NCBI RefSeq assembly: GCF_031127815.1
Contig: NZ_JARXHY010000020.1
Coordinates: 1-64,000, forward strand
Length of the DNA stretch: 64,000 nucleotides
Origin: Pelagicoccus sp. SDUM812003
GTDB lineage: Bacteria; Verrucomicrobiota; Verrucomicrobiia; Opitutales; Opitutaceae
Direction: 5' to 3'
The translations under genes were made by a program, and so were the position numbers. Positions 1 through 64,000 of this stretch are shown piece by piece. How positions within the stretch are numbered: the first letter of the stretch is position 1; each line of letters begins with the position of its first letter. The notes under the pieces are model-generated. The model was not told the DNA's origin. It worked only from the letters and a program-made list of their open reading frames with translations, and made no database searches.

Positions 1-46
1 CTTACGCCTCGACCCTTCCCTATTTGCATCGCCACTCGAAAAGAAA

Positions 47-76
47 AAGGCGACCCTAAGGGCCGCCTTCCTCCTT
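47..76 (-). terminator. Rho-independent terminator
   Basis: Read on the minus strand, the stem AAGGCGGCC pairs with GGTCGCCTT around a short loop and is followed by a T-rich run (TTTTTCTTTT). It lies about 20 bp past the stop of the small minus-strand frame ending at 96. It therefore suggests that transcription on this strand really does end here. Confidence 0.65.
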
Positions 77-95
77 TTCCTATTCCTTCCTGGCC

Positions 96-293
96 TCATT
101 GCTGAGGCTTTAGATCCAAAATGTAAGGAGCCTCCCTGGTCACGACGAACTCGCCTTTATTCCCGCAGGTCTCGAACGCGACCAGCTTCCTCGTTTCGGA
201 ATAGTCCGCGACCTCGAGAACGACGAAACGCGGGCCGCAGGACTTGGCGACCTGAAGCATCAGCTCGCAAGTTTCAGCCGAATCGCTTGCCAA
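96..293 (-). CDS. Small hypothetical protein, uncertain start
   Basis: A short minus-strand frame of 65 codons if read from a TTG at 293, or 54 from the ATG at 260. No domain is recognised. The residues look protein-like, with a hydrophobic strand (FVVLEV) and a charged C-terminal half. A terminator lies directly downstream. In-frame upstream sequence hits a TGA about 16 codons before the TTG, and no good ribosome-binding site precedes either start. A different frame opens with an ATG near 330 and runs into this region, so the gene could be frameshifted or a remnant. It may also be spurious; the terminator is the main support. Confidence 0.35.
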   Translation of the reverse strand: MASDSAETCELMLQVAKSCGPRFVVLEVADYSETRKLVAFETCGNKGEFVVTREAPYILDLKPQQ

Positions 294-403
294 AGAGGGC
301 GCGATGGGGGCAGAGTCCCTGAATCTTTGACATCAAACCAAACAGGAGCGACCTAATAACTGTTGGTACGAAACGTCTGCTGTTCTCAGGCATCGCGACG
401 CCG

Positions 404-907
404 CTATTTCCATAGCTTCGTAAGAGGGCCGTCCTCTCCAAAAACGGGGTCGGCGCTGGGTAGCGGCACTTGCTTGATATTCTCGTCGGCTTGCGGACGA
501 TCGCCCTTTCGGCCACGAAGCACGTCGGCGTCCTGGCCTTTTGGATACCCGCCAACGACATGGAAATCCGGACTCGAACCGAGGTTTTGGTGGCCCACGC
601 CGGCCGGGATAACCACCACGTCCCCAGCTTGCACTTCGACGGTTTTCCCCTCCGTGTGCCCGAGTCGGATTGACGCCCGCCCTGCGTAGATGCCAAGGAC
701 TTCGTGCGCCGTGCTGTGGTAGTGGGGAAACTCGTACACTCCGTAGCGCCACGCTGCTCGCCAACCGTTGCGAACGTACATCGCCTCGACTTCCTCAGGA
801 TCCCGTGAACCGGCCCCTCGGTAAAGGAGTAGCGGCAAAGTCGGGTTGTTCGGGATAGCGCCTGAGTCGCCAAACAAGTGTGTTTCCGGCTCAATCACGC
901 AACCCAT
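404..907 (-). CDS. Cupin-domain protein, YjlB-like
   Basis: A 167-residue single-domain cupin. The N-terminal segment with IPNNPTLPLLLYR is characteristic of the Bacillus YjlB-type cupins. Cupin motif 1 is intact, HYH at 62-64, E69 and G76, fitting HxH-x4-E-x6-G. Motif 2 runs from G95 through PAG to H106 and N108. H62, H64, E69 and H106 are the expected metal ligands. The family is cytoplasmic and its substrate is not established, so no reaction is assigned. The gene stands alone, with no operon partner within 250 bp on either side. Confidence 0.85.
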   Translation of the reverse strand: MGCVIEPETHLFGDSGAIPNNPTLPLLLYRGAGSRDPEEVEAMYVRNGWRAAWRYGVYEFPHYHSTAHEVLGIYAGRASIRLGHTEGKTVEVQAGDVVVIPAGVGHQNLGSSPDFHVVGGYPKGQDADVLRGRKGDRPQADENIKQVPLPSADPVFGEDGPLTKLWK

Positions 908-1189
908 CTTCCACGTTGCCCAATCGACGGCAAGAAGAGAACGAGAAGGGCTTTATCGGGACAGGTATTAGATCTTTCATCTTTGGTAGTCACTGAAGAG
1001 CGCAATGCAGACGACCACAACGCTTGAGGGCATCCTGATCAGGCCTACGCAGTGGAAATGGAGAAATGGAGGGGCTGCCTGAAGGCTCGTATCCAGTGGC
1101 TTTGCCGGAAGCGATTGGTTTGGCGTCGGGAAGCGGAACAGTGAAAGAGCTGGCGTGATCGAGCGGTATCGGTCACTGATTGAAGCCTT

Positions 1190-1975
1190 ATGCTGCCCCA
1201 TCACCGTGACGCGATTCAGGCTTTCCTCGCTCGCTACGAGGAAAAGGCTGAGTTCATCGGCATCTTGCTCGCTGGGTCATTGGCTCACGGATACGCCCAG
1301 GAACATTCGGATATTGATATCATTCTCATCGCCGACGAAGCCGCGTTCCGCAAACACGCCGTGGACAACAAGCTGGCGTTCAGCATCAAGGACGTTTGCC
1401 GGTATCCGCAGGGCTACGTCGACTGCAAGGTTGTTTCTCTCGCTTCCCTAAAGGATATCGCTGAACGGGGCAGCGACGCCGCTCGCTTTGCCTTCAAGGA
1501 CGCCCGCATCCTTCGCTCGAGCGCCCCGTCGCTCCCCTCGCTGATCGAGGCCGTCTGTCGTTTCCCGATCGAAGCGATCGAGGAACGTCAGCACCGGTTT
1601 GCAAGCCAACTGCTCGCGTGGAAATGGTACCTCAGGCAAGCGGAGGAAAAAGGCAGCAGCTACTTGCGCCACCTCGCCTGTCAGAAGGTTGCGCTTTTTA
1701 GCTGCCGTCTCATTCTGAACCGAAACCAACGGCTGTTCCCGTATCACAAATGGCTGTTGCAGGAAACGAAACGAGCGGAGGCCCAGCCTCCCGGATTTCA
1801 GGATCAGCTCGCCGCATTTCTCGAAAACCCGACTTTCGATCAAGCCCAGGTCATCACTGACCAACTTCTGGCATTTCTCGGAAACACGGAGAGCGAAATC
1901 GACTGGCCCAATCAGTTCATGACCGATAGCGAGCTCAATTGGAAAGACGCTCCGCCTCCCATCGATGATCTATGA
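1190..1975 (+). CDS. Nucleotidyltransferase-domain protein
   Basis: A 261-residue protein whose N-terminal 90 residues form a Pol-beta-type nucleotidyltransferase core: G29-S30 followed by D41-x-D43, with a likely third carboxylate at D78 in a VDCK strand. These are the metal- and NTP-binding positions of the minimal/aminoglycoside-type family. Residues about 100-240 are helical and could be a substrate-binding or HEPN-like domain. There is no neighbouring HEPN or antitoxin gene, so a MNT/HEPN toxin-antitoxin role is not supported. The substrate is unknown. The ATG at 1190 is preceded by GAAG at a suitable distance. It is not a SMODS/CD-NTase by visible motif. Confidence 0.75.
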   Translation: MLPHHRDAIQAFLARYEEKAEFIGILLAGSLAHGYAQEHSDIDIILIADEAAFRKHAVDNKLAFSIKDVCRYPQGYVDCKVVSLASLKDIAERGSDAARFAFKDARILRSSAPSLPSLIEAVCRFPIEAIEERQHRFASQLLAWKWYLRQAEEKGSSYLRHLACQKVALFSCRLILNRNQRLFPYHKWLLQETKRAEAQPPGFQDQLAAFLENPTFDQAQVITDQLLAFLGNTESEIDWPNQFMTDSELNWKDAPPPIDDL

Positions 1976-2290
1976 ACCCGAGGTCGTGTCCTTCCTATCG
2001 GAGATGCCAACGACAAAAGTATCTACACATCTGATACATAATTGTAATAGCTCTCCTAGAATAATCTTTGCAATGGAGACCTATGCGGGAGCGGGTGTAG
2101 CGTCTACGGCGTTCTCGGTTCGATGCAGAGCGTGCCCGGAGGTCCCGCTCCACCGCCATGAAGACTAGAGAGCCAGTCTACAATGAGCAAAGCTCTGACA
2201 CTTGTCTTTTGACCCGACCACCTGACTATGCTTGCTTGGTCAACGGATCCCGAAACCCTTGTGTGAAAAGAAAAGAGCAAAAGCCAAACC
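1976..2290. other. Intergenic region, no gene seen
   Basis: No convincing coding frame. The middle is AT-rich and could hold the promoter of the PH-domain pair. It also carries an 8-bp inverted repeat, GGAGCGGG at 2088-2095 and CCCGCTCC at 2144-2151, enclosing about 48 bp. This resembles the GC-rich inverted repeats in other gaps of this window. Confidence 0.5.
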
Positions 2291-2827
2291 ATGGAATCTG
2301 ACGCCGCTTCGTTTACGAATCCCCAAATAAAAACCGGTGAGCTCCCTCGCTGGGAGGAGGTCATGATGGAACCGCTGGCAAAGGCCGCCCCCTGGGAGCT
2401 GTTTTGGCAAACGTGCATTGTTTATCTCGTTTTCGGGCTCGCGACGGTCGTGGCATTATTTACCCTGCCGCTCCCTTTTTTCATTCGGCTAATCGTTCTG
2501 CTGGCGGGGCTTTTTTCCTTTATTGCCATTCAGTGGTATCACTTTAGGGAGCACAGGCAGAGGGGCGTGGCCCTGCGCGACAAAGACGTTTTGTTCAAGA
2601 AAGGCTTGTGGTGGCGCGAGCGCGCCGCGCTTCCCCTCAACAGAGTCCAGCACATCGAAATCCACCGAGGTGTGATTGAGAGAAAACTCGGTCTAAGCAC
2701 GTTGAAATTGTACACCGCTGGAGGATCTGGTGTGGACCTGCAGATCAGCGGCCTTGAGAGCGACCGCGCCGATCGCATGAAGCAGTATATCCTGGAGAAG
2801 ACGAGAAGTGAAGTATTTGAGCAATGA
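2291..2827 (+). CDS. PH-domain membrane protein, YdbS-like
   Basis: A 178-residue protein with two adjacent transmembrane helices (about 40-60 and 64-84), then a cytoplasmic bacterial PH domain (bPH2) over about 90-165, recognisable by the pattern of basic residues plus the RVQHIEI and GLSTLKLYTAGG strands. It corresponds to YdbS of Bacillus. The stop overlaps the start of the next gene by four bases (ATGA), so the two are translationally coupled. In B. subtilis the ydbST pair belongs to the SigW envelope-stress regulon and contributes to bacteriocin resistance. An envelope-protection role here is inference from that family knowledge. Confidence 0.85.
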   Translation: MESDAASFTNPQIKTGELPRWEEVMMEPLAKAAPWELFWQTCIVYLVFGLATVVALFTLPLPFFIRLIVLLAGLFSFIAIQWYHFREHRQRGVALRDKDVLFKKGLWWRERAALPLNRVQHIEIHRGVIERKLGLSTLKLYTAGGSGVDLQISGLESDRADRMKQYILEKTRSEVFEQ

Positions 2828-4323
2828 ATACGGAACGGATATCAACCCAAGAGGAAAGCGATTGGCTTAGGCTTTCGCCGGTTTCGATCATATTCTTCAT
2901 TATTAAGTTCACTGTGCTTTTCGTGAAGCGTTGGCTGGTCAATGTCGTGCCAGCGCTGGCTGCGGTCGCTTTCTTCTCCGAAAACAAGCTATTGCTGCTC
3001 AGCATCGCCCTGCCCGTCATCGTGTTTCTGGTCACGGTCTATAGCATGGTATACTACTGGCATTTCACGTTCTGCGTTCGTGATGGCAACATTCGGATAC
3101 ACCAGGGGGTATTCGCCAAGCAGTACCTCAATCTTGAGTTCGCTCGCATGCAGAACGTGAACATCGTCAAGCCACTGTACTTTGCTCCCTTCAAGGTGGT
3201 GAACTGCGTCATCGAATCCGCAGGATCCAAGGCCACCGAAGTCGAGCTTCCAGGAGTCGACGAGGCATTTGCTCTGGAACTGCAAAGCGAGGTATTCGCA
3301 TCCGATACCCCGGATGTGGAAAGGGAGCCCGTCAACGCCAAGGATGGCGCAGCCCCCTTTCTGAAGCTCTCAAACTGGGAAATCGCCAAATCCGGGCTGA
3401 CCAGCTACTTCGCATTGGTCATATTCGCGGCGATCGCCCCGTTTCTCGGGAATATAGGAGAACGCTTATCCGACACGATCATTCCCAAGGTCCTAGGGGC
3501 TCTCGAACCCATCGTTGGGAACAAGATCATTGCGGGAGGTCTACTGATCGTCGCAGCCGTATCCCTTTATATAATACTCATCATAACAGCTTCAATGGTT
3601 GGCGCCTTGATCCGCTTCTACGGCTACGAGCTTCACAATCAAGACGACAAACTCGTGCGCGTGACGGGATTGTTCGAGAAAAGATCCACCACCTTGAAGA
3701 AGTCGAAAATACAGGCGATCACCATCTCGCAGAATGTCGCGGCGCGCCTTCTCGAACGGATACAGCTGCAATACAGCCAAGTGGGAGCGAGACAAACGAA
3801 GCAAAGCGACTCGAGCATCCTGATTCCAATCCTCCTTCCCAAAGAGGCGGAAAGGCTGACCTCCCTCGCATTCTCGGATTGTCCTGAACCGAAATTCGAG
3901 CCAATCCACCCCAGTTATCTCTACCGAGTGTTTCTCTACTTCTGGGCAATTCCTGCGGTGTGTATCGTATCCATTTTTTCGATTCTGCTGAGTGGATACT
4001 TTGTGATTTCCCTGATCGCTCTTGTCCCTGTTTTCGCCGTATTAGTCCTCCGCCGTCGCAGGTACGGCTTTTGGCACAATGACGAGTATGGAGCGATAAG
4101 GCAGGGAATGCTTGGGCAAACGGTCACGCTTTTTCCGCTGCATAAGTGCCAGCTAGCGAAGGTCAGCCAAAGCCGTGGGCAAAGAGTCCGCGGACTAGGA
4201 AATCTCACGGTTCAACTCGGATCGGGAATCGTATCCATCCCCTACCTTCCCATTCCCGTGATAAACCGATTTGTTGACCAAACCCTTTACAAAGTTGAGA
4301 GCAGCTCGAAGGCCTGGATGTAA
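2824..4323 (+). CDS. Multi-PH-domain membrane protein, YdbT-like
   Basis: A 499-residue partner of the preceding gene. The layout is two transmembrane helices (about 28-75), a bPH2 domain (80-150), further membrane pairs near 190-210 and 235-260, a second PH-like segment (265-345), another membrane pair near 365-405, and a third PH-like segment to the C-terminus. This 2TM-PH repeat order and total length match YdbT of Bacillus (about 490 residues). The ATG sits inside the ATGA overlap with the YdbS-like stop. The function in the family is only known phenotypically, as envelope/bacteriocin protection. No ligand-binding residue can be assigned by eye. Confidence 0.85.
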   Translation: MNTERISTQEESDWLRLSPVSIIFFIIKFTVLFVKRWLVNVVPALAAVAFFSENKLLLLSIALPVIVFLVTVYSMVYYWHFTFCVRDGNIRIHQGVFAKQYLNLEFARMQNVNIVKPLYFAPFKVVNCVIESAGSKATEVELPGVDEAFALELQSEVFASDTPDVEREPVNAKDGAAPFLKLSNWEIAKSGLTSYFALVIFAAIAPFLGNIGERLSDTIIPKVLGALEPIVGNKIIAGGLLIVAAVSLYIILIITASMVGALIRFYGYELHNQDDKLVRVTGLFEKRSTTLKKSKIQAITISQNVAARLLERIQLQYSQVGARQTKQSDSSILIPILLPKEAERLTSLAFSDCPEPKFEPIHPSYLYRVFLYFWAIPAVCIVSIFSILLSGYFVISLIALVPVFAVLVLRRRRYGFWHNDEYGAIRQGMLGQTVTLFPLHKCQLAKVSQSRGQRVRGLGNLTVQLGSGIVSIPYLPIPVINRFVDQTLYKVESSSKAWM

Positions 4324-4651
4324 AACGAGTGACCGGACCTTCGCTATCGAGCCCAGAAATCAGCCGCCAAAAGGCGCCAGGAATCTGGTCCTTAAAATCC
4401 TGCCTTATATGGCAGGAGCCCGTGGGGGAGTTTTTGCGCCTCTTGTGGCTAAATCTCAAAGCCCTCCTGGCGAGGGCAAGCGGTCAAACGTCAAATCTCC
4501 GAGAACGCCTTCCTTGTTTCGAAAAGGTAAAATAGGGGGGCGGACCCGCGTACGGTTATCGTGGAGAACAGGTACGTACCGAGTCTAAGAATTTGAATAC
4601 AAAGATCGAGCGCCTTCGAACTGGAAGCTATGCCGTCTTTATATGCGCCAG
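4324..4651. other. Intergenic region
   Basis: No gene is supported. A small hairpin, CCTGCC/GGCAGG near 4402-4418, follows the YdbT-like gene but has no T-run directly after it, so it is only a weak candidate terminator. Confidence 0.4.
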
Positions 4652-4891
4652 CTAGTTCGAATCGGGTCCTCGGTTGTAGAACGGTACCAGCTGGTTGAGA
4701 TGCCCTTCGATGATTTTCGCAATGTGCCCAGCATCCATGCTTCCCTTGTGGAGTTCGAAAACGGCAACGAGCAAGGCCAGCTCGATATCGGATGGCTTTG
4801 CGGAAACGCCCTTCATCTCCTTGAGGATCTCCAAGGCCTTGCGCTCTGCGCGTTTGTAATCTTCAAAATTCTTCTCTTGCGGCGTCGACAT
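4652..4891 (-). CDS. Small hypothetical protein (79 aa)
   Basis: A 79-residue, acidic and helix-rich soluble protein with no signal peptide or membrane segment. It has an N-terminal charged helix (KNFEDYKRAERKALEIL) and a C-terminal half with an FELHKGSMDAGHIAKIIEGHL pattern, flanked by non-coding DNA on both sides. No family is recognised. Amino-acid composition and codon use are consistent with real coding. The Shine-Dalgarno sequence is weak. Confidence 0.55.
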   Translation of the reverse strand: MSTPQEKNFEDYKRAERKALEILKEMKGVSAKPSDIELALLVAVFELHKGSMDAGHIAKIIEGHLNQLVPFYNRGPDSN

Positions 4892-5424
4892 GACCGAGAC
4901 AAGAACCGAGCAAGTCCAAGGAGGTCAACTTGTAATGCCCCGCCCTCGATCTGCCCTCCCTGCCTCAATTGGCTCCACGTAATCAACATCCCTGCCGCGA
5001 GCAGCGGGTATGCATTTGCGCATTCGAAACAAGCCCTTCTGTAGGGCGGGGCGCTGACCCGCCACCCTGGTTTGTCGCCTCAACGCGGCGACCTGCAGGA
5101 CGCCGCAAGCGTCGGGGTGTGGGAACCAAAACGAATCAAGGGAATCAGGCGACGAGCGACCAGCCTTCCATGGTCTCCCACCCTACTTCCTCGCTTACCT
5201 GCGGTGCCAGGCTCGCACCCTGGCCGATGCCAGTCCTAGAGCCTTAGCATGGCACGAAAGAGGTGTACAACTTTCCAGCGAGATTGATGCTCGGAGTCTT
5301 TATGTAGGGCCTTGGAAATCCTCCTGCACTGTGGATGATCGCGTCCGGAGGCCACGATCCACCATCAGGTTTTCCGCCTTCGGCGGGTCGGAGGGAGCCT
5401 TTGAGCGCCGTTTCGCTAAGCCCG
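4892..5424. repeat. Repeat-rich intergenic region
   Basis: No gene is supported in about 530 bp. It holds an inverted repeat, GCCCCGCCCT at 4937-4946 and AGGGCGGGGC at 5043-5052. A GC-box (GTAGG-GCGGGGC-N-TGACCCG, 5041-5062) is followed by a hairpin GTCGCC-N7-GGCGAC (5074-5092). Both modules recur at 31169-31225, and the GC-box recurs inverted at 26907-26929. Confidence 0.6.
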
Positions 5425-6264
5425 CTAGAATCCACGCGCCATGCGTCCACTGTGGCGAATTCGCTGCTGCTTCGGCGCGGGCGGAGTCTCGAGGTGAAGG
5501 CTGTACCATTCGTCCCCCAAGCCTGCGTTGGAGAAACTCTTTTCGCGATTGTTGGAGAGGTGTTCCCAGTTGCGAGTAAAGGTGTCCACTCCGGTGGCCT
5601 TTTTAGCCTTCAACAAGACCCGGCGGGCTTCATCCGGCTCGCCAACCTTGACGTAGATCCACGACATCAAGCCGTACAGCAACGTGCCGCGAGCGCCCCA
5701 GAACCACCTAATCTGGCGCTTGAAGACTTTTTTCGCCCCCGCCACATCGCCATTCTGATAACGGCGGGCCATCCTCATGGCCACCGTCATGGGGTCCATC
5801 ATCAGCGGGCCTCTCAAGAAACCGCAGGTGGCAAGGATCTGATCAGCCTGGTCGAACTCCTTGAGCTGGTAGTGAAACTGCAAGCGCATGGTCGCGATCT
5901 GTCGACCCGTGAGCACTGACCACTTCTTGAAGGGTTCGAGTCGCTTGGTGAACGCTAGCCCCTCCTTTAACATGGCCCTCTGATCCGTTTCGAGCTGGCG
6001 TTGCAGCTGCTTAGCGTTTCCGCCGGGCTTGGTCTGGAACTGCTGCACCTTGTGCTTCATGCGCCTCTGAGCGACTTGCATGCTCGCCTGCAGCTCGCCC
6101 TGGACCTTGGACATCTTTTTCCGAACGAAAAATCCGACCAGAAAAAACGCGCCAAGAAATCCGAGGCTGCTAAGGAAGACCGTCATCCCGGTACTTGCCT
6201 GCGAGGCGATCAAGGCGCCGGCTATTGCGGCGGAGACCAGCGCTGAAATGAGAAGTGAAAGCAT
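5425..6264 (-). CDS. Membrane-anchored hypothetical protein
   Basis: A 279-residue protein with two hydrophobic N-terminal helices (about 3-22 and 27-47), a KKM stop-transfer signal, a basic coiled-coil stretch (52-105), and a helical domain (about 110-250) whose paired-helix pattern (LKEFDQADQIL, GDVAGAKKVFKRQ, GEPDEARRVLLKA) looks like three degenerate tetratricopeptide units. The body would face the cytoplasm. AAAGG precedes the ATG at 6264 at good spacing. No named family is recognised. A scaffold role would be inference from the TPR-like fold. Confidence 0.65.
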   Translation of the reverse strand: MLSLLISALVSAAIAGALIASQASTGMTVFLSSLGFLGAFFLVGFFVRKKMSKVQGELQASMQVAQRRMKHKVQQFQTKPGGNAKQLQRQLETDQRAMLKEGLAFTKRLEPFKKWSVLTGRQIATMRLQFHYQLKEFDQADQILATCGFLRGPLMMDPMTVAMRMARRYQNGDVAGAKKVFKRQIRWFWGARGTLLYGLMSWIYVKVGEPDEARRVLLKAKKATGVDTFTRNWEHLSNNREKSFSNAGLGDEWYSLHLETPPAPKQQRIRHSGRMARGF

Positions 6265-6839
6265 GTTCTGAGACCTTTTCGTCGAGTGAAGTTAATCCGT
6301 ACTGCGGCTTTTCCAAAGATGAGAGTGACCAAGAGGTCAACCCGCAATGTCTTTGAAGCGAGCCGCCAACGGTTCACAGCGTACCCGTACATTGCATAGT
6401 CGCGAGACCGAGGCATGGCCCGCGCGAGCAGCAAGTTAGCAAGATTCCTTTTTCATCTTTCCTAGGTAAGCATAGGTCAGCGCCCTCCCCCCCAGATCGT
6501 CATGGCGAATGTGTCGACCGAACCTGCAACTTGGAAAAAATGGAAGGAAACGGGCCGCAGCATGGAATGAAAAGAAGATCAAAGCTCCCTTTGCCCGCAA
6601 GGGGTGGATACAGCGAGTTGCTTTTGAATCCACTGGAACAACTCCAACCTTACCTCATCCCCGCTCCCATCTGTGACAATCTGTGCAGATCCATGGATAA
6701 GAAGCCTATACAGGACGCAGAGAGAACTGCTTCTGTTTTGGCAGTTTCAGAACTGGGAAGCGAGCAGTCGAACACGCCTTAACGATTGCGCACCGATCAA
6801 TCGTTGCCTATAGAACCATCCAGAATGGTAGCCTAGAAA
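6265..6839. other. Intergenic region, no gene seen
   Basis: About 575 bp between divergent genes. Short frames on both strands (65-83 codons) lack ribosome-binding sites, domain features or convincing composition. The region should hold the promoters of the membrane protein (minus) and the SLATT-like gene (plus). No strong sigma-70 match was picked out. Confidence 0.4.
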
Positions 6840-7295
6840 ATGCAAATATCATCCCATCGTCACTTTCCCAAGCGCCCCGCTGAAACCCTATCGGTTTCAG
6901 AACGACTCATCGAAAAGAAACACGAGGACTATACCAAGGCCTGCATTAGGTACCGCAACCTCTACTACTTCACTCGGCTGTGCGCTGGCTTGAGCGCGGG
7001 AATTTTGCCTTTCGTGGTTCACTCCAGCCCCAACATCGCCATTGGTCTTTCCATCGCAGTCGTTGTCGCCACCGTTCTCGATTCCGTTTTCAACCCGAAG
7101 GACAAGTGGAAGACCTTTTCGCGCGCCACCGATTTGCTGGCGATCGCCCGGCTCAAGGCTTCGGGAGAATACGACAAGTACGCGAACCAGTTGAGCATTC
7201 TCGCAGCGACCGAAAACGCCCATCTCGAGCAACTCGTAAATCTGGACGAAATCATCGAACAGAACAGAGGTCGCGAGCCGCAATCGCGAGACTAG
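6840..7295 (+). CDS. SLATT/DUF4231-like two-TM protein
   Basis: A 151-residue protein with a charged N-terminal helix (20-40), two closely spaced transmembrane helices (about 44-61 and 65-82), and a cytoplasmic C-terminal helix beginning with the KDKWKTFSRATDLL segment. The order (YRNLYYFTRL, two helices, then W-x-x-F/Y-R-A-T-x-x-L) matches the SLATT/DUF4231 superfamily. Proteins of this group are proposed membrane effectors attached to SMODS nucleotide-second-messenger or SLOG sensor modules. No cGAS/DncV-like synthase or SLOG gene lies nearby, so it is an orphan. A HEAT-like gene follows 16 bp downstream and is probably cotranscribed. Confidence 0.65.
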   Translation: MQISSHRHFPKRPAETLSVSERLIEKKHEDYTKACIRYRNLYYFTRLCAGLSAGILPFVVHSSPNIAIGLSIAVVVATVLDSVFNPKDKWKTFSRATDLLAIARLKASGEYDKYANQLSILAATENAHLEQLVNLDEIIEQNRGREPQSRD

Positions 7296-7311
7296 ATAAC
7301 CAACGGGGTCG

Positions 7312-7839
7312 ATGGATACCATGAGCACTGCCCTTGAGGACATCTTGGTAAACGCTTATTCAATCGAGATGGAAGCCTACTTGAAGGCCCATCCGGAAGA
7401 CTTCCCGGAAGCGATTGAGCTAGCGTTGGGCGACCGTGAACGGTACTCATGGCGAGCGGCCTGGCTGATGGGCAACTGTATGGAGGTGGATGACGAGCGT
7501 GTGCGCGGCTCCGTGGACCGCATCGTCGCAGCCATGCCAGGAAAGCCCGACGGGCACTGGCGCGAGTTGATGAAGATCGTATCCAAAATGCGCTTAAACG
7601 ACGAGCAGGAGGGACGCTTGTTCGAGATGGCGATGCAGCAGTGGCAGGACCCCGAGAAACAATCCTCAGTGCGATGGAAGGCCTTTCAGTTCATCGCGGC
7701 GATGGTGGACAAATACCCGGAGCTGGCAGCAGAGGTAAGACTCGTGCTCCGACCGGAATTGATCGACCAGTTGTCTCCGGGGGTCCGCAGATCCGTTTCA
7801 CGTGAGGCCAGGAGAATGCTGGCGCTGAAGCCTGTGTGA
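7312..7839 (+). CDS. HEAT-repeat-like helical protein
   Basis: A 175-residue all-helical soluble protein. Repeated paired helices such as the SWRAAWLMGNCM, HWRELMKIVSKMRL and VRWKAFQFIAAMVDKYPEL segments resemble HEAT/ARM-type repeats of the kind annotated as HEAT-repeat-domain or DNA-alkylation-repair-like proteins. No catalytic residue is apparent, so it is likely a protein- or nucleic-acid-binding scaffold. It starts 16 bp after the SLATT-like gene. A second in-frame ATG at 7321 is an equally possible start. Functional pairing with the SLATT-like protein is inference from spacing. Confidence 0.6.
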   Translation: MDTMSTALEDILVNAYSIEMEAYLKAHPEDFPEAIELALGDRERYSWRAAWLMGNCMEVDDERVRGSVDRIVAAMPGKPDGHWRELMKIVSKMRLNDEQEGRLFEMAMQQWQDPEKQSSVRWKAFQFIAAMVDKYPELAAEVRLVLRPELIDQLSPGVRRSVSREARRMLALKPV

Positions 7840-8091
7840 GATGGTCATTTGTGTAGGGACTCATTTGTCAGAAGGTAAATCCCCGCGTCAGCCTTAGCCT
7901 AGCTCCAATGGCCCCAGTGGGGACGAATCATATTCCTGACGGTGCTGAGGATGGCAGTGGCTTCCAGGTACTTACTCCATTCCCTGAGCTTACGTGCTAT
8001 TAGGTAGCTGTATTTGACAGCTTTTCTCTGAAAAGCACTCTCGATGGCGACTCATCTCCTCGAGTACGACGACCCTTCCCAGCAACATCCC

Positions 8092-11000
8092 ATGCGTTTC
8101 CCTTTCCCCTTCTTCCTCCTCATTGCCCTTCTCGCCCCTCTTTGCTCGGCAGACCAATTGAGCGAAGCGATAGACATGCCGGAGTTGTCCACCACAACCG
8201 GGGGCAACGGCACGATCACCGCCCAATCGGCGACTACTCACGATGGTGTCGACGCGGTCGAGTTGAGCACCATCGCCAATCAGAACGAGTTCTGGTTTCA
8301 GACGACCATCGAGGGTCCTGCCACGGTCTCATTCTACTACAAGTTTTCTCCGGACCGCATCAGCAACTGGGCAGGATTCTACATCGACGGAAGCCAGCAG
8401 ATGCAGGACCACTTTGGATACTATGTAGGAACCCGATATGGGTTCAACTGGACCCGACATGAATACGAAATCCTTTCTGAAGGCAGCCACACGCTAAAAT
8501 GGTCGGTGAGACACGGCTACTATGTCGATGATGACACCAAGGCGTGGGTTGATGAGCTGGTCGTTAACCGAGCCCCTATCATCATGGAGCAGCCGAGCCC
8601 AGTGAACGTCGACGAGGGAGAGCCCATCGAACTGAGCATCGATGTGAACCTTCCGGAAAAAGTCACCTATCAATGGAGGCAAAACGGTGAGCCGATTTCG
8701 GGTGAAACCGCCTCGACGCTAACGATCGATTCCGATCAAGTTTCGAGCACCGGGGTCTACGATGTGGCGGTCAGCAACGCCTACGGAGTGACCTACTCTA
8801 CCCCGGTCGACGTTTTCGTCTTCTCTCAATTCGGAGAAGCGATCGAGCAGCCTGACCTGGAATGGCACACCAGCGGCATCGGCTGGTCTCCTCAATCCGC
8901 GACCAGCCACGACAGCGTTGATTCGCTGGAATTGGATTCGCGTGAGACTCCGAAGGAAATCTGGTTTGAAACCTCTATAAACGGTCCTTTTGCGCTATCT
9001 TATTGGTGGAAGCTCGAGAAAGAAATCGATGGGGACAAGATCGAACTGGAGGTCAACGGAACTCCTGTCGAACTGTATTCAGGAAACGGAGACTGGACGG
9101 AAGCGAATTACGAAACCTCGCAAGTCGGGGCGCACGATGTGAGATGGACCTTCACCCCGGATCCGAGCACCGACAAGGACTACAACACCTTCGGATGGGT
9201 CGATGAATTGGATATCGAATACATTCCATCCATCGTCGCACCGCCCCAGGACGTCGCGGTCGATGAAGGCGATCCGGTGACGCTGGAAGTGACCGCTGTG
9301 GCGGAAACGGCCATCGCGTATCAATGGTATCACGACGGGCAGCTTATCGCTGGGGAAACGAGCTCGCAACTGAGCATAGCCGAATCGTCGTTGGGCGATG
9401 CCGGCAGCTACCACGTCGTGGCCTCGACGGGAAGCCGCTCGGTGGAGTCTGAGACGGCAACCGTCCAAGTCCTGCGCGGTTTTTCGGAAGCGGTTGAACT
9501 CTCGGGTATAGATTGGGTCAGAAGCGTGCCGAGCTGGTACGCGCAGACCGATGAAACGCACGATGGCGTCGACGCCCTGGAAACCGTTTTGAACAACGGT
9601 TCGGAGAAATCTTCTCTGGCGCTCAAAATTGAGGGGCCTTTCGAGTTCTCGTTTTGGTGGCGCCAAAGCATGGCAAACTCCGCCGAAGAAATACGCTTTT
9701 TCGTGGATGGCGAAGTGGTGGCTTCGAAACGCGGCGACTCGAGTTGGTCGCAGGAAACCTACACCGGGCTGGAGAGCCGCAGCTACACGCTCGCCTGGGA
9801 ATACCAAAAACACTATGCCGGCTCCTCCTCTGCCGCCTACCTAGACGAGTTTCAGCTTTCCCAAGCCCCTATCATCACCGAGCAACCGGAGTCCTGGTAT
9901 TTCGCTGAAGGCGAGGATGTGACTTTTTCAATACAGGCGGTGAGCCACTCTCCTGTTTCATACCAATGGAGAAAGGATGGAGTCGATATCGAGGGAGAAA
10001 CCGCTTCGTCCCTAGCCTTTAGCAACGTCCAAGCCGAGGCGTTGGGAGAGTATGACGTCGTCTTAACCGCCACGGAAGGCGAAACCATTTCCGATTCGTT
10101 CGAAATCATGGATACGGAATCGTTTGGCAAATCTGTGGACCAGCCGAATCTGGTTTGGAAAACAAATGGCGACGAACAATGGCTGATCGGCTCCAATGCG
10201 ACGGATGGGAGCAGATCATCGCTTAAGAGCGGCGACATTTCGGGGAACGGCACGACTTGGCTATCCACGGTTGTCGAAGGAGAAAGCGAGCTCAGCTTCA
10301 ACTGGAAAGCCTCGACAGAAGCATGCTGCGACCGGCTAAAGCTGTATCTCGATGGAGCGCTGATCGGCGAGCTGCGCGGCGAGGAAGATTGGACTTCGTT
10401 TTCCTATTCGATTCCCGCGGGACTTCATGAGCTGAAATGGGAATATTCAAAAGACGAGAAAGACGACGCCGGGCAGGATTCCGTCTGGATCGATAGCGTT
10501 CAGCTCGCCCCGATCGTGACCGGCTTGACTTCCGACCTCTCGCTCTTCGAAGGACAGGACCTGCATCTGTCAGTATCCGTGGCGGGCGATTTCGATTTGA
10601 GCTTCGCCTGGAGTAGAAATGGCGAAGCGATCGAGGGAGCGAACGCGGCGGAGTTCGACAAGACAGGAATCCTGCGAGATGAAGCAGGAGACTACCGCGT
10701 GCTCGTTACTTCGGATTTCGGTCACGCTCTGTCGGCCCCTGTTTCAGTGGAGGTGGTCGATTTCGGAGCGGCGATCGGTCAGCCTGATCAAAACTGGGAT
10801 TTCTCGGCGCCGACTTGGACGATTAGCGAAGACTTCGAGGGGCGAACCGTCGCCCTAGCCGAAAGCCTGAGCGCAAACGAGCAGCGATGGTTCGAGCATA
10901 AGATCGAAGGCTCGGCAACCGTCGAGTTCGATTGGTATCTGTCCACCGACGACGGTGACGAACTACAGGTATTCGTCGACGGAATACAGCAGTCCCTTTC

Positions 11001-12195
11001 AGCTCCCTCGGAGAGCTGGACAAAAGCTCAATTCGAAGTGCCTGGCGACGGGGAGCACAGTCTTCGTTGGGGTTTTGCAGGAAGCGCCGCAGAAACTGGC
11101 TCGGCTGACTTCGCTGCAATCGATTCCATCGAAATCGATCAAACGCCAAGCATTCTCTCTCAGCCGCATCAAATCGTGGTAGAGGAGAGCCACACGCTGG
11201 AATTCGAAGTGGTCTCAGAAGCGAGGGGCACCCTCTCCTACCAATGGTTTCAGGATGAAGTAGCGATTCCCAGCGCTACGACCGCCACCTTTACCATAGA
11301 CAATGCGTCCGCTGATCACGCTGGAACTTATCAATTGTCGCTGAGCACCAAGCATGACACCGTGCTGTCCGCTCCGATCGATGTCATCGTGTCCGAGCCC
11401 CTCGCCTCAGGACTCGATGTGGAGGATCTGGAAATCATATCAGGGACACCGCAACGCTGGTATACCGACAAGGCATTCGGTTCAGATGGAGAAGATTCCG
11501 TTTCAGTGGTCGCGTTGGAGGTAAACGAGACAGCTGAATTTTCCTTCGAGCGCACGGGGCCCTTTTCCCTCTCGTTTGACTATTGGATGGGATCAGTTGA
11601 AGGGGAAGATCATGAGCTCCTTGTGCGCATCGATGGAGAAAACGAACTACGATTCTCCGAATCAGACAACTGGAAGAACGTCGAGATCACGTTCCCCTAT
11701 AGCGGAGCCCATGAGCTAAGCTTTTTGACGACGCGGCAGTCTGAGTCAGCGACAGCTCCCGAAGTCTGGATCGACAACCTTCGGGTCGCGCCACTAAGCG
11801 CAGTGGAAACGGACTCAGCTCTTTGGGTGCTCGAATCCGGTGGCAGCGCCGCAGGCTATGAAAACATCGGCAGTATCCAAGATCCGGATTTCGATGGACT
11901 CGCCAACCTGCTAGAGTTTTGGCTCCAATCGGCCCCATTCGATTTCGATGATCTGATTCGCTTCGAGATTTCAAACTCGGAAGATGCCACCAGAGCGCGT
12001 GTCGGTATCGAGATCGCCGATACGATGCTTGAGCGCTTCGAAATAGAGGTTGAAGCCTCTTCGGAGCTGGGCACCTGGGAGAGAATCCAATCCACCAAAA
12101 CGTATGAGGAAGGAACGTTGTGGCTCGCTATAGACTCTGAGATCACCGAAGGCAGCCGGTTTTTCCGGCTGCTCGTTCGAGACGTCGCTCCCTAA
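8092..12195 (+). CDS. Secreted six-module Ig/beta-sandwich repeat protein
   Basis: The start is placed at 8092, since this ATG opens a clear signal peptide (MRFPFPFFLLIALLAPLCSA); the upstream ATG at 8044 would bury it. This gives 1367 residues. Six modules begin near 8158, 8830, 9481, 10123, 10760 and 11401, a spacing of about 640-670 bp. Each opens with an F/L-x-x-A/S-x-x-x-P-x-L-x-W motif, then a jelly-roll-like sandwich (PFALSYWWK, D-x-ELEVNG, SGN-x-DW, G-H-x-LRW, WVDEL). The first five continue into an Ig I-set-like domain (QP-x-x-x-V-x-EG, YQW-x-x-DG, DAGSYHV). The sixth lacks Ig and ends in a DPDFDGLANLLEF calcium-motif-like segment and a beta-rich tail typical of Verrucomicrobia extracellular proteins. 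Adhesion or carbohydrate binding is inference. Confidence 0.85.
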   Translation: MRFPFPFFLLIALLAPLCSADQLSEAIDMPELSTTTGGNGTITAQSATTHDGVDAVELSTIANQNEFWFQTTIEGPATVSFYYKFSPDRISNWAGFYIDGSQQMQDHFGYYVGTRYGFNWTRHEYEILSEGSHTLKWSVRHGYYVDDDTKAWVDELVVNRAPIIMEQPSPVNVDEGEPIELSIDVNLPEKVTYQWRQNGEPISGETASTLTIDSDQVSSTGVYDVAVSNAYGVTYSTPVDVFVFSQFGEAIEQPDLEWHTSGIGWSPQSATSHDSVDSLELDSRETPKEIWFETSINGPFALSYWWKLEKEIDGDKIELEVNGTPVELYSGNGDWTEANYETSQVGAHDVRWTFTPDPSTDKDYNTFGWVDELDIEYIPSIVAPPQDVAVDEGDPVTLEVTAVAETAIAYQWYHDGQLIAGETSSQLSIAESSLGDAGSYHVVASTGSRSVESETATVQVLRGFSEAVELSGIDWVRSVPSWYAQTDETHDGVDALETVLNNGSEKSSLALKIEGPFEFSFWWRQSMANSAEEIRFFVDGEVVASKRGDSSWSQETYTGLESRSYTLAWEYQKHYAGSSSAAYLDEFQLSQAPIITEQPESWYFAEGEDVTFSIQAVSHSPVSYQWRKDGVDIEGETASSLAFSNVQAEALGEYDVVLTATEGETISDSFEIMDTESFGKSVDQPNLVWKTNGDEQWLIGSNATDGSRSSLKSGDISGNGTTWLSTVVEGESELSFNWKASTEACCDRLKLYLDGALIGELRGEEDWTSFSYSIPAGLHELKWEYSKDEKDDAGQDSVWIDSVQLAPIVTGLTSDLSLFEGQDLHLSVSVAGDFDLSFAWSRNGEAIEGANAAEFDKTGILRDEAGDYRVLVTSDFGHALSAPVSVEVVDFGAAIGQPDQNWDFSAPTWTISEDFEGRTVALAESLSANEQRWFEHKIEGSATVEFDWYLSTDDGDELQVFVDGIQQSLSAPSESWTKAQFEVPGDGEHSLRWGFAGSAAETGSADFAAIDSIEIDQTPSILSQPHQIVVEESHTLEFEVVSEARGTLSYQWFQDEVAIPSATTATFTIDNASADHAGTYQLSLSTKHDTVLSAPIDVIVSEPLASGLDVEDLEIISGTPQRWYTDKAFGSDGEDSVSVVALEVNETAEFSFERTGPFSLSFDYWMGSVEGEDHELLVRIDGENELRFSESDNWKNVEITFPYSGAHELSFLTTRQSESATAPEVWIDNLRVAPLSAVETDSALWVLESGGSAAGYENIGSIQDPDFDGLANLLEFWLQSAPFDFDDLIRFEISNSEDATRARVGIEIADTMLERFEIEVEASSELGTWERIQSTKTYEEGTLWLAIDSEITEGSRFFRLLVRDVAP

Positions 12196-12355
12196 ATCGA
12201 ACAGCCCGAAGCTTACCTCGGTACCGAAGGACGCTGCCGCTCCTCAGCGAAGCAAGCTGGCCCATGCCAAATTGGCGAAAGGCCGAGGAGAGCGTACCGG
12301 AATCGGCGTCTGGTTTGTTAGATGTGATTTCGAATCGAAAGTCGCTATCTCCCGA

Positions 12356-12949
12356 TCACCTTTCAGATAGATTGAATTCCCTGTCTTTCTCTTTCCCGAG
12401 GAGATTGCTGAGGCCGTCGAACAGCTTGCTGAGATCGACCGACCCGACCTCTGGAACGTCAGCGTCACGACCTCCATCGTATTCTCCTGACCAGAATCGT
12501 TGATCTGCTCGTTCGATGTAGAGCTTCTCCAGCCTTAAGCGCCGCCGCGTTTCCGATTCATTTCGCAGGGAGTCGTTGGCTTCAGTTCGAAGGGCCAAAT
12601 CGAAACGCTGGTAGAGGTCGAAGTCCAGAGGGCTTACCTCGACCGCCCTGAGAGTGAAAACCTGGAGATCCGGGTCCTCATCTCGGTCTGCTTCCTCAAG
12701 CTCCTGATTCTGCCTTTCCGCTTCGAGCTTCGTAAACAAACGATCGAGCTCAGCTTCGCTGTAGACGAGGCTGCCACCGGTATTCAAGCGTTCGCTGTTC
12801 GCTGGCAAACTTGTATCAGAATCCACTTCTTTCAGCGGCGAAACGACCTCGTTGGCAGAGACAGAGGGCGAAGCGGCAGCAAAGACCGCTAAGCAAACTA
12901 CCAGACATGTACCTGGTAGGCATTGGAGCTGGGGATACGGGCAAGGCAT
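12356..12949 (-). CDS. Exported hypothetical protein
   Basis: A 197-residue protein with a Cys-rich hydrophobic N-terminus (about 8-32, ending near SVSA) that fits a Sec signal peptide. It continues with an acidic, glutamate-rich mature region of predicted helix (70-110) and a charged C-terminus. No domain is recognised. A shorter start could be used because the residues before the hydrophobic stretch include two cysteines. Convergent with the large Ig-repeat gene and separated from it by 160 bp. Probably periplasmic or surface-exposed; function unknown. Confidence 0.5.
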   Translation of the reverse strand: MPCPYPQLQCLPGTCLVVCLAVFAAASPSVSANEVVSPLKEVDSDTSLPANSERLNTGGSLVYSEAELDRLFTKLEAERQNQELEEADRDEDPDLQVFTLRAVEVSPLDFDLYQRFDLALRTEANDSLRNESETRRRLRLEKLYIERADQRFWSGEYDGGRDADVPEVGSVDLSKLFDGLSNLLGKEKDREFNLSER

Positions 12950-13473
12950 TGAAGAACAAGAGGAAGACTCGCTTTAGTATCCCAGCAACGGTTTTTGTTT
13001 CATGCTCTGTTCGATGAGGTCGAATCTTTTGCCGAAACCACAGATGCCTAAGATCGATCAAAGGTCGGTGAGTCCGTCGCTCGACTGCTAGTCACTTCCT
13101 GCTTTCCGAGGTCAAATAGCGTCAGCCGAGAAAAGACTTCGTCGCAACTCTCCACACGTATCGCCACCGTGTTCCTTCGTAGTGGTTAAAAGAATACGTC
13201 TCCGAAATCGACTCTGGTCGCGAATAGATTCGCCCCAGCGCTTTGTGCCGCTCTTTGCGTTCTTTGCTCCCGATGTGGCTGAACTGGAAAATTCTCTGCC
13301 CAATTTGCAGTATTTCCGTTATCGGAAAGCGTATACTTGACGAAGCTAATGCTTTCGAAAGAGCGAACGCTTGCTTCGAAGCCCGATACGCCAAAAGCTA
13401 ATCACTTCGTTAACCTCATGACGACGGCCTCAAGAAAACGAAGGCCTAGTCCCTAGCCAACCACCTATCTTGT
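12950..13473. other. Intergenic region, possibly a gene remnant
   Basis: About 520 bp, lower in GC than its surroundings. A 90-codon minus-strand frame at 13122-13394, ending in NHYEGTRWRYVWRVA, has a somewhat protein-like tail. It has no credible start or recognisable family, so it is not called. The DinB-like gene promoter should lie near the right edge. Confidence 0.3.
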
Positions 13474-14034
13474 ATGAAAAACCGATTCCTGTTTCTTCCT
13501 CTCAGCCTCGCCCTCGTTCTATCCGTTTTCGCTGAGCATCATGAGCATAGCGGCGCAGGTCACGCAGAAAACTCTAACTCCTTGTTCCAAGCGACATTCC
13601 TAGGTGGATACGATTACGCTATCGGCCACCTGATGCAGCTCGCGGAAGCGATTCCGGCAGACACGTACGATTGGGCCCCAGCTGAAGGCGTGCGCACAGT
13701 TGAGAAAACGCTGCTACACGTCGCAGCGGCAAACTACATGCTCGCCGCTAAGCTCGGTGCCACCCTTCCAAGCGGCGTCGAACCAATGTCTATCGAAAGC
13801 AAAGACCACGACAAGGAATCAGCGATCGAAACTCTCAAGGCATCCATCGACTTAGCAAAGAAAACAATCGCTGAGCTCGAAGAAGAAGACCTCGCAACCA
13901 AAGTTGAGTTTTTCGGTATGCAGCAAAACAAGATGTTCATCGTGTTGACGATTGGCGCGCACGCCAACGAGCATCTGGGTCAACTCATAGCCTACGCACG
14001 TTCCAACGATATTACTCCTCCTTGGAGTAAATAA
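13474..14034 (+). CDS. Exported DinB-family protein
   Basis: A 186-residue protein with a signal peptide (1-20, cleavage near VFA) and a His-rich linker (HHEHSGAGH). The rest is a DinB/YfiT-like four-helix bundle. Two of the expected metal-binding histidine positions are visible, in TLLHVAAANY and in the C-terminal HANEHLGQ motif. The family includes thiol-dependent metalloenzymes as well as many uncharacterised members. Secreted DinB-like proteins are common in Verrucomicrobia and Acidobacteria, and their substrate is unknown. Monocistronic by context, convergent with the CRTAC1 gene. Confidence 0.85.
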   Translation: MKNRFLFLPLSLALVLSVFAEHHEHSGAGHAENSNSLFQATFLGGYDYAIGHLMQLAEAIPADTYDWAPAEGVRTVEKTLLHVAAANYMLAAKLGATLPSGVEPMSIESKDHDKESAIETLKASIDLAKKTIAELEEEDLATKVEFFGMQQNKMFIVLTIGAHANEHLGQLIAYARSNDITPPWSK

Positions 14035-14129
14035 GGACGCTTGTTCGACTCCTCATGGTGTCTGCGTCCTCTGGGTTAAACTAACTTGCGCCTCGGGCTG
14101 CCGTGCTAGTGGGACGGTGCGAATGTCGC

Positions 14130-17100
14130 TCACTCCTCGACCATGCTCAGATCTCCGCTCGTTTTCGGGAAGTCGATTTCTGTTTCGGCTCCTGATGGCC
14201 AGCGTATCCAGATTTTCGCTTCAGAAGATTTCTCAAAGGGAGCGGAGAGAAAAACGGCCGAGGTCGATTGACTGGCATAGCCGCCACCGGCCTGGACTTC
14301 CGAAACCTGCCATACCTCGTCGCCACTGCCTACGACTATTCGTGCGCCAATGGCGTTCGGATTGCCTTTGCTGCCTCGAAGTCGCAACGAAACGAAAATC
14401 TGGCCCTCGGGCTTGATCGCGGCGAAAGCTAGCGTCGATTGATTGTTGCGAGTGACGATGGCATCGGGTTGATGATCTCGGTTCAGATCGAGCAACGATA
14501 GCGCTTTAGCGTTTCCGGGTACCTTCCAACCACTTTCTGTCAGGGGCACGGGCTCGAAGTCGCCCTTGCCGTCGCCCCGAAGCAGCCAGCCCAACCCGCC
14601 GTCGAAACGACCTTGGGCTGGGATGGGAGAATAGTCGTTGTGGGCGACTAAAAGGTCGCAATGACCGTCTCGGTCGAAATCCGCCGCGACCAATCCCTGC
14701 GCTGGAGAAATCTGAGCGAGACGCGGCAATGGTACGAAGGCGTAGCCACCGGAGGGCTGACTGAGCAATACGCCACTTCGCAGCTCGCTTGCCTCGTAGA
14801 GCGTCGCTGCAGCGAGTGCGTCTTCTCCCAAAATCTCCTCGAGTGTCGCTGCCGCGAAAGCGTCATTCGAGGGAAAGCGCTTGAGCACTTCGGGAATCTT
14901 CGAGGCCAGTTCCCCGCGACTGGCGACGGGATATAGTGTTCGCTCGTCGTTGTAAGCCAATACCAATTGAGGCTCTCCTCCTTGAGAGAAGTGGTCGACG
15001 AAGAGCTTCATGGGGAACTCACGTGTGGCGGAGTACAACGTATTCAGACCTTGATTACCCAGGGCATAGTCAAGTCTTCCATCGTGATTGAAATCCGCCG
15101 AAGCGAGCGAATTCCAGAGACCAGTGCCAGCTGAGTCAAATCCCCACTCCGTGGATACGTCTTCCATCGACTGGCCTTGCAGATTGCGGAAGAAACGAAT
15201 GCCTCCCCATTCCAAGGCAACCACCAAATCGATCCATCCATCGCCGTCGACGTCGCTAGCCAGGGCCGAAGTGACCAGACCAAGCTCGCCGAGCTCCGGG
15301 GCGAAACGATCTGTCTCATCCGCGAGACGACTGTCCCGTTGAAAAAGCAGGGCGCTATAGGCAGGTTCCGGATAGTAGCCAGGGAACAGTCTGCCACCTA
15401 GGAAGAGGTCCAGTTTCCCGTCCCGATCGAAGTCCGCTGAGACCGCTGCGCCCACGCTGATCGGGAGTGATGGGAGATAGCCATCCGGAGCCGGGCTGAA
15501 CGAGCCTTGTCCATCGTTGAGCCACAGTCGCGGTTCGTATTCAGGCTCCTCGGCAGGAAGGGCCGCGCCACCCGCTGTAAAGAGCAGGTCGTTGGCTCCG
15601 TCGCCATTGGCGTCGAAAATCAGCGGCGGTCCATCGTTGATAAACGGCGCGTTGCCGAGCGAACCTGTATCCAAATTTTCGTAGTGGCCGTTGGCGCGTC
15701 GCAATACCTTCGCTCCATCGCGAGCCGTCGCTCCAATGACGATTTCGTCGATGCCATCTCCGTCGAGGTCGCCAACCGCCAGTCCAGGGCCACGTCGATT
15801 GAATCGGCGCGGTAGAAGGGGCTGGGAAACGGTGCCCTCCCTCTCCTCCTCGCGCTGCACGATATCGAGTCCTAAGGAAGTGGATACCTCTTCAAACTGG
15901 GTCGTATCCGGTGCTGTCGATTGAAGCTCCTCGATCGGCCCTTCCTCAGGTTCGGCGATGGTATAGCGCTGGCCGGTGGCTAGGTCCTCGAAGGTCTGTA
16001 TGCGACCACTGGGCCAGACGATTTTGAGGCGGTCGATACTTTCTTCTTCGCCGAATCCGAAATGGGCGATCGGCTCGCTGGTGGAGAGATAACCACGAGC
16101 CGAGATGAGCTGTCTGACCTGCGTTCCCGATTTGGTGGTGGCCTCTAGCCGAGCTCCCAATCCGTAGCGGTTCGAAGCAGTCCCGCGCAGGGCAATGGTC
16201 ACGGTGTTCCCACCCTGACTGTCGTTTCTCAGAATCGTCGGACCTTCCTTGAAATTGGTGAAAACGATATCGAGATCGCCATCGCCATCGAAATCTCCCA
16301 TGGCCGAGCCAAAACTCACGCCGAACTTGTCGAGGCCCCACTCTTCGCCAACCTCCTCGAAGCGCAGCCCGCCTCGATTGGCGTAAGCGAGGTTCTTGTT
16401 TTTCCAGACCGGGGCCGATTTGGCGACTGCCCGGCGGGCGTTTACGCTCGTAGCCGATAGCCGCTTCGTCATGAGGTCGACGTTGTTTTGCTCGTTATCC
16501 ATCCCATTGGTCACGAACAGGTCCAGCCGCCCGTCATTGTCGAAGTCCTCGAAACGTGGAGACCAAGTCCAATCCGTACCTTTGAGTCCTGCCATGATGG
16601 CGGCTTCAAGACTGCGGTCCGATCCAGTATTCAAATACAAGGCGTTATCGAGAATCTGTATGGCTGTATCCAGTTTCTCATTCTTCCCGTCGTGACCGAT
16701 GGCTCGCGACTCCGCTTGGCCGCGTTGTTCGAGCTCGTGAGTGCTGCCAGCCATATCCGCAACAAAGAAATCGATATCGCCATCGTTATCGACATCCCCC
16801 AAGTCCGACCCCATGGAGGAATAGGTAGTGTGCGGCAGCGCTTGGTCGATGACGTTGGTGAAGGTTCCATCACCATTGTTTCGATACAGGAAATCCGGTG
16901 GGGAGAAATCGTTGGCGACATAGAGGTCGAGCCAGCCATCACCGTTTTGATCCCACCAAGTCGCGGAATGACATCGGGTTGGCTGAGAACTAATGCCGGC
17001 CTCTTGGCTTACATCGCGAAAAACGCCGTTTCCCTCGTTGTGGAACAGATAGTCAGGCCGCCCGTCGCTATGGTGATCATCCATGAGATTGGTCTGGATG

Positions 17101-17750
17101 TAGACGTCCAACCAACCGTCGCGATCGTAGTCGGCGAAACAGGCCATGCCGGAACCGTCGACCAAAGCCAATCCGCGCTCTTCCGCTTCGTCGCGAAAGG
17201 TGCCGTCTCCTTGGTTGATAAAGAGCTGGTTAGCGGCGGCGAGGCGGCAGACGTAGAGATCGAGCAAGCCATCGTTGTTCACATCGACAAAGGCGGCGCC
17301 CTGCTTCCACTCCCCGCTCTCGTCCAAGACGCCCGCAGCATCCGTCACGTCTTCGAAACGCCAGTCGCCAAGGTTGCGGAAGAGGCGTCCGGACTCGATT
17401 TTGCTTACAATGAAGATATCCGAACGACCATCTTCGTCGTAGTCGCCTACAGCCACTCCCGTGCCTATACTGCCAAGTTGATAGACCCGATAGCGCTCGC
17501 CCCACATTCGCGGATCGTCGTATCGATTTGTAGTTGAGATCCCAGTACTCTCATGAGGGAGCTCGGTGAAAAGCGTCTCACCACTTGCGTGGGAACGAGG
17601 AGCAAACGGCGCTGCGCTGAGCGATTCCGCTATTTGCCCGCGAACAGGCAAGATGCACAGGATCAGCAGGATCGGGAGACACAATTTGAAATGGCGGAGA
17701 GCATTCTTGCTCGCATTTCCTGCGGCGAGGGGCAGTCTCGTGATTTCCAT
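14130..17750 (-). CDS. CRTAC1-type FG-GAP protein with two ASPIC/UnbV domains
   Basis: A 1206-residue exported protein with a signal sequence at about 20-38. Two beta-propeller stretches of FG-GAP/VCBS repeats with repeated D-x-D-x-DG calcium loops (GDYDEDGRSD, DVNNDGLLD, DFDGDGDLD, DLDGDGIDE) cover about 95-500 and 640-1090. Each is followed by an ASPIC/UnbV domain, near 511-597 (GLGARLE, IVWPSGR) and near 1117-1200 (AIGARIV, IRWPSGA). Most CRTAC1 proteins carry one such unit, so this looks like an internal duplication. The family is extracellular and calcium-binding, with no firm bacterial function. It is divergent from the membrane protein gene at 17852 and only about 100 bp away. Confidence 0.88.
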   Translation of the reverse strand: MEITRLPLAAGNASKNALRHFKLCLPILLILCILPVRGQIAESLSAAPFAPRSHASGETLFTELPHESTGISTTNRYDDPRMWGERYRVYQLGSIGTGVAVGDYDEDGRSDIFIVSKIESGRLFRNLGDWRFEDVTDAAGVLDESGEWKQGAAFVDVNNDGLLDLYVCRLAAANQLFINQGDGTFRDEAEERGLALVDGSGMACFADYDRDGWLDVYIQTNLMDDHHSDGRPDYLFHNEGNGVFRDVSQEAGISSQPTRCHSATWWDQNGDGWLDLYVANDFSPPDFLYRNNGDGTFTNVIDQALPHTTYSSMGSDLGDVDNDGDIDFFVADMAGSTHELEQRGQAESRAIGHDGKNEKLDTAIQILDNALYLNTGSDRSLEAAIMAGLKGTDWTWSPRFEDFDNDGRLDLFVTNGMDNEQNNVDLMTKRLSATSVNARRAVAKSAPVWKNKNLAYANRGGLRFEEVGEEWGLDKFGVSFGSAMGDFDGDGDLDIVFTNFKEGPTILRNDSQGGNTVTIALRGTASNRYGLGARLEATTKSGTQVRQLISARGYLSTSEPIAHFGFGEEESIDRLKIVWPSGRIQTFEDLATGQRYTIAEPEEGPIEELQSTAPDTTQFEEVSTSLGLDIVQREEEREGTVSQPLLPRRFNRRGPGLAVGDLDGDGIDEIVIGATARDGAKVLRRANGHYENLDTGSLGNAPFINDGPPLIFDANGDGANDLLFTAGGAALPAEEPEYEPRLWLNDGQGSFSPAPDGYLPSLPISVGAAVSADFDRDGKLDLFLGGRLFPGYYPEPAYSALLFQRDSRLADETDRFAPELGELGLVTSALASDVDGDGWIDLVVALEWGGIRFFRNLQGQSMEDVSTEWGFDSAGTGLWNSLASADFNHDGRLDYALGNQGLNTLYSATREFPMKLFVDHFSQGGEPQLVLAYNDERTLYPVASRGELASKIPEVLKRFPSNDAFAAATLEEILGEDALAAATLYEASELRSGVLLSQPSGGYAFVPLPRLAQISPAQGLVAADFDRDGHCDLLVAHNDYSPIPAQGRFDGGLGWLLRGDGKGDFEPVPLTESGWKVPGNAKALSLLDLNRDHQPDAIVTRNNQSTLAFAAIKPEGQIFVSLRLRGSKGNPNAIGARIVVGSGDEVWQVSEVQAGGGYASQSTSAVFLSAPFEKSSEAKIWIRWPSGAETEIDFPKTSGDLSMVEE

Positions 17751-17851
17751 TTTTGAAATAGCCTATGAGTGACCCCTTGCTCACCGACTAGTCAAGTGGA
17801 TTGCGCGTCGCCCCTTATCACTACCAAATCACCTGAACGCACGCCGCGCCA

Positions 17852-20311
17852 ATGTCTTCTTCTGTCCCAGATCCCGCTCGCCCTAACTCTTCACTCGTCT
17901 CCCATCTTTGGTGGATCCTGCTACTTGCCGCTCTGGCCCTGTTGTGGCTGGCTACCGAACGCCGCATCGATCGCGTCAACGCCATCACCGAATCGCCCAC
18001 TTGGTCGGTCGATGCGCCAGAACGCGACGCCAGCAGCCCCACTGGCTACGCGCTGGGACAGCGTAGGCTCATCACACCGGGCCATCACAGCCCGAGCTTC
18101 GCTTGGATCATGGAAGCCCAGAAATCCGTGGAGCAAGGCGCTTGGCGTATCCGCCACATCGACTACGACGCGGCGCCCGATGGACGCGATATCAAGCGGA
18201 CCGCGCCTTATCGCTGGTGGCTAATCTCAGTTGGTTGGCTATACGGGACCATTCAGGGGGAACCGCTCGGCTACTCCATCGAGCGCGGTACCCTCATCGC
18301 CGATCCCATTCTTCTGGCCTTGATGCTCGTGCTCGGGGCCGTCTACAGCGCTCGGTACATCGGCACGTTCGCAGCCATCGGCTTCATTCTAGGAGGCATC
18401 TGCCTTTTTCCGCTCTCGGCCAACTTTCAGCCCGGAGCTCCGGATCCGCATTCGCTCGCTTGGCTGCTCGCTCTAGGCAGCGTTTTGCCGTTGCTCAATT
18501 CGGCAGAGAAAACCGGAGACCGGAGGCGCGTGCATTTCGTAGCGGCCGGCGTGATCGGCGGGCTCGGGTTTTGGAACAACGCTACCAGCCAAGCCCCTCT
18601 TTTGCTCGCCGTTTTTCTTGGGGCGGTCGGCTATGAATTCGTGCGCAGCCGCGGGAATGATCCAGCGCCAGCAGCTTCGTCTCACTGGAGAGCTTGGGCC
18701 TTGGCTGGGGCGGCGACCACGCTCGCGGCAAGTCTATTCGAGTTCGCTCCCGACCACCTAAGCTGGTCGCTCGATGCGGTCAATCCCTTGCATGCGGTGA
18801 TCTGGTGGGGAATGGGCGAAATGGCGCGGGCCGCGGGAACTTGGTTTCGACAGGGAAACCAAAGCTTCAATTGGCGATCGGCGGTTCTGCTCGGCTTAGC
18901 TGGAGTAGCGATCGCATGTTGGCCCGTGGTCGGAGTGTTGAGCGAGTCTGGTTCATTGCTCGCCAGCGATTCCTATGCCCGCGAATTGGCCAACCATCAC
19001 AGCGGCGGCTCTGAGCTGAGCCTTGGCGTTTGGCTCAGCAACGCCGACATCGGGCCGAAGCTGGCTCTGCTGCTGCCCTGCGGGCTCTTGTTTGCCCTAG
19101 CAGTACGCTTTTTCTTGGGAAATCGCGCCTCAGAGGGACGCGGCCGCCTCGTATTCATCGCCATCCCAGCGATCGTCGCGCTGGCTCTGGCCTGCCTGCA
19201 GCTCCGCTGGTGGAATCTCTTCGACGTGTTGGCGTTGCTCGCTTTGACCATGCTGTTTGCGGAAAGCGACGCCCGCGACTTCGCCACCCGAGCAAAGGCC
19301 TTCGGATTGCTCCTGCTCCTCCTGCCTGGACTCTTCGTGGGCTTTCCTGCGGCGATCAAATCCGGAGTAGCGGCCGACATTTCCGAAATGGAAACCCGCG
19401 CTTTGATCGCCCGCGACTTTTCGTATTGGCTCAACAAACGGGCAGGCACGGAGCCAAACGTCCTCTTTTCCGCTCCGCTTTTCTCAGGCGCCGCGGCCTA
19501 CTACGGAGGATTCGATGTGGTCATTTCGAACGATGGAGAGAACAAAGCCGGTTTTTCGACCGCGGTTCGCCTCGCCAGCTCGAGTTCCGCCAGAGAACTT
19601 CCCATCCTTATCGAATCGACCGGAATCACCCACATCGCACTGCCGCTTTGGGATTCCATCATGGATCACTTCGCCCGCCTTGGAAGAGGCGTGCCCGGAA
19701 ACCAGCCACCGCCGCCAGAAGCCTTTTCCGTTTCCCTCAAAAACTACAGTCTTCCCAATTGGATGCGCCCGATGAACTACGCGGTTTCGTCGGAGGAGCA
19801 ATTTAGAGGGTATGCGCTCAACGCCTACGAAGTGGCGAAGGAAGAAGAGACCGATGTGGCGATGAGCCGACTGGCGGATTTCTTCGTAGAACGCAGGCAA
19901 CTGGGGGCGATGCGGTCCATACGGGAGGCGCTTCTGAAATTTCCCCGCAGCGTGCACGCGAAGGCGGCGATCGCCAATATCGACTTAAATCTCGGCGATC
20001 AGGCTGCGTTCGAGCAATCGCTCCAAGACCTGATTCCAACCCTTTCGCGGCGCTCGGCCCGCGATCTGCCTGCCTACCGGCGTATCAGCCTCGGTTTTCT
20101 ATTGATTCAAGCCAAGCAGATCGAGTTGGCTCGCGAGCAGATCAGTCGCTGCTTGGAGACGCTCGACGTCGAAACGCTGCGCAGTCTTACCCCGATCGCT
20201 ACCGCGCGACTCATCGCCCTTAGCAGAGCCCTTGAGATCCCGTTTCCGAATCAGGAATTGGAAGCGACCGCGTTGGAGCTCATCCCGCCAAAGATCCGCG
20301 CGAGCCTGTAG
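17852..20311 (+). CDS. Polytopic membrane protein with helical-repeat tail
   Basis: An 819-residue protein. One transmembrane helix (about 18-35) is followed by a periplasmic loop (36-125) and roughly ten further helices between 150 and 505. A soluble domain (515-650) comes next. The C-terminal 170 residues look TPR-like (ADFFVERRQLGAMRSIREALLKFP, AIANIDLNLGDQAAFEQSL). The first loop contains PDGRDIKRTAPYRWW, and the topology resembles GT-C glycosyltransferases such as STT3/ArnT. The acidic motif expected there is not clearly present, so the assignment is tentative. It may share a regulatory region with the divergent CRTAC1 gene. Confidence 0.65.
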   Translation: MSSSVPDPARPNSSLVSHLWWILLLAALALLWLATERRIDRVNAITESPTWSVDAPERDASSPTGYALGQRRLITPGHHSPSFAWIMEAQKSVEQGAWRIRHIDYDAAPDGRDIKRTAPYRWWLISVGWLYGTIQGEPLGYSIERGTLIADPILLALMLVLGAVYSARYIGTFAAIGFILGGICLFPLSANFQPGAPDPHSLAWLLALGSVLPLLNSAEKTGDRRRVHFVAAGVIGGLGFWNNATSQAPLLLAVFLGAVGYEFVRSRGNDPAPAASSHWRAWALAGAATTLAASLFEFAPDHLSWSLDAVNPLHAVIWWGMGEMARAAGTWFRQGNQSFNWRSAVLLGLAGVAIACWPVVGVLSESGSLLASDSYARELANHHSGGSELSLGVWLSNADIGPKLALLLPCGLLFALAVRFFLGNRASEGRGRLVFIAIPAIVALALACLQLRWWNLFDVLALLALTMLFAESDARDFATRAKAFGLLLLLLPGLFVGFPAAIKSGVAADISEMETRALIARDFSYWLNKRAGTEPNVLFSAPLFSGAAAYYGGFDVVISNDGENKAGFSTAVRLASSSSARELPILIESTGITHIALPLWDSIMDHFARLGRGVPGNQPPPPEAFSVSLKNYSLPNWMRPMNYAVSSEEQFRGYALNAYEVAKEEETDVAMSRLADFFVERRQLGAMRSIREALLKFPRSVHAKAAIANIDLNLGDQAAFEQSLQDLIPTLSRRSARDLPAYRRISLGFLLIQAKQIELAREQISRCLETLDVETLRSLTPIATARLIALSRALEIPFPNQELEATALELIPPKIRASL

Positions 20312-21071
20312 GGTGGATTGCCAGTCGACGCTGAAAGTGATTCAACCCAAACAGGTCACCGACCCGACGAGGCATCAGCAAGGCCGCTTGGTTCGCTCCC
20401 CTCGACTGCTGATTACCCTCGACTCTGTTCCCCGATGAATCGACTCATCCGTCTTCGCTTCGAATAGCGTGCCTTAGGCTTTCAGGCCTGGCACTTCTCT
20501 TTCCGCTCCTACTACAAACCTGATGTCAAAACTCCCAACATGGGGTCCATGTCGAAATGGGAAACAAAGCCGATCCTATTCGTCTGCCTCCCGGTACCCT
20601 CGCGATACTGTCGCTCACTAGCCATCGTCTCGACTATAGCGTGTCGACCCCGTGCACGCGAACTCGGTCCGATCACATCGCGAATCATGCAATTGTATCC
20701 AGTTCTGAAATACCCCTTGTATTCAGTGACTGATTGTTTTTCCGATTCCTGGAATGTTCCATGATTTGGATACGAATTAGCCGGCAAACCTTCATCGCTC
20801 CGACCTGCAGCCTCCTCTAGCCGTTCAGCCTAGATCGGTTTCAAGCGCAGTCGCACGTCGTATCGCGCTAGCTCGGCCATGTCCAGTGCCAGAGCGCGTT
20901 CTCTGCGCTATGACGAAAATTCATCATCTTTTTCTTAACCGCCGGTGCGGCCTTTCGGGTAACTCCCCTTGACAATCTACACAAAGAAGGTTTCTGGTTT
21001 TATGCAGCCTTCCCTAGATATTCTACATGAAGGACTGTTTCAGCATTCGCTCCCCCTATCTCGTAAAACCG
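20312..21071. other. Intergenic region upstream of padR gene
   Basis: About 760 bp with no supported gene. Short open frames at 20512-20787 on both strands overlap each other and lack a ribosome-binding site. The right end holds a TTGACA at 20969-20974 and the palindrome TAGA-N3-TCTA at 21015-21025, which are probable control sequences for the PadR-permease pair. Confidence 0.45.
20969..21031 (+). promoter_or_regulatory. Putative PadR operator/promoter region
   Basis: TTGACA (20969-20974) could be a -35 box, but no good -10 lies at 16-18 bp. TCTACA occurs twice (around 20976 and 21022). The second copy is part of the inverted repeat TAGATATTCTA, whose short arms resemble the small dyads bound by PadR and similar winged-helix repressors. 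Autoregulation is inference. Confidence 0.35.
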
Positions 21072-21416
21072 ATGGCTAAAGAAAAAGCAGATTTACTTCA
21101 GGGCACGCTCGACTTGCTCATTCTCAAAGCGCTTCAGCTCGAATCCATGCACGGGTTCGGCGTGAGCAACCGCATCCGACAGATTTCCGCTGACGTGCTA
21201 CGCGTTGACCAAGGGTCGCTCTACCCGGCGCTTTATCGTCTGGAGGAGCGCGGTTGGGTTAAAGCGAAATGGGGCGTTTCGGAGAACAACCGCAAGGCTC
21301 GCTTCTACAGTTTGACCCGGCTCGGTCGCAAGCAGCTGGAAAGCGAGACCGAGAAATGGGAGCGCCTTTCCTTTGCCGTTGACCAAGTGCTGGCGGCTCA
21401 ACCGAAAGAGACTTAG
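21072..21416 (+). CDS. PadR-family transcriptional regulator
   Basis: The start is taken at 21072, giving 114 residues that open MAKEKADLLQGTLDLLILKAL, the standard PadR N-terminus; the ATG at 21027 would add 15 atypical residues. The winged-helix core follows: MHGFGVSNRIRQIS, the recognition helix DQGSLYPALYRLEERGWV, and the wing with the KARFYSLTRLGRKQL motif. This short PadR subtype, with no long C-terminal dimerisation domain, is commonly found next to ADOP-type permeases, as here, with the permease 75 bp downstream. It probably represses the pair in response to an envelope-active compound, by analogy. Confidence 0.92.
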   Translation: MAKEKADLLQGTLDLLILKALQLESMHGFGVSNRIRQISADVLRVDQGSLYPALYRLEERGWVKAKWGVSENNRKARFYSLTRLGRKQLESETEKWERLSFAVDQVLAAQPKET

Positions 21417-21491
21417 CGAAGTCGAACCGGGATTTTCCCCTTTACTCCATATCCACTCACCAACTCTTAACAACTTACTATCCCCATTCCC

Positions 21492-24119
21492 ATGAGCAGA
21501 GTATTAGGCTTTCTCACGCGCATCCGCCGAGCGTTTCGACTGGGCGACTTTAGTCAGCAGATGAACGAGGAGATGCAGCATCATATCGAAGCGGAAACCT
21601 CGCGTCGCATCGCGGCTGGAGAGGATCCGGTCACAGCGCGAAAAAACGCGAACCTAGCGTTCGGACATGCTGAATCCATCAAAGAGGCGGAACGCCGGCG
21701 ACGCCTTGGGCAGTCCGTCGAGCTTTTTTGGAGAGATCTGGCATTTGCTGCCCGTAACCTCCGTAAATCACCGGGATTCGCATTTGTCGCCATCTTCACG
21801 CTCGCGATTGGCATCGGTGGCAATACCGCCATCTTCAGCGTGCTCAATGGGCTCCTACTCAATCCCCTTCCGTATCCAGATTCTCAAAGAATCGTTCAAG
21901 TCAACGAATCACCCGGTCCCAATGCATTCGGAGCTGCCGGTGGCGGATCGTTTCTCCTTTGGGAGCGGCAGAACGAGCACTTCGACAAGATAGCCGGTAG
22001 CCACACCATGAGTCACAATTTTTCTGGGCGAGGAGATCCGGAAGTGGTGCGTGGTCTCGAGGTCACTCCCCAATACCTCTCTGTATTCGGTTTGCGCCCA
22101 CAACTCGGAAGGGACTTCCGTCCCGAGGATGATCAAGCTGGTTCAAACGAACATGTGACCATCATCAGCCATCGATTCTGGCAGCAGCAGTTCGACGGCG
22201 ACCCAAATGTCATCGGCAAATACGCTGTTTTCGACGACCAGGGCTACGAAATAATCGGCGTATTGGAACCGGAAGCGCTTCTCGATCCGGAAATCGATTT
22301 TCTCTCCCCAACCGGAATCCTCAACGATGAAATGAAACAATCCTTCGGGTACCACTATGTGACCTTCGTGGTGGCTCGATTGAAACCTGGGGCGACTAGC
22401 GAGGCGGCCGCCGCTCAGCTGACGGCGTTGAAGCTTCAAAACAATGACCTTTATCCACCACGAAAAAAGGAATGGGTCGTATCCGTAGATCTCCTACAGG
22501 AACGGTTGTTTGGTGGGGCGAGACAATCTCTCAATCTTCTAATAGGCGCCGTGGGGGCTGTGCTTTTGATCGCTTGCGTCAATGTCGCCAATCTCCTGCT
22601 TTCGAAAACCGCTTCGCGCCGCAGCGAACTGGCACTACGCCTCGCCGTGGGAGCGACCAAAGGACGCATCATTCGCCAGCTTCTCACGGAGAGTCTCCTG
22701 CTTAGTTGTCTAGGCGGCTTGGTCGGGATTGGCATCGCTGCCATCACGATCGATCCGTTGGTGACTTTCGCCGGGATATCCGACATCCAACGACTAACCA
22801 TAGGTCTCGACCTCAGAGTCCTTGGCTTCGCCCTCGGTGCAGCGCTGTTGACAGGCTTTCTATTCGGTCTGATCCCTGCTCTGAAAGCTGCCCGACCGGA
22901 CGTGAACGAACACCTGAAGGACGGGGCCCGAAGCGGCACCTCGGGAGGTCGCCGCAAGCTGCAATCCATTCTGGTGATCTCCGAAACAGCGCTCACCGCA
23001 ATTCTGCTGGTCGTAGCCGGATTGTTGATACAAAGTTTCGTGAACGCGGCCAACGAGGACGTCGGATTCAATCGCGACGGCCTACTGGTTTTCCGCATCA
23101 ATCCATCCGGCGACAATGCGAGTTCCATAGAAAAACGCGTGCGATACGCCGACCGACTCCTCGCTGAATTCAGGGCTATTCCCGGAGCTACCGAAGTCGC
23201 TCTGATAACCAACATGCCCATGAACGGTCGCACGTTTTATGGAGACAGTTTGCAACGCGCTGACAAGATCGAGGAGGACAATAACATCACGGCTGGATTC
23301 GACGCCATTTCTCCGGGATTTTTCAACACCTTGGATATCCCAATTCTGGCAGGACGCGACCTGAGCGAGGCGGACAATCGAGAGGATGCCCACAAGGTGA
23401 TGCTGATCAATCAATCGATGGTCGAGCGCTTCTTCCCTGATGGTGAGGATCCGCTTGGAAAGCATATGATCTTCAAGGGCGACCCATACGAGGTGGTAGG
23501 AGTGGTAGGAGATATCAATCGGTTTGGCGTCGATACCCAATCGCCCAGGCAGGTCTACATTCCCCTCGCTCAATTTCCGTGGAGCACGCACTTCGCAATC
23601 CGCACCGATCTACCTCCTCTATCGCTCATTCCCCAGGTCCGCAAAGCGGTGCAAAACGTGCAGCCGGGACAACCGATCTTCGAAGTGGACACCATGGAAA
23701 ATCTGGCCAACCAGACCCTGAGTTTCCGCACCATGATGCTGAGCCTGTTGAGCATCTTCGCGGGAGCCTCGCTGGTGCTAGCCTGCGTCGGCATCTACGG
23801 CGTCATGGCGTATAGCGTAACTCAACGCACACGGGAGATGGGAATTCGACTCGCTTTGGGAGCCAAGACCCAAGGCGTGACCAACATGGTCGTCAAGGAC
23901 GGTCTACTGGTCATCGGAATAGGTCTTGTCGTGGGAATCTTAGGCGCGGTATTTGCCGGACGACTCCTTCAAAATCAGCTCTACGAAGTCGATTCGTTCG
24001 ATCCCTTCACCTACATCGGCGTGGCGATCGTACTGCTAGCGGTAGGCGCAGCAGCTTGCTTCCTGCCCGCTCGTCGCGCTTCGAGAGTCGACCCCATGAC
24101 CTCTCTGCGGTGCGAGTAG
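21492..24119 (+). CDS. ADOP-family MacB/FtsX-like permease
   Basis: An 875-residue protein with the N-terminal prefix domain (1-85: RIRRAF, EEMQHHIEAET, AFGHAESIKE) that defines acidobacterial duplicated orphan permeases. A MacB/FtsX unit follows: TM near 95-118 with TLAIGIGGNTAIFS, a periplasmic MacB-PCD domain (120-330), and a three-helix FtsX domain (340-450). A second unit follows: TM near 490-515, a periplasmic domain to about 730, and a final FtsX domain with YGVMAYSVTQRTREMGIRLALGA. No ATPase gene is adjacent, as usual for this family. Likely an antimicrobial or lipid efflux/extrusion component controlled by the upstream PadR regulator. Confidence 0.92.
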   Translation: MSRVLGFLTRIRRAFRLGDFSQQMNEEMQHHIEAETSRRIAAGEDPVTARKNANLAFGHAESIKEAERRRRLGQSVELFWRDLAFAARNLRKSPGFAFVAIFTLAIGIGGNTAIFSVLNGLLLNPLPYPDSQRIVQVNESPGPNAFGAAGGGSFLLWERQNEHFDKIAGSHTMSHNFSGRGDPEVVRGLEVTPQYLSVFGLRPQLGRDFRPEDDQAGSNEHVTIISHRFWQQQFDGDPNVIGKYAVFDDQGYEIIGVLEPEALLDPEIDFLSPTGILNDEMKQSFGYHYVTFVVARLKPGATSEAAAAQLTALKLQNNDLYPPRKKEWVVSVDLLQERLFGGARQSLNLLIGAVGAVLLIACVNVANLLLSKTASRRSELALRLAVGATKGRIIRQLLTESLLLSCLGGLVGIGIAAITIDPLVTFAGISDIQRLTIGLDLRVLGFALGAALLTGFLFGLIPALKAARPDVNEHLKDGARSGTSGGRRKLQSILVISETALTAILLVVAGLLIQSFVNAANEDVGFNRDGLLVFRINPSGDNASSIEKRVRYADRLLAEFRAIPGATEVALITNMPMNGRTFYGDSLQRADKIEEDNNITAGFDAISPGFFNTLDIPILAGRDLSEADNREDAHKVMLINQSMVERFFPDGEDPLGKHMIFKGDPYEVVGVVGDINRFGVDTQSPRQVYIPLAQFPWSTHFAIRTDLPPLSLIPQVRKAVQNVQPGQPIFEVDTMENLANQTLSFRTMMLSLLSIFAGASLVLACVGIYGVMAYSVTQRTREMGIRLALGAKTQGVTNMVVKDGLLVIGIGLVVGILGAVFAGRLLQNQLYEVDSFDPFTYIGVAIVLLAVGAAACFLPARRASRVDPMTSLRCE

Positions 24120-24266
24120 CTCCGCCGATTCGCAGTCCTCATGATCAGATCTAACGCATCAGCTCGGCGGTTTACGGGTTTGGCAGAGACAGCTTCAGCT
24201 CAAATTCGAAGCCTGTCGCCAATTCGAAATAAACGAACGGAGTCCTTGTCATTGTAGTATGGGTAC

Positions 24267-24299
24267 AAAAAACGCGGTCACCTCATTGGGTGGCCGCGT
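24267..24299 (-). terminator. Rho-independent terminator of the flotillin gene
   Basis: On the minus strand, ACGCGGCCACC pairs with GGTGACCGCGT and is followed by a T-run (TTTTTT). It lies about 25 bp after the flotillin stop. Confidence 0.85.
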
Positions 24300-24325
24300 G
24301 GTTTCTGAAAGAGATTTGAGCTCTA

Positions 24326-26062
24326 CTACTCTTCCGGTTTCACCCGCGGTTTTGTAGCGGCAGCGCCCTGCGTTGTCATTCTTTCTTGGGCAATAGTCGT
24401 GGCGTTTGCCGGTGGTGACTTTTTCGGATCAGCGGCGGCGGTTTCGATGAGTTTTGAAATGCCTTCGGCGGAGCTGGGGTCAATACCAAGCTCCTTCATG
24501 AGGTTGTCGATGACGGGCAGTTGCATGCGGTAGTTGAGCATGGCATCCGTAAGCTGGTTGGGCAGCGAGCTGCTGCTCGTCGCCCCGTTGCTGCCATTGG
24601 AACCGTTCGATCCATTACCACCTGTTCCGAATCCAGTGGCTTGCAGGATCTTGATGCTGTCGATGCTCTTCATCGGCTCGGTGTAGGCCTTCACGATCTC
24701 TGGGGCGATCTTGGCGATGAGCGAACGTAGCTCGAATTCCACGATCTTGCTGTCGAGAATGTTCTTGGCTGCGTTGATGGCTTGCAAGCCGTGCGCCTCC
24801 ACTTCGAGACGCTTGTTGTCCGCCTCGGCCACGATTTTGATCTTTTCCGCTTGGGCTTTGGCTTCGGTGAGAACGGCCTCCGCCTTGTCCGCTGCGGCTT
24901 TCTTGTCGGCATCCGCGGCGATGGTGATTCCCAAAGCGCTTTTCTCCGCTTCTTCCTGAGCTTTGATCAGCTCGATCTGCTTCTTGCGCTCCGCAATGGT
25001 GGTTTCCTTGACCGTGAGCACGTTTTCCTCCTCGCGCACGAAGCCTGAGCGAGCCTTCGCCGCTTCGGCTTCCGCTTTCGATTTCTCTTCGGACTTCTTG
25101 GCGACGATGATGGACGCTTCCTGATTCTTGATCTCCACGGAGCGTTTGGACTCGATGTCACGTTCATCGATGGCTCGTTTGGATTCGATTTCCGCTTCGC
25201 GAACCGCTCTCTCGGATTCGATACGGGCCTGCTCCGCCTCCCGCTTGCGCTCGGCCTCTTCGGTCTTGATCTTGGCGCCTTGCTGGGCTCGGGCCATATC
25301 GATGTCCCGCTGCTGGTCGAGGCGGGCGAATTCCTCAGCTCGCTTGATTTCCAGACTACGCTTTTCCGCTTCGAGGTTCTGGGTCTCGATTTTGATGCGC
25401 GTCTCCTGCTCGATGCGGTTTCGCTCCTCTCGCTTGGACTCGGTGATGTCGGTCAGCTTGGCGAGACCCTGGGCGTCGAAGGCGTTGGTTTCCTTGAAAT
25501 ATTCCTTTCCGGTCTGGTCGAGCGCGGTGAGGGAAACCGTTTCCAGCTCCAAACCATTTTTGAGTAAGTCCTCGCTGAGGGCGTTTTGAACGGTCTGGAT
25601 AAAGTCGGCCCGCTGTTCATGCAAGTCCTGCATGGAGAGTCCGGCCGCCACAGCGCGCAGGGCATCGACGAACTTGCCTTGCAGCAGCTCCTTGAGCAGG
25701 TCTGGGTTCATGGTGCGTTCGCCCAAGGTCTGAGCTGCTTTGGCGATGGTCTCCGACTCCGGCTTCACGCGCAGGTAGAACTCCGCGGTCACATCGACGC
25801 GCATGCGATCCAAAGTGATCAGGCCCTCCTCATTCTTGCGGTCTACCTGCAAGCGCAAGGTGCGCATGTTGACAGGGATGATTTCATGGAAGACCGGCCA
25901 TTTGAGGCAGCCGCCGTCGAGGATGACTTTCTCGCCGCCGAGCCCGGTCCGAACGAAGGCGACCTCCTTGGTGGCGCGTTTATAGAAGCGCGATAGGATG
26001 AAGAGAAAGGTGAGGAGAAGGCAGAATCCTAAGACCGCCGGGAACAATATTTCCGATTGCAT
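24326..26062 (-). CDS. Flotillin-family protein, YqiK-like
   Basis: A 578-residue membrane scaffold protein. It has an N-terminal hydrophobic segment (about 6-24), an SPFH/band-7 domain (about 28-215, with the RVDVTAEFYLRV strand), and a long Ala/Glu/Lys coiled coil (about 215-460) containing repeated ER/EIESKRAIDERDIESKR-type heptads. The C-terminal flotillin domain is followed by a Gly-Asn-Gly-Ser linker (NGSNGSNGSNG). The gene starts 14 bp after the YqiJ-like gene, the same order as E. coli yqiJ-yqiK. Flotillins organise membrane microdomains. The C-terminal extension after the Ser/Gly linker (ending KPRVKPEE) is probably disordered. Confidence 0.92.
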   Translation of the reverse strand: MQSEILFPAVLGFCLLLTFLFILSRFYKRATKEVAFVRTGLGGEKVILDGGCLKWPVFHEIIPVNMRTLRLQVDRKNEEGLITLDRMRVDVTAEFYLRVKPESETIAKAAQTLGERTMNPDLLKELLQGKFVDALRAVAAGLSMQDLHEQRADFIQTVQNALSEDLLKNGLELETVSLTALDQTGKEYFKETNAFDAQGLAKLTDITESKREERNRIEQETRIKIETQNLEAEKRSLEIKRAEEFARLDQQRDIDMARAQQGAKIKTEEAERKREAEQARIESERAVREAEIESKRAIDERDIESKRSVEIKNQEASIIVAKKSEEKSKAEAEAAKARSGFVREEENVLTVKETTIAERKKQIELIKAQEEAEKSALGITIAADADKKAAADKAEAVLTEAKAQAEKIKIVAEADNKRLEVEAHGLQAINAAKNILDSKIVEFELRSLIAKIAPEIVKAYTEPMKSIDSIKILQATGFGTGGNGSNGSNGSNGATSSSSLPNQLTDAMLNYRMQLPVIDNLMKELGIDPSSAEGISKLIETAAADPKKSPPANATTIAQERMTTQGAAATKPRVKPEE

Positions 26063-26076
26063 AACAGGTTTTTGGG

Positions 26077-26733
26077 TTAAAGGAGAAAGTCGTCCGGCTG
26101 GATCACCGTGAAGAGACCTTCAGAACGTTTGCTGACGATGAGGGCTTGGTCGCCCTGGGAAAACGAAGTCCCCTCCTCGTCCGCAACAACTCGAACATAA
26201 TAGGTCTTTTTGTCCGGCCCTTGGAGCTTGGCCTCCGCCGGGATTTCGTGCGTGGCGGTGCCAATGGTGATGGTCGACATGCGGCCCACGAAGGTGTCAG
26301 AGGAAATTGAATACGTTTCATCCTTGGGCAGAACCTTCGCCATCAAGGCATTGCCAACTCGCAAGCAAGGAATCGTCGCCAGAAACGCCACCGGCGAGGC
26401 GACAAACCATGGCAGCAGCGGCAATCCCAGCTTGTCCAGGACCAATTGTCCATAGATGCCGATAAGCGAAAAGCAGAATAGGAAGATGATGAAGGTGAAG
26501 ATGAACGGCACCTTGCCGAGCTTCAGCATGGACATGATAGCATCCATAAACCCCACTGGATGGACATCCGGCACGTCGAGATCAATCGGGGCGTCCGGCA
26601 GGAGGCCATCGAGAAAACTGAACGGTTCCATGCCAACGATGAAGCTGATCGCCTGCACCAGAAAAATCAGCAGAAAGAAGCCGAGAGCGAAGGCGAACAG
26701 CGCGTTCTCCGGAGCCAGAATATGGTCGATCAT
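26077..26733 (-). CDS. YqiJ-like OB-fold membrane protein (NfeD-like)
   Basis: A 218-residue protein with a TM helix at about 10-33, two more at about 75-96 and 108-130, and a C-terminal OB-fold domain (about 150-210) containing FVGRMSTITIG and a GDQALIV strand. Length, membrane layout and segments such as LKLGKVP and the OB-fold pattern agree with E. coli YqiJ. NfeD/YqiJ proteins accompany flotillins almost universally and are thought to help place or stabilise them in the membrane. Upstream first gene of the two-gene operon. Confidence 0.88.
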   Translation of the reverse strand: MIDHILAPENALFAFALGFFLLIFLVQAISFIVGMEPFSFLDGLLPDAPIDLDVPDVHPVGFMDAIMSMLKLGKVPFIFTFIIFLFCFSLIGIYGQLVLDKLGLPLLPWFVASPVAFLATIPCLRVGNALMAKVLPKDETYSISSDTFVGRMSTITIGTATHEIPAEAKLQGPDKKTYYVRVVADEEGTSFSQGDQALIVSKRSEGLFTVIQPDDFLL

Positions 26734-26906
26734 CAGAGGAGTTGTTTAGGAACGGACCGCTGGATAAACGAGAGGCGGAACGCAGAATAAAGAACGACCA
26801 ACGGACGGCTACGTCAATAGTTTTCACGATGTTGAAACCGTAGTTTTTCGTAGACCTATTCCTCCCGATTGCAGCTCGTCGTCAGAGGGCTGCTGCAAAC
26901 GGATGC

Positions 26907-26929
26907 GTCGGGTCAAGGCCCCGGCCTGC
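26907..26929 (-). repeat. Dispersed GC-box repeat, copy C
   Basis: On the minus strand this reads GCAGGCCGGGGC, then CTTGACCCGAC. This matches the GC-box at 31203-31225 (GTAGGTCGGGGC, then GCCGACCCGAC) at most positions, and the related box at 5041-5062. A small hairpin GTCTC-GCT-GAGAC (26980-26992) after GTAGGCC lies nearby. Confidence 0.5.
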
Positions 26930-27017
26930 AAAGATTCCGCCGTCGCAACAGTTGCAGCTCCTTGCCCTGTTTGTAGGCCGTCTCGCTGAGACAGCAAGGT
27001 CGCTGCCTCTCAACTAC

Positions 27018-28190
27018 CTACTTCACGTAATCGAGCAACCAGTCGGAGACGCCGCCGGAGCTCGGCTTGTCGAGCAGTTCGCGCAGTTCGGCCGCCCAGT
27101 TGCGGGTCTGCTTGATGCGATCCACATTTTCAATACAGTCGAGCACTTCTTTGGCCAGAGTCTTTCGATTGGCGGCCCCTTGGATGAACTCGGGATAGAG
27201 CGGCTTGTCCAGCAGAAGGTTAGCGATGCCGATGTATTTGATTTTCACTAACATGCGTCCCATAACGTAAGTGATGGGATGCGTCTTGTACGCGACGGCG
27301 CCCGGAATATTGGCTAAGGCGCAGTTGAGCGACATGGTCCCGGAGCTGGTCAGCACCGCTCGCGCCCCGACGTTGCTGGTGTTTGGCACGAGTTGAATCT
27401 GATTGGCGATCTTGGGAAATTTGGCGAGTATCGCTTCCAACTGCCCCTTCAATTCGTCCGACGCATAAATGCAAACCGCTTCCAGTTTGCTGCGGTGTTT
27501 GAGGCATTCCTGGAAGCTGGCGAACAGCAATGGAGCGATCCGGCCAATGGCCGCTTTACGGCTCCCGGGAAGCAGCAAGATGGGACCGCTAGGATCGTAA
27601 CTCACTGGCAGGTCGTAGTCGGTGGAAAGAAATGGATGACCCACGAAACGCGTTTCCAGCTGGGTGCCCTCGAAGACGTCGACTTCGAAGGGGAAAATCA
27701 CCGCTAGCGAGTCGAGAATCTTGGCCATCTTGAACTTGCGCTTCTCCTTCCACGCCCAGACCTGTGGGCTGATGTAGTAGAGCAGTCGAATCTCTCCCCC
27801 CGCTCGAGCGGAAAGCCCCTCCTCCGCAAGTCTCTGGGCGATGCGCAGATTCATGCCTGGATAGTCGACGAAGCAGACCGCTTTGGGCTTGTATTCACGA
27901 ATCCAGCGCAGGATTTCGTCGAAGAGCGATTTCAATTCCCCGTAGTGCTTCAGCACTTCGAAGAATCCAACAACTGAATACTGTGTCAGGTCGAAAAGCA
28001 GCTGAGCTCCGACCGATTCGGTGTGGCGTCCTCCGACAGTGCAGACCTTTAGGTCAGGACGTTTCGCCAGAGCGCCTCGGACCATGCGAGCAGCATGCTC
28101 GTCGCCGGAATGCTCGCCGGAAATGACCAAAACATCGACCGAACCATCGCGTGGAGCGGGAAAGGAAAACTGCAGCTGCGGTTGCGACAT
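27018..28190 (-). CDS. lpxB: Lipid-A-disaccharide synthase
   Basis: A 390-residue GT-B glycosyltransferase of family GT19. It condenses UDP-2,3-diacylglucosamine with lipid X to form the lipid A disaccharide at the inner membrane. The N-terminal ISGEHSGDEHAARMV, the FVDYPGMNLRIA segment, and the C-terminal region with LTSSGTMSLNCALANIPGAV and AYKTHPITY are diagnostic for LpxB. Last gene of a minus-strand run with the oxidoreductase, lolD and lolC. The gap to the oxidoreductase is about 35 bp. The presence of the gene supports an LPS-type outer membrane. Confidence 0.97.
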   Translation of the reverse strand: MSQPQLQFSFPAPRDGSVDVLVISGEHSGDEHAARMVRGALAKRPDLKVCTVGGRHTESVGAQLLFDLTQYSVVGFFEVLKHYGELKSLFDEILRWIREYKPKAVCFVDYPGMNLRIAQRLAEEGLSARAGGEIRLLYYISPQVWAWKEKRKFKMAKILDSLAVIFPFEVDVFEGTQLETRFVGHPFLSTDYDLPVSYDPSGPILLLPGSRKAAIGRIAPLLFASFQECLKHRSKLEAVCIYASDELKGQLEAILAKFPKIANQIQLVPNTSNVGARAVLTSSGTMSLNCALANIPGAVAYKTHPITYVMGRMLVKIKYIGIANLLLDKPLYPEFIQGAANRKTLAKEVLDCIENVDRIKQTRNWAAELRELLDKPSSGGVSDWLLDYVK

Positions 28191-28225
28191 GAGATAGCAG
28201 TGGAAAAGCGAAAGAAAGCGAGGGC

Positions 28226-29158
28226 CTACATCGCCGCGCGTTCGCGAATCTGCTTGGTGATGGTAATGGCCAGCTCCAGCGCGGTACGCCCTAGTTCGCC
28301 ACCCACTTTAGGCTGCTTGCGTTGTTTGACGCTTTCCACGAAGCTCGCCAGCTCCAGCTTGAGCGGCTCTCCCTTCTCGATCGGCACCTCTTCCTTCTTC
28401 ATTTCGCCGCCGTTGATCTTCACCACATGGCCAGCTTGGTTCATGAAATCGAGCGAGAGGTAGCCGGAGGGCTGAAAGACGCGAATCTCGCGCAGTTTCT
28501 TGCTGCTGACGCGGCTTGTATTCAAATTCGCAACACAACCGTTTTCGAACTCGATGCGAGCGTTCGCGATATCCTCGGTCGGCGACAAGGCGCTCACACC
28601 GACGCTCTGAACAAGCTTCACTGGAGACTTCACGAGTTGAAGCACGATGCCGATGTCGTGGATCATGAGGTCCAGCGTTACGCCGACTTCGGTGCCGCGC
28701 GGTTGAAAAGGAGCCAAACGGTCCGCGGTGATAAACTTTGGATTCGATACGGAATCCTCCAAAAAGCTCATCACTGGATTGAAGTGTTCGATGTGACCGA
28801 CCTGCACCAACAGATCCGCTGCCTTGGCCTTTTCCAGTATGTCCGCCGCTTCCTCAAGCGACTGGCAAATCGGCTTCTCGATGAGCAAGTGGCATCCGCC
28901 TGCGAGCAAGGGCAAGGCCACAGCGTGATGCTTGTCGGTGGGAACGACAACACTCACTGCCTCGCACGCTTCGGCCAAGGCTTCCACCGTGTCGAAAACG
29001 GGACAGTTGAACTTTTCTGAGATTTCCTTCGCGCGCTCTGTATTCGTTTCGAAAATACCGGCGAGTTCGACGGTTTTCAACTCGCTATAGATGCGAGCAT
29101 GGTGTTGGCCCAGGTAGCCGACGCCGGCTACTCCGCATTTCAGTTTTCCATCATTCAT
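28226..29158 (-). CDS. Gfo/Idh/MocA-family oxidoreductase (GnnA candidate)
   Basis: A 310-residue NAD(P)-dependent dehydrogenase. The Rossmann nucleotide-binding loop is CGVAGVGYLGQHH (about 8-21) and the family EKPI motif is present (LLIEKPICQS, about 92-101). The C-terminal sheet domain includes DLMIHDIGIVLQLV, with the catalytic-type D-x-x-x-HD pattern. It starts 8 bp inside the end of lolD and precedes lpxB. Oxidoreductases in this position in other lipid A clusters include GnnA, which oxidises UDP-GlcNAc at C3 for amide-linked lipid A. That substrate is inference, because the partner transaminase GnnB is not in the window. Confidence 0.85.
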   Translation of the reverse strand: MNDGKLKCGVAGVGYLGQHHARIYSELKTVELAGIFETNTERAKEISEKFNCPVFDTVEALAEACEAVSVVVPTDKHHAVALPLLAGGCHLLIEKPICQSLEEAADILEKAKAADLLVQVGHIEHFNPVMSFLEDSVSNPKFITADRLAPFQPRGTEVGVTLDLMIHDIGIVLQLVKSPVKLVQSVGVSALSPTEDIANARIEFENGCVANLNTSRVSSKKLREIRVFQPSGYLSLDFMNQAGHVVKINGGEMKKEEVPIEKGEPLKLELASFVESVKQRKQPKVGGELGRTALELAITITKQIRERAAM

Positions 29159-29834
29159 CGAATACGCCTTTCGTTAAGGTAAGCTGTCGATTCGCGCGGG
29201 CGGCATGCTCCGCGTTGTGAGTCACCAGCAGCAAGCTCGCGCCCGTTTCGTTGCAAAGCGTCTGAAGCAGCGCCATCACGGAATCGCCCGTTCGCTCGTC
29301 GAGATTCCCCGTCGGTTCATCCGCCAAGACGAGTTTCGGCTGCGTAATCAAAGAGCGAGCGATCGCCACTCGCTGGCGTTCGCCTCCAGAGAGCGTGCTA
29401 GGCATTTGAGAGAATCGATCGGCCAGTCCGACGCGCTGCAGCATGCTCTTGCCTCGCTCCACCTCGCTCGGTCCCACCGAGCCTTTTGCGATGCGAAGGC
29501 TCATGAGCACGTTCTGCAAAGCATCGATCTCTGGCACCAAGTAGTATGACTGGAAAACGATGCCCAAAAACGCGCAGCGCTTCCGTGCGAGCTCGTTTCG
29601 CCCGAGGCGATCGATTTCCTTGCCATTCCATGAAATCGTTCCTGTATCCGCTTGTTCGATACCGGCGAGAATATTCAGCAGCGTGGTTTTGCCGCAACCG
29701 CTCTCCCCTTGGATGCTGACGAACTCGCCGGGGCACAAGCTTAGGTCAACGCCCTTGAGCACCTCAAGTGTCGACGTGCCAGCGGGATAGGTTTTGCGAA
29801 TGGAGCTCGCATTCAGGATAGCGGACTCATTCAT
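29151..29834 (-). CDS. lolD: Lipoprotein-releasing ABC transporter ATPase
   Basis: A 227-residue ABC ATPase with Walker A GESGCGKTT (43-51), signature LSGGERQR, Walker B LVLADEPT followed by GNLDERTG (the MacB/LolD-type D-loop), and a switch histidine in LLVTHN. Its position directly behind a LolC/E-type permease, with an 8-bp overlap, identifies it as LolD. LolD powers release of outer-membrane lipoproteins from the inner membrane. The preceding and following genes overlap it at both ends, so all three are translationally coupled. Confidence 0.93.
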   Translation of the reverse strand: MNESAILNASSIRKTYPAGTSTLEVLKGVDLSLCPGEFVSIQGESGCGKTTLLNILAGIEQADTGTISWNGKEIDRLGRNELARKRCAFLGIVFQSYYLVPEIDALQNVLMSLRIAKGSVGPSEVERGKSMLQRVGLADRFSQMPSTLSGGERQRVAIARSLITQPKLVLADEPTGNLDERTGDSVMALLQTLCNETGASLLLVTHNAEHAARANRQLTLTKGVFDE

Positions 29835-31056
29835 TGCGCAGGGCCTCCACGGGTTTTAAGCGACCGGCTTTGATCGCTGGGATCAAACCCGCCAGGGTGG
29901 CGATCACCACTGCGAAAACGGCGATTACGATCATATCGCTAGCTTCGATGTGAACCGGGAGGCGGGAAAAGAAATAGAACTCCAGCGTCTGCTCGCGTCC
30001 TCCGATCAGCCAGAACAGGCCATTGGTGATGGAGTCGCGCAGGCTGAGGATGATAAAGCCGATGACGAAACCCAGCGCCGTGCCAACGACCCCCACCGCG
30101 AATCCCTGCAGACAGAAGCAAGCGGCGAGCTGCTGGCTGGTCGCCCCCATGGCCGCGAAAAGCCCGATCTCGCGCGTCTTGCGCACCACGGAAGTGAGCA
30201 AAGAGGTGGCAATGGAGAAGGAGCCCACAATCACGATGAAAAGCAGCAGGAAGAACATCATGCGCTTTTCGAACTCGATGATCTGCAGGAAATCTGCGTT
30301 GGACTCTATCCAAGTGGAAACGCGAAACGGCGGTTCGAAGAGGGCTTGCAACTCTCCGGCTGCCTGATCGGGATCGGCGCCGTCCTTGAGCTTCACTTTT
30401 ATCGCGTGCACACCCTCGCCCATACCGTAGAGGTCCTGCATGGTTCTCAGCGTGGTGATGATGAGGTTTTCATCGATCTTGTTGAAACCCGTTTCGAAAA
30501 CGCCCGCGATGCGCATCATGCGCGGCAGCAGGATCTCGTCCTGCTTCAGCTTTTGCAGCATGAGCGGAGTGTAGATCTCGACCTCTTCCCCCACTCTCAG
30601 ACCTAGCGTGCCCGCAACGCCAGAGCTGATGAGAATCGAGTCATCGTCGAGATCCTCCATCGAGCCGCGATAGAGGTAGCTGTCGATGGGCACTACGTTT
30701 CGTTCCTGCTCCAGTTCGATGCCCTGCACCGCGGGAAATAGAGGACGATCTCGGCTTTGCAGCATCACCATGCCAAAAGCGGACGGTGAGGCGGCTTCTA
30801 CTTGTGGTTGCTGGCTTAGTAGCTCGATCTTCTCTTCGTAATCCTCGAAAATGCGCCCGTTGAGCACTTTCAGGTCGCCGGAAGTCTCGGAGATGATGCG
30901 TCGCAACTCGTGTCCGAATCCGTTGAATACGCTGATCACGATCACCAGCAGCATGGTTCCCAGAGCTACCCCCGTCACCGACATGATGGTGAAAAACGGC
31001 CACCGCTTCCCCTTTGGAAACAAGTGGCGGATAGCGATATAGAGATACCAGGGCAT
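29827..31056 (-). CDS. lolC: LolC/LolE-type lipoprotein-releasing permease
   Basis: A 409-residue permease with an N-terminal YLYIAIRHLFPKGKRWPFF cytoplasmic segment, TM1 (about 22-44), a long periplasmic domain (45-265), and three C-terminal helices (about 270-300, 320-345, 370-395) of the FtsX/MacB type, with REIGLFAAMGAT as the coupling-helix region. Only one permease gene is present rather than a lolC plus lolE pair. The transporter is therefore probably a homodimer, or the second gene lies elsewhere. First gene of the lol-lpx run, about 190 bp after lysS. Confidence 0.9.
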   Translation of the reverse strand: MPWYLYIAIRHLFPKGKRWPFFTIMSVTGVALGTMLLVIVISVFNGFGHELRRIISETSGDLKVLNGRIFEDYEEKIELLSQQPQVEAASPSAFGMVMLQSRDRPLFPAVQGIELEQERNVVPIDSYLYRGSMEDLDDDSILISSGVAGTLGLRVGEEVEIYTPLMLQKLKQDEILLPRMMRIAGVFETGFNKIDENLIITTLRTMQDLYGMGEGVHAIKVKLKDGADPDQAAGELQALFEPPFRVSTWIESNADFLQIIEFEKRMMFFLLLFIVIVGSFSIATSLLTSVVRKTREIGLFAAMGATSQQLAACFCLQGFAVGVVGTALGFVIGFIILSLRDSITNGLFWLIGGREQTLEFYFFSRLPVHIEASDMIVIAVFAVVIATLAGLIPAIKAGRLKPVEALRNE

Positions 31057-31168
31057 TCGGGTGCTAGAAATAGCAAGCTATGGATATAGGCAAGCTAGAT
31101 AAGAAAACAGGCGGAATGAAGGGCGGTTCCCGATTGGGAATCCACCCTTATGGAAATGTGGTTCCACA

Positions 31169-31225
31169 GTCGCCTCGATGCGGCGACCTACAGGGAGTAG
31201 ATGTAGGTCGGGGCGCCGACCCGAC
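31169..31225. repeat. Dispersed hairpin/GC-box repeat, copy B
   Basis: A hairpin GTCGCC-N7-GGCGAC (31169-31187) is followed by GTAGG and the palindromic box GTCGGGGCGCCGACCCGAC (31207-31225). Both modules also occur at 5041-5092 but in reversed order. It lies between lysS and lolC and is not part of a gene. Confidence 0.6.
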
Positions 31226-31247
31226 TTTCTTCGTATCCACTCCCCGC

Positions 31248-32714
31248 CTACGAGCGCAGTTGCGGATAGAGGATGACGTCGCGAATGTTTTCCGCTTCGG
31301 TGAGCAGGATGACCAGACGGTCGATACCCATGCCCATGCCACCTGCGGGCGGCATACCGTACTCGAGCGTTTCCAGAAAGTCCTCGTCGATGTTCTGCGT
31401 TTCCTCGCCTGCCTGCTTGGAGAACATTTCGCGCTGCACGCCGGGATCGTTTTGCTCCGAATACGCCGGGGCGATTTCCATGCCGCCGATGCAAAGCTCG
31501 AACACATCGATGGTGGAGTCGTCGTCGCGCGTTATCTTGGCCAGCGGGCAAAGCTCCTTGGGCAGGTGGGTGACGAAGGTAGGCTGAATGAGGAACGGCT
31601 CGATGAGCTTTCCAAAGACTTCGTTGGTCACTTCGTAGTCTTCCCAATCCGCTTGGCAGTCGAGTCCCAGCTCCTTGGTGCGGGCCAGCTTTTCCTCCTT
31701 GGTTTTGGAGAACCAGTCCGGGTCTTCCAGCTTGTCGCAGATGAGGTCCTTGTACTTGGCCTCACGCCACTCTCCCATGAAGTCGATCACCTCGCCGTCC
31801 GGCATTTTGATTTCTTCCGCCTTGAGCACGTCTTTGACCAGATAGCGGATGAGTCCCTGCACCAGCTCCATCATGCCCCGATAGTCGGAGTAGGCCTGGT
31901 AGGCCTCGAGCATCGTGAACTCAGGATTGTGGCGACGGGAAATGCCTTCGTTGCGGAAGTTGCGACCGATTTCGAAAACGCGATCGAATCCCCCGACCAG
32001 CAAGCGCTTCAGATAAAGCTCCAACGAGATGCGCATGAAGAAGTCGCGATCCAGCGTGTTGTGGTGAGTCACGAAGGGCTTGGCCGCAGCTCCACCAGCG
32101 ATGTTTTGGAACACTGGCGTTTCCACTTCGAGAAACTTGCGCTCTTCGAGGTAGCGACGGATCCCGCTCACGATGCGGCTGCGATTGAAGAAGCGAGCCC
32201 GCGACTCCTTGTTCATGATCAGGTCCAAGTGGCGCTGACGGTACTTCTGCTCCGGATCGGTGAGGCCGTGGAACTTTTCCGGCAACGGGCGCAGCGACTT
32301 GGAAACCAGGGCGTAGCGGGTGGCGCGAATGCTGATTTCACCAGTCTTGGTCTGAAAGAGCTGACCTTCCACGCCGATGATGTCGCCCAGATCGAGCTTC
32401 TTGAAATCCGCATACTCGTCGGCGCCGATGCCATCGAGGCGCACGTAGACCTGGATAATGCCTTCCTGGTCCTGGATCTTCACGAACTGAGCTTTGCCCA
32501 TTTTGCGGATGACAACCAGACGACCGGCCACGCTGACGGTCGGCTGAGCTTCCGGCTCGGCCCCATCGACGAAGGCCGCTACTGCTTCCGCCGAGAAATG
32601 GCTGGGTTGGAATTCCGTGCGGAACGGATCGACGCCTTTTTCTCGCAGGTCAGCAAGCTTCTGGCGGCGCACAGCCAATTGGTCGTGAGAAATATCGGAC
32701 AGTTTTGAGCTCAT
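31248..32714 (-). CDS. lysS: Lysyl-tRNA synthetase, class II
   Basis: A 488-residue LysRS. The N-terminal anticodon-binding OB fold covers about 55-160 (VAGRLVVIRKMGKAQFVKIQD). The class II catalytic domain has motif 1 near VETPVFQNIAGGA, motif 2 FEIGRNFRNEGISRRHNPEF, and motif 3 GGMGMGIDRLVILL near the C-terminus. Length matches bacterial LysS (about 490-505). It charges tRNA-Lys in the cytoplasm. It is read in the same direction as lolC, with a 190-bp gap containing a repeat, so it is probably a separate unit. Confidence 0.98.
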   Translation of the reverse strand: MSSKLSDISHDQLAVRRQKLADLREKGVDPFRTEFQPSHFSAEAVAAFVDGAEPEAQPTVSVAGRLVVIRKMGKAQFVKIQDQEGIIQVYVRLDGIGADEYADFKKLDLGDIIGVEGQLFQTKTGEISIRATRYALVSKSLRPLPEKFHGLTDPEQKYRQRHLDLIMNKESRARFFNRSRIVSGIRRYLEERKFLEVETPVFQNIAGGAAAKPFVTHHNTLDRDFFMRISLELYLKRLLVGGFDRVFEIGRNFRNEGISRRHNPEFTMLEAYQAYSDYRGMMELVQGLIRYLVKDVLKAEEIKMPDGEVIDFMGEWREAKYKDLICDKLEDPDWFSKTKEEKLARTKELGLDCQADWEDYEVTNEVFGKLIEPFLIQPTFVTHLPKELCPLAKITRDDDSTIDVFELCIGGMEIAPAYSEQNDPGVQREMFSKQAGEETQNIDEDFLETLEYGMPPAGGMGMGIDRLVILLTEAENIRDVILYPQLRS

Positions 32715-32859
32715 AATCAGAAGGGGCAGAGAATTAGGCGACTCGCCCGAGAAAGATCAAAGCCTTTCTCCGCGCGCGAGCAATTAGGAGGGGTAATTTC
32801 CCCGATTTGAGAAATTGAGGGTTGAGTTTTGGCAGAGCCGCTTACTCTCCTCAGGGCTT

Positions 32860-33741
32860 ATGACTATGCGAAAGCCGGATTGGCTCAGAGCGAAACTTCC
32901 CAGTGGAAAAGACTACGGCAGCGTGCGCTCCCTCGTAGATGGGGCGAATTTGCACACCGTTTGCCAAAGCGCCCAATGCCCCAACATGGGCGAATGCTGG
33001 TCGCGCGGCACCGCGACCCTGATGATTCTGGGCAACATCTGCACCCGCTCCTGCAACTTCTGCGCGATCCAGACCGGTCGCCCCACCGAGCTCGACATCG
33101 GCGAGCCAGCTCGCGTGGCCGAAGCGGTGGCCACCATGAAGCTCAAGCACTGCGTCATCACCTCCGTCACCCGTGACGAGCTCAAGGACGGAGGGGCCAG
33201 CGTCTGGGCCGCCACCATCCGCGCCATCCGCCACCGGTCCCCCAACACCGCGGTGGAAGTGCTGACTCCAGACTTCCGCGGCAAGACCGACCAGCTGGAC
33301 ATCGTGCTCGATGCGGAGCCGGACATTTTCAATCACAACATCGAGACCGTCGAGCGCCTGCAGAAGCCAGTGCGCGTACAGGCCAAATACGACCGCTCCT
33401 TCAAGGTGCTGCGCCACGCGGCCTCGCGCGGCTTCACTACCAAGTCCGGCATGATGCTCGGTCTGGGCGAAGAGAAGGAAGAGATCGCTCGATCCCTGCG
33501 GGACCTGCGTGACGCCGACGTGAAAATCGTCACCCTCGGACAATACCTCCAACCCACCTCCAAACACCTGCCGGTCGCTCGTTGGGTCACTCCGGAGGAG
33601 TTCAACGAGTGGCGTGAGTACGGCGAATCCATCGGCTTTACCAAGGTCGAGTCCGGACCATTGGTTCGTTCCTCCTATCACGCCGACGAGCAGTCCGCCC
33701 ACTTCACCGGTCACAAGAGCCTCAAAGCAGAGGCCAGCTGA
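32860..33741 (+). CDS. lipA: Lipoyl synthase
   Basis: A radical-SAM enzyme that inserts two sulfurs into octanoyl-lipoyl domains. The start is put at 32860 (MTMRKPDWLRAKLP), preceded by AGGG at a good distance; the upstream ATG would add 15 atypical residues. The resulting 293 residues contain the auxiliary cluster cysteines C35, C40 and C46 and the radical-SAM cysteines C61, C65 and C68 (CTRSCNFC). The C-terminal Arg-Ser-Ser-Tyr motif binding the second cluster is visible (VRSSYHADE). No lipB or lipoate ligase gene is adjacent. Confidence 0.96.
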   Translation: MTMRKPDWLRAKLPSGKDYGSVRSLVDGANLHTVCQSAQCPNMGECWSRGTATLMILGNICTRSCNFCAIQTGRPTELDIGEPARVAEAVATMKLKHCVITSVTRDELKDGGASVWAATIRAIRHRSPNTAVEVLTPDFRGKTDQLDIVLDAEPDIFNHNIETVERLQKPVRVQAKYDRSFKVLRHAASRGFTTKSGMMLGLGEEKEEIARSLRDLRDADVKIVTLGQYLQPTSKHLPVARWVTPEEFNEWREYGESIGFTKVESGPLVRSSYHADEQSAHFTGHKSLKAEAS

Positions 33742-33807
33742 TAGACTCTCGAGTCGAGCCGACCGGGCTCTTTTCTCCATCGATCGTCCCCACTCATCCT
33801 GTTCCTT

Positions 33808-34272
33808 ATGCTCCAAAGCATCACTGAAAAACTCGCCGCCCTCGGACTAAACCTTCCGGCCGCGGCCGAGGCCAAAGGCAACTACCTCCCCTACACCATC
33901 AGCGGAAACCTGCTCTCCCTCTCCGGAACCTTGCCGATCAAGCAGGGAGCGTTGATCGCCGGACGCATTGGCGGCGACCTAAGCGTCGAGCAAGGCTACG
34001 AAGCAGCGCGTTGGTGCTTTCTCAACGCCCTCGCTCACATCCGCGTGGCTACCGACGATTTCAGGCGCTTCGGCCGCGTCTTGCACATCGATGGATTCGT
34101 CAATGGCGTGGACGGCTTCGCGGACGCTCCCAAGGTTGTCAACGGGGCGTCCGACTTGTCGGTGGAGCTCTTCGGCGATGCCGGAAAACACTCCCGCGTG
34201 GCCCTCTCCTCCAACGGGCTTCCCCTCAATGCAGCGGTCGAGACCCGCGTCCTGGTGGAACTTGACGCCTAG
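33808..34272 (+). CDS. RidA/YjgF/Rid-family protein
   Basis: A 154-residue protein of the YjgF/Rid superfamily, in the longer subgroup with an N-terminal helix and an LPYTISGNLLSLSGTLP strand. The trimer-core segments (GYEAARWCFLNALAHIR, RRFGRVLHIDGFVN, HSRVALSSNGLPLNAAVETRVLVEL) are in order. Archetypal RidA deaminates reactive enamine/imine intermediates of PLP enzymes. Members of this subgroup are less well characterised, and the key arginine position differs somewhat, so deaminase activity is not asserted. It lies 67 bp after lipA in the same direction. Confidence 0.88.
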   Translation: MLQSITEKLAALGLNLPAAAEAKGNYLPYTISGNLLSLSGTLPIKQGALIAGRIGGDLSVEQGYEAARWCFLNALAHIRVATDDFRRFGRVLHIDGFVNGVDGFADAPKVVNGASDLSVELFGDAGKHSRVALSSNGLPLNAAVETRVLVELDA

Positions 34273-34399
34273 TCGCCGCTCTCAACCTCTGAGCGCTCGA
34301 CCCTCGATCGACTGGAGGTTTCCACCCTCAACCGCCCGTCCCCTGGCGGCTATTAGAAATGAATACTTCTAAACTACGTATAACTTTTAATCGCTAATA

Positions 34400-34426
34400 T
34401 TGACAAAGCCGCGCAATTCCTACAAT
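34400..34426 (+). promoter_or_regulatory. Candidate sigma-70 promoter
   Basis: TTGACA (34400-34405) and TACAAT (34421-34426) with a 15-bp spacer, shorter than the usual 17, in the AT-rich part of the gap. It would start transcription near 34433, upstream of the DUF3450-ExbB-ExbD operon. Confidence 0.45.
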
Positions 34427-34436
34427 TGAAGGAATT

Positions 34437-34482
34437 AAGGCGGCGCTAAAGACTTGCAGTCCCCCCTGAGCATCGCCTTTTT
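34437..34482 (+). terminator. Terminator-like hairpin (possible attenuator)
   Basis: AAGGCG-GC-GCT pairs with AGC-AT-CGCCTT around an 18-nt loop and is followed by TTTTT. It begins just after the candidate transcription start. It may terminate read-through from lipA/ridA-like genes, act as an attenuator, or end a roughly 50-nt RNA. Confidence 0.5.
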
Positions 34483-34809
34483 CTTCAGCTTTCTTCAACC
34501 CCCACATAACCCAAAATCGTTTGAGTCTCTCCAAGACAACCTCCCCAAGAGCCCCAAGAGCCATACGTCACAACGCTGCGAGCTCCTGCAGTTCACCATC
34601 GACAGACCAGACGATCCGCTGCGAACGGGTGGCTAGCCGCCTTCCGATCTCCAGATTCCCCTGCTCCTCCCACGCTCGTTGTTAGCCCGCGCCATCGCGG
34701 CTTCCGAGCGCCCCACCTCCCCAGAACCCACCGTTGCCCTATACCCCTTCCCCTTTCCCAATTTTACGAAATTCGCTATCGAAACCTTACGAGAAAAGCA
34801 GAACGTACA

Positions 34810-35586
34810 ATGACTAAGAACAAAGTAGTAATGTTAATCGCCGCAGGAATCGCTCTTGCTGGCCCTGCTGCGCTTAGCGCTGCCCCAGAACTCGCTGAAA
34901 CGCGCTCAGCCCTAAAGGAATGGGTGGAAATCAAGAAACTGATTTCCGAAGAGAGCAGCAAGTGGGTTGTAGAAAAGGAGACCCTCAACGAGTCCATAGA
35001 CCTCCTGCAGAAAGAGATCGACAAGCTGCAAGCCGCGATCGAACGACAGGAAGAGGAGCAGACCGACGCGGAACGCGTTCGCGCCGAGCTCACCAGGGAG
35101 GAAGAGGCTCTCAAACAAGCGTCCGCCATCGTTAAGAACAACATTGGCGACCTCGAAGCTCAGGCCTTGGAACTGGTCAAGTACCTGCCGAAGGCTCTCC
35201 AGTCCAAGCTGACCATCATCACTCAGCGCATCCCCAAGAACAAGCGCGAGATCGATGCCAGCACGCTTTCCAATCGTGTCATGAGCATCATCGGTATCCT
35301 GACCGAAATCGAGAAGTTCAACAGCCAGATCACCGTCGAAAACGAGATCCAGGACATCAACGGAGAAAAGGTTCGCGTCGACACCATCTACATCGGTCTC
35401 GCGGTCGCATACTACGTCGACGGCACCCAGACCGAAGCTGGCTACATGCTGCCCGCTAAGGATGGATGGACCAAGGTCCCCAACAACGCCCTTGCTCCGA
35501 AGATCGCCAACGCGGTGGCCATGCAGAAGAAGGAAATGACGGTCAACTTCGTCAATCTGCCGATCGAAATCACCGACATCCAGTAA
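34810..35586 (+). CDS. DUF3450 periplasmic coiled-coil protein
   Basis: A 258-residue protein with a signal peptide (1-24, cleavage near LSA-AP), a long heptad coiled coil (about 35-115), and a globular C-terminal half containing IYIGLAVAYYVDG, the hallmark of DUF3450. In gamma-proteobacterial Ttp/TonB2 systems, DUF3450 genes are the first gene of the TonB-energising operon. Here too it is first, followed 35 bp later by the ExbB-like gene. Expected to act in the periplasm with the extended ExbB-like subunit. Confidence 0.88.
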   Translation: MTKNKVVMLIAAGIALAGPAALSAAPELAETRSALKEWVEIKKLISEESSKWVVEKETLNESIDLLQKEIDKLQAAIERQEEEQTDAERVRAELTREEEALKQASAIVKNNIGDLEAQALELVKYLPKALQSKLTIITQRIPKNKREIDASTLSNRVMSIIGILTEIEKFNSQITVENEIQDINGEKVRVDTIYIGLAVAYYVDGTQTEAGYMLPAKDGWTKVPNNALAPKIANAVAMQKKEMTVNFVNLPIEITDIQ

Positions 35587-35621
35587 GGCGCGCCTGAAAC
35601 ACTTCGAAAGGATTTACTTCA

Positions 35622-37016
35622 ATGAAAGCTTTTAAGATTACATCATTCGTAGCCGCTGCCGTGATCGTGGCAGGCTCCGCCTTTGCTCAAAAGACCTTCG
35701 ATCAGGTGACTGCCGAAGCGAAAGCCGACCTAAAGGCGGCCGAGCGCGAACTCGCAGATCTCCGCAACCAGATCGCGAACGAAAAGGTGCCTATCTCCCG
35801 CCGTCTGACTCAGCTCGAGACCGAAGTTCAGGCCGCTCGCAAGGAATACGACGAAACGGTACTGGTCACTGAAAACAAGGACCTCAGCCTCGAATCCCTG
35901 CGCAACGCGGTCAAGGCTCACAACGACCAGAACGTCTACCTCAAGAACTCCATGGCCGCGTACGTGAAGCAGTTCTCCACTCGCATTCACGCTTCCGAGC
36001 TGCAGGAGTACAAGGAACTGGCGGACACTGCGGAGCTGCTCGCGGAAAACGACAACGCGACGGATTCCGAAAAGCTCTCCGCCCAGTTGGAAGTGCTCAA
36101 GGCCTCCCTCGGCCGCGTGAAGAAGATCATGGGCGGCACCATGATCCAAGGCGAAGCGCTCGGCAAAAACGGCGTGCAGGTTAACGGCACCTTCGTTTTG
36201 GCAGGACCATTCGCTTACTTCGGCGACGGAGGAGAAAACGTCGGCTTCGCCATCGGCGACCTCACCAACATCGGTTATCCCCTGGTCGAAAACCGCGGCG
36301 TGCCCGAGCCCGTGATGGCGGCCATCAGAGGCCTCACCGAAAACGGCAAGGGAGACATTCCCGTCGACCCGACCGAAGGCGACGCCCTGAAGATCGTTCA
36401 GGTCCAGGAATCCTTGGTCGAGCACATCATCAAGGGAGGTATCACCATGGTTCCTCTTCTCGGCATGGCCTTCTTCGCTCTGCTCATCTCCATTCTCAAG
36501 CTCTTCGAAATCAAGTCCGTCAAGAGCCCCAAGCCAGGCACGCTGCAGCGCATTCTCGACAGCCTCAACTCCGGCAACAAGCAGCAGGCGCTCGAAGCCG
36601 CCAACTCCGTTGACGGTCCCTTCGGCGATCTTCTCGTAGCCGGCGTCGAACACGCCGACCAGGAGAAGGAACTGCTCGAGGAAGTTCTCTACGAACGCCT
36701 CCTCGCAGCGCAGCCGAAGCTCGAACGCTTCATCGCCTTCATCGCCCTCACCGCCGCGGCCGCTCCACTACTCGGACTGCTCGGTACGGTTACGGGTATG
36801 ATCACCACCTTCAAGGCCATCACCGTGTTCGGTACTGGCGATCCCGCGACGCTCTCCGATGGTATCTCCGTGGCTCTGATCACCACCGAGTACGGTCTGA
36901 TCGTGGCGATCCCATGTCTGCTCTCCCAAGCGCTGCTCTCTCGCATCGCGAAGGGCAAGCTTGGCGAAATGGAACAGGCCGCAGTCGCATTCGTGAATGG
37001 ACTGAGAAACAAGTAG
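35622..37016 (+). CDS. TtpC-like MotA/TolQ/ExbB proton channel protein
   Basis: A 464-residue protein with a signal peptide (1-22, ending SAFA). A periplasmic coiled coil covers about 25-110, and a further periplasmic domain (110-260) includes an AGPFAYFGDGGENVGFAI segment. The C-terminal MotA/TolQ/ExbB channel domain has TM1 near 270-292 and two helices near 372-395 and 415-440, with the conserved LLGLLGTVTGMITTF and GISVALITTEYGLIVAIP segments. The long N-terminus is the TtpC arrangement. It forms the proton channel with ExbD. Coupled to DUF3450 upstream; two exbD genes follow. Confidence 0.92.
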   Translation: MKAFKITSFVAAAVIVAGSAFAQKTFDQVTAEAKADLKAAERELADLRNQIANEKVPISRRLTQLETEVQAARKEYDETVLVTENKDLSLESLRNAVKAHNDQNVYLKNSMAAYVKQFSTRIHASELQEYKELADTAELLAENDNATDSEKLSAQLEVLKASLGRVKKIMGGTMIQGEALGKNGVQVNGTFVLAGPFAYFGDGGENVGFAIGDLTNIGYPLVENRGVPEPVMAAIRGLTENGKGDIPVDPTEGDALKIVQVQESLVEHIIKGGITMVPLLGMAFFALLISILKLFEIKSVKSPKPGTLQRILDSLNSGNKQQALEAANSVDGPFGDLLVAGVEHADQEKELLEEVLYERLLAAQPKLERFIAFIALTAAAAPLLGLLGTVTGMITTFKAITVFGTGDPATLSDGISVALITTEYGLIVAIPCLLSQALLSRIAKGKLGEMEQAAVAFVNGLRNK

Positions 37017-37168
37017 GAAGATCCTTTGATCTACGGGAACGAAACAGGGGAACCGAAATGAGCGACTTTGCAAGACCGACGTCACCGATTCGATCTCCCC
37101 GCGCTCCCCTTCCAGGGCCCACCGGCCGCTGGAGCCAAGCGATCAATTCAAAAGGAAGATAAACGACC

Positions 37169-37579
37169 ATGATGAAAAACAAGAAAGCTCTTTCAGCAGG
37201 CGAAGCCGTCGGAGATATCAACATCTCCCCGCTGATCGATATGGTGTTCATTCTTCTGATCTTCTTCATTGTAACTACTGTTTTCGTTAAGGAGCCGGGC
37301 GTGGAAATCACCCGTCCAGCCGCTGTGAACACTGTCAATCTGCCAAAGAACGTTATCCTCATCGCCGTTACGGACCAGGATAACATCTTCTACGGCGGTC
37401 GAGACTACGGGCTTGGAGGCATCCGCTCCCAGGTTCGTCGAGTGCTCGCGGGCAACGAAGATTACCCAGTTATCATTCAAGCTGATCAGAACGCTCGTTC
37501 TGGGACGGTCATTCGTCTCATCGATGAGTGCAAGCTGGCCCAGGCCAGACGCATTCACCTTTCAACCGTGAAGAACTAA
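37169..37579 (+). CDS. exbD: ExbD/TolR-family protein 1
   Basis: A 136-residue ExbD with one TM helix (about 22-45) in NISPLIDMVFILLIFFIVTT. D24 corresponds to the essential proton-relay aspartate of ExbD. The periplasmic domain (50-136) has the beta-alpha pattern with VIIQADQNARSGTVIRLIDECK. It pairs with the ExbB-like protein to use the proton gradient. The next gene is a second ExbD only 7 bp downstream. The 152-bp gap before it is too small for a separate exbB. Confidence 0.93.
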   Translation: MMKNKKALSAGEAVGDINISPLIDMVFILLIFFIVTTVFVKEPGVEITRPAAVNTVNLPKNVILIAVTDQDNIFYGGRDYGLGGIRSQVRRVLAGNEDYPVIIQADQNARSGTVIRLIDECKLAQARRIHLSTVKN

Positions 37580-37586
37580 TAAGAAG

Positions 37587-38000
37587 ATGAGAAACAGAGG
37601 AAATCTAAGATCCAGCGATGATACCACGGACATCAACATCTCCCCGTTGATCGACATGGTGTTCATCCTCCTGATCTTCTTCATCGTCACCACGGTCTTC
37701 GTCGAAGAAGCCGGCCTGCAGGCCAATACGCCTGACCCGACCAGCAACCCGAATCAGGACAACGAGAAGGAACGCGTGAGCTTCCTCGTCCGGGCCAACG
37801 GTCAGGTGATCTACGACGATAAGGACGTCGGCGTTAGCGCCGTAGCGGGCATTGTCGCCCCCGAGATGAGAATGGAAGAATATCCAATCACCGTAAACGT
37901 CGAGCCGGACGTCCCCATGCACTTGGTGGTCGCAGTCGTCGACGCGTGCGAAAGCGGTGGCGCTCCACAAGTCACCATGAAAGCCGTTGCCACGAAATAG
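37587..38000 (+). CDS. exbD: ExbD/TolR-family protein 2
   Basis: A 137-residue paralogue of the preceding protein. The membrane helix and proton-relay aspartate (D23) are almost identical (DINISPLIDMVFILLIFFIV), but the periplasmic domain differs, containing SNPNQDNEKERVSFLVRANG and VNVEPDVPMHLVVAVVDACE. Near identity of the helix at DNA level plus divergence of the rest suggests tandem duplication followed by specialisation. It could form a heteromeric stator pair with ExbD 1. Confidence 0.93.
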   Translation: MRNRGNLRSSDDTTDINISPLIDMVFILLIFFIVTTVFVEEAGLQANTPDPTSNPNQDNEKERVSFLVRANGQVIYDDKDVGVSAVAGIVAPEMRMEEYPITVNVEPDVPMHLVVAVVDACESGGAPQVTMKAVATK

Positions 38001-38037
38001 CTACACATAACCGAAAACTTTTAGAAATTTAGTCACA

Positions 38038-39438
38038 ATGATTAGCAGCAAATCCTTAAAACTGGCCGCAACCGGCCTAATCTGCTTTGCCGGATGCCTG
38101 ACCGCATCGGCGCAGTATAAAACGGATCAGGAATTTTGGAATCAGCCACACATTGCTAAGTCCTTCGCCAATTCCTACGAAATCAAGACCCAGACCGAAC
38201 CTGACCTCACCGAAGAGGAACAGATCGCGGTCAAGCAGGTGCTGGACATGCTCAAGGCCGATCCGCAAGGCAGCAAGGACGCAGCCCTGGCAGCCATCCT
38301 GAAGGTCATCACCCCCGACTCCAGCGCCGCCCTCGATTTCATCGCCGGCAACTTCTACGCTGAGAAAGGCGATCTCAAGACCGCCATCAAATACTACGAC
38401 CAGGCCGCCAAGAAGTTTCCCAGCTTCCTTCGCGCAATCCGCAACGCCGCCATCATGCGCGTCCAGCAAGGACAGTATTCCGCGGCGTTGAAGGGCTTGA
38501 CCAGAGCGATCGAGCTTGGAGCCAAGGACACCACCACCATGGGTCTGCTTGGTCTATGCTATGTCAATACCGAGCAATACTTCTCCGCAGAGACGGCCTA
38601 TCGCGAAGCCATCGTGCTCGACCCGACGGTCAAGGACTGGCAGCTTGGTCTCGCCAAGTCCCTGCTGCAGCAGGCCAAGTACAAGGAGTCCATCGCGGTC
38701 CTCAACCAGATGCTGGTGAACGATCCCGAAAGCGACATCCTTTGGTCCAGCGTCGCGAATGCCTACCTCGGTATCGACGATCCAGAAACCGCTGTCGCAG
38801 TGCAGGAAATCGTGGATCGACTCGGCAAGGCGACCCCTGATTCCCTCGTCTTCATGGGCAACATCTACATGTCTCGCGGCCTGAACGATTTGGCGCTCAC
38901 CTACTTCAAGCGCTCGATCGCCATGGATTCAAACCAGGATCCTCAGGTTCACGTGAACATCGCCGAAGTGATGACCGCCCGTGGCGCCTACGATCAGGCT
39001 ACCCAAGTCATTTCTGACATTCGCTCGTCCTTCGAGCCAAAGCTGACTCCGGAAAACAAGCTTTCTCTGCTCCGTCTCGAAGCGCAGATCGCTCTTGCGA
39101 CCCAGCAAGGCGAAAAGGTCATCCCGATCTTGGAAGAGCTCATCGAACGCGATCCGCTGGACGGCCAAGCTCTCCTGCTCCTCGCGGACTACTACTCCAA
39201 CAAGCAGGACATCGATGGATACGCTCGCGCCGATCTCTACTACGAACGCGCCACCAAGGTACGCGAGTGGGAAGTCCGCGCTCTGATCTCCTGGGCGCGC
39301 TCCTTCGTGGCTCGCGAGAAGTTCGGCAAAGCGATTCCTTTGCTGGAAAGAGCTCAAGTCCTCCAGTCTCAGGAGCACATCGGGCGCTATCTCGAGCAGG
39401 TTCGCAAGGTTCACCTGGCCCAGCTCGGCAGCAAGTAG
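38038..39438 (+). CDS. Periplasmic TPR-repeat protein
   Basis: A 466-residue protein with a signal peptide (1-25, cleavage after SAQ; a lipobox is not clear). About ten TPR units cover about 85-450, for example LKTAIKYYDQAAKKFPSFLRA, YFSAETAYREAIVLDPT and NDLALTYFKRSIAMDSN. TPR proteins close the Ttp-type TonB operons, and this gene closes the operon here, 37 bp after exbD 2. It probably acts as a periplasmic assembly or partner-binding scaffold. Confidence 0.9.
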   Translation: MISSKSLKLAATGLICFAGCLTASAQYKTDQEFWNQPHIAKSFANSYEIKTQTEPDLTEEEQIAVKQVLDMLKADPQGSKDAALAAILKVITPDSSAALDFIAGNFYAEKGDLKTAIKYYDQAAKKFPSFLRAIRNAAIMRVQQGQYSAALKGLTRAIELGAKDTTTMGLLGLCYVNTEQYFSAETAYREAIVLDPTVKDWQLGLAKSLLQQAKYKESIAVLNQMLVNDPESDILWSSVANAYLGIDDPETAVAVQEIVDRLGKATPDSLVFMGNIYMSRGLNDLALTYFKRSIAMDSNQDPQVHVNIAEVMTARGAYDQATQVISDIRSSFEPKLTPENKLSLLRLEAQIALATQQGEKVIPILEELIERDPLDGQALLLLADYYSNKQDIDGYARADLYYERATKVREWEVRALISWARSFVAREKFGKAIPLLERAQVLQSQEHIGRYLEQVRKVHLAQLGSK

Positions 39439-39473
39439 CCCTCGATCACCCAATTTGTTCTAAGTCATATTTC

Positions 39474-39505
39474 AAAGGCGGAAGCTTCTCAGCTTCCGCC
39501 TTTTT
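39474..39505 (+). terminator. Rho-independent terminator of the ExbB/ExbD operon
   Basis: A perfect 13-bp stem, AAAGGCGGAAGCT and AGCTTCCGCCTTT, with loop TCTC, followed by T residues. It lies 36 bp after the TPR gene stop and is largely symmetric, so it could also serve the opposite strand. Confidence 0.95.
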
Positions 39506-39662
39506 GTGTCTGCATCAGAGCTGATCGCGAAGGCTAAACGCTTTCGTGCCGATTTGAGGACACGACTCCCCTTGCTTCCACAAGCTCTGAACCGGGGATG
39601 CGCGGACGCACCCGGCGCGTTTTCCTCCTCCTCTGCAATCACGCTGAGGCGCTGACTTCGCT

Positions 39663-41690
39663 CTAGCGGGATCGCTTGGATTTCGATTTTCCGCCCCGAT
39701 AGCTTTTCCTGCCCGAGCCGGAGCCGCCTGACTTGAACTCTCCGCTTTTGAGAGCGTCGATCTGGTCCCGCAGCAGCGCTGCCTTCTCGAATTCAAGCTT
39801 CGCCGCGGCGTCATCCATCTCACGGGTCAACTCGTCGATCACAGCCTGTACGTCATCGTCTTCGGACACCATAGGCATGGGCGATTCCTCATCTTCCATC
39901 AGCTCGTGCAAACTTGCCTGATCACCCCGTATCACGCTTCTGGGCACGATGCCATGCGACTCGTTGTATTCGATCTGCTTTGCGCGGCGATAGTCGGTGA
40001 TCTCCAAGGTCCTACGAATCGAATCCGTAATGACATCAGCATAGAAAAGAACGCGTCCTTTTTCGTGGCGAGCCGCCCGGCCCGCGGTCTGCACCAGACT
40101 GGTCTCGCTGCGCAAAAAGCCTTCCTTATCCGCATCCAAAATCGCCACCAACGCCACCTCGGGCAGGTCCAAGCCCTCTCGGAGCAGATTGATGCCGACC
40201 AGAACGTCGAAGCGCCCCGCACGCAGTCGACGTAGGATTTCCACTCGCTCCAGAGCATCAATATCGGAATGCAGGTATTCCACGCTGATGTCCTTCTCTC
40301 TCAAGTAGGACGTGATGTCCTCGCTGAGACGTTTGGTCAACGTCGTGACCAGCACGCGTTCCCCCGCGGAAATGGCTTTCTTGATTTCCGAAATCAAGTC
40401 CTCCACTTGTCCCTTGGTGGGACGTATCGAGATTACCGGGTCAAGCAATCCGGTTGGTCGTATCACTTGTTCGGCCACCAAAGCGCTCTTTTCCTGCTCG
40501 AACTTCGCCGGCGTCGCCGTGACGAAAACGGTTTGGTTCGTCACTTGGGCGAACTCTTCGAAGTTCATTGGACGGTTCTCCAACGCTGACGGGAGGCGAA
40601 ACCCGTGCTCGACCAAGGTGGATTTACGCGAACGGTCGCCAGCGTACATGGCCCCGATCTGGGGCATGGTCACATGACTCTCGTCGACGAACAGCAAAAG
40701 GTCCTTGGGGAAGAAGTCGATCAAGCAGAACGGACGCTCTCCGGGCTTTCGACCCGACAGATGCATGGAATAGTTTTCGATGCCATTGCAGAATCCGACT
40801 TCTTGCAGCATCTCCAGGTCGTAGTTGGTCCGCATGCTGATTCGCTGAGCTTCCAGCAGCTTGCCTTGCGACTCGAACGCCTTCACCCTATCCTTCAGCT
40901 CCGCTTTGATGAAGCCGACCGCCCGCTCCATTTTTTCCCGCGTAGTGACGAATTGATTCGCTGGATACAAATCGAATTGCTGCAAGGACTGAAGGGCATT
41001 GCCGCTGACCGGATCGAACTCGGAGAGTCGCTCGATCTCATCGCCCCAAAACTCCACTCTGAGCCCTTTTTCCAGATAGGCCGGCATGATGTCCACCACA
41101 TCGCCGCGCACGCGAAAGCGACCGCGTTCCAGGCTGATGTCGTTTCGTTCGTAGAGGATCTCCACCAATCCATTGAGCAACGCGTCGCGACCGTACTGCT
41201 CGCCGACTCTCAGGGGAATCATCAGCTCCTGAAAGTCCTCCGGCGAACCAAGTCCATAGATGCACGAGACACTGGCTACTACGATCACATCCCTTCTGCT
41301 GATCAAGCTGCTCGTAGTTGAAATCCTTAGACGATCGATCTCGTCATTGATGGAGGAGTCCTTCTCGATGTAGGTATCGGTCGAAGGCACGTACGCCTCG
41401 GGCTGGTAGTAGTCGTAGTAGCTGACGAAATACTCTACCGCGTTTTCCGGAAAGAAGCGCTTGAATTCCGAATACAGCTGGGCTGCCAAAGTCTTGTTGT
41501 GCGAGATGACGAGGGCCGGACGGTCGAGACGAGCGATGATATTGGCCATGGAAAAGGTTTTGCCCGAACCTGTGACTCCGAGAAGCGTCTGATAGCGATT
41601 TCCCTGCTCGATCGATCGCACGATCGACTCGATCGCCTCCGGCTGGTCGCCCATCGGTTCGTAGTCAGCGTTGAGCTTGAATAGTCCCAT
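39663..41690 (-). CDS. uvrB: Excinuclease ABC subunit B
   Basis: A 675-residue nucleotide-excision repair helicase-like ATPase. Walker A GVTGSGKT (38-45), the beta-hairpin YYDYYQPEAY that inserts between strands, the DESHVT Walker B region, helicase motifs VTTLTKRLSED and QTAGRAARH, and the C-terminal UVR domain (about 610-650, LTREMDDAAAKLEFEKAALLRDQ) that binds UvrC are all present. The C-terminal tail (GGSGSGRKSYRGGKSKSKRSR) is basic and disordered. Length matches the family. Convergent with the ExbB operon. Confidence 0.98.
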   Translation of the reverse strand: MGLFKLNADYEPMGDQPEAIESIVRSIEQGNRYQTLLGVTGSGKTFSMANIIARLDRPALVISHNKTLAAQLYSEFKRFFPENAVEYFVSYYDYYQPEAYVPSTDTYIEKDSSINDEIDRLRISTTSSLISRRDVIVVASVSCIYGLGSPEDFQELMIPLRVGEQYGRDALLNGLVEILYERNDISLERGRFRVRGDVVDIMPAYLEKGLRVEFWGDEIERLSEFDPVSGNALQSLQQFDLYPANQFVTTREKMERAVGFIKAELKDRVKAFESQGKLLEAQRISMRTNYDLEMLQEVGFCNGIENYSMHLSGRKPGERPFCLIDFFPKDLLLFVDESHVTMPQIGAMYAGDRSRKSTLVEHGFRLPSALENRPMNFEEFAQVTNQTVFVTATPAKFEQEKSALVAEQVIRPTGLLDPVISIRPTKGQVEDLISEIKKAISAGERVLVTTLTKRLSEDITSYLREKDISVEYLHSDIDALERVEILRRLRAGRFDVLVGINLLREGLDLPEVALVAILDADKEGFLRSETSLVQTAGRAARHEKGRVLFYADVITDSIRRTLEITDYRRAKQIEYNESHGIVPRSVIRGDQASLHELMEDEESPMPMVSEDDDVQAVIDELTREMDDAAAKLEFEKAALLRDQIDALKSGEFKSGGSGSGRKSYRGGKSKSKRSR

Positions 41691-41714
41691 TGCAAATCCC
41701 TCGCCAGCGAAAGC

Positions 41715-42998
41715 CTAAGACCTCGCCACTTCTTCCTGAGTATCCGAATTGTAAATCGATTCGTCCAGCTGCCCCTCTCCCTTCGCGACGATGCAGGTCA
41801 CGGCGGCGTCGCCCGTCACGTTGACCGCTGTACGAATCATGTCGAGGATGCGATCTATGCCAATGATCAAGCTGATCTTCTCGATCGGAAGCCCTACTTG
41901 ATTCAAGACCATGGTGAGCATGACCAGGCCCACGCCCGGCACGCCCGCGGTCCCAATGGACGCCAACGTGGCCGTCACGATCACCATCAGCAGTTGGCCG
42001 ATCGTCAGATCCACTCCGGAAATCTGCGCTATGAAAATCGTGGCCACCCCTTGCATGATCGCGGTGCCGTCCATGTTGATGGTGGCGCCGAGAGGAATGG
42101 TGAAGGATGCTGTCGAGTTGTTTACGCCCAGCTTCTTCTCCGCCGTTTCCAGAGTGACCGGTAGCGTGGCGTTGCTGCTCGCGGTGCTGAAGGCGAAAAT
42201 CTGGACCTTGTAGAAGTTCTTGAGAAACCGAATCGGACTGAGCCCGCTGAGAAGCTTGAGCAAGCTTGGATAGACGATGACCGCGTGCAGCACGAGGGCG
42301 AGAATGACCAAGAAGAAATACCGGCCTAGCTGCCAAATGGCGTCCACCCCTTCGACCGCGAACACCACCGTGATCTTCGCGAAAACGCCATACGGAGCGA
42401 TCAGCATCAGGATCATCACCAGTTTGAGCACGATCTCGTTGAGATCAGTGAAGATCGACAAGATCCGCTGTCCTGGCTTTCCGGATACGACGATGGCCAA
42501 GCCGAAAAGGATGGAGAAAACGATCACCTGAAGCATGCTTCCTTCCGCCATGGCTTGAACTGGATTGGTGGGAAACATGTTTGTAATGACTTCCCAAATA
42601 CTCGGCGCTTCAGTGATCGATATCGAATCGGTCGTTTCCGCTACCGCGACACCTTGGCCGGGCTTGAAGATAAACGCCAATCCCATGGCCAGGCTAATGG
42701 CGATGCAGGTGGTCAGCAGGTAGAGCCCCATGGTCTTGATCCCGATCTTGCCCAGCTTTCTCACGTCGTCCATGGCGGCCGTTCCGCATACGAGCGAGAC
42801 GAACACGAGGGGCACGACCAGCAGCTTTAGCGAGCGCACGAAGATATTTCCGACCAGATCGAAGACTCCTTCGATAAAAAGAGAGGAAATCCACTCGTTC
42901 TTTTGCAGGCCGCTGAAATTCAGGGCGAGGCCGAGGATCAGACCAAGGCCCATTCCGATTAGGATATTGCGAGTGAGCTTAGCGTTGGAAATCTTCAT
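41715..42998 (-). CDS. Dicarboxylate/amino acid:cation symporter (SDF family)
   Basis: A 427-residue membrane protein of the glutamate/dicarboxylate symporter family (DctA/GltP/GltT type). Eight TM helices are predicted, with the conserved re-entrant loop segments FSTASSNATLPVTLETAEKKLG (HP1) and NMDGTAI (TM7), the hairpin 2 segment GVPGVGLVML, and TM8 with RILDMIRTAVNVTGDA. The NMDGTA and D-x-x-R-T-x-x-N-V-T-G-D motifs bind sodium and the substrate carboxylate. It imports acidic amino acids or C4-dicarboxylates. The choice among those cannot be made by eye. It ends 24 bp before uvrB. Confidence 0.92.
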   Translation of the reverse strand: MKISNAKLTRNILIGMGLGLILGLALNFSGLQKNEWISSLFIEGVFDLVGNIFVRSLKLLVVPLVFVSLVCGTAAMDDVRKLGKIGIKTMGLYLLTTCIAISLAMGLAFIFKPGQGVAVAETTDSISITEAPSIWEVITNMFPTNPVQAMAEGSMLQVIVFSILFGLAIVVSGKPGQRILSIFTDLNEIVLKLVMILMLIAPYGVFAKITVVFAVEGVDAIWQLGRYFFLVILALVLHAVIVYPSLLKLLSGLSPIRFLKNFYKVQIFAFSTASSNATLPVTLETAEKKLGVNNSTASFTIPLGATINMDGTAIMQGVATIFIAQISGVDLTIGQLLMVIVTATLASIGTAGVPGVGLVMLTMVLNQVGLPIEKISLIIGIDRILDMIRTAVNVTGDAAVTCIVAKGEGQLDESIYNSDTQEEVARS

Positions 42999-43034
42999 TG
43001 CAGGCGTAGAAGGGATCTTGGGTGCGAAGCCTGA

Positions 43035-43700
43035 TCAGGCAAACAAATCGTGTACCACTTGCAGGTTCAGTTCTTCGAAGCTGCTTGCAGCAAGGCTCAC
43101 GCCATGCTCGCGCAGGCTTTCGATCGGGTTGGTCGTCGCTAAGCCGACCACTTTCATCCCGGCTCGCTGCCCTGCTTCGATGCCCGAAAAGGAGTCCTCG
43201 AAAACCACGCAACGACTCGGTTCGACACCAATCTTGGCAGCCGCCTTGAGAAATACCTCCGGATCGGGCTTTCCGTTCCCCACGTCGTCGGCAGAGACCA
43301 CATCGTCGAAGCGCCCTTCCAATCCGATCAATGACGTCACCGCGTCGATGTTCCTGCGTGGCGTCGAGGATCCAACGCAGGCCCGAAATCCCGCCGCCTT
43401 CAGCTCCTTGAGAAAAGACGCCACGCCCGGCAGCGGACTCAGACCTGTCTCGGCTACGATTTCGCGGTAGAACTCTTCCTTTCGCAGGCTGAGTCGCTCG
43501 ATTTCCTGAGGGTCATCGGTCCACTTCAGCAGATTGGGAATGATGAAGCTGTTCTTCTTGCCGAATCCGTCCTTGAAGTGCCCAGGATAGAGGGCGAGCT
43601 CTTCCACCTCAGCCAGCCGGTCCCAGCTCAATTCATGCTGTCGAGACGAATCTACGACTACGCCATCCCAATCGAAGATGAACCCAAATTCAGTTCCCAT
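43035..43700 (-). CDS. HAD-superfamily phosphatase, beta-PGM-like
   Basis: A 221-residue HAD hydrolase. Motif I FDWDG has the nucleophile D10 and acid/base D12. Motif II is in CVGSSTPRRN, and motif IV is VVFEDSFSGIEAG. A helical cap domain lies at about 20-90. The start is put at 43700, where the HAD fold begins; TTG/GTG starts up to 43763 would add about 21 residues and overlap the upstream gene by 11 bp. Substrate unknown; beta-phosphoglucomutase or small sugar-phosphate phosphatase is possible. Confidence 0.88.
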   Translation of the reverse strand: MGTEFGFIFDWDGVVVDSSRQHELSWDRLAEVEELALYPGHFKDGFGKKNSFIIPNLLKWTDDPQEIERLSLRKEEFYREIVAETGLSPLPGVASFLKELKAAGFRACVGSSTPRRNIDAVTSLIGLEGRFDDVVSADDVGNGKPDPEVFLKAAAKIGVEPSRCVVFEDSFSGIEAGQRAGMKVVGLATTNPIESLREHGVSLAASSFEELNLQVVHDLFA

Positions 43701-43752
43701 ATCCTTAGCACCGCGCTTCACGATGGATTTGGCCAGACCAAAGGAGGCGTAT

Positions 43753-45150
43753 TCACACGCCAAGCACCTTCAGCAGCGATCCCCAAAGACCGGACCAGAA
43801 GCGGCCGGCTTTCGTTTCGGTTTCTTTGGAGATCTCTTCGCAGACGAACATTCCCCTCCCGCGAAAGACGTCGTCAAACAGCGGATTGAATCCCCGGAAA
43901 TAGCTCCAGAAGGTCTCCGCCCGAACCGCTCCATAGGTCAGATCCGGAGTGAAGCCCAGCGTGGAAATCTGGTTGGTTCGTCGCCCTTTGCCCTCCGGTG
44001 TATCCAGGACCTCGAAGCGCACACCGCGGACGCCTTTGACCAGCAAGGCGCAGGGACCTTTGAAAATGAAGTAGCGAAACTGAAGCGTCAGCCAAGATTG
44101 AGGGTGAAACAAACGCCACCTGCGATCGATGGACACCGGCTCGCCATGGTAGGAAACCACTGCTACGATGCTGCTGGGACGCAACACCAAGCGGCCTCCT
44201 TCGGGCAGCTCCACGCTGGCCAGCTCGAAGTCCGATTCGCTCTGCGACGAGACGGTGAGCTGCCCGCTCGTTTCTCCGGAAGAGAACTCCACGAGCTCTA
44301 CCAAGCCTGCGGCGAGGCAGGTGGCCGGTATCGACCAGTTCAATACGAAACGCGTTTTCTTAGGCAGTCCTTCGTCCGAAGCTTGCAGAAACGACTCGCG
44401 CACCCACGCCTTTTGGCCGGGCTGCAGCGCGATCTGCGTCGACACTCTGCTTTCCGAGATTCGAGGCGTAGGGCTTGCTTGCGTTTGCAGGCGAATAGGA
44501 CCGCCGAGAGAAAGCAGCGGAGCCCAAAGATAAAAGGCGAAAAGCTTCCAAGCCACCGGCAAAGCGATGGCGCTGGCAACGCCTACGATCAGGTAAGGTT
44601 TCAGCGAAGACCACGATTCCTGCAGCGTATTCACAAAACCTGACTCGGCCCCTTCCAAGCTGGCTATCTCTCGCTCGAGCTCCTTGGCCCTTTCGGTCAG
44701 GCTGACGCGGCGGATTCTGAGGCCGGACTGTTCCTCCACGAGCTTCGCCTGCTCTTCCAACAGGCGCTGCCGTTCCGCTTTTTCCTGAGCCAGCCGACGC
44801 TCGTTCTCCGTGCGTTCCTTGCTGTTTTGAGTGAAAAGTCTGGTGATGCGTTCCAGTATTCCGTCCAGGTACTCGATCGCCCGGTTCGCCGCCTCGAGTT
44901 TCCGGCGGTTATCCTCGATGTCCTGGCCGAGAGCGATCAATCGCTGGTGAGCCGATTCGAGCTCGCCATAGACTTCCGTGGCATGCTGACGCAGTGTCAC
45001 GAGTTCTCCGATACGCTGACCTTCCGCTTCGTAGCTGCGCGTCGCGAAGATCCATAAGGCGAAAGCTCCGACCGCGATGGCGATAGCGATTCCAAATACC
45101 AGACCTTTTCCGACGAGCCACTTGGCAATCTTGAGGAGAAAAAGGGGCAT
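43753..45150 (-). CDS. Coiled-coil membrane protein with beta-rich C-terminus
   Basis: A 465-residue protein with one TM helix at about 15-35, a long coiled coil (about 40-170), and a second hydrophobic pair at about 185-215. The beta-rich C-terminal domain (about 230-430) contains segments such as LPEGGRLVLRPSSIVAVV, RYFIFKGPCALLVKGVRGVRFEV, and GFTPDLTYGAVRAETFWSYFRG. This last domain recalls the AIM24/DUF124 fold but the match is weak. It lies between a HAD phosphatase and cysC on the same strand, with no clear link to either. Confidence 0.65.
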   Translation of the reverse strand: MPLFLLKIAKWLVGKGLVFGIAIAIAVGAFALWIFATRSYEAEGQRIGELVTLRQHATEVYGELESAHQRLIALGQDIEDNRRKLEAANRAIEYLDGILERITRLFTQNSKERTENERRLAQEKAERQRLLEEQAKLVEEQSGLRIRRVSLTERAKELEREIASLEGAESGFVNTLQESWSSLKPYLIVGVASAIALPVAWKLFAFYLWAPLLSLGGPIRLQTQASPTPRISESRVSTQIALQPGQKAWVRESFLQASDEGLPKKTRFVLNWSIPATCLAAGLVELVEFSSGETSGQLTVSSQSESDFELASVELPEGGRLVLRPSSIVAVVSYHGEPVSIDRRWRLFHPQSWLTLQFRYFIFKGPCALLVKGVRGVRFEVLDTPEGKGRRTNQISTLGFTPDLTYGAVRAETFWSYFRGFNPLFDDVFRGRGMFVCEEISKETETKAGRFWSGLWGSLLKVLGV

Positions 45151-45178
45151 GGCAGTCGTTCGAACTCGGACGCGTACC

Positions 45179-45778
45179 CTAGGAGAGCTCGAGTTGCTTA
45201 GACACGAAATCCAAGAGGGTCTGCAGCGACTCCTCCACGCTCTGGGCCTCCGTATCGATCACGAGGTCGGAGTCCTCAGGCTCCTCGAAACCGGAGTCCT
45301 TGCCAGTGAAATCGGGCACCAAGCCCTGTTCCACCTTGGCGTACAGGCCCTTCACATCGCGCTGCTTGCAGGTTTCGAAGGAGGCTCGGACGTAGATCTC
45401 AATCAGGTTCTCCTTGCCGATGACATCCCGGGCCAATGCCCGCAAATTTGCGGTCGGGGTGATGAAGGAGTTTATCGCGATCAGTCCGGCATCCTGGAAA
45501 AGCTTCGAAACCTCGGCGATGCGTCGGATGTTCTCCTGACGATCGTCGTCGCTGAAGCCCAGACCCTTGTTGAGCCCGGTACGGATATTGTCGCCGTCGA
45601 GCACGTAGACGTGTTTCCCCGCCGAGTACAGCGCCTTCTCCAAGGCGATCGCCAAGGTGCTCTTGCCTGAGCCGGATAGACCGCAAAGCCAAACCACTTT
45701 TCCCCGCTGCCCCAGCGAACGCTCACGGTCCTCTTTTTTCAGCAGACGATCGGATATTGGATGAATATTCTCACTCAT
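45179..45778 (-). CDS. cysC: Adenylylsulfate kinase
   Basis: A 199-residue APS kinase that converts APS to PAPS. Walker A GLSGSGKST (33-41), the DGDNIRTGLNKGLGFS substrate loop, the ENIRRIAEVSKLF motif, and a C-terminal KLELS end are intact. It is a stand-alone enzyme, not fused to CysN. The sulfurylase genes cysD and cysN are about 8 kb away on the same strand. Expected cytoplasmic. Upstream is the TPR gene ending at 45843. Confidence 0.96.
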   Translation of the reverse strand: MSENIHPISDRLLKKEDRERSLGQRGKVVWLCGLSGSGKSTLAIALEKALYSAGKHVYVLDGDNIRTGLNKGLGFSDDDRQENIRRIAEVSKLFQDAGLIAINSFITPTANLRALARDVIGKENLIEIYVRASFETCKQRDVKGLYAKVEQGLVPDFTGKDSGFEEPEDSDLVIDTEAQSVEESLQTLLDFVSKQLELS

Positions 45779-45842
45779 AAGCTTGCCTCGACTATTTCAT
45801 TCTCACGCCCCTTCGCAAGTAAAGACTCCCCGTGGAAAACGC

Positions 45843-46601
45843 TCATCGCCCCTCGGATCGATTGGTTTCCAGCATTTCCCTAAGCTGCAAAAGGCGCTGT
45901 CGCACCACGGGCTTCATGGCGGAAAGCTCGTCATCCGGCAAAGAGTCGTAGTGATCGCTCAAATACCGATAGGCCTCCGCGATCTGCCCGTCCTTGACCA
46001 ATAGCTCAGCGTACACGCGACAGACGAAATAGGGCACGCCTTCGGTGTCGACCGCCTCGGCGAAACTCATGATCGCCGCATCGAGATCGTCGAGCTTCCT
46101 CCAGTATATCGTCCCCTTCTCCACCCAGTACTGCGGTGTTTGCGCGATGTGTCTCGGAGCCTTTTCCAGAAATGCGAGCGCCTTGCGAGCGTAGCGGCGT
46201 CGGATCGCTATGCCCTGCTCGGTCTCGAACAGGCTCTCCGCAAAGTCGTCGCCCACTTCCCAGACCGGCATGTCATTGGCTAGAATGCGCGCCCCATCGA
46301 TCCAAAAGAACTCCGAGTGCGGGTTCAAAGCCACCGCCAACTCGAGCTTTCGCAACACGTCTTCCGTCCTTCTGTATTGCCAATCCGAGTACATGCTAAC
46401 CCATACCATATTGGCCGCGATGACGCTGTATCCGCCAAGAGCGGCGATTGAGACCCCTTCGCCGAGTCCCGCAGACAGCGTGGAAAGATCCCTCGCCCTG
46501 GTCTCTTGCAGTCGATGGTCTTCGACCACCGGAGCCGTGGCCCAGCCCAGAAAGAGCGAGCCGACTGCCCAAACCAGAGTTAGCTTAACCTTATAATTCA
46601 C
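45843..46601 (-). CDS. Membrane-anchored TPR-like protein
   Basis: The start is a GTG at 46601 (VNYKVKLTLVWAV), which overlaps the end of the ABC permease by 11 bp; the reading frame extends upstream but only inside that gene. The 252-residue protein has one N-terminal TM helix, a periplasmic helical body with TPR-like repeats (ARKALAFLEKAPRHIAQTPQYWVEKG, DLDAAIMSFAEAVDTEG) and a YFVCRVYAELLVKDGQIAEAYRYL segment. Its overlap with the ABC genes suggests a function in that exporter. No family is firmly recognised. Confidence 0.7.
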   Translation of the reverse strand: MNYKVKLTLVWAVGSLFLGWATAPVVEDHRLQETRARDLSTLSAGLGEGVSIAALGGYSVIAANMVWVSMYSDWQYRRTEDVLRKLELAVALNPHSEFFWIDGARILANDMPVWEVGDDFAESLFETEQGIAIRRRYARKALAFLEKAPRHIAQTPQYWVEKGTIYWRKLDDLDAAIMSFAEAVDTEGVPYFVCRVYAELLVKDGQIAEAYRYLSDHYDSLPDDELSAMKPVVRQRLLQLREMLETNRSEGR

Positions 46602-47418
46602 GATTCTTGAGGGCCGCAACGGCGAGAACGCTATAGAAAACTGAATACAGGAGGCCATAGCCTGCAAGCTGGAGGATCTGTCCCGCGCTCGCCGCGTTTC
46701 CTTCGATAAGCTGCGACCCAAGCTCGAAGGCGCGTAGATCCGGTACCAGGTAGGCCGCGAGTTTCAGAATGATGGAACCCACGGCGCTGCCTCGGGCGGC
46801 TTGCTCGATGAAAACGTCGTGGAGCTGCCCCAGGATCCAGAAGAAGCCGCCCATGAAAACTGCGAACAGTTGCGAACTGGCGTAGCTGGCGAAAAACGCC
46901 GTGACGCTTGCCAGCACCATCAAGCGAATGCACTGGAGCCCGGCAAACAGGGCGATGTCGCCTGCCCCGACAGCTTCACCCACCGCGTAGGCTTGCGCTG
47001 CCGTTTCGCCGATCTGCGCGGCCCGAATCCATACCGCCAAAACGGTGGACAGGGCGAGAATGCCAACGAAGCAGCAGATGGTGGCCCAGGCCCCCAGCAG
47101 TTTGCCGCATAGAAACTCGCCTCTACTCACCGGCTTGGCCAAAAGCGGCATTAGCGTGCGCTGCTCGATCTCGCCGTACACCAGCTGGGCTGTCACCACC
47201 ACGGTCATGATGGAACCGAGCAAGGTCATGCTGCCAAAGCCGAAGTCCGCGATGAATTCCAGCTCCGATGCGCCAAGGTTGAACTCCTGGAAGAAAAGAC
47301 CGGCTCCGAGGGAAGCGACACCGGCGAAGGCAAGAAGCAGAAACAGCCTCATGCGAATCGCCTCGCGAAAGGTGTTAGCGAAAATCGCGGAAACTCGGAT
47401 TGCTCGCGACCCGTTCAC
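46591..47418 (-). CDS. ABC-2 type transporter permease
   Basis: The start is a GTG at 47418 that shares its last bases with the ATPase stop (GTGA overlap), so the two are translationally coupled. The 275-residue protein has a cytoplasmic N-terminal helix (VSAIFANTFREAIRMRLF), TM helices near 25-42, 60-85, 100-125, 145-170, 180-200 and 250-270, and the VYGEIEQRTLMPLLAKPVSR loop typical of ABC-2 permeases of the NatB/YhaP kind. The exported substrate is unknown. Long readings from 47655 add only low-complexity frame-shifted residues. Confidence 0.88.
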   Translation of the reverse strand: MNGSRAIRVSAIFANTFREAIRMRLFLLLAFAGVASLGAGLFFQEFNLGASELEFIADFGFGSMTLLGSIMTVVVTAQLVYGEIEQRTLMPLLAKPVSRGEFLCGKLLGAWATICCFVGILALSTVLAVWIRAAQIGETAAQAYAVGEAVGAGDIALFAGLQCIRLMVLASVTAFFASYASSQLFAVFMGGFFWILGQLHDVFIEQAARGSAVGSIILKLAAYLVPDLRAFELGSQLIEGNAASAGQILQLAGYGLLYSVFYSVLAVAALKNREL

Positions 47419-48269
47419 GCCTCGCTCTCCCTCTCCTCGTCGTTCTCCACAAGATCCCGGAACAAGGCGTCGAGACTGATTCCCTGAGGGGTGACCTTTC
47501 CTCCCGCGGCCGTGGCCCTTCTCTCCAGTTCCTTGCTGGTCTCCGCATCGATTCCCTCGATGCGAAGGCTGGTCCGATCGCCCGTGGCCAGCAGCTCGTC
47601 CAGGGAGCCCTCCGCAAGCAAACGCCCCTTGTTCATGATGCCGACTCGATCGCACACGTCTTGGACCTGGGCCAGAAGGTGCGAGCAGAGCAGGATCGAT
47701 TTCCCTTCCGCTTTGAGACGTCGAATGAAGTCGCCAACCTCCGCGGCGCCGACCGGATCGACCCCCGCAGTGGGTTCGTCCAGGATCAGAATCTCAGGGT
47801 CGCCAATGAGCGACTGGGCGAATCCCAGCCGCTGCAGCATCCCTTTGGAGTAGGCCCCGACCTTGCGTGACGCGGCGTCGGAAAGGCCAAAATCCCGCAA
47901 AAGCTCGCGGCATCGCGACTCCCTCCGGCACCGCGGCACTCCGAGCAGTTTCGCATAAAAAAGCATCAGCTCCAATCCGCTAAGAAAACGATAGTAGTAC
48001 GGGGCGTCCGGCAAGTATCCGACCTTTGATCGCGTCAAGCGATCGGAAGGAGCGTTGCCCAGAATCCGGCAGCTGCCGCTGGTAGGCTGCGAGAGCCCTA
48101 GCAGAATCTTGATCGTCGTGCTCTTTCCGGAGCCGTTCGGTCCGAGGAGGCCGAAGACCGAATTTCTTTCGATGGTCAGGTCGAGATGGTCAACCGCCCT
48201 CAAGTACCGACCCTTTTCCGATAGCGAAAAGTCCTTGGTGAGGCCCTTGATTTCAATGACGGCAGACAC
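47415..48269 (-). CDS. ABC transporter ATP-binding protein
   Basis: A 284-residue ATPase of the ABC-2/CcmA type, with Walker A GPNGSGKST, the signature YSKGMLQRLGFAQSLIG, Walker B ILDEPTAGVDP, and a C-terminal extension (about 215-284) typical of export ATPases. The D-loop (TAGVDP) and switch segment (LLCSHLLAQVQDVCDR) are present. First gene of a coupled set with the permease and TPR-like gene. Acylphosphatase lies 13 bp upstream on the same strand and may be cotranscribed. Confidence 0.92.
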   Translation of the reverse strand: MSAVIEIKGLTKDFSLSEKGRYLRAVDHLDLTIERNSVFGLLGPNGSGKSTTIKILLGLSQPTSGSCRILGNAPSDRLTRSKVGYLPDAPYYYRFLSGLELMLFYAKLLGVPRCRRESRCRELLRDFGLSDAASRKVGAYSKGMLQRLGFAQSLIGDPEILILDEPTAGVDPVGAAEVGDFIRRLKAEGKSILLCSHLLAQVQDVCDRVGIMNKGRLLAEGSLDELLATGDRTSLRIEGIDAETSKELERRATAAGGKVTPQGISLDALFRDLVENDEERESEA

Positions 48270-48282
48270 TCAGCGAATAGTT

Positions 48283-48567
48283 TTAGGCGATGCGAAAATC
48301 CCTGAACTGACGCTCGCGGCGCCCCACGTTCAACTCCGTTTTCCTCACGTAGGCGTCCAGCTCGTCCTCCACGTTGGCTACCAGCTGTCGGCACTCGTCC
48401 TCCTCGCCTTCCACCTGCAGCTCCACGCGTCCGTCCGCTAGATTCCGCACGAAACCAGTGACCTCGTACCCCTTCGCAAGTTGCGTCGTCGAGTAGCGAA
48501 ACCCTACCCCTTGCACATGGCCCGAAAAATGGGCCACCAGGAAGAACGTTGAATCGATATCGCTCAT
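48283..48567 (-). CDS. acyP: Acylphosphatase
   Basis: A 94-residue enzyme that hydrolyses carboxyl-phosphate bonds such as those of acetyl or 1,3-bisphosphoglycerate compounds. The GHVQGVGFR loop carries the phosphate-binding arginine R24, and the catalytic asparagine N42 lies in [13 protein letters not shown], matching the classic Arg23/Asn41 pair. Length and fold match the family. Just upstream of the ABC exporter genes and only 13 bp from them, though a functional link is not established. Confidence 0.95.
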
Positions 48568-48760
48568 AAGCCCCTAAGCTACAGGAATAAGCGAATGTTA
48601 CCAGCGTAAACGCTCCATCTCGGGGTATTCCCTTTTGCTTGGTTAAGGGTCTCTACTTGCGCCCAATTCTATGCGAATAATTACTGTCACAATTCGGTTG
48701 CATTGGCGGTTGGGGGGTCGTAACTTCCGCCGTCTTTGTTAAAAAGCCTGTTAAGAAGAT

Positions 48761-49432
48761 ATGGGAAATTACGAGCACGACAGTGACCCGAACTCCGACT
48801 GGGATGACAGCTGCGAATCCGACTGGACCGAGTTCAACTGGGAGCACTATCTCCAGCGCGAGGACAAGGAAATCGCGAAGTACCAATCTCTCTACAACAA
48901 ACTGATCCGCAGCCCGAACCGGCTCGACGAAGTGGCCCTCTACATGGGCTGGCAGCAACGGGCCCCCGAGATCGAGGATGAGGAAACGGTTGATCAGGAG
49001 GATGTCGCCTATGAGGCGGACCAGCAGCCGTACACCATCCACAAGCACCCGCTTTTCGTATCGAGCAAGGCCCTGCATGGATGGCTGCTCGAGCAGTGGA
49101 GCAGGCACATCGCCCTCGCTGGCGAACAGTTGCCCGCCCAGCACGCGCTTTCCCTACAAACCGCCCTTATGGAGTCAGATCAATACGGTCTCTTGGCTGT
49201 CACAGCCCTAGATCTGAATGACTTCGCCCTCGCCATCGCTTACTTCAAGCGAGGCATGGTATCCATCAACAAGGCCTTCGCCTTGTTAGCCAAATTCGAA
49301 AGTCTCGAGATCGAGCCGCTGAACCGCTACGTCAGCAACGCGCGCATCCGTCTCTTCGACATTCGTGAAATTTGGCTGAGAGTCTCTTCCGATTGTCGAA
49401 CGACGATCGCAAGAGGTTCGGACGAAGATTGA
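48761..49432 (+). CDS. Hypothetical acidic protein with helical C-terminus
   Basis: A 223-residue soluble protein. It has an unusual N-terminus rich in Asp/Glu/Ser (DSDPNSDWDDSCESDWTEF), a charged helical middle, and a C-terminal helical pair (SLQTALMESDQYGLLAVTALDLNDFALAIAYFKRGM) that looks TPR-like. No known domain. It is followed 62 bp later by another unknown gene on the same strand, suggesting a two-gene unit. Confidence 0.6.
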   Translation: MGNYEHDSDPNSDWDDSCESDWTEFNWEHYLQREDKEIAKYQSLYNKLIRSPNRLDEVALYMGWQQRAPEIEDEETVDQEDVAYEADQQPYTIHKHPLFVSSKALHGWLLEQWSRHIALAGEQLPAQHALSLQTALMESDQYGLLAVTALDLNDFALAIAYFKRGMVSINKAFALLAKFESLEIEPLNRYVSNARIRLFDIREIWLRVSSDCRTTIARGSDED

Positions 49433-49494
49433 GCGCGCCCCCACCTCGCTCTGCTTCGATCCTCGTCGTCTCTTGATCCTCCTTAGCGCCAACA

Positions 49495-50307
49495 ATGACT
49501 CTTCGAAAACTTAAGACTGCTCGCAGAGAGCCGTCGGCATTTTCTCCCGAGCGGAGTAAGATTCGCTCGCTGCTGAGAAAGGCCTCGCGTGGAAACGCGC
49601 TTTCTTTCGTCCTCGCTACCGCCTCGTATTCGAACCTAGTTTCCGAATACCTGTACGTCGCCGGCATCACCAGCCACTCGCGGCGCATGTTCGAGGTGCA
49701 ACGCGTCCTCTCCGACTGCTGGAGGTATCTCCCCTACACTCGGCGCGTCTCCGACTTCGAGCGCTTCCTTCAAGTTCGCCTGGAGCGCTACCCGCTCGAG
49801 CGCGAATGCTCCTTCGCCGGAGAACACCTGCCGCTGAACGAGCTCACCCACGAGGAACGCTTCCTTCTCGTGGCGCGCATTTTTGGCGGATGGAGCCACA
49901 AGTCGCTACGCCTCGCCTTGCGCCTGTCGAAACGCGAACTCTCCGAGGCCCTGATGAGCCTCAAGTGCAAGCTGGTCGGATTCCGCCTGGACACGCTCAA
50001 GGCCTCCGAGCTGGCTCAAGTCCTGCGCGTGAGCGAGTTGCTGGAAGGCGAGCTCACCGACAAGCAGGCACGCCATACGGAAAAGGAGCTCCGCGAATGC
50101 TACCACGCCCACCAATTCAAAGCGGATTGGCTCTCCTACCGCTGCGAGTTGGCCGATCTACGCCTTTCGATGTGCATGACCGAGGCCGATCAGAACGAGC
50201 TGAGCGAACGCATCTCGCAGCTTATCCGCCAGCAGCCAATGGAAAAACCTGGATTCACCGACAGCGTGATAAACCAGTTTTCCTTCGTGCGCGTCCCCAC
50301 TCCCTAG
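49495..50307 (+). CDS. Unknown protein with sigma-region-4-like segment
   Basis: A 270-residue basic protein. Residues about 75-150 contain RRMFEVQRVLSDCWRYLP, then FERFLQVRLERYPL, then LTHEERFLLVARIFGGWSHKSLRLALRLSKRELSEALMSLK. That arrangement (L-x-x-x-ER-x-x-x-x-A-x-x-x-G-x-S, then an HTH-like segment) resembles region 4 of ECF-type sigma factors, but region 2 is not recognised, so it may be a degenerate sigma-like or anti-sigma/adaptor protein. The rest is helical. No anti-sigma gene sits next to it. A terminator follows the stop directly. Confidence 0.55.
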   Translation: MTLRKLKTARREPSAFSPERSKIRSLLRKASRGNALSFVLATASYSNLVSEYLYVAGITSHSRRMFEVQRVLSDCWRYLPYTRRVSDFERFLQVRLERYPLERECSFAGEHLPLNELTHEERFLLVARIFGGWSHKSLRLALRLSKRELSEALMSLKCKLVGFRLDTLKASELAQVLRVSELLEGELTDKQARHTEKELRECYHAHQFKADWLSYRCELADLRLSMCMTEADQNELSERISQLIRQQPMEKPGFTDSVINQFSFVRVPTP

Positions 50308-50334
50308 TTGTCTTATCAACACCTTCAAACGATG

Positions 50335-50364
50335 AAAGCGCGTCCCTATGCGGACGCGCTTTTT
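50335..50364. terminator. Rho-independent terminator (bidirectional)
   Basis: An 11-bp stem, AAAGCGCGTCC and GGACGCGCTTT, with loop CTATGC and flanking T-runs on the plus strand. It ends transcription of the gene at 49495 and lies just before the end of the minus-strand universal stress gene. Confidence 0.9.
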
Positions 50365-50434
50365 CGCTTGTGTAAACAGTCCTTGGCTCGCCTCAGCGAT
50401 CGGTGGAGCGAAATCGACTAGCTGCTCAACCGCC

Positions 50435-51280
50435 TTAGCGGAAGAGCAAGGTCGGCAAGCGACAGTCGCGCAGGATCTCCGTTGTGGTGCTTCCGATGAT
50501 CAGGTGTCGGATCCGAGAGTGTCCGTAGGCTCCCATGATCAGCATATCGATCCCGCTTTCCTGAGCATAGCGAGCGAGGGCCTGCGGCACGATTCCGTGC
50601 AGCATCTGGCAAACCACTTCGATTCCAGCCGACTTCAGCTCGGCCTCGGCCTTCTTGAGGTCAGCAAGCGTGTCGGACTCGTCGTCGTTTCTCGCCACGC
50701 TCGCCAGATGCAGCTCAACATTAGCGAAGAGTCGCGTATCCTTCAGGTAAGCGATCGCCGCATGGCAGCTCTCCACATTCTGATAGGCGAACAACACCTT
50801 TTCCACCTTCTGGAAACTTCGTGAACTCACTAGGCAAGGACGCTCCGCGGCCCGCACCACTCGCTCCATGGTGGAGCCAAGATGCTCGGCCGCGAAATTC
50901 GCGTTTTCGCCCCGCTTCCCCACCACGATCAATTCCGAGTCCTGCTCCAGCTCGCTGAGCGAATCCACGAGGAAGCCCGTCTTATGGCTCGTCGAGATTT
51001 CGCCCTCGAAGCCGCTCTTGCGGATGGAGCCGACGCCCTGTTCGAGGATGATTTTCGCCTTGCGATCCTCCAGTGACTGAAGCTCCCCCATGATGGACTG
51101 GTACGGCTGCAGCCCGAGGCTGCCGCTCAAGTCGGCGATGAAGGGAACTTCGAACTGGCGAAGATCCGTAACGTAGACCACTTCGATCGCGGCCCCCAAT
51201 TCGCTCGCCGCCCAGCCTGCGTATTCGCAGCAGCTTTGCGAGTACTGGGAACCATCGATGCAGACGAGGACCTTGTTCAT
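50435..51280 (-). CDS. Tandem universal stress protein
   Basis: A 281-residue protein with two UspA domains (about 1-145 and 150-281). Domain 1 begins MNKVLVCIDGSQYSQ. Domain 2 ends with IDMLIMGAYGHSRIRHLIIGSTTTEILRDCRLPTLLF, containing the ATP-binding G-x-x-G-x9-G-S/T pattern (GAYGHSRIRHLIIGST). Domain 1 has GKRGENANFAAEHLGSTMERV, a less regular version. It starts only 9 bp after the glgC stop, so the two are almost certainly cotranscribed. Confidence 0.92.
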   Translation of the reverse strand: MNKVLVCIDGSQYSQSCCEYAGWAASELGAAIEVVYVTDLRQFEVPFIADLSGSLGLQPYQSIMGELQSLEDRKAKIILEQGVGSIRKSGFEGEISTSHKTGFLVDSLSELEQDSELIVVGKRGENANFAAEHLGSTMERVVRAAERPCLVSSRSFQKVEKVLFAYQNVESCHAAIAYLKDTRLFANVELHLASVARNDDESDTLADLKKAEAELKSAGIEVVCQMLHGIVPQALARYAQESGIDMLIMGAYGHSRIRHLIIGSTTTEILRDCRLPTLLFR

Positions 51281-51289
51281 ATCGCCTTC

Positions 51290-52570
51290 CTACAAAACGG
51301 TGTTGTTGGGCACGACCGTGTTCTTGCTCACGATCACGATCCCGTCGCGCACGAACACGCCGTTTTTCTCGTACATGTCGGGCTTGCCTTCCGGGTTCAG
51401 TTTCACGTTGTCGCCGATGCGAGCTCCCTTGTCGATGATGGCGTTCTTGATCTCGCAATTGAGGCCGACGCCGACATCCGGAACGCCGTTTTCGCGATTG
51501 CGGCGACGTTCCTCCGAGCTTTCGAACTCGTCCGCCCCCATCATGATCACATTTTCCAATCGGGTGCCTTCGCGCAGCACGGAGCGAATGCCGATCACGC
51601 AACGCTTAAGGTAGGAATCGGTGATGATGCAGCCGTCGCCAACGATCACGTGATTGATGGAGCAGCGGTTGATCTTGCTAGCAGGCAGGTATCGAGCTCT
51701 CGAGTAGACCGGTCTGCCGCGGGAGAAGAAGTTGAACAGCGGCATCGGATCCGCTAGCTGGAGATTCGCATCGAAAAACGCTCGTACCGTTCCGATGTCT
51801 TCCCAGTACCCTTCGAAAATATGGGCCGCCAGCTTGCCTTTGCCTAGCAGCGACGGGATGACTTCCTTGCCGAAATCCGTCATCGAATTGTTGAGGGCAT
51901 CGATCATGGTCTCGCGGTTGAAGACGTAGATGCCCATGGAAGCGAGGCAGCACTTCTTGCTTTGCGTCGACTTCAGATTCGCCCCTAGGCTATCCGGAAT
52001 CTCCAGACTCTTGATAACCGCAGGATCCTTCGGCTTTTCGACGAATTCTATGATGTTGAGCTTCTCGTCCACGCGCATCAGCCCCAGGCCTTCCACCGAA
52101 TCGGAGGGGAACGGGATCGCGGCCACCGTCACATCGGAGCCGCTCTGGATATGCTCCTCGAGGATCTTCTGGTAATCCATGCGGTACAGCTGGTCGCCTG
52201 AGAGAATCACCACATAGTCGTAGTCGCTGCCCGTGAAGTGGTGGATGTTCTGCCTCACCGCATCCGCCGTGCCCTGATACCAACTGTCGCCTTTCTCCGT
52301 CTGCTCAGCGGAGAGGATGTCCACCGTGCCGCCCCCGAACGGGTCGAATCGGTAGGTCTCCTGTATGTGTCGGTGCAAGGATGCCGTGTTGAACTGCGTC
52401 AGCAGATAGATGTTGTTGATGCCGGAATTCAGGCAATTGCTGATGGGAATATCGACCAGTCGATATTTTCCTGCAAGCGGCACTGCTGGCTTGCAACGTT
52501 CTTTAGTCAATGGGTAGAGCCGAGTTCCTCGTCCACCACCCATAATTACGGCAATAGCTTTTTTCTGCAT
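51290..52570 (-). CDS. glgC: Glucose-1-phosphate adenylyltransferase
   Basis: A 426-residue ADP-glucose pyrophosphorylase, the committed step of glycogen synthesis. The nucleotidyltransferase signature GGGRGTRLYPLTKERCKPAVP, the KYRLVDIPISNCLNSG segment, the GTADAVRQN motif and the FVEKPKDP segment are all visible. The C-terminal left-handed beta-helix (about 300-426) has SVLREGTRLENVIMMGAD and IDKGARIGDNV repeats. It forms a two-gene unit with the universal stress protein. Confidence 0.96.
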   Translation of the reverse strand: MQKKAIAVIMGGGRGTRLYPLTKERCKPAVPLAGKYRLVDIPISNCLNSGINNIYLLTQFNTASLHRHIQETYRFDPFGGGTVDILSAEQTEKGDSWYQGTADAVRQNIHHFTGSDYDYVVILSGDQLYRMDYQKILEEHIQSGSDVTVAAIPFPSDSVEGLGLMRVDEKLNIIEFVEKPKDPAVIKSLEIPDSLGANLKSTQSKKCCLASMGIYVFNRETMIDALNNSMTDFGKEVIPSLLGKGKLAAHIFEGYWEDIGTVRAFFDANLQLADPMPLFNFFSRGRPVYSRARYLPASKINRCSINHVIVGDGCIITDSYLKRCVIGIRSVLREGTRLENVIMMGADEFESSEERRRNRENGVPDVGVGLNCEIKNAIIDKGARIGDNVKLNPEGKPDMYEKNGVFVRDGIVIVSKNTVVPNNTVL

Positions 52571-52739
52571 CTGAGATCCTTAGCAAGTTCGGTATCAGTA
52601 ACTTCCGACTGGTAACCTAATCGACTTGCGGCAATCCACAACTCCAAAACCGAATTGCTAAGGTGAAAATACCGCGACGCCTGTCTCCGCCCGAGGCCAG
52701 CGGTCCATATCCAAATTGGCGTTTCCGAGACGGAACGCC

Positions 52740-53090
52740 TCAGATTTCGTTCAAAGCGTTGATGCGATCGTAGACCAGTTTCGCGGCGGTCTTGACCGCG
52801 CTGCGGGTGGACTTCACCTGCAGCCACTCCAACTGAGTGGAAAGGATCGCCTTCACGTTGGGCCTGAGGTCCTCCGAGCTGCCCTTGGTCTGCATGGGCG
52901 GCAATCCCGCCAGCTCCCGAATCCGATGTATGTTGGTGAGCTGGAAAAGCATGAAATCCCGAATGCTGACCTTGCTCTCGGAATCCACTGGGCATCCCGC
53001 GTCAATCGAAAGCTGCACCCAACCGCGGGAACACTTCAGGCGCGTGGCGATTTCATCGATAGTCAGAGGTGATTCATCGGCCTTCTGCAT
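52740..53090 (-). CDS. Helix-turn-helix protein
   Basis: A 116-residue protein read from ATG at 53090 (MQKADESPLTIDEIATRL). Residues about 8-33 form a HTH (IDEIATRLKCSRGWVQLSIDAGCP) of the Nu1/MerR-like kind that recognises DNA through the second helix. The rest is helical (SIRDFMLFQLTNIHRIREL, LEWLQVKSTRSAVKTAAKLVYDRI). The reading frame extends upstream to 53141 with lower similarity. Function unknown; a small regulator or DNA-binding adaptor. Divergent control of a neighbour is not evident. Confidence 0.6.
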   Translation of the reverse strand: MQKADESPLTIDEIATRLKCSRGWVQLSIDAGCPVDSESKVSIRDFMLFQLTNIHRIRELAGLPPMQTKGSSEDLRPNVKAILSTQLEWLQVKSTRSAVKTAAKLVYDRINALNEI

Positions 53091-53171
53091 GGGTACCAAA
53101 TGTCCCACAGGGCGCCTAAAGTGTAAAGACTTTGTAAACAAGAATGCAGCCTAAGGCGATCCCTGATGGCG

Positions 53172-53208
53172 CAAAACGAAAACGCCGCCTCCTGGGGGGG
53201 GAGGCGGC
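53172..53208 (-). terminator. Rho-independent terminator of the cysDN operon
   Basis: On the minus strand, GCCGCCTCC pairs with GGAGGCGGC around a C-rich 7-nt loop, followed by GTTTTCGTTTT. It lies about 38 bp past the cysN stop. Confidence 0.9.
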
Positions 53209-53245
53209 GAAAGAGAATTCGTAATTCGAAAGACGCTTGGCGAGT

Positions 53246-54532
53246 CTAGCGAATCATGCCCGCGGCGACGGTCTCGTTGGTGAAGGCGTCGACGAGGATG
53301 AAGGAGCCCGTCACGCGATTCGCCTTGTAGCTGTCGTAGCAAAGCGGAGACGCGGTACGCAGCGTGATGCGGCCGATGTCGTTGAGCGTGAATTGCGTGT
53401 CGTCCTCGATCTTGCGCAGGGTGTTGATGTCGACCTTGTACTTCACGTCGCGAATCAGGGCCTTGGCCTCCTTGGCGCAGTGACGGATGAGGAACTTGCC
53501 GCGCGGGTTCATCGGTTTCTCCGAAAACCAGCAGATCATGGCATCGATGTCCTGATCCACCTTCGGCGGGTTGTTCGGCTTGGCAATCATGTCGCCCCGG
53601 CTGATGTCGATCTCGCGGTCCAAGGTGATCGTCACGCTCAAGGGCGAAAACGCCTCCTCGAGCTCGCCGTCAGCGGTGTGCACCCCTTTGATCTTGGCTT
53701 CGAAGCCGGAGGGATAGACCACCACGTCGTCGCCGGGCTTGAACACGCCTCCTGCCACACGTCCCGCGTAACCTCGGAAATCGTGATACTCGTCGCTGTG
53801 CGGACGGACGACCCACTGCACTGGCAGGCGCGAATCGACGTGGTTGGCGTCTGGACCGACGTAGACCGTTTCCAAATGGTACAACAAGGTCGGTCCCTTG
53901 TACCAAGGCATGTTGGCAGAGGTATCGACCACGTTGTCGCCCTTCAAGGCGCTAATCGGAATGAAGGAGACTTCCACGATGTTTCCAAGGCGGGAGGCGA
54001 ACTGCTTGAAGTCCTCCCGGATCTTGTTGAAGACCTTCTCGTCCCAGTCCACCAAGTCCATCTTGTTGACCGCGATCACCACGTGCTGGATGCGCAACAG
54101 GTTGGCGATAAAGGAGTGGCGGCAGGTCTGCTCGATCACGCCCTTGCGGGCATCCACCAGGATGATGGCGAGGTTCGCCGTGGAGGCGCCGGTCACCATG
54201 TTGCGGGTGTACTGAATGTGGCCCGGAGTATCCGCGATGATAAACTTGCGGCGTGGCGTCGCGAAGTAGCGATAGGCCACGTCGATGGTTATTCCCTGCT
54301 CTCGCTCCGCCCGAAGGCCATCGGTCAGAAGGGCGAGATTCACGTTCTCGTCGCCGCGTTGCTTGCTGGTGCGTTCGATCGACTCAAGCTGGTCCTCGAA
54401 GATCGCCTTCGAGTCGTACATGAGTCGACCGATCAAAGTCGATTTTCCGTCATCGACGGATCCGGCGGTGGTGAACCGGAGCAAATCCATATCGAGATAT
54501 CCGTTGGAGTCGGAGCTGTTTTCTGCGCTCAT
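53246..54532 (-). CDS. cysN: Sulfate adenylyltransferase, GTPase subunit
   Basis: A 428-residue EF-Tu-like GTPase that drives ATP sulfurylase. G1 loop GSVDDGKST (24-32), G3 DTPGH, and G4 NKMD (followed by LVDWDE) are intact. Domains 2 and 3 are present, and the protein ends near residue 428, so the CysC kinase fusion found in some relatives is absent. It pairs with CysD upstream. Confidence 0.96.
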   Translation of the reverse strand: MSAENSSDSNGYLDMDLLRFTTAGSVDDGKSTLIGRLMYDSKAIFEDQLESIERTSKQRGDENVNLALLTDGLRAEREQGITIDVAYRYFATPRRKFIIADTPGHIQYTRNMVTGASTANLAIILVDARKGVIEQTCRHSFIANLLRIQHVVIAVNKMDLVDWDEKVFNKIREDFKQFASRLGNIVEVSFIPISALKGDNVVDTSANMPWYKGPTLLYHLETVYVGPDANHVDSRLPVQWVVRPHSDEYHDFRGYAGRVAGGVFKPGDDVVVYPSGFEAKIKGVHTADGELEEAFSPLSVTITLDREIDISRGDMIAKPNNPPKVDQDIDAMICWFSEKPMNPRGKFLIRHCAKEAKALIRDVKYKVDINTLRKIEDDTQFTLNDIGRITLRTASPLCYDSYKANRVTGSFILVDAFTNETVAAGMIR

Positions 54533-54588
54533 AGTCGTGCTGTGTCAGTTTGCTGTTTCGCTCGTATTCTTGCTTCGATGGGCACGGA

Positions 54589-55494
54589 TCAGAAATACCC
54601 CGCCTTCTTGCGGTCCTCCATGGCGCTCTCGCTGCGCTTGTCGTCGGCTCGGTTGCCACGCTCGGTTTGGCGGGCGGCGGCGACTTCCTCGATGATCTTG
54701 TCCATGGTGTCCGCGTCGGACTCCACCGCCCCGGTGATCGTGGCGTCGCCCATGGTGCGGAAACGGATGCGGCGCGTCTCGACCTTTTCGCCGTCGCGCG
54801 GCTGCACGAACTGAGATACCGCCAAAATCGTGCCGTTGCGGATCACGATCTCGCGATCGTGAGCGTAGTAGAGACTGGGCAGCTCGATGTTCTCATGCTT
54901 CATGTACTGCCAGACGTCCATTTCGGTCCAGTTGCTCAAAGGGAAGATCCGGAAATGCTCCCCCGGGCTCATGCGGCCGTTGAAGATGTTCCAGAGCTCC
55001 GGACGCTGGTTTTTCGGGTCCCATTGGCCGAACTCGTCTCGGTGCGAAAAGAAGCGCTCCTTGGCCCGAGCCTTCTCTTCATCGCGACGAGCGCCGCCCA
55101 GCGCTGCGTCGTACTGCCCCTCTTCAAGGCAGTCCAGCAGCGTTTGGATCTGCAGCATGTTGCGGCTGGCGTTCGGCCCCTTCTCCTCGATCACCCGACC
55201 TTCCTTCAAGGCCTTCTCCACCGAAGCCACCACCAGATTGGCCCCCAGCTCCTTCACCAGGTCGTCCCGGTACTGGATGGTCTCCGGAAAGTTGTGTCCC
55301 GTATCCACGTGCAGCAGAGGGAACGGGATCTTGGCAGGCCAAAAAGCCTTCTTCGCCAAGTGGGTCATTACGATCGAGTCCTTGCCTCCCGAAAACAGAA
55401 GGACAGGTCGCTCGAATTGAGCCGCAGTCTCGCGAAGGATGTAGATCGCTTCGCTCTCGAGCTGCTTGAGATGAGTGACGGTATAGTCGTGCAT
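54589..55494 (-). CDS. cysD: Sulfate adenylyltransferase, PP-loop subunit
   Basis: A 301-residue ATP-sulfurylase small subunit that forms APS from ATP and sulfate. The PP-loop FSGGKDSIVM (about 34-43), the HVDTGHNFPETIQYRDDL segment, the GGARRDEEKARAKERFFSHRDEFGQWDPKNQRPELWN region and the conserved FPLSNWTEMDVWQYM motif are typical. First gene of the cysDN unit. Confidence 0.97.
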   Translation of the reverse strand: MHDYTVTHLKQLESEAIYILRETAAQFERPVLLFSGGKDSIVMTHLAKKAFWPAKIPFPLLHVDTGHNFPETIQYRDDLVKELGANLVVASVEKALKEGRVIEEKGPNASRNMLQIQTLLDCLEEGQYDAALGGARRDEEKARAKERFFSHRDEFGQWDPKNQRPELWNIFNGRMSPGEHFRIFPLSNWTEMDVWQYMKHENIELPSLYYAHDREIVIRNGTILAVSQFVQPRDGEKVETRRIRFRTMGDATITGAVESDADTMDKIIEEVAAARQTERGNRADDKRSESAMEDRKKAGYF

Positions 55495-55533
55495 GATTTC
55501 TTGCCTAGAGTTCGATTCCAGTTGGTTCTCTAC

Positions 55534-55552
55534 AGATTAAATCTTTAGTCAA
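55534..55552 (-). promoter_or_regulatory. Candidate upstream control element of cysDN
   Basis: On the minus strand TTGACTAAAGATTTAATC occurs about 40 bp before cysD. TTGACT could be a -35 element, and the TTGACTA-N4-TTAATC stretch resembles short dyads bound by Rrf2-type cysteine/sulfur regulators. A matching -10 was not clear, so this is tentative. Confidence 0.3.
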
Positions 55553-55556
55553 GTAC

Positions 55557-56834
55557 CTAGTTTATATAAGTTTTAGACTTGAGGGCACGTTGAGTCGCTT
55601 CCGCCGCACGGATGAATCGGCGGGCAGCCTCCTCCAGATCCGCTTTCTGCAGCACCCCGAAGCTGAGTCGTATCTTGTTGCTTCTCTTGCGGTTAGCATC
55701 GCATAAGTCACCTGGCACATACATCACGCCAGCTTGGGTGGCATGCGCGTGAAACACCGAATCGAAATCAGTTTCTATGCCACTCGGAGCGTTCACCCAA
55801 ATATAGAGCCCTCCCCTAGGCTCCTCCCAGGCCCAACCATGAGGCCCGAGCCCCTGAAGCAAGGTTTGGTGCAAACAGAGCATTTTTTCGTGGTACGATT
55901 GGCGCAGCGTTTCGAGGCGTTGATCAAACAAGCCCTTCTCGAACACCCTGCACAGGATCGCCTGCGCATAATTGACCGTTCCGAAGTCCTGCTGCCCTTT
56001 CACGGCCAGCATGCGATTGAGCCAGTCGCGATGGGTGCAGATGGCGTAGCCCACCTTCAAGCCGGAGGCGAAGGGCTTGGTCAGCGTCGAGGTGTAGAGC
56101 AACGGCACTTGCTCCGCATTGGCTTTTTGAATACAGCTTTCAGCCTCGAAGGGTTGCTTGTAGTAAAGCTCTCGATACGCGGCGTCCTCGAAGATGGCGA
56201 TGGAGCCGCCATGCTCCGCCAGCAACGAAACGATCGCGTCCTTGCAGTCGGAGCTCACGCTATGTCCGCTCGGATTCGCGAAATAGCTGACCAGGTAGAC
56301 CGCCTTCACTCGGGCCAGCTCTCCCTTATCGGCGAAGCCCGCGAGCTGCTGGCGCAGTCCCTCGACATCTACATCTCCATCCGAGCCCATGGGCATAGGA
56401 ACCGCCTCGACCCCTAGTCCACGCAGCATTTCCAAAAACACGAAGTAGGTCGGCTGCTCGACCAGCACCACGTCTCCAGGATCGCAAAGCGTCTGCACGG
56501 CGAGGTAGAGAGATTGCTGCGAACCGTTCGTGACGAGGCAATTCTCGGCCGAATAGGCGCCTGGCATACGCCCATCCTGACGTTCCAAGCGCGACACGAT
56601 CTGCTGTCGAAGCTCCAGGCGGCCTTGATTGGCTCCGTATTGCAGCACGGATCGATTTCCCTCCTCGCCGAGTTCGACCGCGACCTTGGTCACTTCTTCC
56701 AGCGGCAAGGTGTCGTTGTCGGTGAATCCGGCAGCTAGGCTGAGGAGTTCCGGTCGCTCAATCGCCATGGTCATCAATCGAGCGATATCCGACTCGACCT
56801 GACGGGAACCTAATTGGGAAAATGCAAGAGACAT
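55557..56834 (-). CDS. PLP-dependent aminotransferase, class I/II
   Basis: A 425-residue fold-type I aminotransferase, with the start taken at 56834 (MSLAFSQLGSRQVESDIARLM); the upstream extension would lie in the ftsH terminator. LQYGANQGRLELRQQI, NGSQQSLYLAVQTL, ANPSGHS, EDAAYRELYY and the lysine motif STLTKPFASGLKVGY (Schiff base) are present. This is the MocR/2-aminoadipate or kynurenine aminotransferase-like group, without an N-terminal DNA-binding domain. Substrate unknown. Separate from ftsH by a terminator. Confidence 0.9.
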   Translation of the reverse strand: MSLAFSQLGSRQVESDIARLMTMAIERPELLSLAAGFTDNDTLPLEEVTKVAVELGEEGNRSVLQYGANQGRLELRQQIVSRLERQDGRMPGAYSAENCLVTNGSQQSLYLAVQTLCDPGDVVLVEQPTYFVFLEMLRGLGVEAVPMPMGSDGDVDVEGLRQQLAGFADKGELARVKAVYLVSYFANPSGHSVSSDCKDAIVSLLAEHGGSIAIFEDAAYRELYYKQPFEAESCIQKANAEQVPLLYTSTLTKPFASGLKVGYAICTHRDWLNRMLAVKGQQDFGTVNYAQAILCRVFEKGLFDQRLETLRQSYHEKMLCLHQTLLQGLGPHGWAWEEPRGGLYIWVNAPSGIETDFDSVFHAHATQAGVMYVPGDLCDANRKRSNKIRLSFGVLQKADLEEAARRFIRAAEATQRALKSKTYIN

Positions 56835-56872
56835 TTCGAGGAGGGAATGCCAGCCGAGCGGCTGGTTGCGAA

Positions 56873-56913
56873 AACAAAAAAAAGACAGCGGCGACTTTCT
56901 CGCCACTGTCTTT
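56873..56913 (-). terminator. Rho-independent terminator of the ftsH operon
   Basis: On the minus strand, AAAGACAGTGGCGA pairs with TCGCCGCTGTCTTT (one mismatch) around a 5-nt loop and is followed by a run of eight T. It lies between ftsH and the downstream aminotransferase. Confidence 0.95.
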
Positions 56914-56945
56914 CAAACTCAATGAAAGAATTGCTTGCGCCGATC

Positions 56946-58997
56946 CTAGGCCATCGAAGTCGCCCCATCCACTGCGGGAGGAGGCGTATCCTTGGCGGAG
57001 TTCTTGGAAGCCTTCTTTTCCTTTTCCGCAGCTTTCGCCTCAGCAGCGATTGCTTCGTCGAGCTCGGTCTTGGAGGAGATCACCTCCGATCGGATCTCTC
57101 CATGCTCTAGGATTTCGTCCACGTGCTTGCCTTCGATCGTCTCGTACTTGAGCAGCGCTTCGGCCAGCACCTCTAGCTCCTTGCGCTTCTCCTCGATCAG
57201 CTTCTTGGCCCGTTCGAACTCCTTGTGAATGATGTGGCTCACTTCCTCGTCAATGCGCTCAGCCGTCTTCTCGCTGAAGTGCTGGGTGCGGTTGATCTCG
57301 CGACCGAGGAAGATCTGGTCCTGGTTTTCGCCGAAGGCGATTGGTCCCAGGTCGCTCATGCCATAGTGGCAAACCATGTCTCGGGCGATCTTGGTCGACT
57401 GGGAAATGTCCGCCTGGGCTCCAGTGCTGTAGTCCCCGGTCACGATTTCCTCGGCGATGCGACCGGCGAGTCCGACCGCGATCATGTCGTGCATCTGGTT
57501 GCGTGACTTTCCGAGAACGTCCTTGGTCGGGGCGAACATGGCCATGCCCAGGGCCCGCCCGCGCGGCAGGATGGTCACCTTGTGCAAGCGCACGTCCTTG
57601 TCCTTCAGAATGGCCCGCACCAGGGCGTGGCCCGCTTCATGGTACGCGGTGGAGCGCAAATCCTCTTCGTCGACGACGCGTCGGCGCTCCCGGCCAAACG
57701 AAATCTTGTCGCGGGCTTCATCGAGGTCGATGTTCTCCACGCAGTCCTTGCCCTTGCGAGCGGCAGTCAGCGCGCCCTCGTTGAGCAGGTTCGCCAGATC
57801 GGCGCCTGCAAACCCCGGGGTCACGCGAGCGATCGCCGATAAATTCACTTCGTCGCTTAGACGGATCTTCTTGGCATGCACCTGTAGGATTTCCTCGCGG
57901 CCCTTCAAGTCCGGCAGGTCCACCACCACTTGGCGGTCGAAGCGGCCAGGACGGAGCAGAGCCTTGTCGAGAACGTCCGGACGGTTGGTCGCTGCGATCA
58001 TGATGACACCTTCGGTGGTGTCGAAACCATCCATCTCGACCAGCAAAGAGTTCAACGTTTGCTCGCGCTCGTCGTTTCCGCCGCCAAGTCCAGCTCCACG
58101 CTGGCGACCGACGGCGTCGATTTCATCCACGAAAATCAAGCAAGGGGCGTTTTTGCGGCCCTGCTCGAACATGTCGCGCACTCGGCTGGCTCCTACGCCC
58201 ACGAACATTTCCACGAAGTCCGAGCCGCTGATGGAGAAAAACGGCACGTCCGCCTCGCCGGCCACCGCTTTCGCGAGCAGCGTCTTACCGGTACCGGGCG
58301 GGCCGACCATCAGGATGCCCTTGGGAATCTTGCCGCCCATGCGCTGGAACTTCTTAGGGTCCTTCAGGAAGTCGATCACTTCACGCACCTCTTCCTTCGC
58401 TTCGTCGCAGCCTGCCACGTTGGCGAAAGTGACCTTGTCCTTTTCGCGAGTGAGCAGCTTCGCTTTGCTCTTGCCGAAATTGAGAGCTCCCTTGCCCGCC
58501 ATGCGCAATTGACGGACGAAGAGGAAGTACAGCAAGCCGATGACGAGGATGAACGGAATGATGCCCGCCAGCAGCTGAGGCAGGAAGGTGTTGGGACTCG
58601 ACTCGGCGAACAGGCCGCTAGACTGCAGAATGTCGTAGTTGGACTCCGACAGGCGCCCCTTTGCGATGAAGGCCCGATTCGGGTTCATGGGCGTCCCGTC
58701 GGGGCCGACGCTTGACATCTCCGACTCCGGGAGACGCATCGTGCCCACGATTTCGTACCAGTCCGAACCGCCGTTAGGCATCGGAGATATTTTGCCGCCA
58801 ACGATGCGACCCTCCTCGGTCAACGAAATGACCTGGGCCATCGAGATCGGATCCGCGTTCCCCGTCTTGCTCGACTGGAACCAGATGGTTAGCATCACTG
58901 CTATGATAGCCACCCAAATAAGGATGACCTTAGGCTGAAAGCGTTCTGGCGGACCTTTTCCGGCACCGCGACGATTAGGACTGTTATTTTCGGGCAT
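56946..58997 (-). CDS. ftsH: ATP-dependent zinc metalloprotease FtsH
   Basis: A 683-residue membrane protease. TM1 (about 23-42), a periplasmic domain, TM2 (about 145-163) and the AAA domain with Walker A GPPGTGKT (about 232), Walker B LIFVDEID and the SRH ([17 protein letters not shown]) are present. The zinc site is HEAGH near 452 with the later E-rich helix. The C-terminal tail is charged. It degrades misassembled membrane proteins. It is the last gene of the serS-tilS-ftsH run and is followed by a clear terminator. Confidence 0.98.
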
Positions 58998-59029
58998 TAA
59001 GTTTTGAGAAAGCTATTCAAAGTTGAGTC

Positions 59030-60481
59030 TCATCGGGCGTAAGTCAACCGCAAGGCAACGCAGCTTTCAGCGGTGACAACACGATCCGCGCCAGGCGGCA
59101 ATCCAGGCGCCCAGACGATTTCCCCCGTCTCCAGCGCGCAAATTGGCAATCGGTCCCTCTCCTCCAGTGGTATCTTACGTTTGATGAATAACGATTTGAG
59201 TTTCCTTGGCGACGATTTTCCGTGGGGTTTGAATGCATCGCCCGGGAGCCTACGTCTGACCTCTATGGCGCCGCTTTGTTGCGCCGTCCATTCGATTGTC
59301 GCCCCGAGATCGTCGTTATTTTTTCCAGTTTTTAGCCGTAAAAACAAATCCCTACTCACTTCCACCAATTCCGAGGAAAGCGCCGCTCCATCAGGCAGAT
59401 AGGCCCGACAGCCGTGCGGCAGCCGAAAGCCCTGCCAGGACGAAGCCGATCTACCAGCTGCAGCGAAGATGCCGACGAATTCGCCAGTCACCGATAGCCG
59501 AGTTCGCGGCGATACGCTCCACGATTCCTCGATCCGCGCTTCGATAGCTTGCAGTGCTCCATCGGCGATGGGAGCGGGCAACTCGGCGGCCATTTCCTCC
59601 GATGCTGCGACGAGTCGGTGCAACAGCCGTCGGCGCACCCCTTGCGGAAACCTCAGCAGAGCCTGCACCGACAGGGACTTAGCATCCGCGTCCCAGGCTT
59701 CGCTCCAGGCGGCGTCGCTTAGGGTCTCCAGCGCCTGCCAGTCCTCCTCCAGCAAGGCCCGAGACCGCTTGATTCCCGCCAGCACGGAGGAGCGATCGCA
59801 AGCGCTGTTCCATGCTGGCAAAACCGTATCCCGCAAACGACTACGATAGTTTCTACCGCCCTCATTCGACGAGTCCTCGCGCCAGTCGCCGCCCGCGCTC
59901 CGCAAAGCGGCGCGAATCTCCTCTCTGCTGAAATCGAGCAATGGTCTCAAAAACTGGATACATCCGTCGGGCTCGGAAACGGGACGTGGAGCGCACAATC
60001 CCTGGATGCCGCTCCCGCGCGAAAGCCGCATCAGAATGGTTTCGAGAGCATCGTCGCTGTGATGCCCAGTCACTACCCAAGCCCTTTCCTGGCCGAGCTC
60101 GCTCGCTGCGCGTCTAAAAAACGCCAGCCGCGCCGCTCGAGCATCCGCTTCCCTGACAGCATGCGCGGTGTCGCTCCAGGACGCTCGATCGCAAATGAAT
60201 CGAATCCCGAGTCCTGACGCCAGCTCTGCGGCGAACGACTCGTCCCGATCAGACTCGGCGCCGCGCAATCCGTGATTGAAATGCAGCGCTACCATGTCGC
60301 TCGTCCTGCCGCGTCGAGCGAGCGCCGCGAAGGTCCAGAGCGTGGCGAAGACGGAATCGGCGCCGCTGGACAGGGCGACAAATAGGGGCGATTCGGATTC
60401 GAGACAGCGACGTACGGCGATTGGAACGCGAGCGTAGTCGTTCTCCAATGACAGACGCTCGGCTATCTTCGACCAATCCAA
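59030..60481 (-). CDS. tilS: tRNA(Ile)-lysidine synthetase
   Basis: A 483-residue enzyme that converts C34 of tRNA-Ile to lysidine. The PP-loop reads SSGADS (38-43) instead of the usual SGGxDS, so its first Gly is Ser. TGHHSDDALETILMRLSRGSG follows, with Q replaced by A in the D-D-Q-x-E-T segment. The TilS substrate-binding and C-terminal domains are recognisable (LPGDAFKPHGKSSPRKLKSLFIKRKIP, near the C-terminus). It lies between serS and ftsH, the latter 32 bp downstream. Confidence 0.92.
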   Translation of the reverse strand: MDWSKIAERLSLENDYARVPIAVRRCLESESPLFVALSSGADSVFATLWTFAALARRGRTSDMVALHFNHGLRGAESDRDESFAAELASGLGIRFICDRASWSDTAHAVREADARAARLAFFRRAASELGQERAWVVTGHHSDDALETILMRLSRGSGIQGLCAPRPVSEPDGCIQFLRPLLDFSREEIRAALRSAGGDWREDSSNEGGRNYRSRLRDTVLPAWNSACDRSSVLAGIKRSRALLEEDWQALETLSDAAWSEAWDADAKSLSVQALLRFPQGVRRRLLHRLVAASEEMAAELPAPIADGALQAIEARIEESWSVSPRTRLSVTGEFVGIFAAAGRSASSWQGFRLPHGCRAYLPDGAALSSELVEVSRDLFLRLKTGKNNDDLGATIEWTAQQSGAIEVRRRLPGDAFKPHGKSSPRKLKSLFIKRKIPLEERDRLPICALETGEIVWAPGLPPGADRVVTAESCVALRLTYAR

Positions 60482-60499
60482 ATCGCCTCGCCTTCTTGC

Positions 60500-61771
60500 C
60501 TAGCGCTTTTCCAGGAACTCCTTGCCCATGTAGGGCACCAGCACATCCGGAATTCGGATACGCCCATCCTCCTGCAGTCCGTTTTCCAGGATCGCTACGA
60601 AAACGCGCGGAACCGCAAGCCCCGAACCGTTCAAGGTGTGCAGGATCTCAGGCTTGCCGGTTTCCGCGTTGCGGTAGCGGATCTTGGCCCGACGAGCCTG
60701 GAAGGACCCGAAATTGCTGCAACTGGAGACTTCGAGCCAGCGTTTCTGGCCAGCCGCCCAAACCTCAAGATCGTATTGCTTCACGTTGGTGAATCCCATG
60801 TCGCCACCGCACATCAGCAGCGTGCGAAACGGCAGCCCGAGTTTCTCCAAAAGACCCTCCGCGTATCCGCGAAGTGACTCCAGCTCATCCATGCTCGTCT
60901 CCGGCTTCACCCACTTGAGCAGCTCCACCTTGTCGAACTGGTGAACGCGATTTAGGCCGCGCACGTCCTTCCCGTAGCTGCCCGCCTCGCGACGGAAGCA
61001 AGCCGAGTGGCCGCAGCGGTAGATCGGCAGGTCCGCCTCGTCGATTATCTCGTCTCGAAAGAAGTTGGTCAACGGCACCTCCGCGGTAGGAATGGCGTAG
61101 AGTCCGTCCTCAACCGTCTGATACATTTGGCCTTCCTTGTCGGGGAGCTGCCCCGTCGCGGTAGCGCTGTCGGCGTTAACGAAAAACGGCACCCCGATCT
61201 CCTGAAAGCCAGCGCTGGCCCCTTCGTTGAGGAAAAACGAAATCAGGCTGCGCACCAGGCGCGCTCCATCTCCCACATAAAACGGAAAGCCGGATCCCGT
61301 CACCTTGGTGCCGCGCTTGAAATCGAGAATCTGCTCTATCCACTCCAAGTCGTAGTGCGGCGTGTGGAAGCTTTGCTCGCCGGGTATTTCGCCCCACTCG
61401 CGCACGGTGACGTTTTCGCTCTCGTCCCGTCCCTCAGGCACGCTTTCATCGGGCAGGTTTGGGATGCTGAGCATGATCTCGGCCCACTGCGCCTCGATTT
61501 CGCCGAGCTCAGCGTCCTTGGCCTTCACATCGGCGGAAACCGCTTTCATTTCCTTTACCTTCTCGATGAAGTCAGGACTGCCCTTGGGCAGCTTCGCCAT
61601 CTCCGCGTTGGCGGCCTTCTGCAGCGAACGCAGCGTTTCGGCCTGGGAAATGAGGTCGCGTCGCTTCTCGTCCAGGGCGAGAATGGCGTCGATATCGCAG
61701 TGCAAATGCTTTTTGGCTACGCCGGCGCGGACGACGTCGGGGTTTTCTCTGAGGAGCTTCGGATCGATCAT
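60500..61771 (-). CDS. serS: Seryl-tRNA synthetase
   Basis: A 423-residue class II synthetase. The N-terminal long coiled-coil arm (about 30-100: LDEKRRDLISQAETLRSLQKAANAEMAKL) binds the tRNA-Ser variable arm. The catalytic domain has the TAEVPLTNFF motif, motif 2 FRREAGSYGKDVRGLNRVHQFDKVEL, and motif 3 NGSGLAVPRVFVAILENG. First gene of the serS-tilS-ftsH run on the minus strand. Confidence 0.98.
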   Translation of the reverse strand: MIDPKLLRENPDVVRAGVAKKHLHCDIDAILALDEKRRDLISQAETLRSLQKAANAEMAKLPKGSPDFIEKVKEMKAVSADVKAKDAELGEIEAQWAEIMLSIPNLPDESVPEGRDESENVTVREWGEIPGEQSFHTPHYDLEWIEQILDFKRGTKVTGSGFPFYVGDGARLVRSLISFFLNEGASAGFQEIGVPFFVNADSATATGQLPDKEGQMYQTVEDGLYAIPTAEVPLTNFFRDEIIDEADLPIYRCGHSACFRREAGSYGKDVRGLNRVHQFDKVELLKWVKPETSMDELESLRGYAEGLLEKLGLPFRTLLMCGGDMGFTNVKQYDLEVWAAGQKRWLEVSSCSNFGSFQARRAKIRYRNAETGKPEILHTLNGSGLAVPRVFVAILENGLQEDGRIRIPDVLVPYMGKEFLEKR

Positions 61772-61869
61772 GTTTCGAGGAAAGGGCTACATGTTGCGGC
61801 TTCGGCGGGTCCACGCCTTAAAGCAAGCCTTCGCGTTATCTCTCACCCCACCCTAGAGTCAAGCAAAGC

Positions 61870-62823
61870 TCAGAGTCGCAAGAGCTTTTCCGCCCGGGCG
61901 AACACCTCGGGGAGCTCGATTCGGCGCACGTCGCCGTCTGGCGCCATGATCGCCTCCCGCTCCGTTCGCTCGTCGGCATAGGAGCCGCGACGTGCCGGGA
62001 GCACGTAGCTGTAGAGCGTCAGGTTCGGCCGCGCGAAGAGATCCGACAGTTGGGCGGGCCCGTTGTCGTTGGCTACGGTCAGGGCAGAGCGTTTGAGAGC
62101 TGCGCAAATCTCCGCCCAAGTCAGCTTCCCTTGCAGATCGAAAACGCCATCGGCCAGCTCGATCGTCGACGCCTCCGGTATCATCCCGAGAAGAAACACC
62201 TGCAGCGAAGGATCCCGCTCAGCCAGGCGGTTGGCGAGCTCGAACATGCCCGGCCAGGACCGTTCGCGCTTGAAGCGTCCCGGAAACAAGCACACCGCGC
62301 GTCCCGAAGACTCGGCGTTGGGCAAAAACGACAATGCGGGCTCCTCGATCAATCGAGGCTCGCCGATCAGGCGCTTGTCCAAGCCGAACACTCGACCGAA
62401 CTCCAGCATGGAGTCGAGCGCGTGCTCGCTGCCGCAAGCCGGAGGCGAAACCAGTTCTCCATAGCAGACCGTCGCCCCCTCCCGAGCGTCGCTGCGCCCG
62501 ATCTTGCGGGAGCCGCGAGCGAGCCAGCACATGGCTCCAGTGCGGGCATGTCCTTCGAAATCGAATACGAAGTCGTACCTTTCCCGCCTGAGCTCGCGGG
62601 CTAGCGAGAACGCCTTGCCCAGACCGGCGCTGCGGTGGAAGACGATGGTTCGATCCACGCACCGAAAGTTCGACACCAGCGGCTCGTAGAAACGCCTGAC
62701 CACCCACGTCACCTCGAGCGTTGGCAGGCGCCGCTTGAACGACTCCACCGCTCGCAAGGCATGCGCGATCATGTCCAGCGGGGACGTCATCAAGACGAGA
62801 AGCCTCGCGCTGGCTTCCTTCAT
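61870..62823 (-). CDS. Family 9 glycosyltransferase (heptosyltransferase-like)
   Basis: A 317-residue GT-B enzyme of the ADP-heptose:LPS heptosyltransferase family (GT9). The N-terminal half has LPTLEVTWVVRRFYEPLV and YDFVFDFEGHARTGAM. The C-terminal donor-site half has VCLFPGRFKRERSWP and LTVANDNGPAQLSDLF, the usual GPxH-like segment being changed to GPAQ. It probably adds a sugar to the lipopolysaccharide core or a related glycan. It overlaps trmL by four bases (ATGA). Confidence 0.82.
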   Translation of the reverse strand: MKEASARLLVLMTSPLDMIAHALRAVESFKRRLPTLEVTWVVRRFYEPLVSNFRCVDRTIVFHRSAGLGKAFSLARELRRERYDFVFDFEGHARTGAMCWLARGSRKIGRSDAREGATVCYGELVSPPACGSEHALDSMLEFGRVFGLDKRLIGEPRLIEEPALSFLPNAESSGRAVCLFPGRFKRERSWPGMFELANRLAERDPSLQVFLLGMIPEASTIELADGVFDLQGKLTWAEICAALKRSALTVANDNGPAQLSDLFARPNLTLYSYVLPARRGSYADERTEREAIMAPDGDVRRIELPEVFARAEKLLRL

Positions 62824-63284
62824 GGGTTTCCGCGAATCTGCCGCATGGCCTCATACACGGCGATGCCGGCGCTGGTGGAGAGGTTGAGCGAGCGCAGGGA
62901 ATCGTTGTACTGCGGGATGGTCAGTCGCTGCTCAGGGCCAAGCTGCTCGTGCATCCAATCCGGAACCCCGGCGCTCTCCTTGCCGAAGATCAGGCCATCG
63001 CCATCCTCGTATCGGATGTCCCAATACGATCGAGCGCCCTTCGTCGTGAAGAGAAACAAGCGCTTGGGCGCCGCCTCGCTGGCCAGAAACGCGTCCCAGT
63101 TTTCATGGTGATGCACGTCGAGCGATTTCCAGTAGTCCATGCCGCTTCGCTTCAAGTGCTTGTCCTTGATGGTGAATCCGAGCGGATGGATCAGGTGCAG
63201 CCGCGACTCGGTGATGGCGCAGGTGCGGCCGATGTTTCCGGTGTTTTGCGGAATCTCCGGCTCGAAAAGGACGACGTGCAGCAT
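62820..63284 (-). CDS. trmL: tRNA (cytidine/uridine-34-2'-O)-methyltransferase
   Basis: A 154-residue SPOUT methyltransferase that 2'-O-methylates the wobble base of tRNA-Leu. MLHVVLFEPEIPQNTGNIGRTC (motif 1), LIFGKESAGVP (motif 2) and the knot motif SLNLSTSAGIAVYEAMRQ (motif 3) match the TrmL/YibK family. Its end overlaps the start of the downstream glycosyltransferase by four bases, and it starts 4 bp after the thrB stop. Confidence 0.96.
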   Translation of the reverse strand: MLHVVLFEPEIPQNTGNIGRTCAITESRLHLIHPLGFTIKDKHLKRSGMDYWKSLDVHHHENWDAFLASEAAPKRLFLFTTKGARSYWDIRYEDGDGLIFGKESAGVPDWMHEQLGPEQRLTIPQYNDSLRSLNLSTSAGIAVYEAMRQIRGNP

Positions 63285-63288
63285 CGCT

Positions 63289-64000
63289 TTACTCGCTCAG
63301 GGTCACTTGCAAGCCGGCGTTGTCGGCGCTCAGGTCGTAGGCCACGCTCTTCAGTCCCGCCTTTTTGAATACACCTTGCATCGCCTCCGTGACCGAATCC
63401 ACCGCGCCCTTCCTGCAAGCGCAGAGCACGCTGGATCCGCTGCCGCTGAGCCAGCCGGTATAGGCGCCCGCTTCGATGCCGGAGCGGATCGCGTCGGCGG
63501 CGCCAGGGATGTTTTTCAAACGATAGGGCTCGTGCACCAGATCGTGCACGCTGCCTTCGAGGGCTTCGTACTGACCGGAGGACAAGGCTGCCACCACGCA
63601 AGCGGCGCTGTTGATGCTGGCGATGGCATCGGCGAAAGGGAGCTGCTTGGGCAGCACGCCGCGGGAGGCGGAGGTCAGCACCTCGAACTCCGGTGCGATC
63701 ACCACGAAACGCAGCTCCTCTCCGATATCGAACTGAGCCACCGATTCCACCTTCGCAGGATCGGTCACGAAGCGCGAAACGGTGAATCCGCCGAGAATGG
63801 AGGCGCTGGCATTGTCGGGATGCCCCTCGAGCTCCGTGATGAGCTCCACATAGTCTTCCCTGTCCCAATCCGAATCAGCCAGCGTAGCCACGCCCGCTAG
63901 GATGCCGGCCCGAACGGTGACGCTGGAGCCGAGCCCGCGAGCTTGCGGCACGTCGCCGCGTATCCGAATTCTGACTGCGAACGATTCGATGCCCGACTTT
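63289..64000 (-). CDS. thrB: Homoserine kinase (partial, N-terminus outside window)
   Basis: Homoserine kinase of the GHMP family, which phosphorylates homoserine for threonine synthesis. The visible part begins within GIESFAVRIRIRGDVPQARGLGSS, the GHMP ATP-binding loop (P-x-x-x-GLGSS), and continues through EGHPDNASASILGG to AYTGWLSGSGSSVLCAC. The frame stays open through the window edge at 64000, so the N-terminal part is missing. It is the first gene visible in a run with trmL and the glycosyltransferase. Confidence 0.93.
   Translation of the reverse strand, partial: KSGIESFAVRIRIRGDVPQARGLGSSVTVRAGILAGVATLADSDWDREDYVELITELEGHPDNASASILGGFTVSRFVTDPAKVESVAQFDIGEELRFVVIAPEFEVLTSASRGVLPKQLPFADAIASINSAACVVAALSSGQYEALEGSVHDLVHEPYRLKNIPGAADAIRSGIEAGAYTGWLSGSGSSVLCACRKGAVDSVTEAMQGVFKKAGLKSVAYDLSADNAGLQVTLSE

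Follow-up and report, generated by a model that had tools for sequence, protein, structure and literature searches.

The window, a 64,000-nt stretch of DNA from Pelagicoccus sp. SDUM812003, carries a tightly packed operon of five genes (Table 1). ORFs and Pfam matches bore out the gene content proposed in the first-pass annotation: a DUF3450 protein (TtpB) encoded by the first gene, an ExbB-like protein with a long N-terminus, two ExbDs, and a TPR protein (TtpD) encoded by the last. By ORF coordinates the intergenic gaps are, in order, 35, 152, 7 and 37 bp; as had been claimed, they are too small for an exbB or tonB gene to be concealed between the focal genes. Signal peptides of the focal proteins were judged by eye. 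The strong terminator noted before was upheld in its structure, a stem of 13 pairs followed by a T-rich tail; the scan alone is weak, since it gave 6 sites where shuffled sequence would give 6.2, although the remaining five have only 5-6 pairs. No promoter-like site was detected for the operon. The neighbours are a RidA-type gene, assigned by Pfam, and lipA, uvrB and a transporter, assigned by ORF recognition. The ORFs between 30 and 44 kb included no recognisable tolA, tolB or pal, a region in whose flanks the Pfam search covered the RidA gene alone.

Table 1. Features of the focal operon (positions in the 64,000-nt window)
Feature	Positions	Strand	Support
DUF3450 / TtpB-like periplasmic protein, 258 aa	34810..35586	+	PF11932, E 8.9e-26
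TtpC-like ExbB paralogue, 464 aa, long N-terminal region followed by MotA/TolQ/ExbB domain	35622..37016	+	PF01618, E 1.6e-28, residues 333-451
ExbD1, 136 aa	37169..37579	+	PF02472, E 2.2e-26
ExbD2, 137 aa, diverged periplasmic domain	37587..38000	+	PF02472, E 7.8e-21
TPR protein, TtpD-like, 466 aa	38038..39438	+	TPR families (Pfam)
Intrinsic-terminator-like stem-loop closing the operon	39474..39503	+	13 pairs, 7 G-C, T-rich tail

The closest known arrangement is the Vibrio TonB2/Ttp operon, whose order is given as ttpB2-ttpC2-exbB2-exbD2-tonB2-ttpD2 (PMC6957404). As described there, it shares with the focal operon the protein classes and the succession of TtpB first, TtpC second, ExbD, and the TPR protein TtpD last. 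It differs, on the same description, in having a single ExbD, whereas the focal operon has two diverged ExbDs and lacks exbB and tonB, for which we propose a second locus. The same genome contains seven complete Ttp operons (on C9, C18, C6, C3, C13, C21 and C14), which could also supply ExbB or TonB. Their gene order is that of the focal operon apart from the missing genes, and the focal TPR protein matches theirs and is of the same TPR class; unlike the focal operon, they carry ExbB, one ExbD and TonB together.

Next, we compared gene order in relatives. The focal TtpC type is present in 27 of 252 family genomes, and the order TtpC-ExbD-ExbD-TPR, without ExbB and TonB, was found in all 25 focal-type operons with downstream sequence (the window's included; L178 and L186, whose contigs end after TtpC, are left out of this count). 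The earlier description of a Ttp-type operon with empty tonB and exbB positions is thus confirmed by Pfam and by 25/25 operons. As far as contigs reach, the named relatives also share the lipA/uvrB neighbourhood, L040 being the exception. A genome-wide search for tonB and TonB-dependent receptors, which the first-pass annotation had called for, returned 35 TonB_C and 48 Plug profile matches in the own genome, ruling out that the genome is TonB-free. C5 of this genome holds another ExbB-ExbD-TonB_2 set.

AglRQS gliding motors are thought to drive another envelope process without TonB, and one of the options raised for the present motor was that it drives something else. The tolQ-tolR-tolR-vWA clusters of PVC bacteria, which include a TPR gene (PMC12204202), are a second model for such a TonB-free motor: as listed there, they share with the focal operon one channel subunit, a heterologous ExbD/TolR pair and the TPR gene. 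In favour of this reading, identity between the window's ExbD2 and nine aligned ExbD1s is only 33-39%. However, the PVC clusters have a vWA transducer instead of TonB, and TtpC and DUF3450 are absent from the genes listed for them (PMC12204202), whereas no vWA gene was seen adjoining the focal operon. Moreover, all five focal proteins are of the Ttp class, and TonB is present in all 64 other Ttp operons that were fetched and long enough among the matches listed, seven of them from the same genome. Note that at least 67 long TtpC places were among these matches; 60 were fetched, of which 57 were counted, one is focal (L096) and two are cut at contig ends (L097, L148). Together with the co-occurrence of a complementary TonB cluster, described below, this makes a TonB-free motor unlikely.

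ExbD1 is closer than ExbD2 to the single ExbD of the complete Ttp operons, and in our trees the ExbD2s form a clade of their own (SH-aLRT 99-100). The trans-membrane helix is identical in the two proteins. D24 of ExbD1 aligns to Asp-25 of E. coli ExbD, and this trans-membrane Asp is invariant in the 21 aligned ExbD rows of both types. Xanthomonas has a set similar to the tonB1-exbB1-exbD1-exbD2 genes of Sphingobium. The Sphingobium operon, described as consisting of these four genes only (PMC8599685), likewise has two ExbDs in one Ton system; as described, it has no TtpC, DUF3450 or TPR gene, and its TonB and ExbB are adjacent, unlike in the focal operon.

A cluster elsewhere in this genome probably encodes the ExbB and TonB that appear to be missing. 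At C11:85.8-88.0 kb, on the minus strand, we found the genes ExbB(203)-TonB(217)-TonB(215), with no ExbD, TtpC, DUF3450 or TPR gene beside them within a 10 kb stretch and no TonB-dependent receptor among the four neighbours searched. Against the TonB profile of Ttp operons, TonB1 of this cluster gives a match at 7e-51, and in it a hydrophobic helix comes before a Pro-rich segment. Ahead of the proline block is the sequence V-T-V-T, an inexact fit to the D-box pattern as published (PMC10907165). No common promoter motif was seen in the upstream regions of the two halves. As for other partners, most of the stray TonB_C proteins fetched look, by hydrophobicity and by eye, exported with TonB_C domains only, or like an M56 peptidase fusion.

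In support of a link between the two loci, 24 of the 27 genomes carrying the focal TtpC, and none of the 225 others in the family, have C11-type TonB at E <= 1e-45, and C11-type ExbB at E <= 1e-60 gave the same 24 genomes and again 0/225. These searches scored the top candidates of each genome; TonB matches at 1e-15 extended to 88 genomes in all, the weaker ones being inspected in part. Both halves occur in all 18 focal-TtpC genomes that are at least 95% complete, and the three focal-TtpC genomes without close C11 matches are MAGs of 93, 75 and 80% completeness. ExbB adjoins TonB without ExbD at 23 of these 24 loci, and the remaining one (G632) is broken over contigs; the best outside matches (G468, G470) lie inside ExbB-ExbD-TonB-TPR operons. 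Across the order (273 genomes), the focal TtpC is found in five genomes, and C11-type ExbB at E <= 1e-60 in exactly these five. Note that the 27 genomes may belong to a single species clade, in which case the co-occurrence could go back to one origin; the non-Ttp tandem ExbD pair at C5:248.4-249.3 kb, taken as a control, shows a similar restriction (21/27 plus G572). As an ExbD source for the C11 cluster this C5 pair is weakened, since the cluster occurs without a match to the pair at 1e-20 in G438, G633, G430 (97% complete), G632 and G600.

We then placed both halves in trees, the lineage match resting on ExbB and TtpC. The focal TtpC falls among the TtpCs of complete Ttp operons, and the split TtpC and split ExbB clades are supported at 99/98 and 100/99, respectively. 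Each clade joins 21 intact operons, identical in the two trees (family f2, f74 and 12 operons of other class families), in a larger group, of 37 rows in the TtpC tree (95/84) and 35 rows in the ExbB tree (96/86). This group, picked after quick trees had been seen, excludes the four own-genome complete operons included in the trees (L048, L049, L052, L053). Within it the nearest sister differs, being f2 for TtpC (89/85) and nine class operons for ExbB (74/79). In earlier trees with other rows, the f2 operons were placed elsewhere (TtpC) and the split ExbB was unresolved beside own-genome operons (ExbB). The first TtpC tree left out L056, L097 and L148, and a later one omitted another 17 loci along with most duplicates from named genomes; the quick and final trees dropped 25 loci that were distant or on long branches (own-genome L050, L051 and L055 among them) and near-duplicates, and the ExbB tree also L222 and L223. 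Bootstraps were run for the first TtpC tree and the final TtpC and ExbB trees only.

Pairwise distances also covary. In a sample of 18 genomes, 16 of them with UvrB, the five focal genes correlate with ExbB/TonB1 at a partial r of 0.65-0.82 after removal of UvrB distance (16 genomes). The same measure with the C11 cluster was 0.10-0.25 for LipA and 0.45-0.50 for DctA, both controls; the DctA value, and a correlation of 0.51 between LipA and TtpC in this test, speak against the link.

These observations suggest that the focal operon is likely one half of a Ttp/TonB2-type energiser that was split once between two chromosomal places and has two diverged ExbDs, and that the halves were probably inherited together. 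TtpB, TtpC, both ExbDs and TtpD would make up the half in the window, and ExbB, TonB and the second TonB the half at C11. ExbB and/or TtpC subunits would assemble into a pentamer that conducts protons and encloses two ExbDs, most likely as an ExbD1/ExbD2 heterodimer; the proton current would move the ExbDs, these would pull the TonB made from the other locus, and TonB-dependent receptors in the outer membrane would thereby open for nutrient uptake. Of the options raised in the first-pass annotation, a distant TonB is now favoured by the ExbB-TonB(-TonB) cluster without ExbD (24/27 vs 0/225), with the difference that a distant ExbB had to be added. A partner TonB that always co-evolves with the operon, which that annotation held would contradict its reading, is closely approached on genomic evidence by the same counts. 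An apparent motor without TonB can thus be treated as a two-locus system that is open to testing and has named candidates for its partners; the case cautions against declaring energising operons TonB-free on the basis of gene order only.

Another possibility could be that TtpC alone forms the channel with ExbD1 and ExbD2 and borrows TonB from another Ttp operon, the C11 cluster being separate. An ExbB-less arrangement seems to exist, since seven Ttp operons of the class survey without a detected stand-alone ExbB keep TonB (L146, L147, L149, L151, L153-L155; in L147 ExbD was likewise undetected). The equivalents of Thr-148 and Thr-181 of E. coli ExbB, T389 and T422 in the focal TtpC, are moreover invariant in the 13 focal TtpCs aligned. 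However, an ExbB of the matching lineage is kept in 24/27 genomes, which weakens this option, and the C11 ExbB and TonB would then be without any adjacent ExbD. We consider it improbable.

A further alternative is a decaying or redundant Ttp copy that lost exbB and tonB, since one copy could be dispensable given the seven complete operons, and the window's genus has lost the Glu-176 equivalent. Against this, the intact frames, the 60-81% TtpC identity across genera (alignment), the shared lipA/uvrB neighbourhood outside L040 and the identical ExbD helix in both paralogues would point to selection for function, and decay appears very improbable.

Finally, we examined TtpC, in which about 330 residues precede the channel domain, the PF01618 match being confined to its C-terminal part. 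Comparison of profiles gave this N-terminal region a weak match to DUF3450 (E 2.3e-4, probability 45); an AlphaFold2 model of TtpC had a mean pLDDT of 45 and was unusable. E. coli ExbB numbering was transferred from an equal-length profile match to 5sv0 (354-443 to 115-204) and the alignment. Glu-176 of E. coli ExbB is reported to be essential, and its equivalent in the focal TtpC is Val417. In the window's genus both TtpC and the split ExbB have Val at this position (8/8 genomes), while the TtpC Thr equivalents and the Asp of both ExbDs are kept, which questions the need for Glu-176. Tentatively, the split motor might run on an obligate ExbD1/ExbD2 heterodimer in a mixed TtpC/ExbB channel, working in Pelagicoccus despite the loss of Glu-176 from both subunits. 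The system is a natural case for asking what a second ExbD is for and whether ExbB really needs this Glu. Both subunits have Glu there in the other clade-A genomes for which both genes were available (11/11), and this parallel between the halves supports the split reading; against it, in two of four clade-B pairs TtpC has Glu where ExbB has Val. The ExbBs of many complete operons also have no Glu at this position, so only its loss from TtpC is unusual.

On the best reading, the focal operon encodes one half of a Ttp-type energiser (TtpB-TtpC-ExbD1-ExbD2-TtpD), and the matching ExbB and TonB are encoded at another locus. The gene layout proposed in the first-pass annotation, with its empty exbB and tonB positions, was confirmed by ORFs, Pfam and gap sizes; because the intergenic gaps are only 35, 152, 7 and 37 bp, they hide neither gene. 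TtpC, the ExbB-like protein, is 464 aa long with the channel domain confined to residues 333-451, and its predicted structure model was of unusable quality. Its N-terminal region weakly resembles the DUF3450 protein (profile comparison, E 2.3e-4, probability 45); N-terminal DUF3450 domains are mentioned in such A subunits in PMC12505986.

Features of the window and of its genome (G000; C, contig; L, fetched locus)
Feature	Position	Strand	Content
Focal operon	window 34810-39438	+	Five closely packed genes: DUF3450, ExbB-like, ExbD, ExbD, TPR protein
DUF3450 gene	window 34810-35586		
TtpC N-terminal region	window 35622-36400		
Terminator-like stem	3' of the TPR gene		13 pairs
lysS, lipA, ridA	upstream of focal operon		RidA-type gene by Pfam search; lysS, lipA by ORF recognition
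uvrB, dctA	downstream of focal operon		Named by ORF recognition alone
C11 cluster	C11:85.8-88.0 kb	-	ExbB(203)-TonB(217)-TonB(215), without ExbD, TtpC, DUF3450 or TPR
Palindrome	G000:C11:88203-88222		TACA-NN-TGTA, upstream of exbB
L062	G000:C5:248409-249283		Tandem non-Ttp ExbD pair next to argininosuccinate lyase
L063	G000:C5:33997-34347		Lone Ttp-like ExbD with in-frame TAG
L157	G000:C10:188000-191500		M56/BlaR1-type protein fused to TonB_C domain
L158	C17:89000-92000		Several tandem TonB_C domains, apparently exported
L160	G000:C3:47000-52000		Several tandem TonB_C domains, apparently exported

The genome (5.75 Mb) has 35 TonB_C, 22 MotA_ExbB, 16 ExbD and 48 receptor Plug matches. Seven further operons are complete, in the order DUF3450-TtpC-ExbB-ExbD-TonB-TPR; the Vibrio TonB2 system, all six parts of which are reported essential in PMC6957404, is laid out in the same way. 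The TonBs of four of the seven match Pfam TonB_C only below the cut-off, and all six complete-operon TonBs whose sequences were inspected show a Pro-rich stretch as well as a hydrophobic helix. Among the TonB_C proteins inspected, the helix-anchored, proline-rich TonBs are those of the seven operons plus the two in the C11 cluster, a TonB_2 protein encoded on C5 next to ExbB and ExbD lying outside this comparison. The C11 cluster encodes what the focal operon lacks, ExbB and TonB. We infer that the two halves would couple physically, that ExbD heterodimers would form and that the split energiser would have a substrate. A search of the open-access literature, mostly at listing level and with subscription papers outside it, turned up no description of a Ttp system split in this way.

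The TonB-less operon type is a conserved clade. Focal TtpC (E <= 1e-150) is present in 27 of the 252 genomes of the family survey, and all 25 focal-type operons with downstream sequence carry a pair of ExbDs, with ExbB and TonB both absent; L178 and L186, whose contigs end after TtpC, are outside this count. The operon is shared by 16 relatives (Pelagicoccus, DG1235, K14, Opitutales MAGs); as far as their contigs extend it is again accompanied by lipA and uvrB, with the exception of L040, where uvrB is absent. In sub-clade A (21 genomes) the operon sits at the lipA/uvrB locus in every case with visible flanks; in sub-clade B (6 genomes) it lies elsewhere, with the ExbD1/ExbD2 order swapped relative to A. 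Together they form one TtpC clade (SH-aLRT 99; bootstrapped tree 99/98), and the ExbD2 type has a single origin (99). The trees give no single-clade support for the ExbD1 type.

C11 TonB1 (E <= 1e-45) and C11 ExbB (E <= 1e-60) were found in the same 24 of the 252 genomes, all within the 27 with focal TtpC, and in 0/225 others. Note that looser limits widen the matches (TonB, 88 genomes at 1e-15; ExbB, 27 at 1e-30; weak hits inspected in part), and that the best outside matches, in G468 and G470, lie within intact ExbB-ExbD-TonB-TPR operons. ExbB adjoins TonB without ExbD at 23/24 loci; at the 24th, in G632, contig breaks divide the cluster. The focal-TtpC genomes without C11-type matches (G636, G599, G568) are 93, 75 and 80% complete, and both halves occur in 18/18 genomes of at least 95% completeness. 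Among 273 genomes drawn from the whole order, focal TtpC and C11-type ExbB fell in the same five. A single origin within one species clade may account for this co-occurrence. The L062 ExbD pair, taken as a control, is clade-restricted too, with one of its ExbDs found in 22/252 family genomes (21 of the 27, plus G572); three genomes that are 97% complete and have the C11-type cluster gave no match to it. No ExbB lies within the 10 kb stretch read at L062.

TonB is present in all 64 fetched, long-enough Ttp operons outside the focal clade, 7 from this genome and 57 from among the matches listed in the class survey. Eight of the 57 have two ExbDs plus ExbB and TonB; in seven, no ExbB was detected and TonB is kept. 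A further 20 operons all have ExbB, and 19 have TonB, that is, wherever the contig reaches (that of L259 ends inside ExbD). L146, L149, L151, L153, L154 and L155, with TonB kept and ExbB undetected, form one deep clade in the TtpC and ExbD trees and are possibly natural TtpC-only channels.

In TtpC and ExbB trees extended with further intact operons, each split clade joins the same 21 intact operons in a larger group (bootstrapped, 95/84 for TtpC and 96/86 for ExbB; likewise in the quick trees), a group chosen post hoc from the quick trees. It excludes the four complete operons of this genome included in the trees. The nearest sister within it differs, being the f2 operons for TtpC (89/85) and nine class operons for ExbB (74/79). 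When other rows were used, an earlier tree put the f2 operons in a different position, and another left split ExbB unresolved beside this genome's operons. Beyond UvrB, distances of the five focal genes correlate with those of ExbB and TonB1 at partial r 0.65-0.82, compared with 0.10-0.25 for LipA and 0.45-0.50 for DctA; LipA and TtpC distances correlate at 0.51.

At the position equivalent to Glu-176 of E. coli ExbB, TtpC and split ExbB both have Val in 8/8 genomes of the window's genus; in 11/11 other clade-A genomes both have Glu. Two of the clade-B pairs are Glu/Glu, and two combine Glu in TtpC with Val in ExbB. The double loss in the window's genus is notable because Glu-176 is described as essential in PMC8599685. 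The equivalent residue is missing from many complete-operon ExbBs.

The palindrome upstream of C11 exbB, possibly akin to BlaI/MecI operators, is present in 8/8 genomes of the window's genus, seven of which have a fuller GACGTACAA-TGTAGGA block. This block has no second match in the window's genome with up to 3 mismatches, and no common motif was seen when the upstream regions of the two halves were compared. The C-terminal domain of the L157 protein is 60% identical to that of C11 TonB1. The L158 and L160 proteins are without the usual anchor-proline layout. The L063 ExbD, with MoxR/DUF58/VWA-like neighbours (named by eye), is perhaps a pseudogene.
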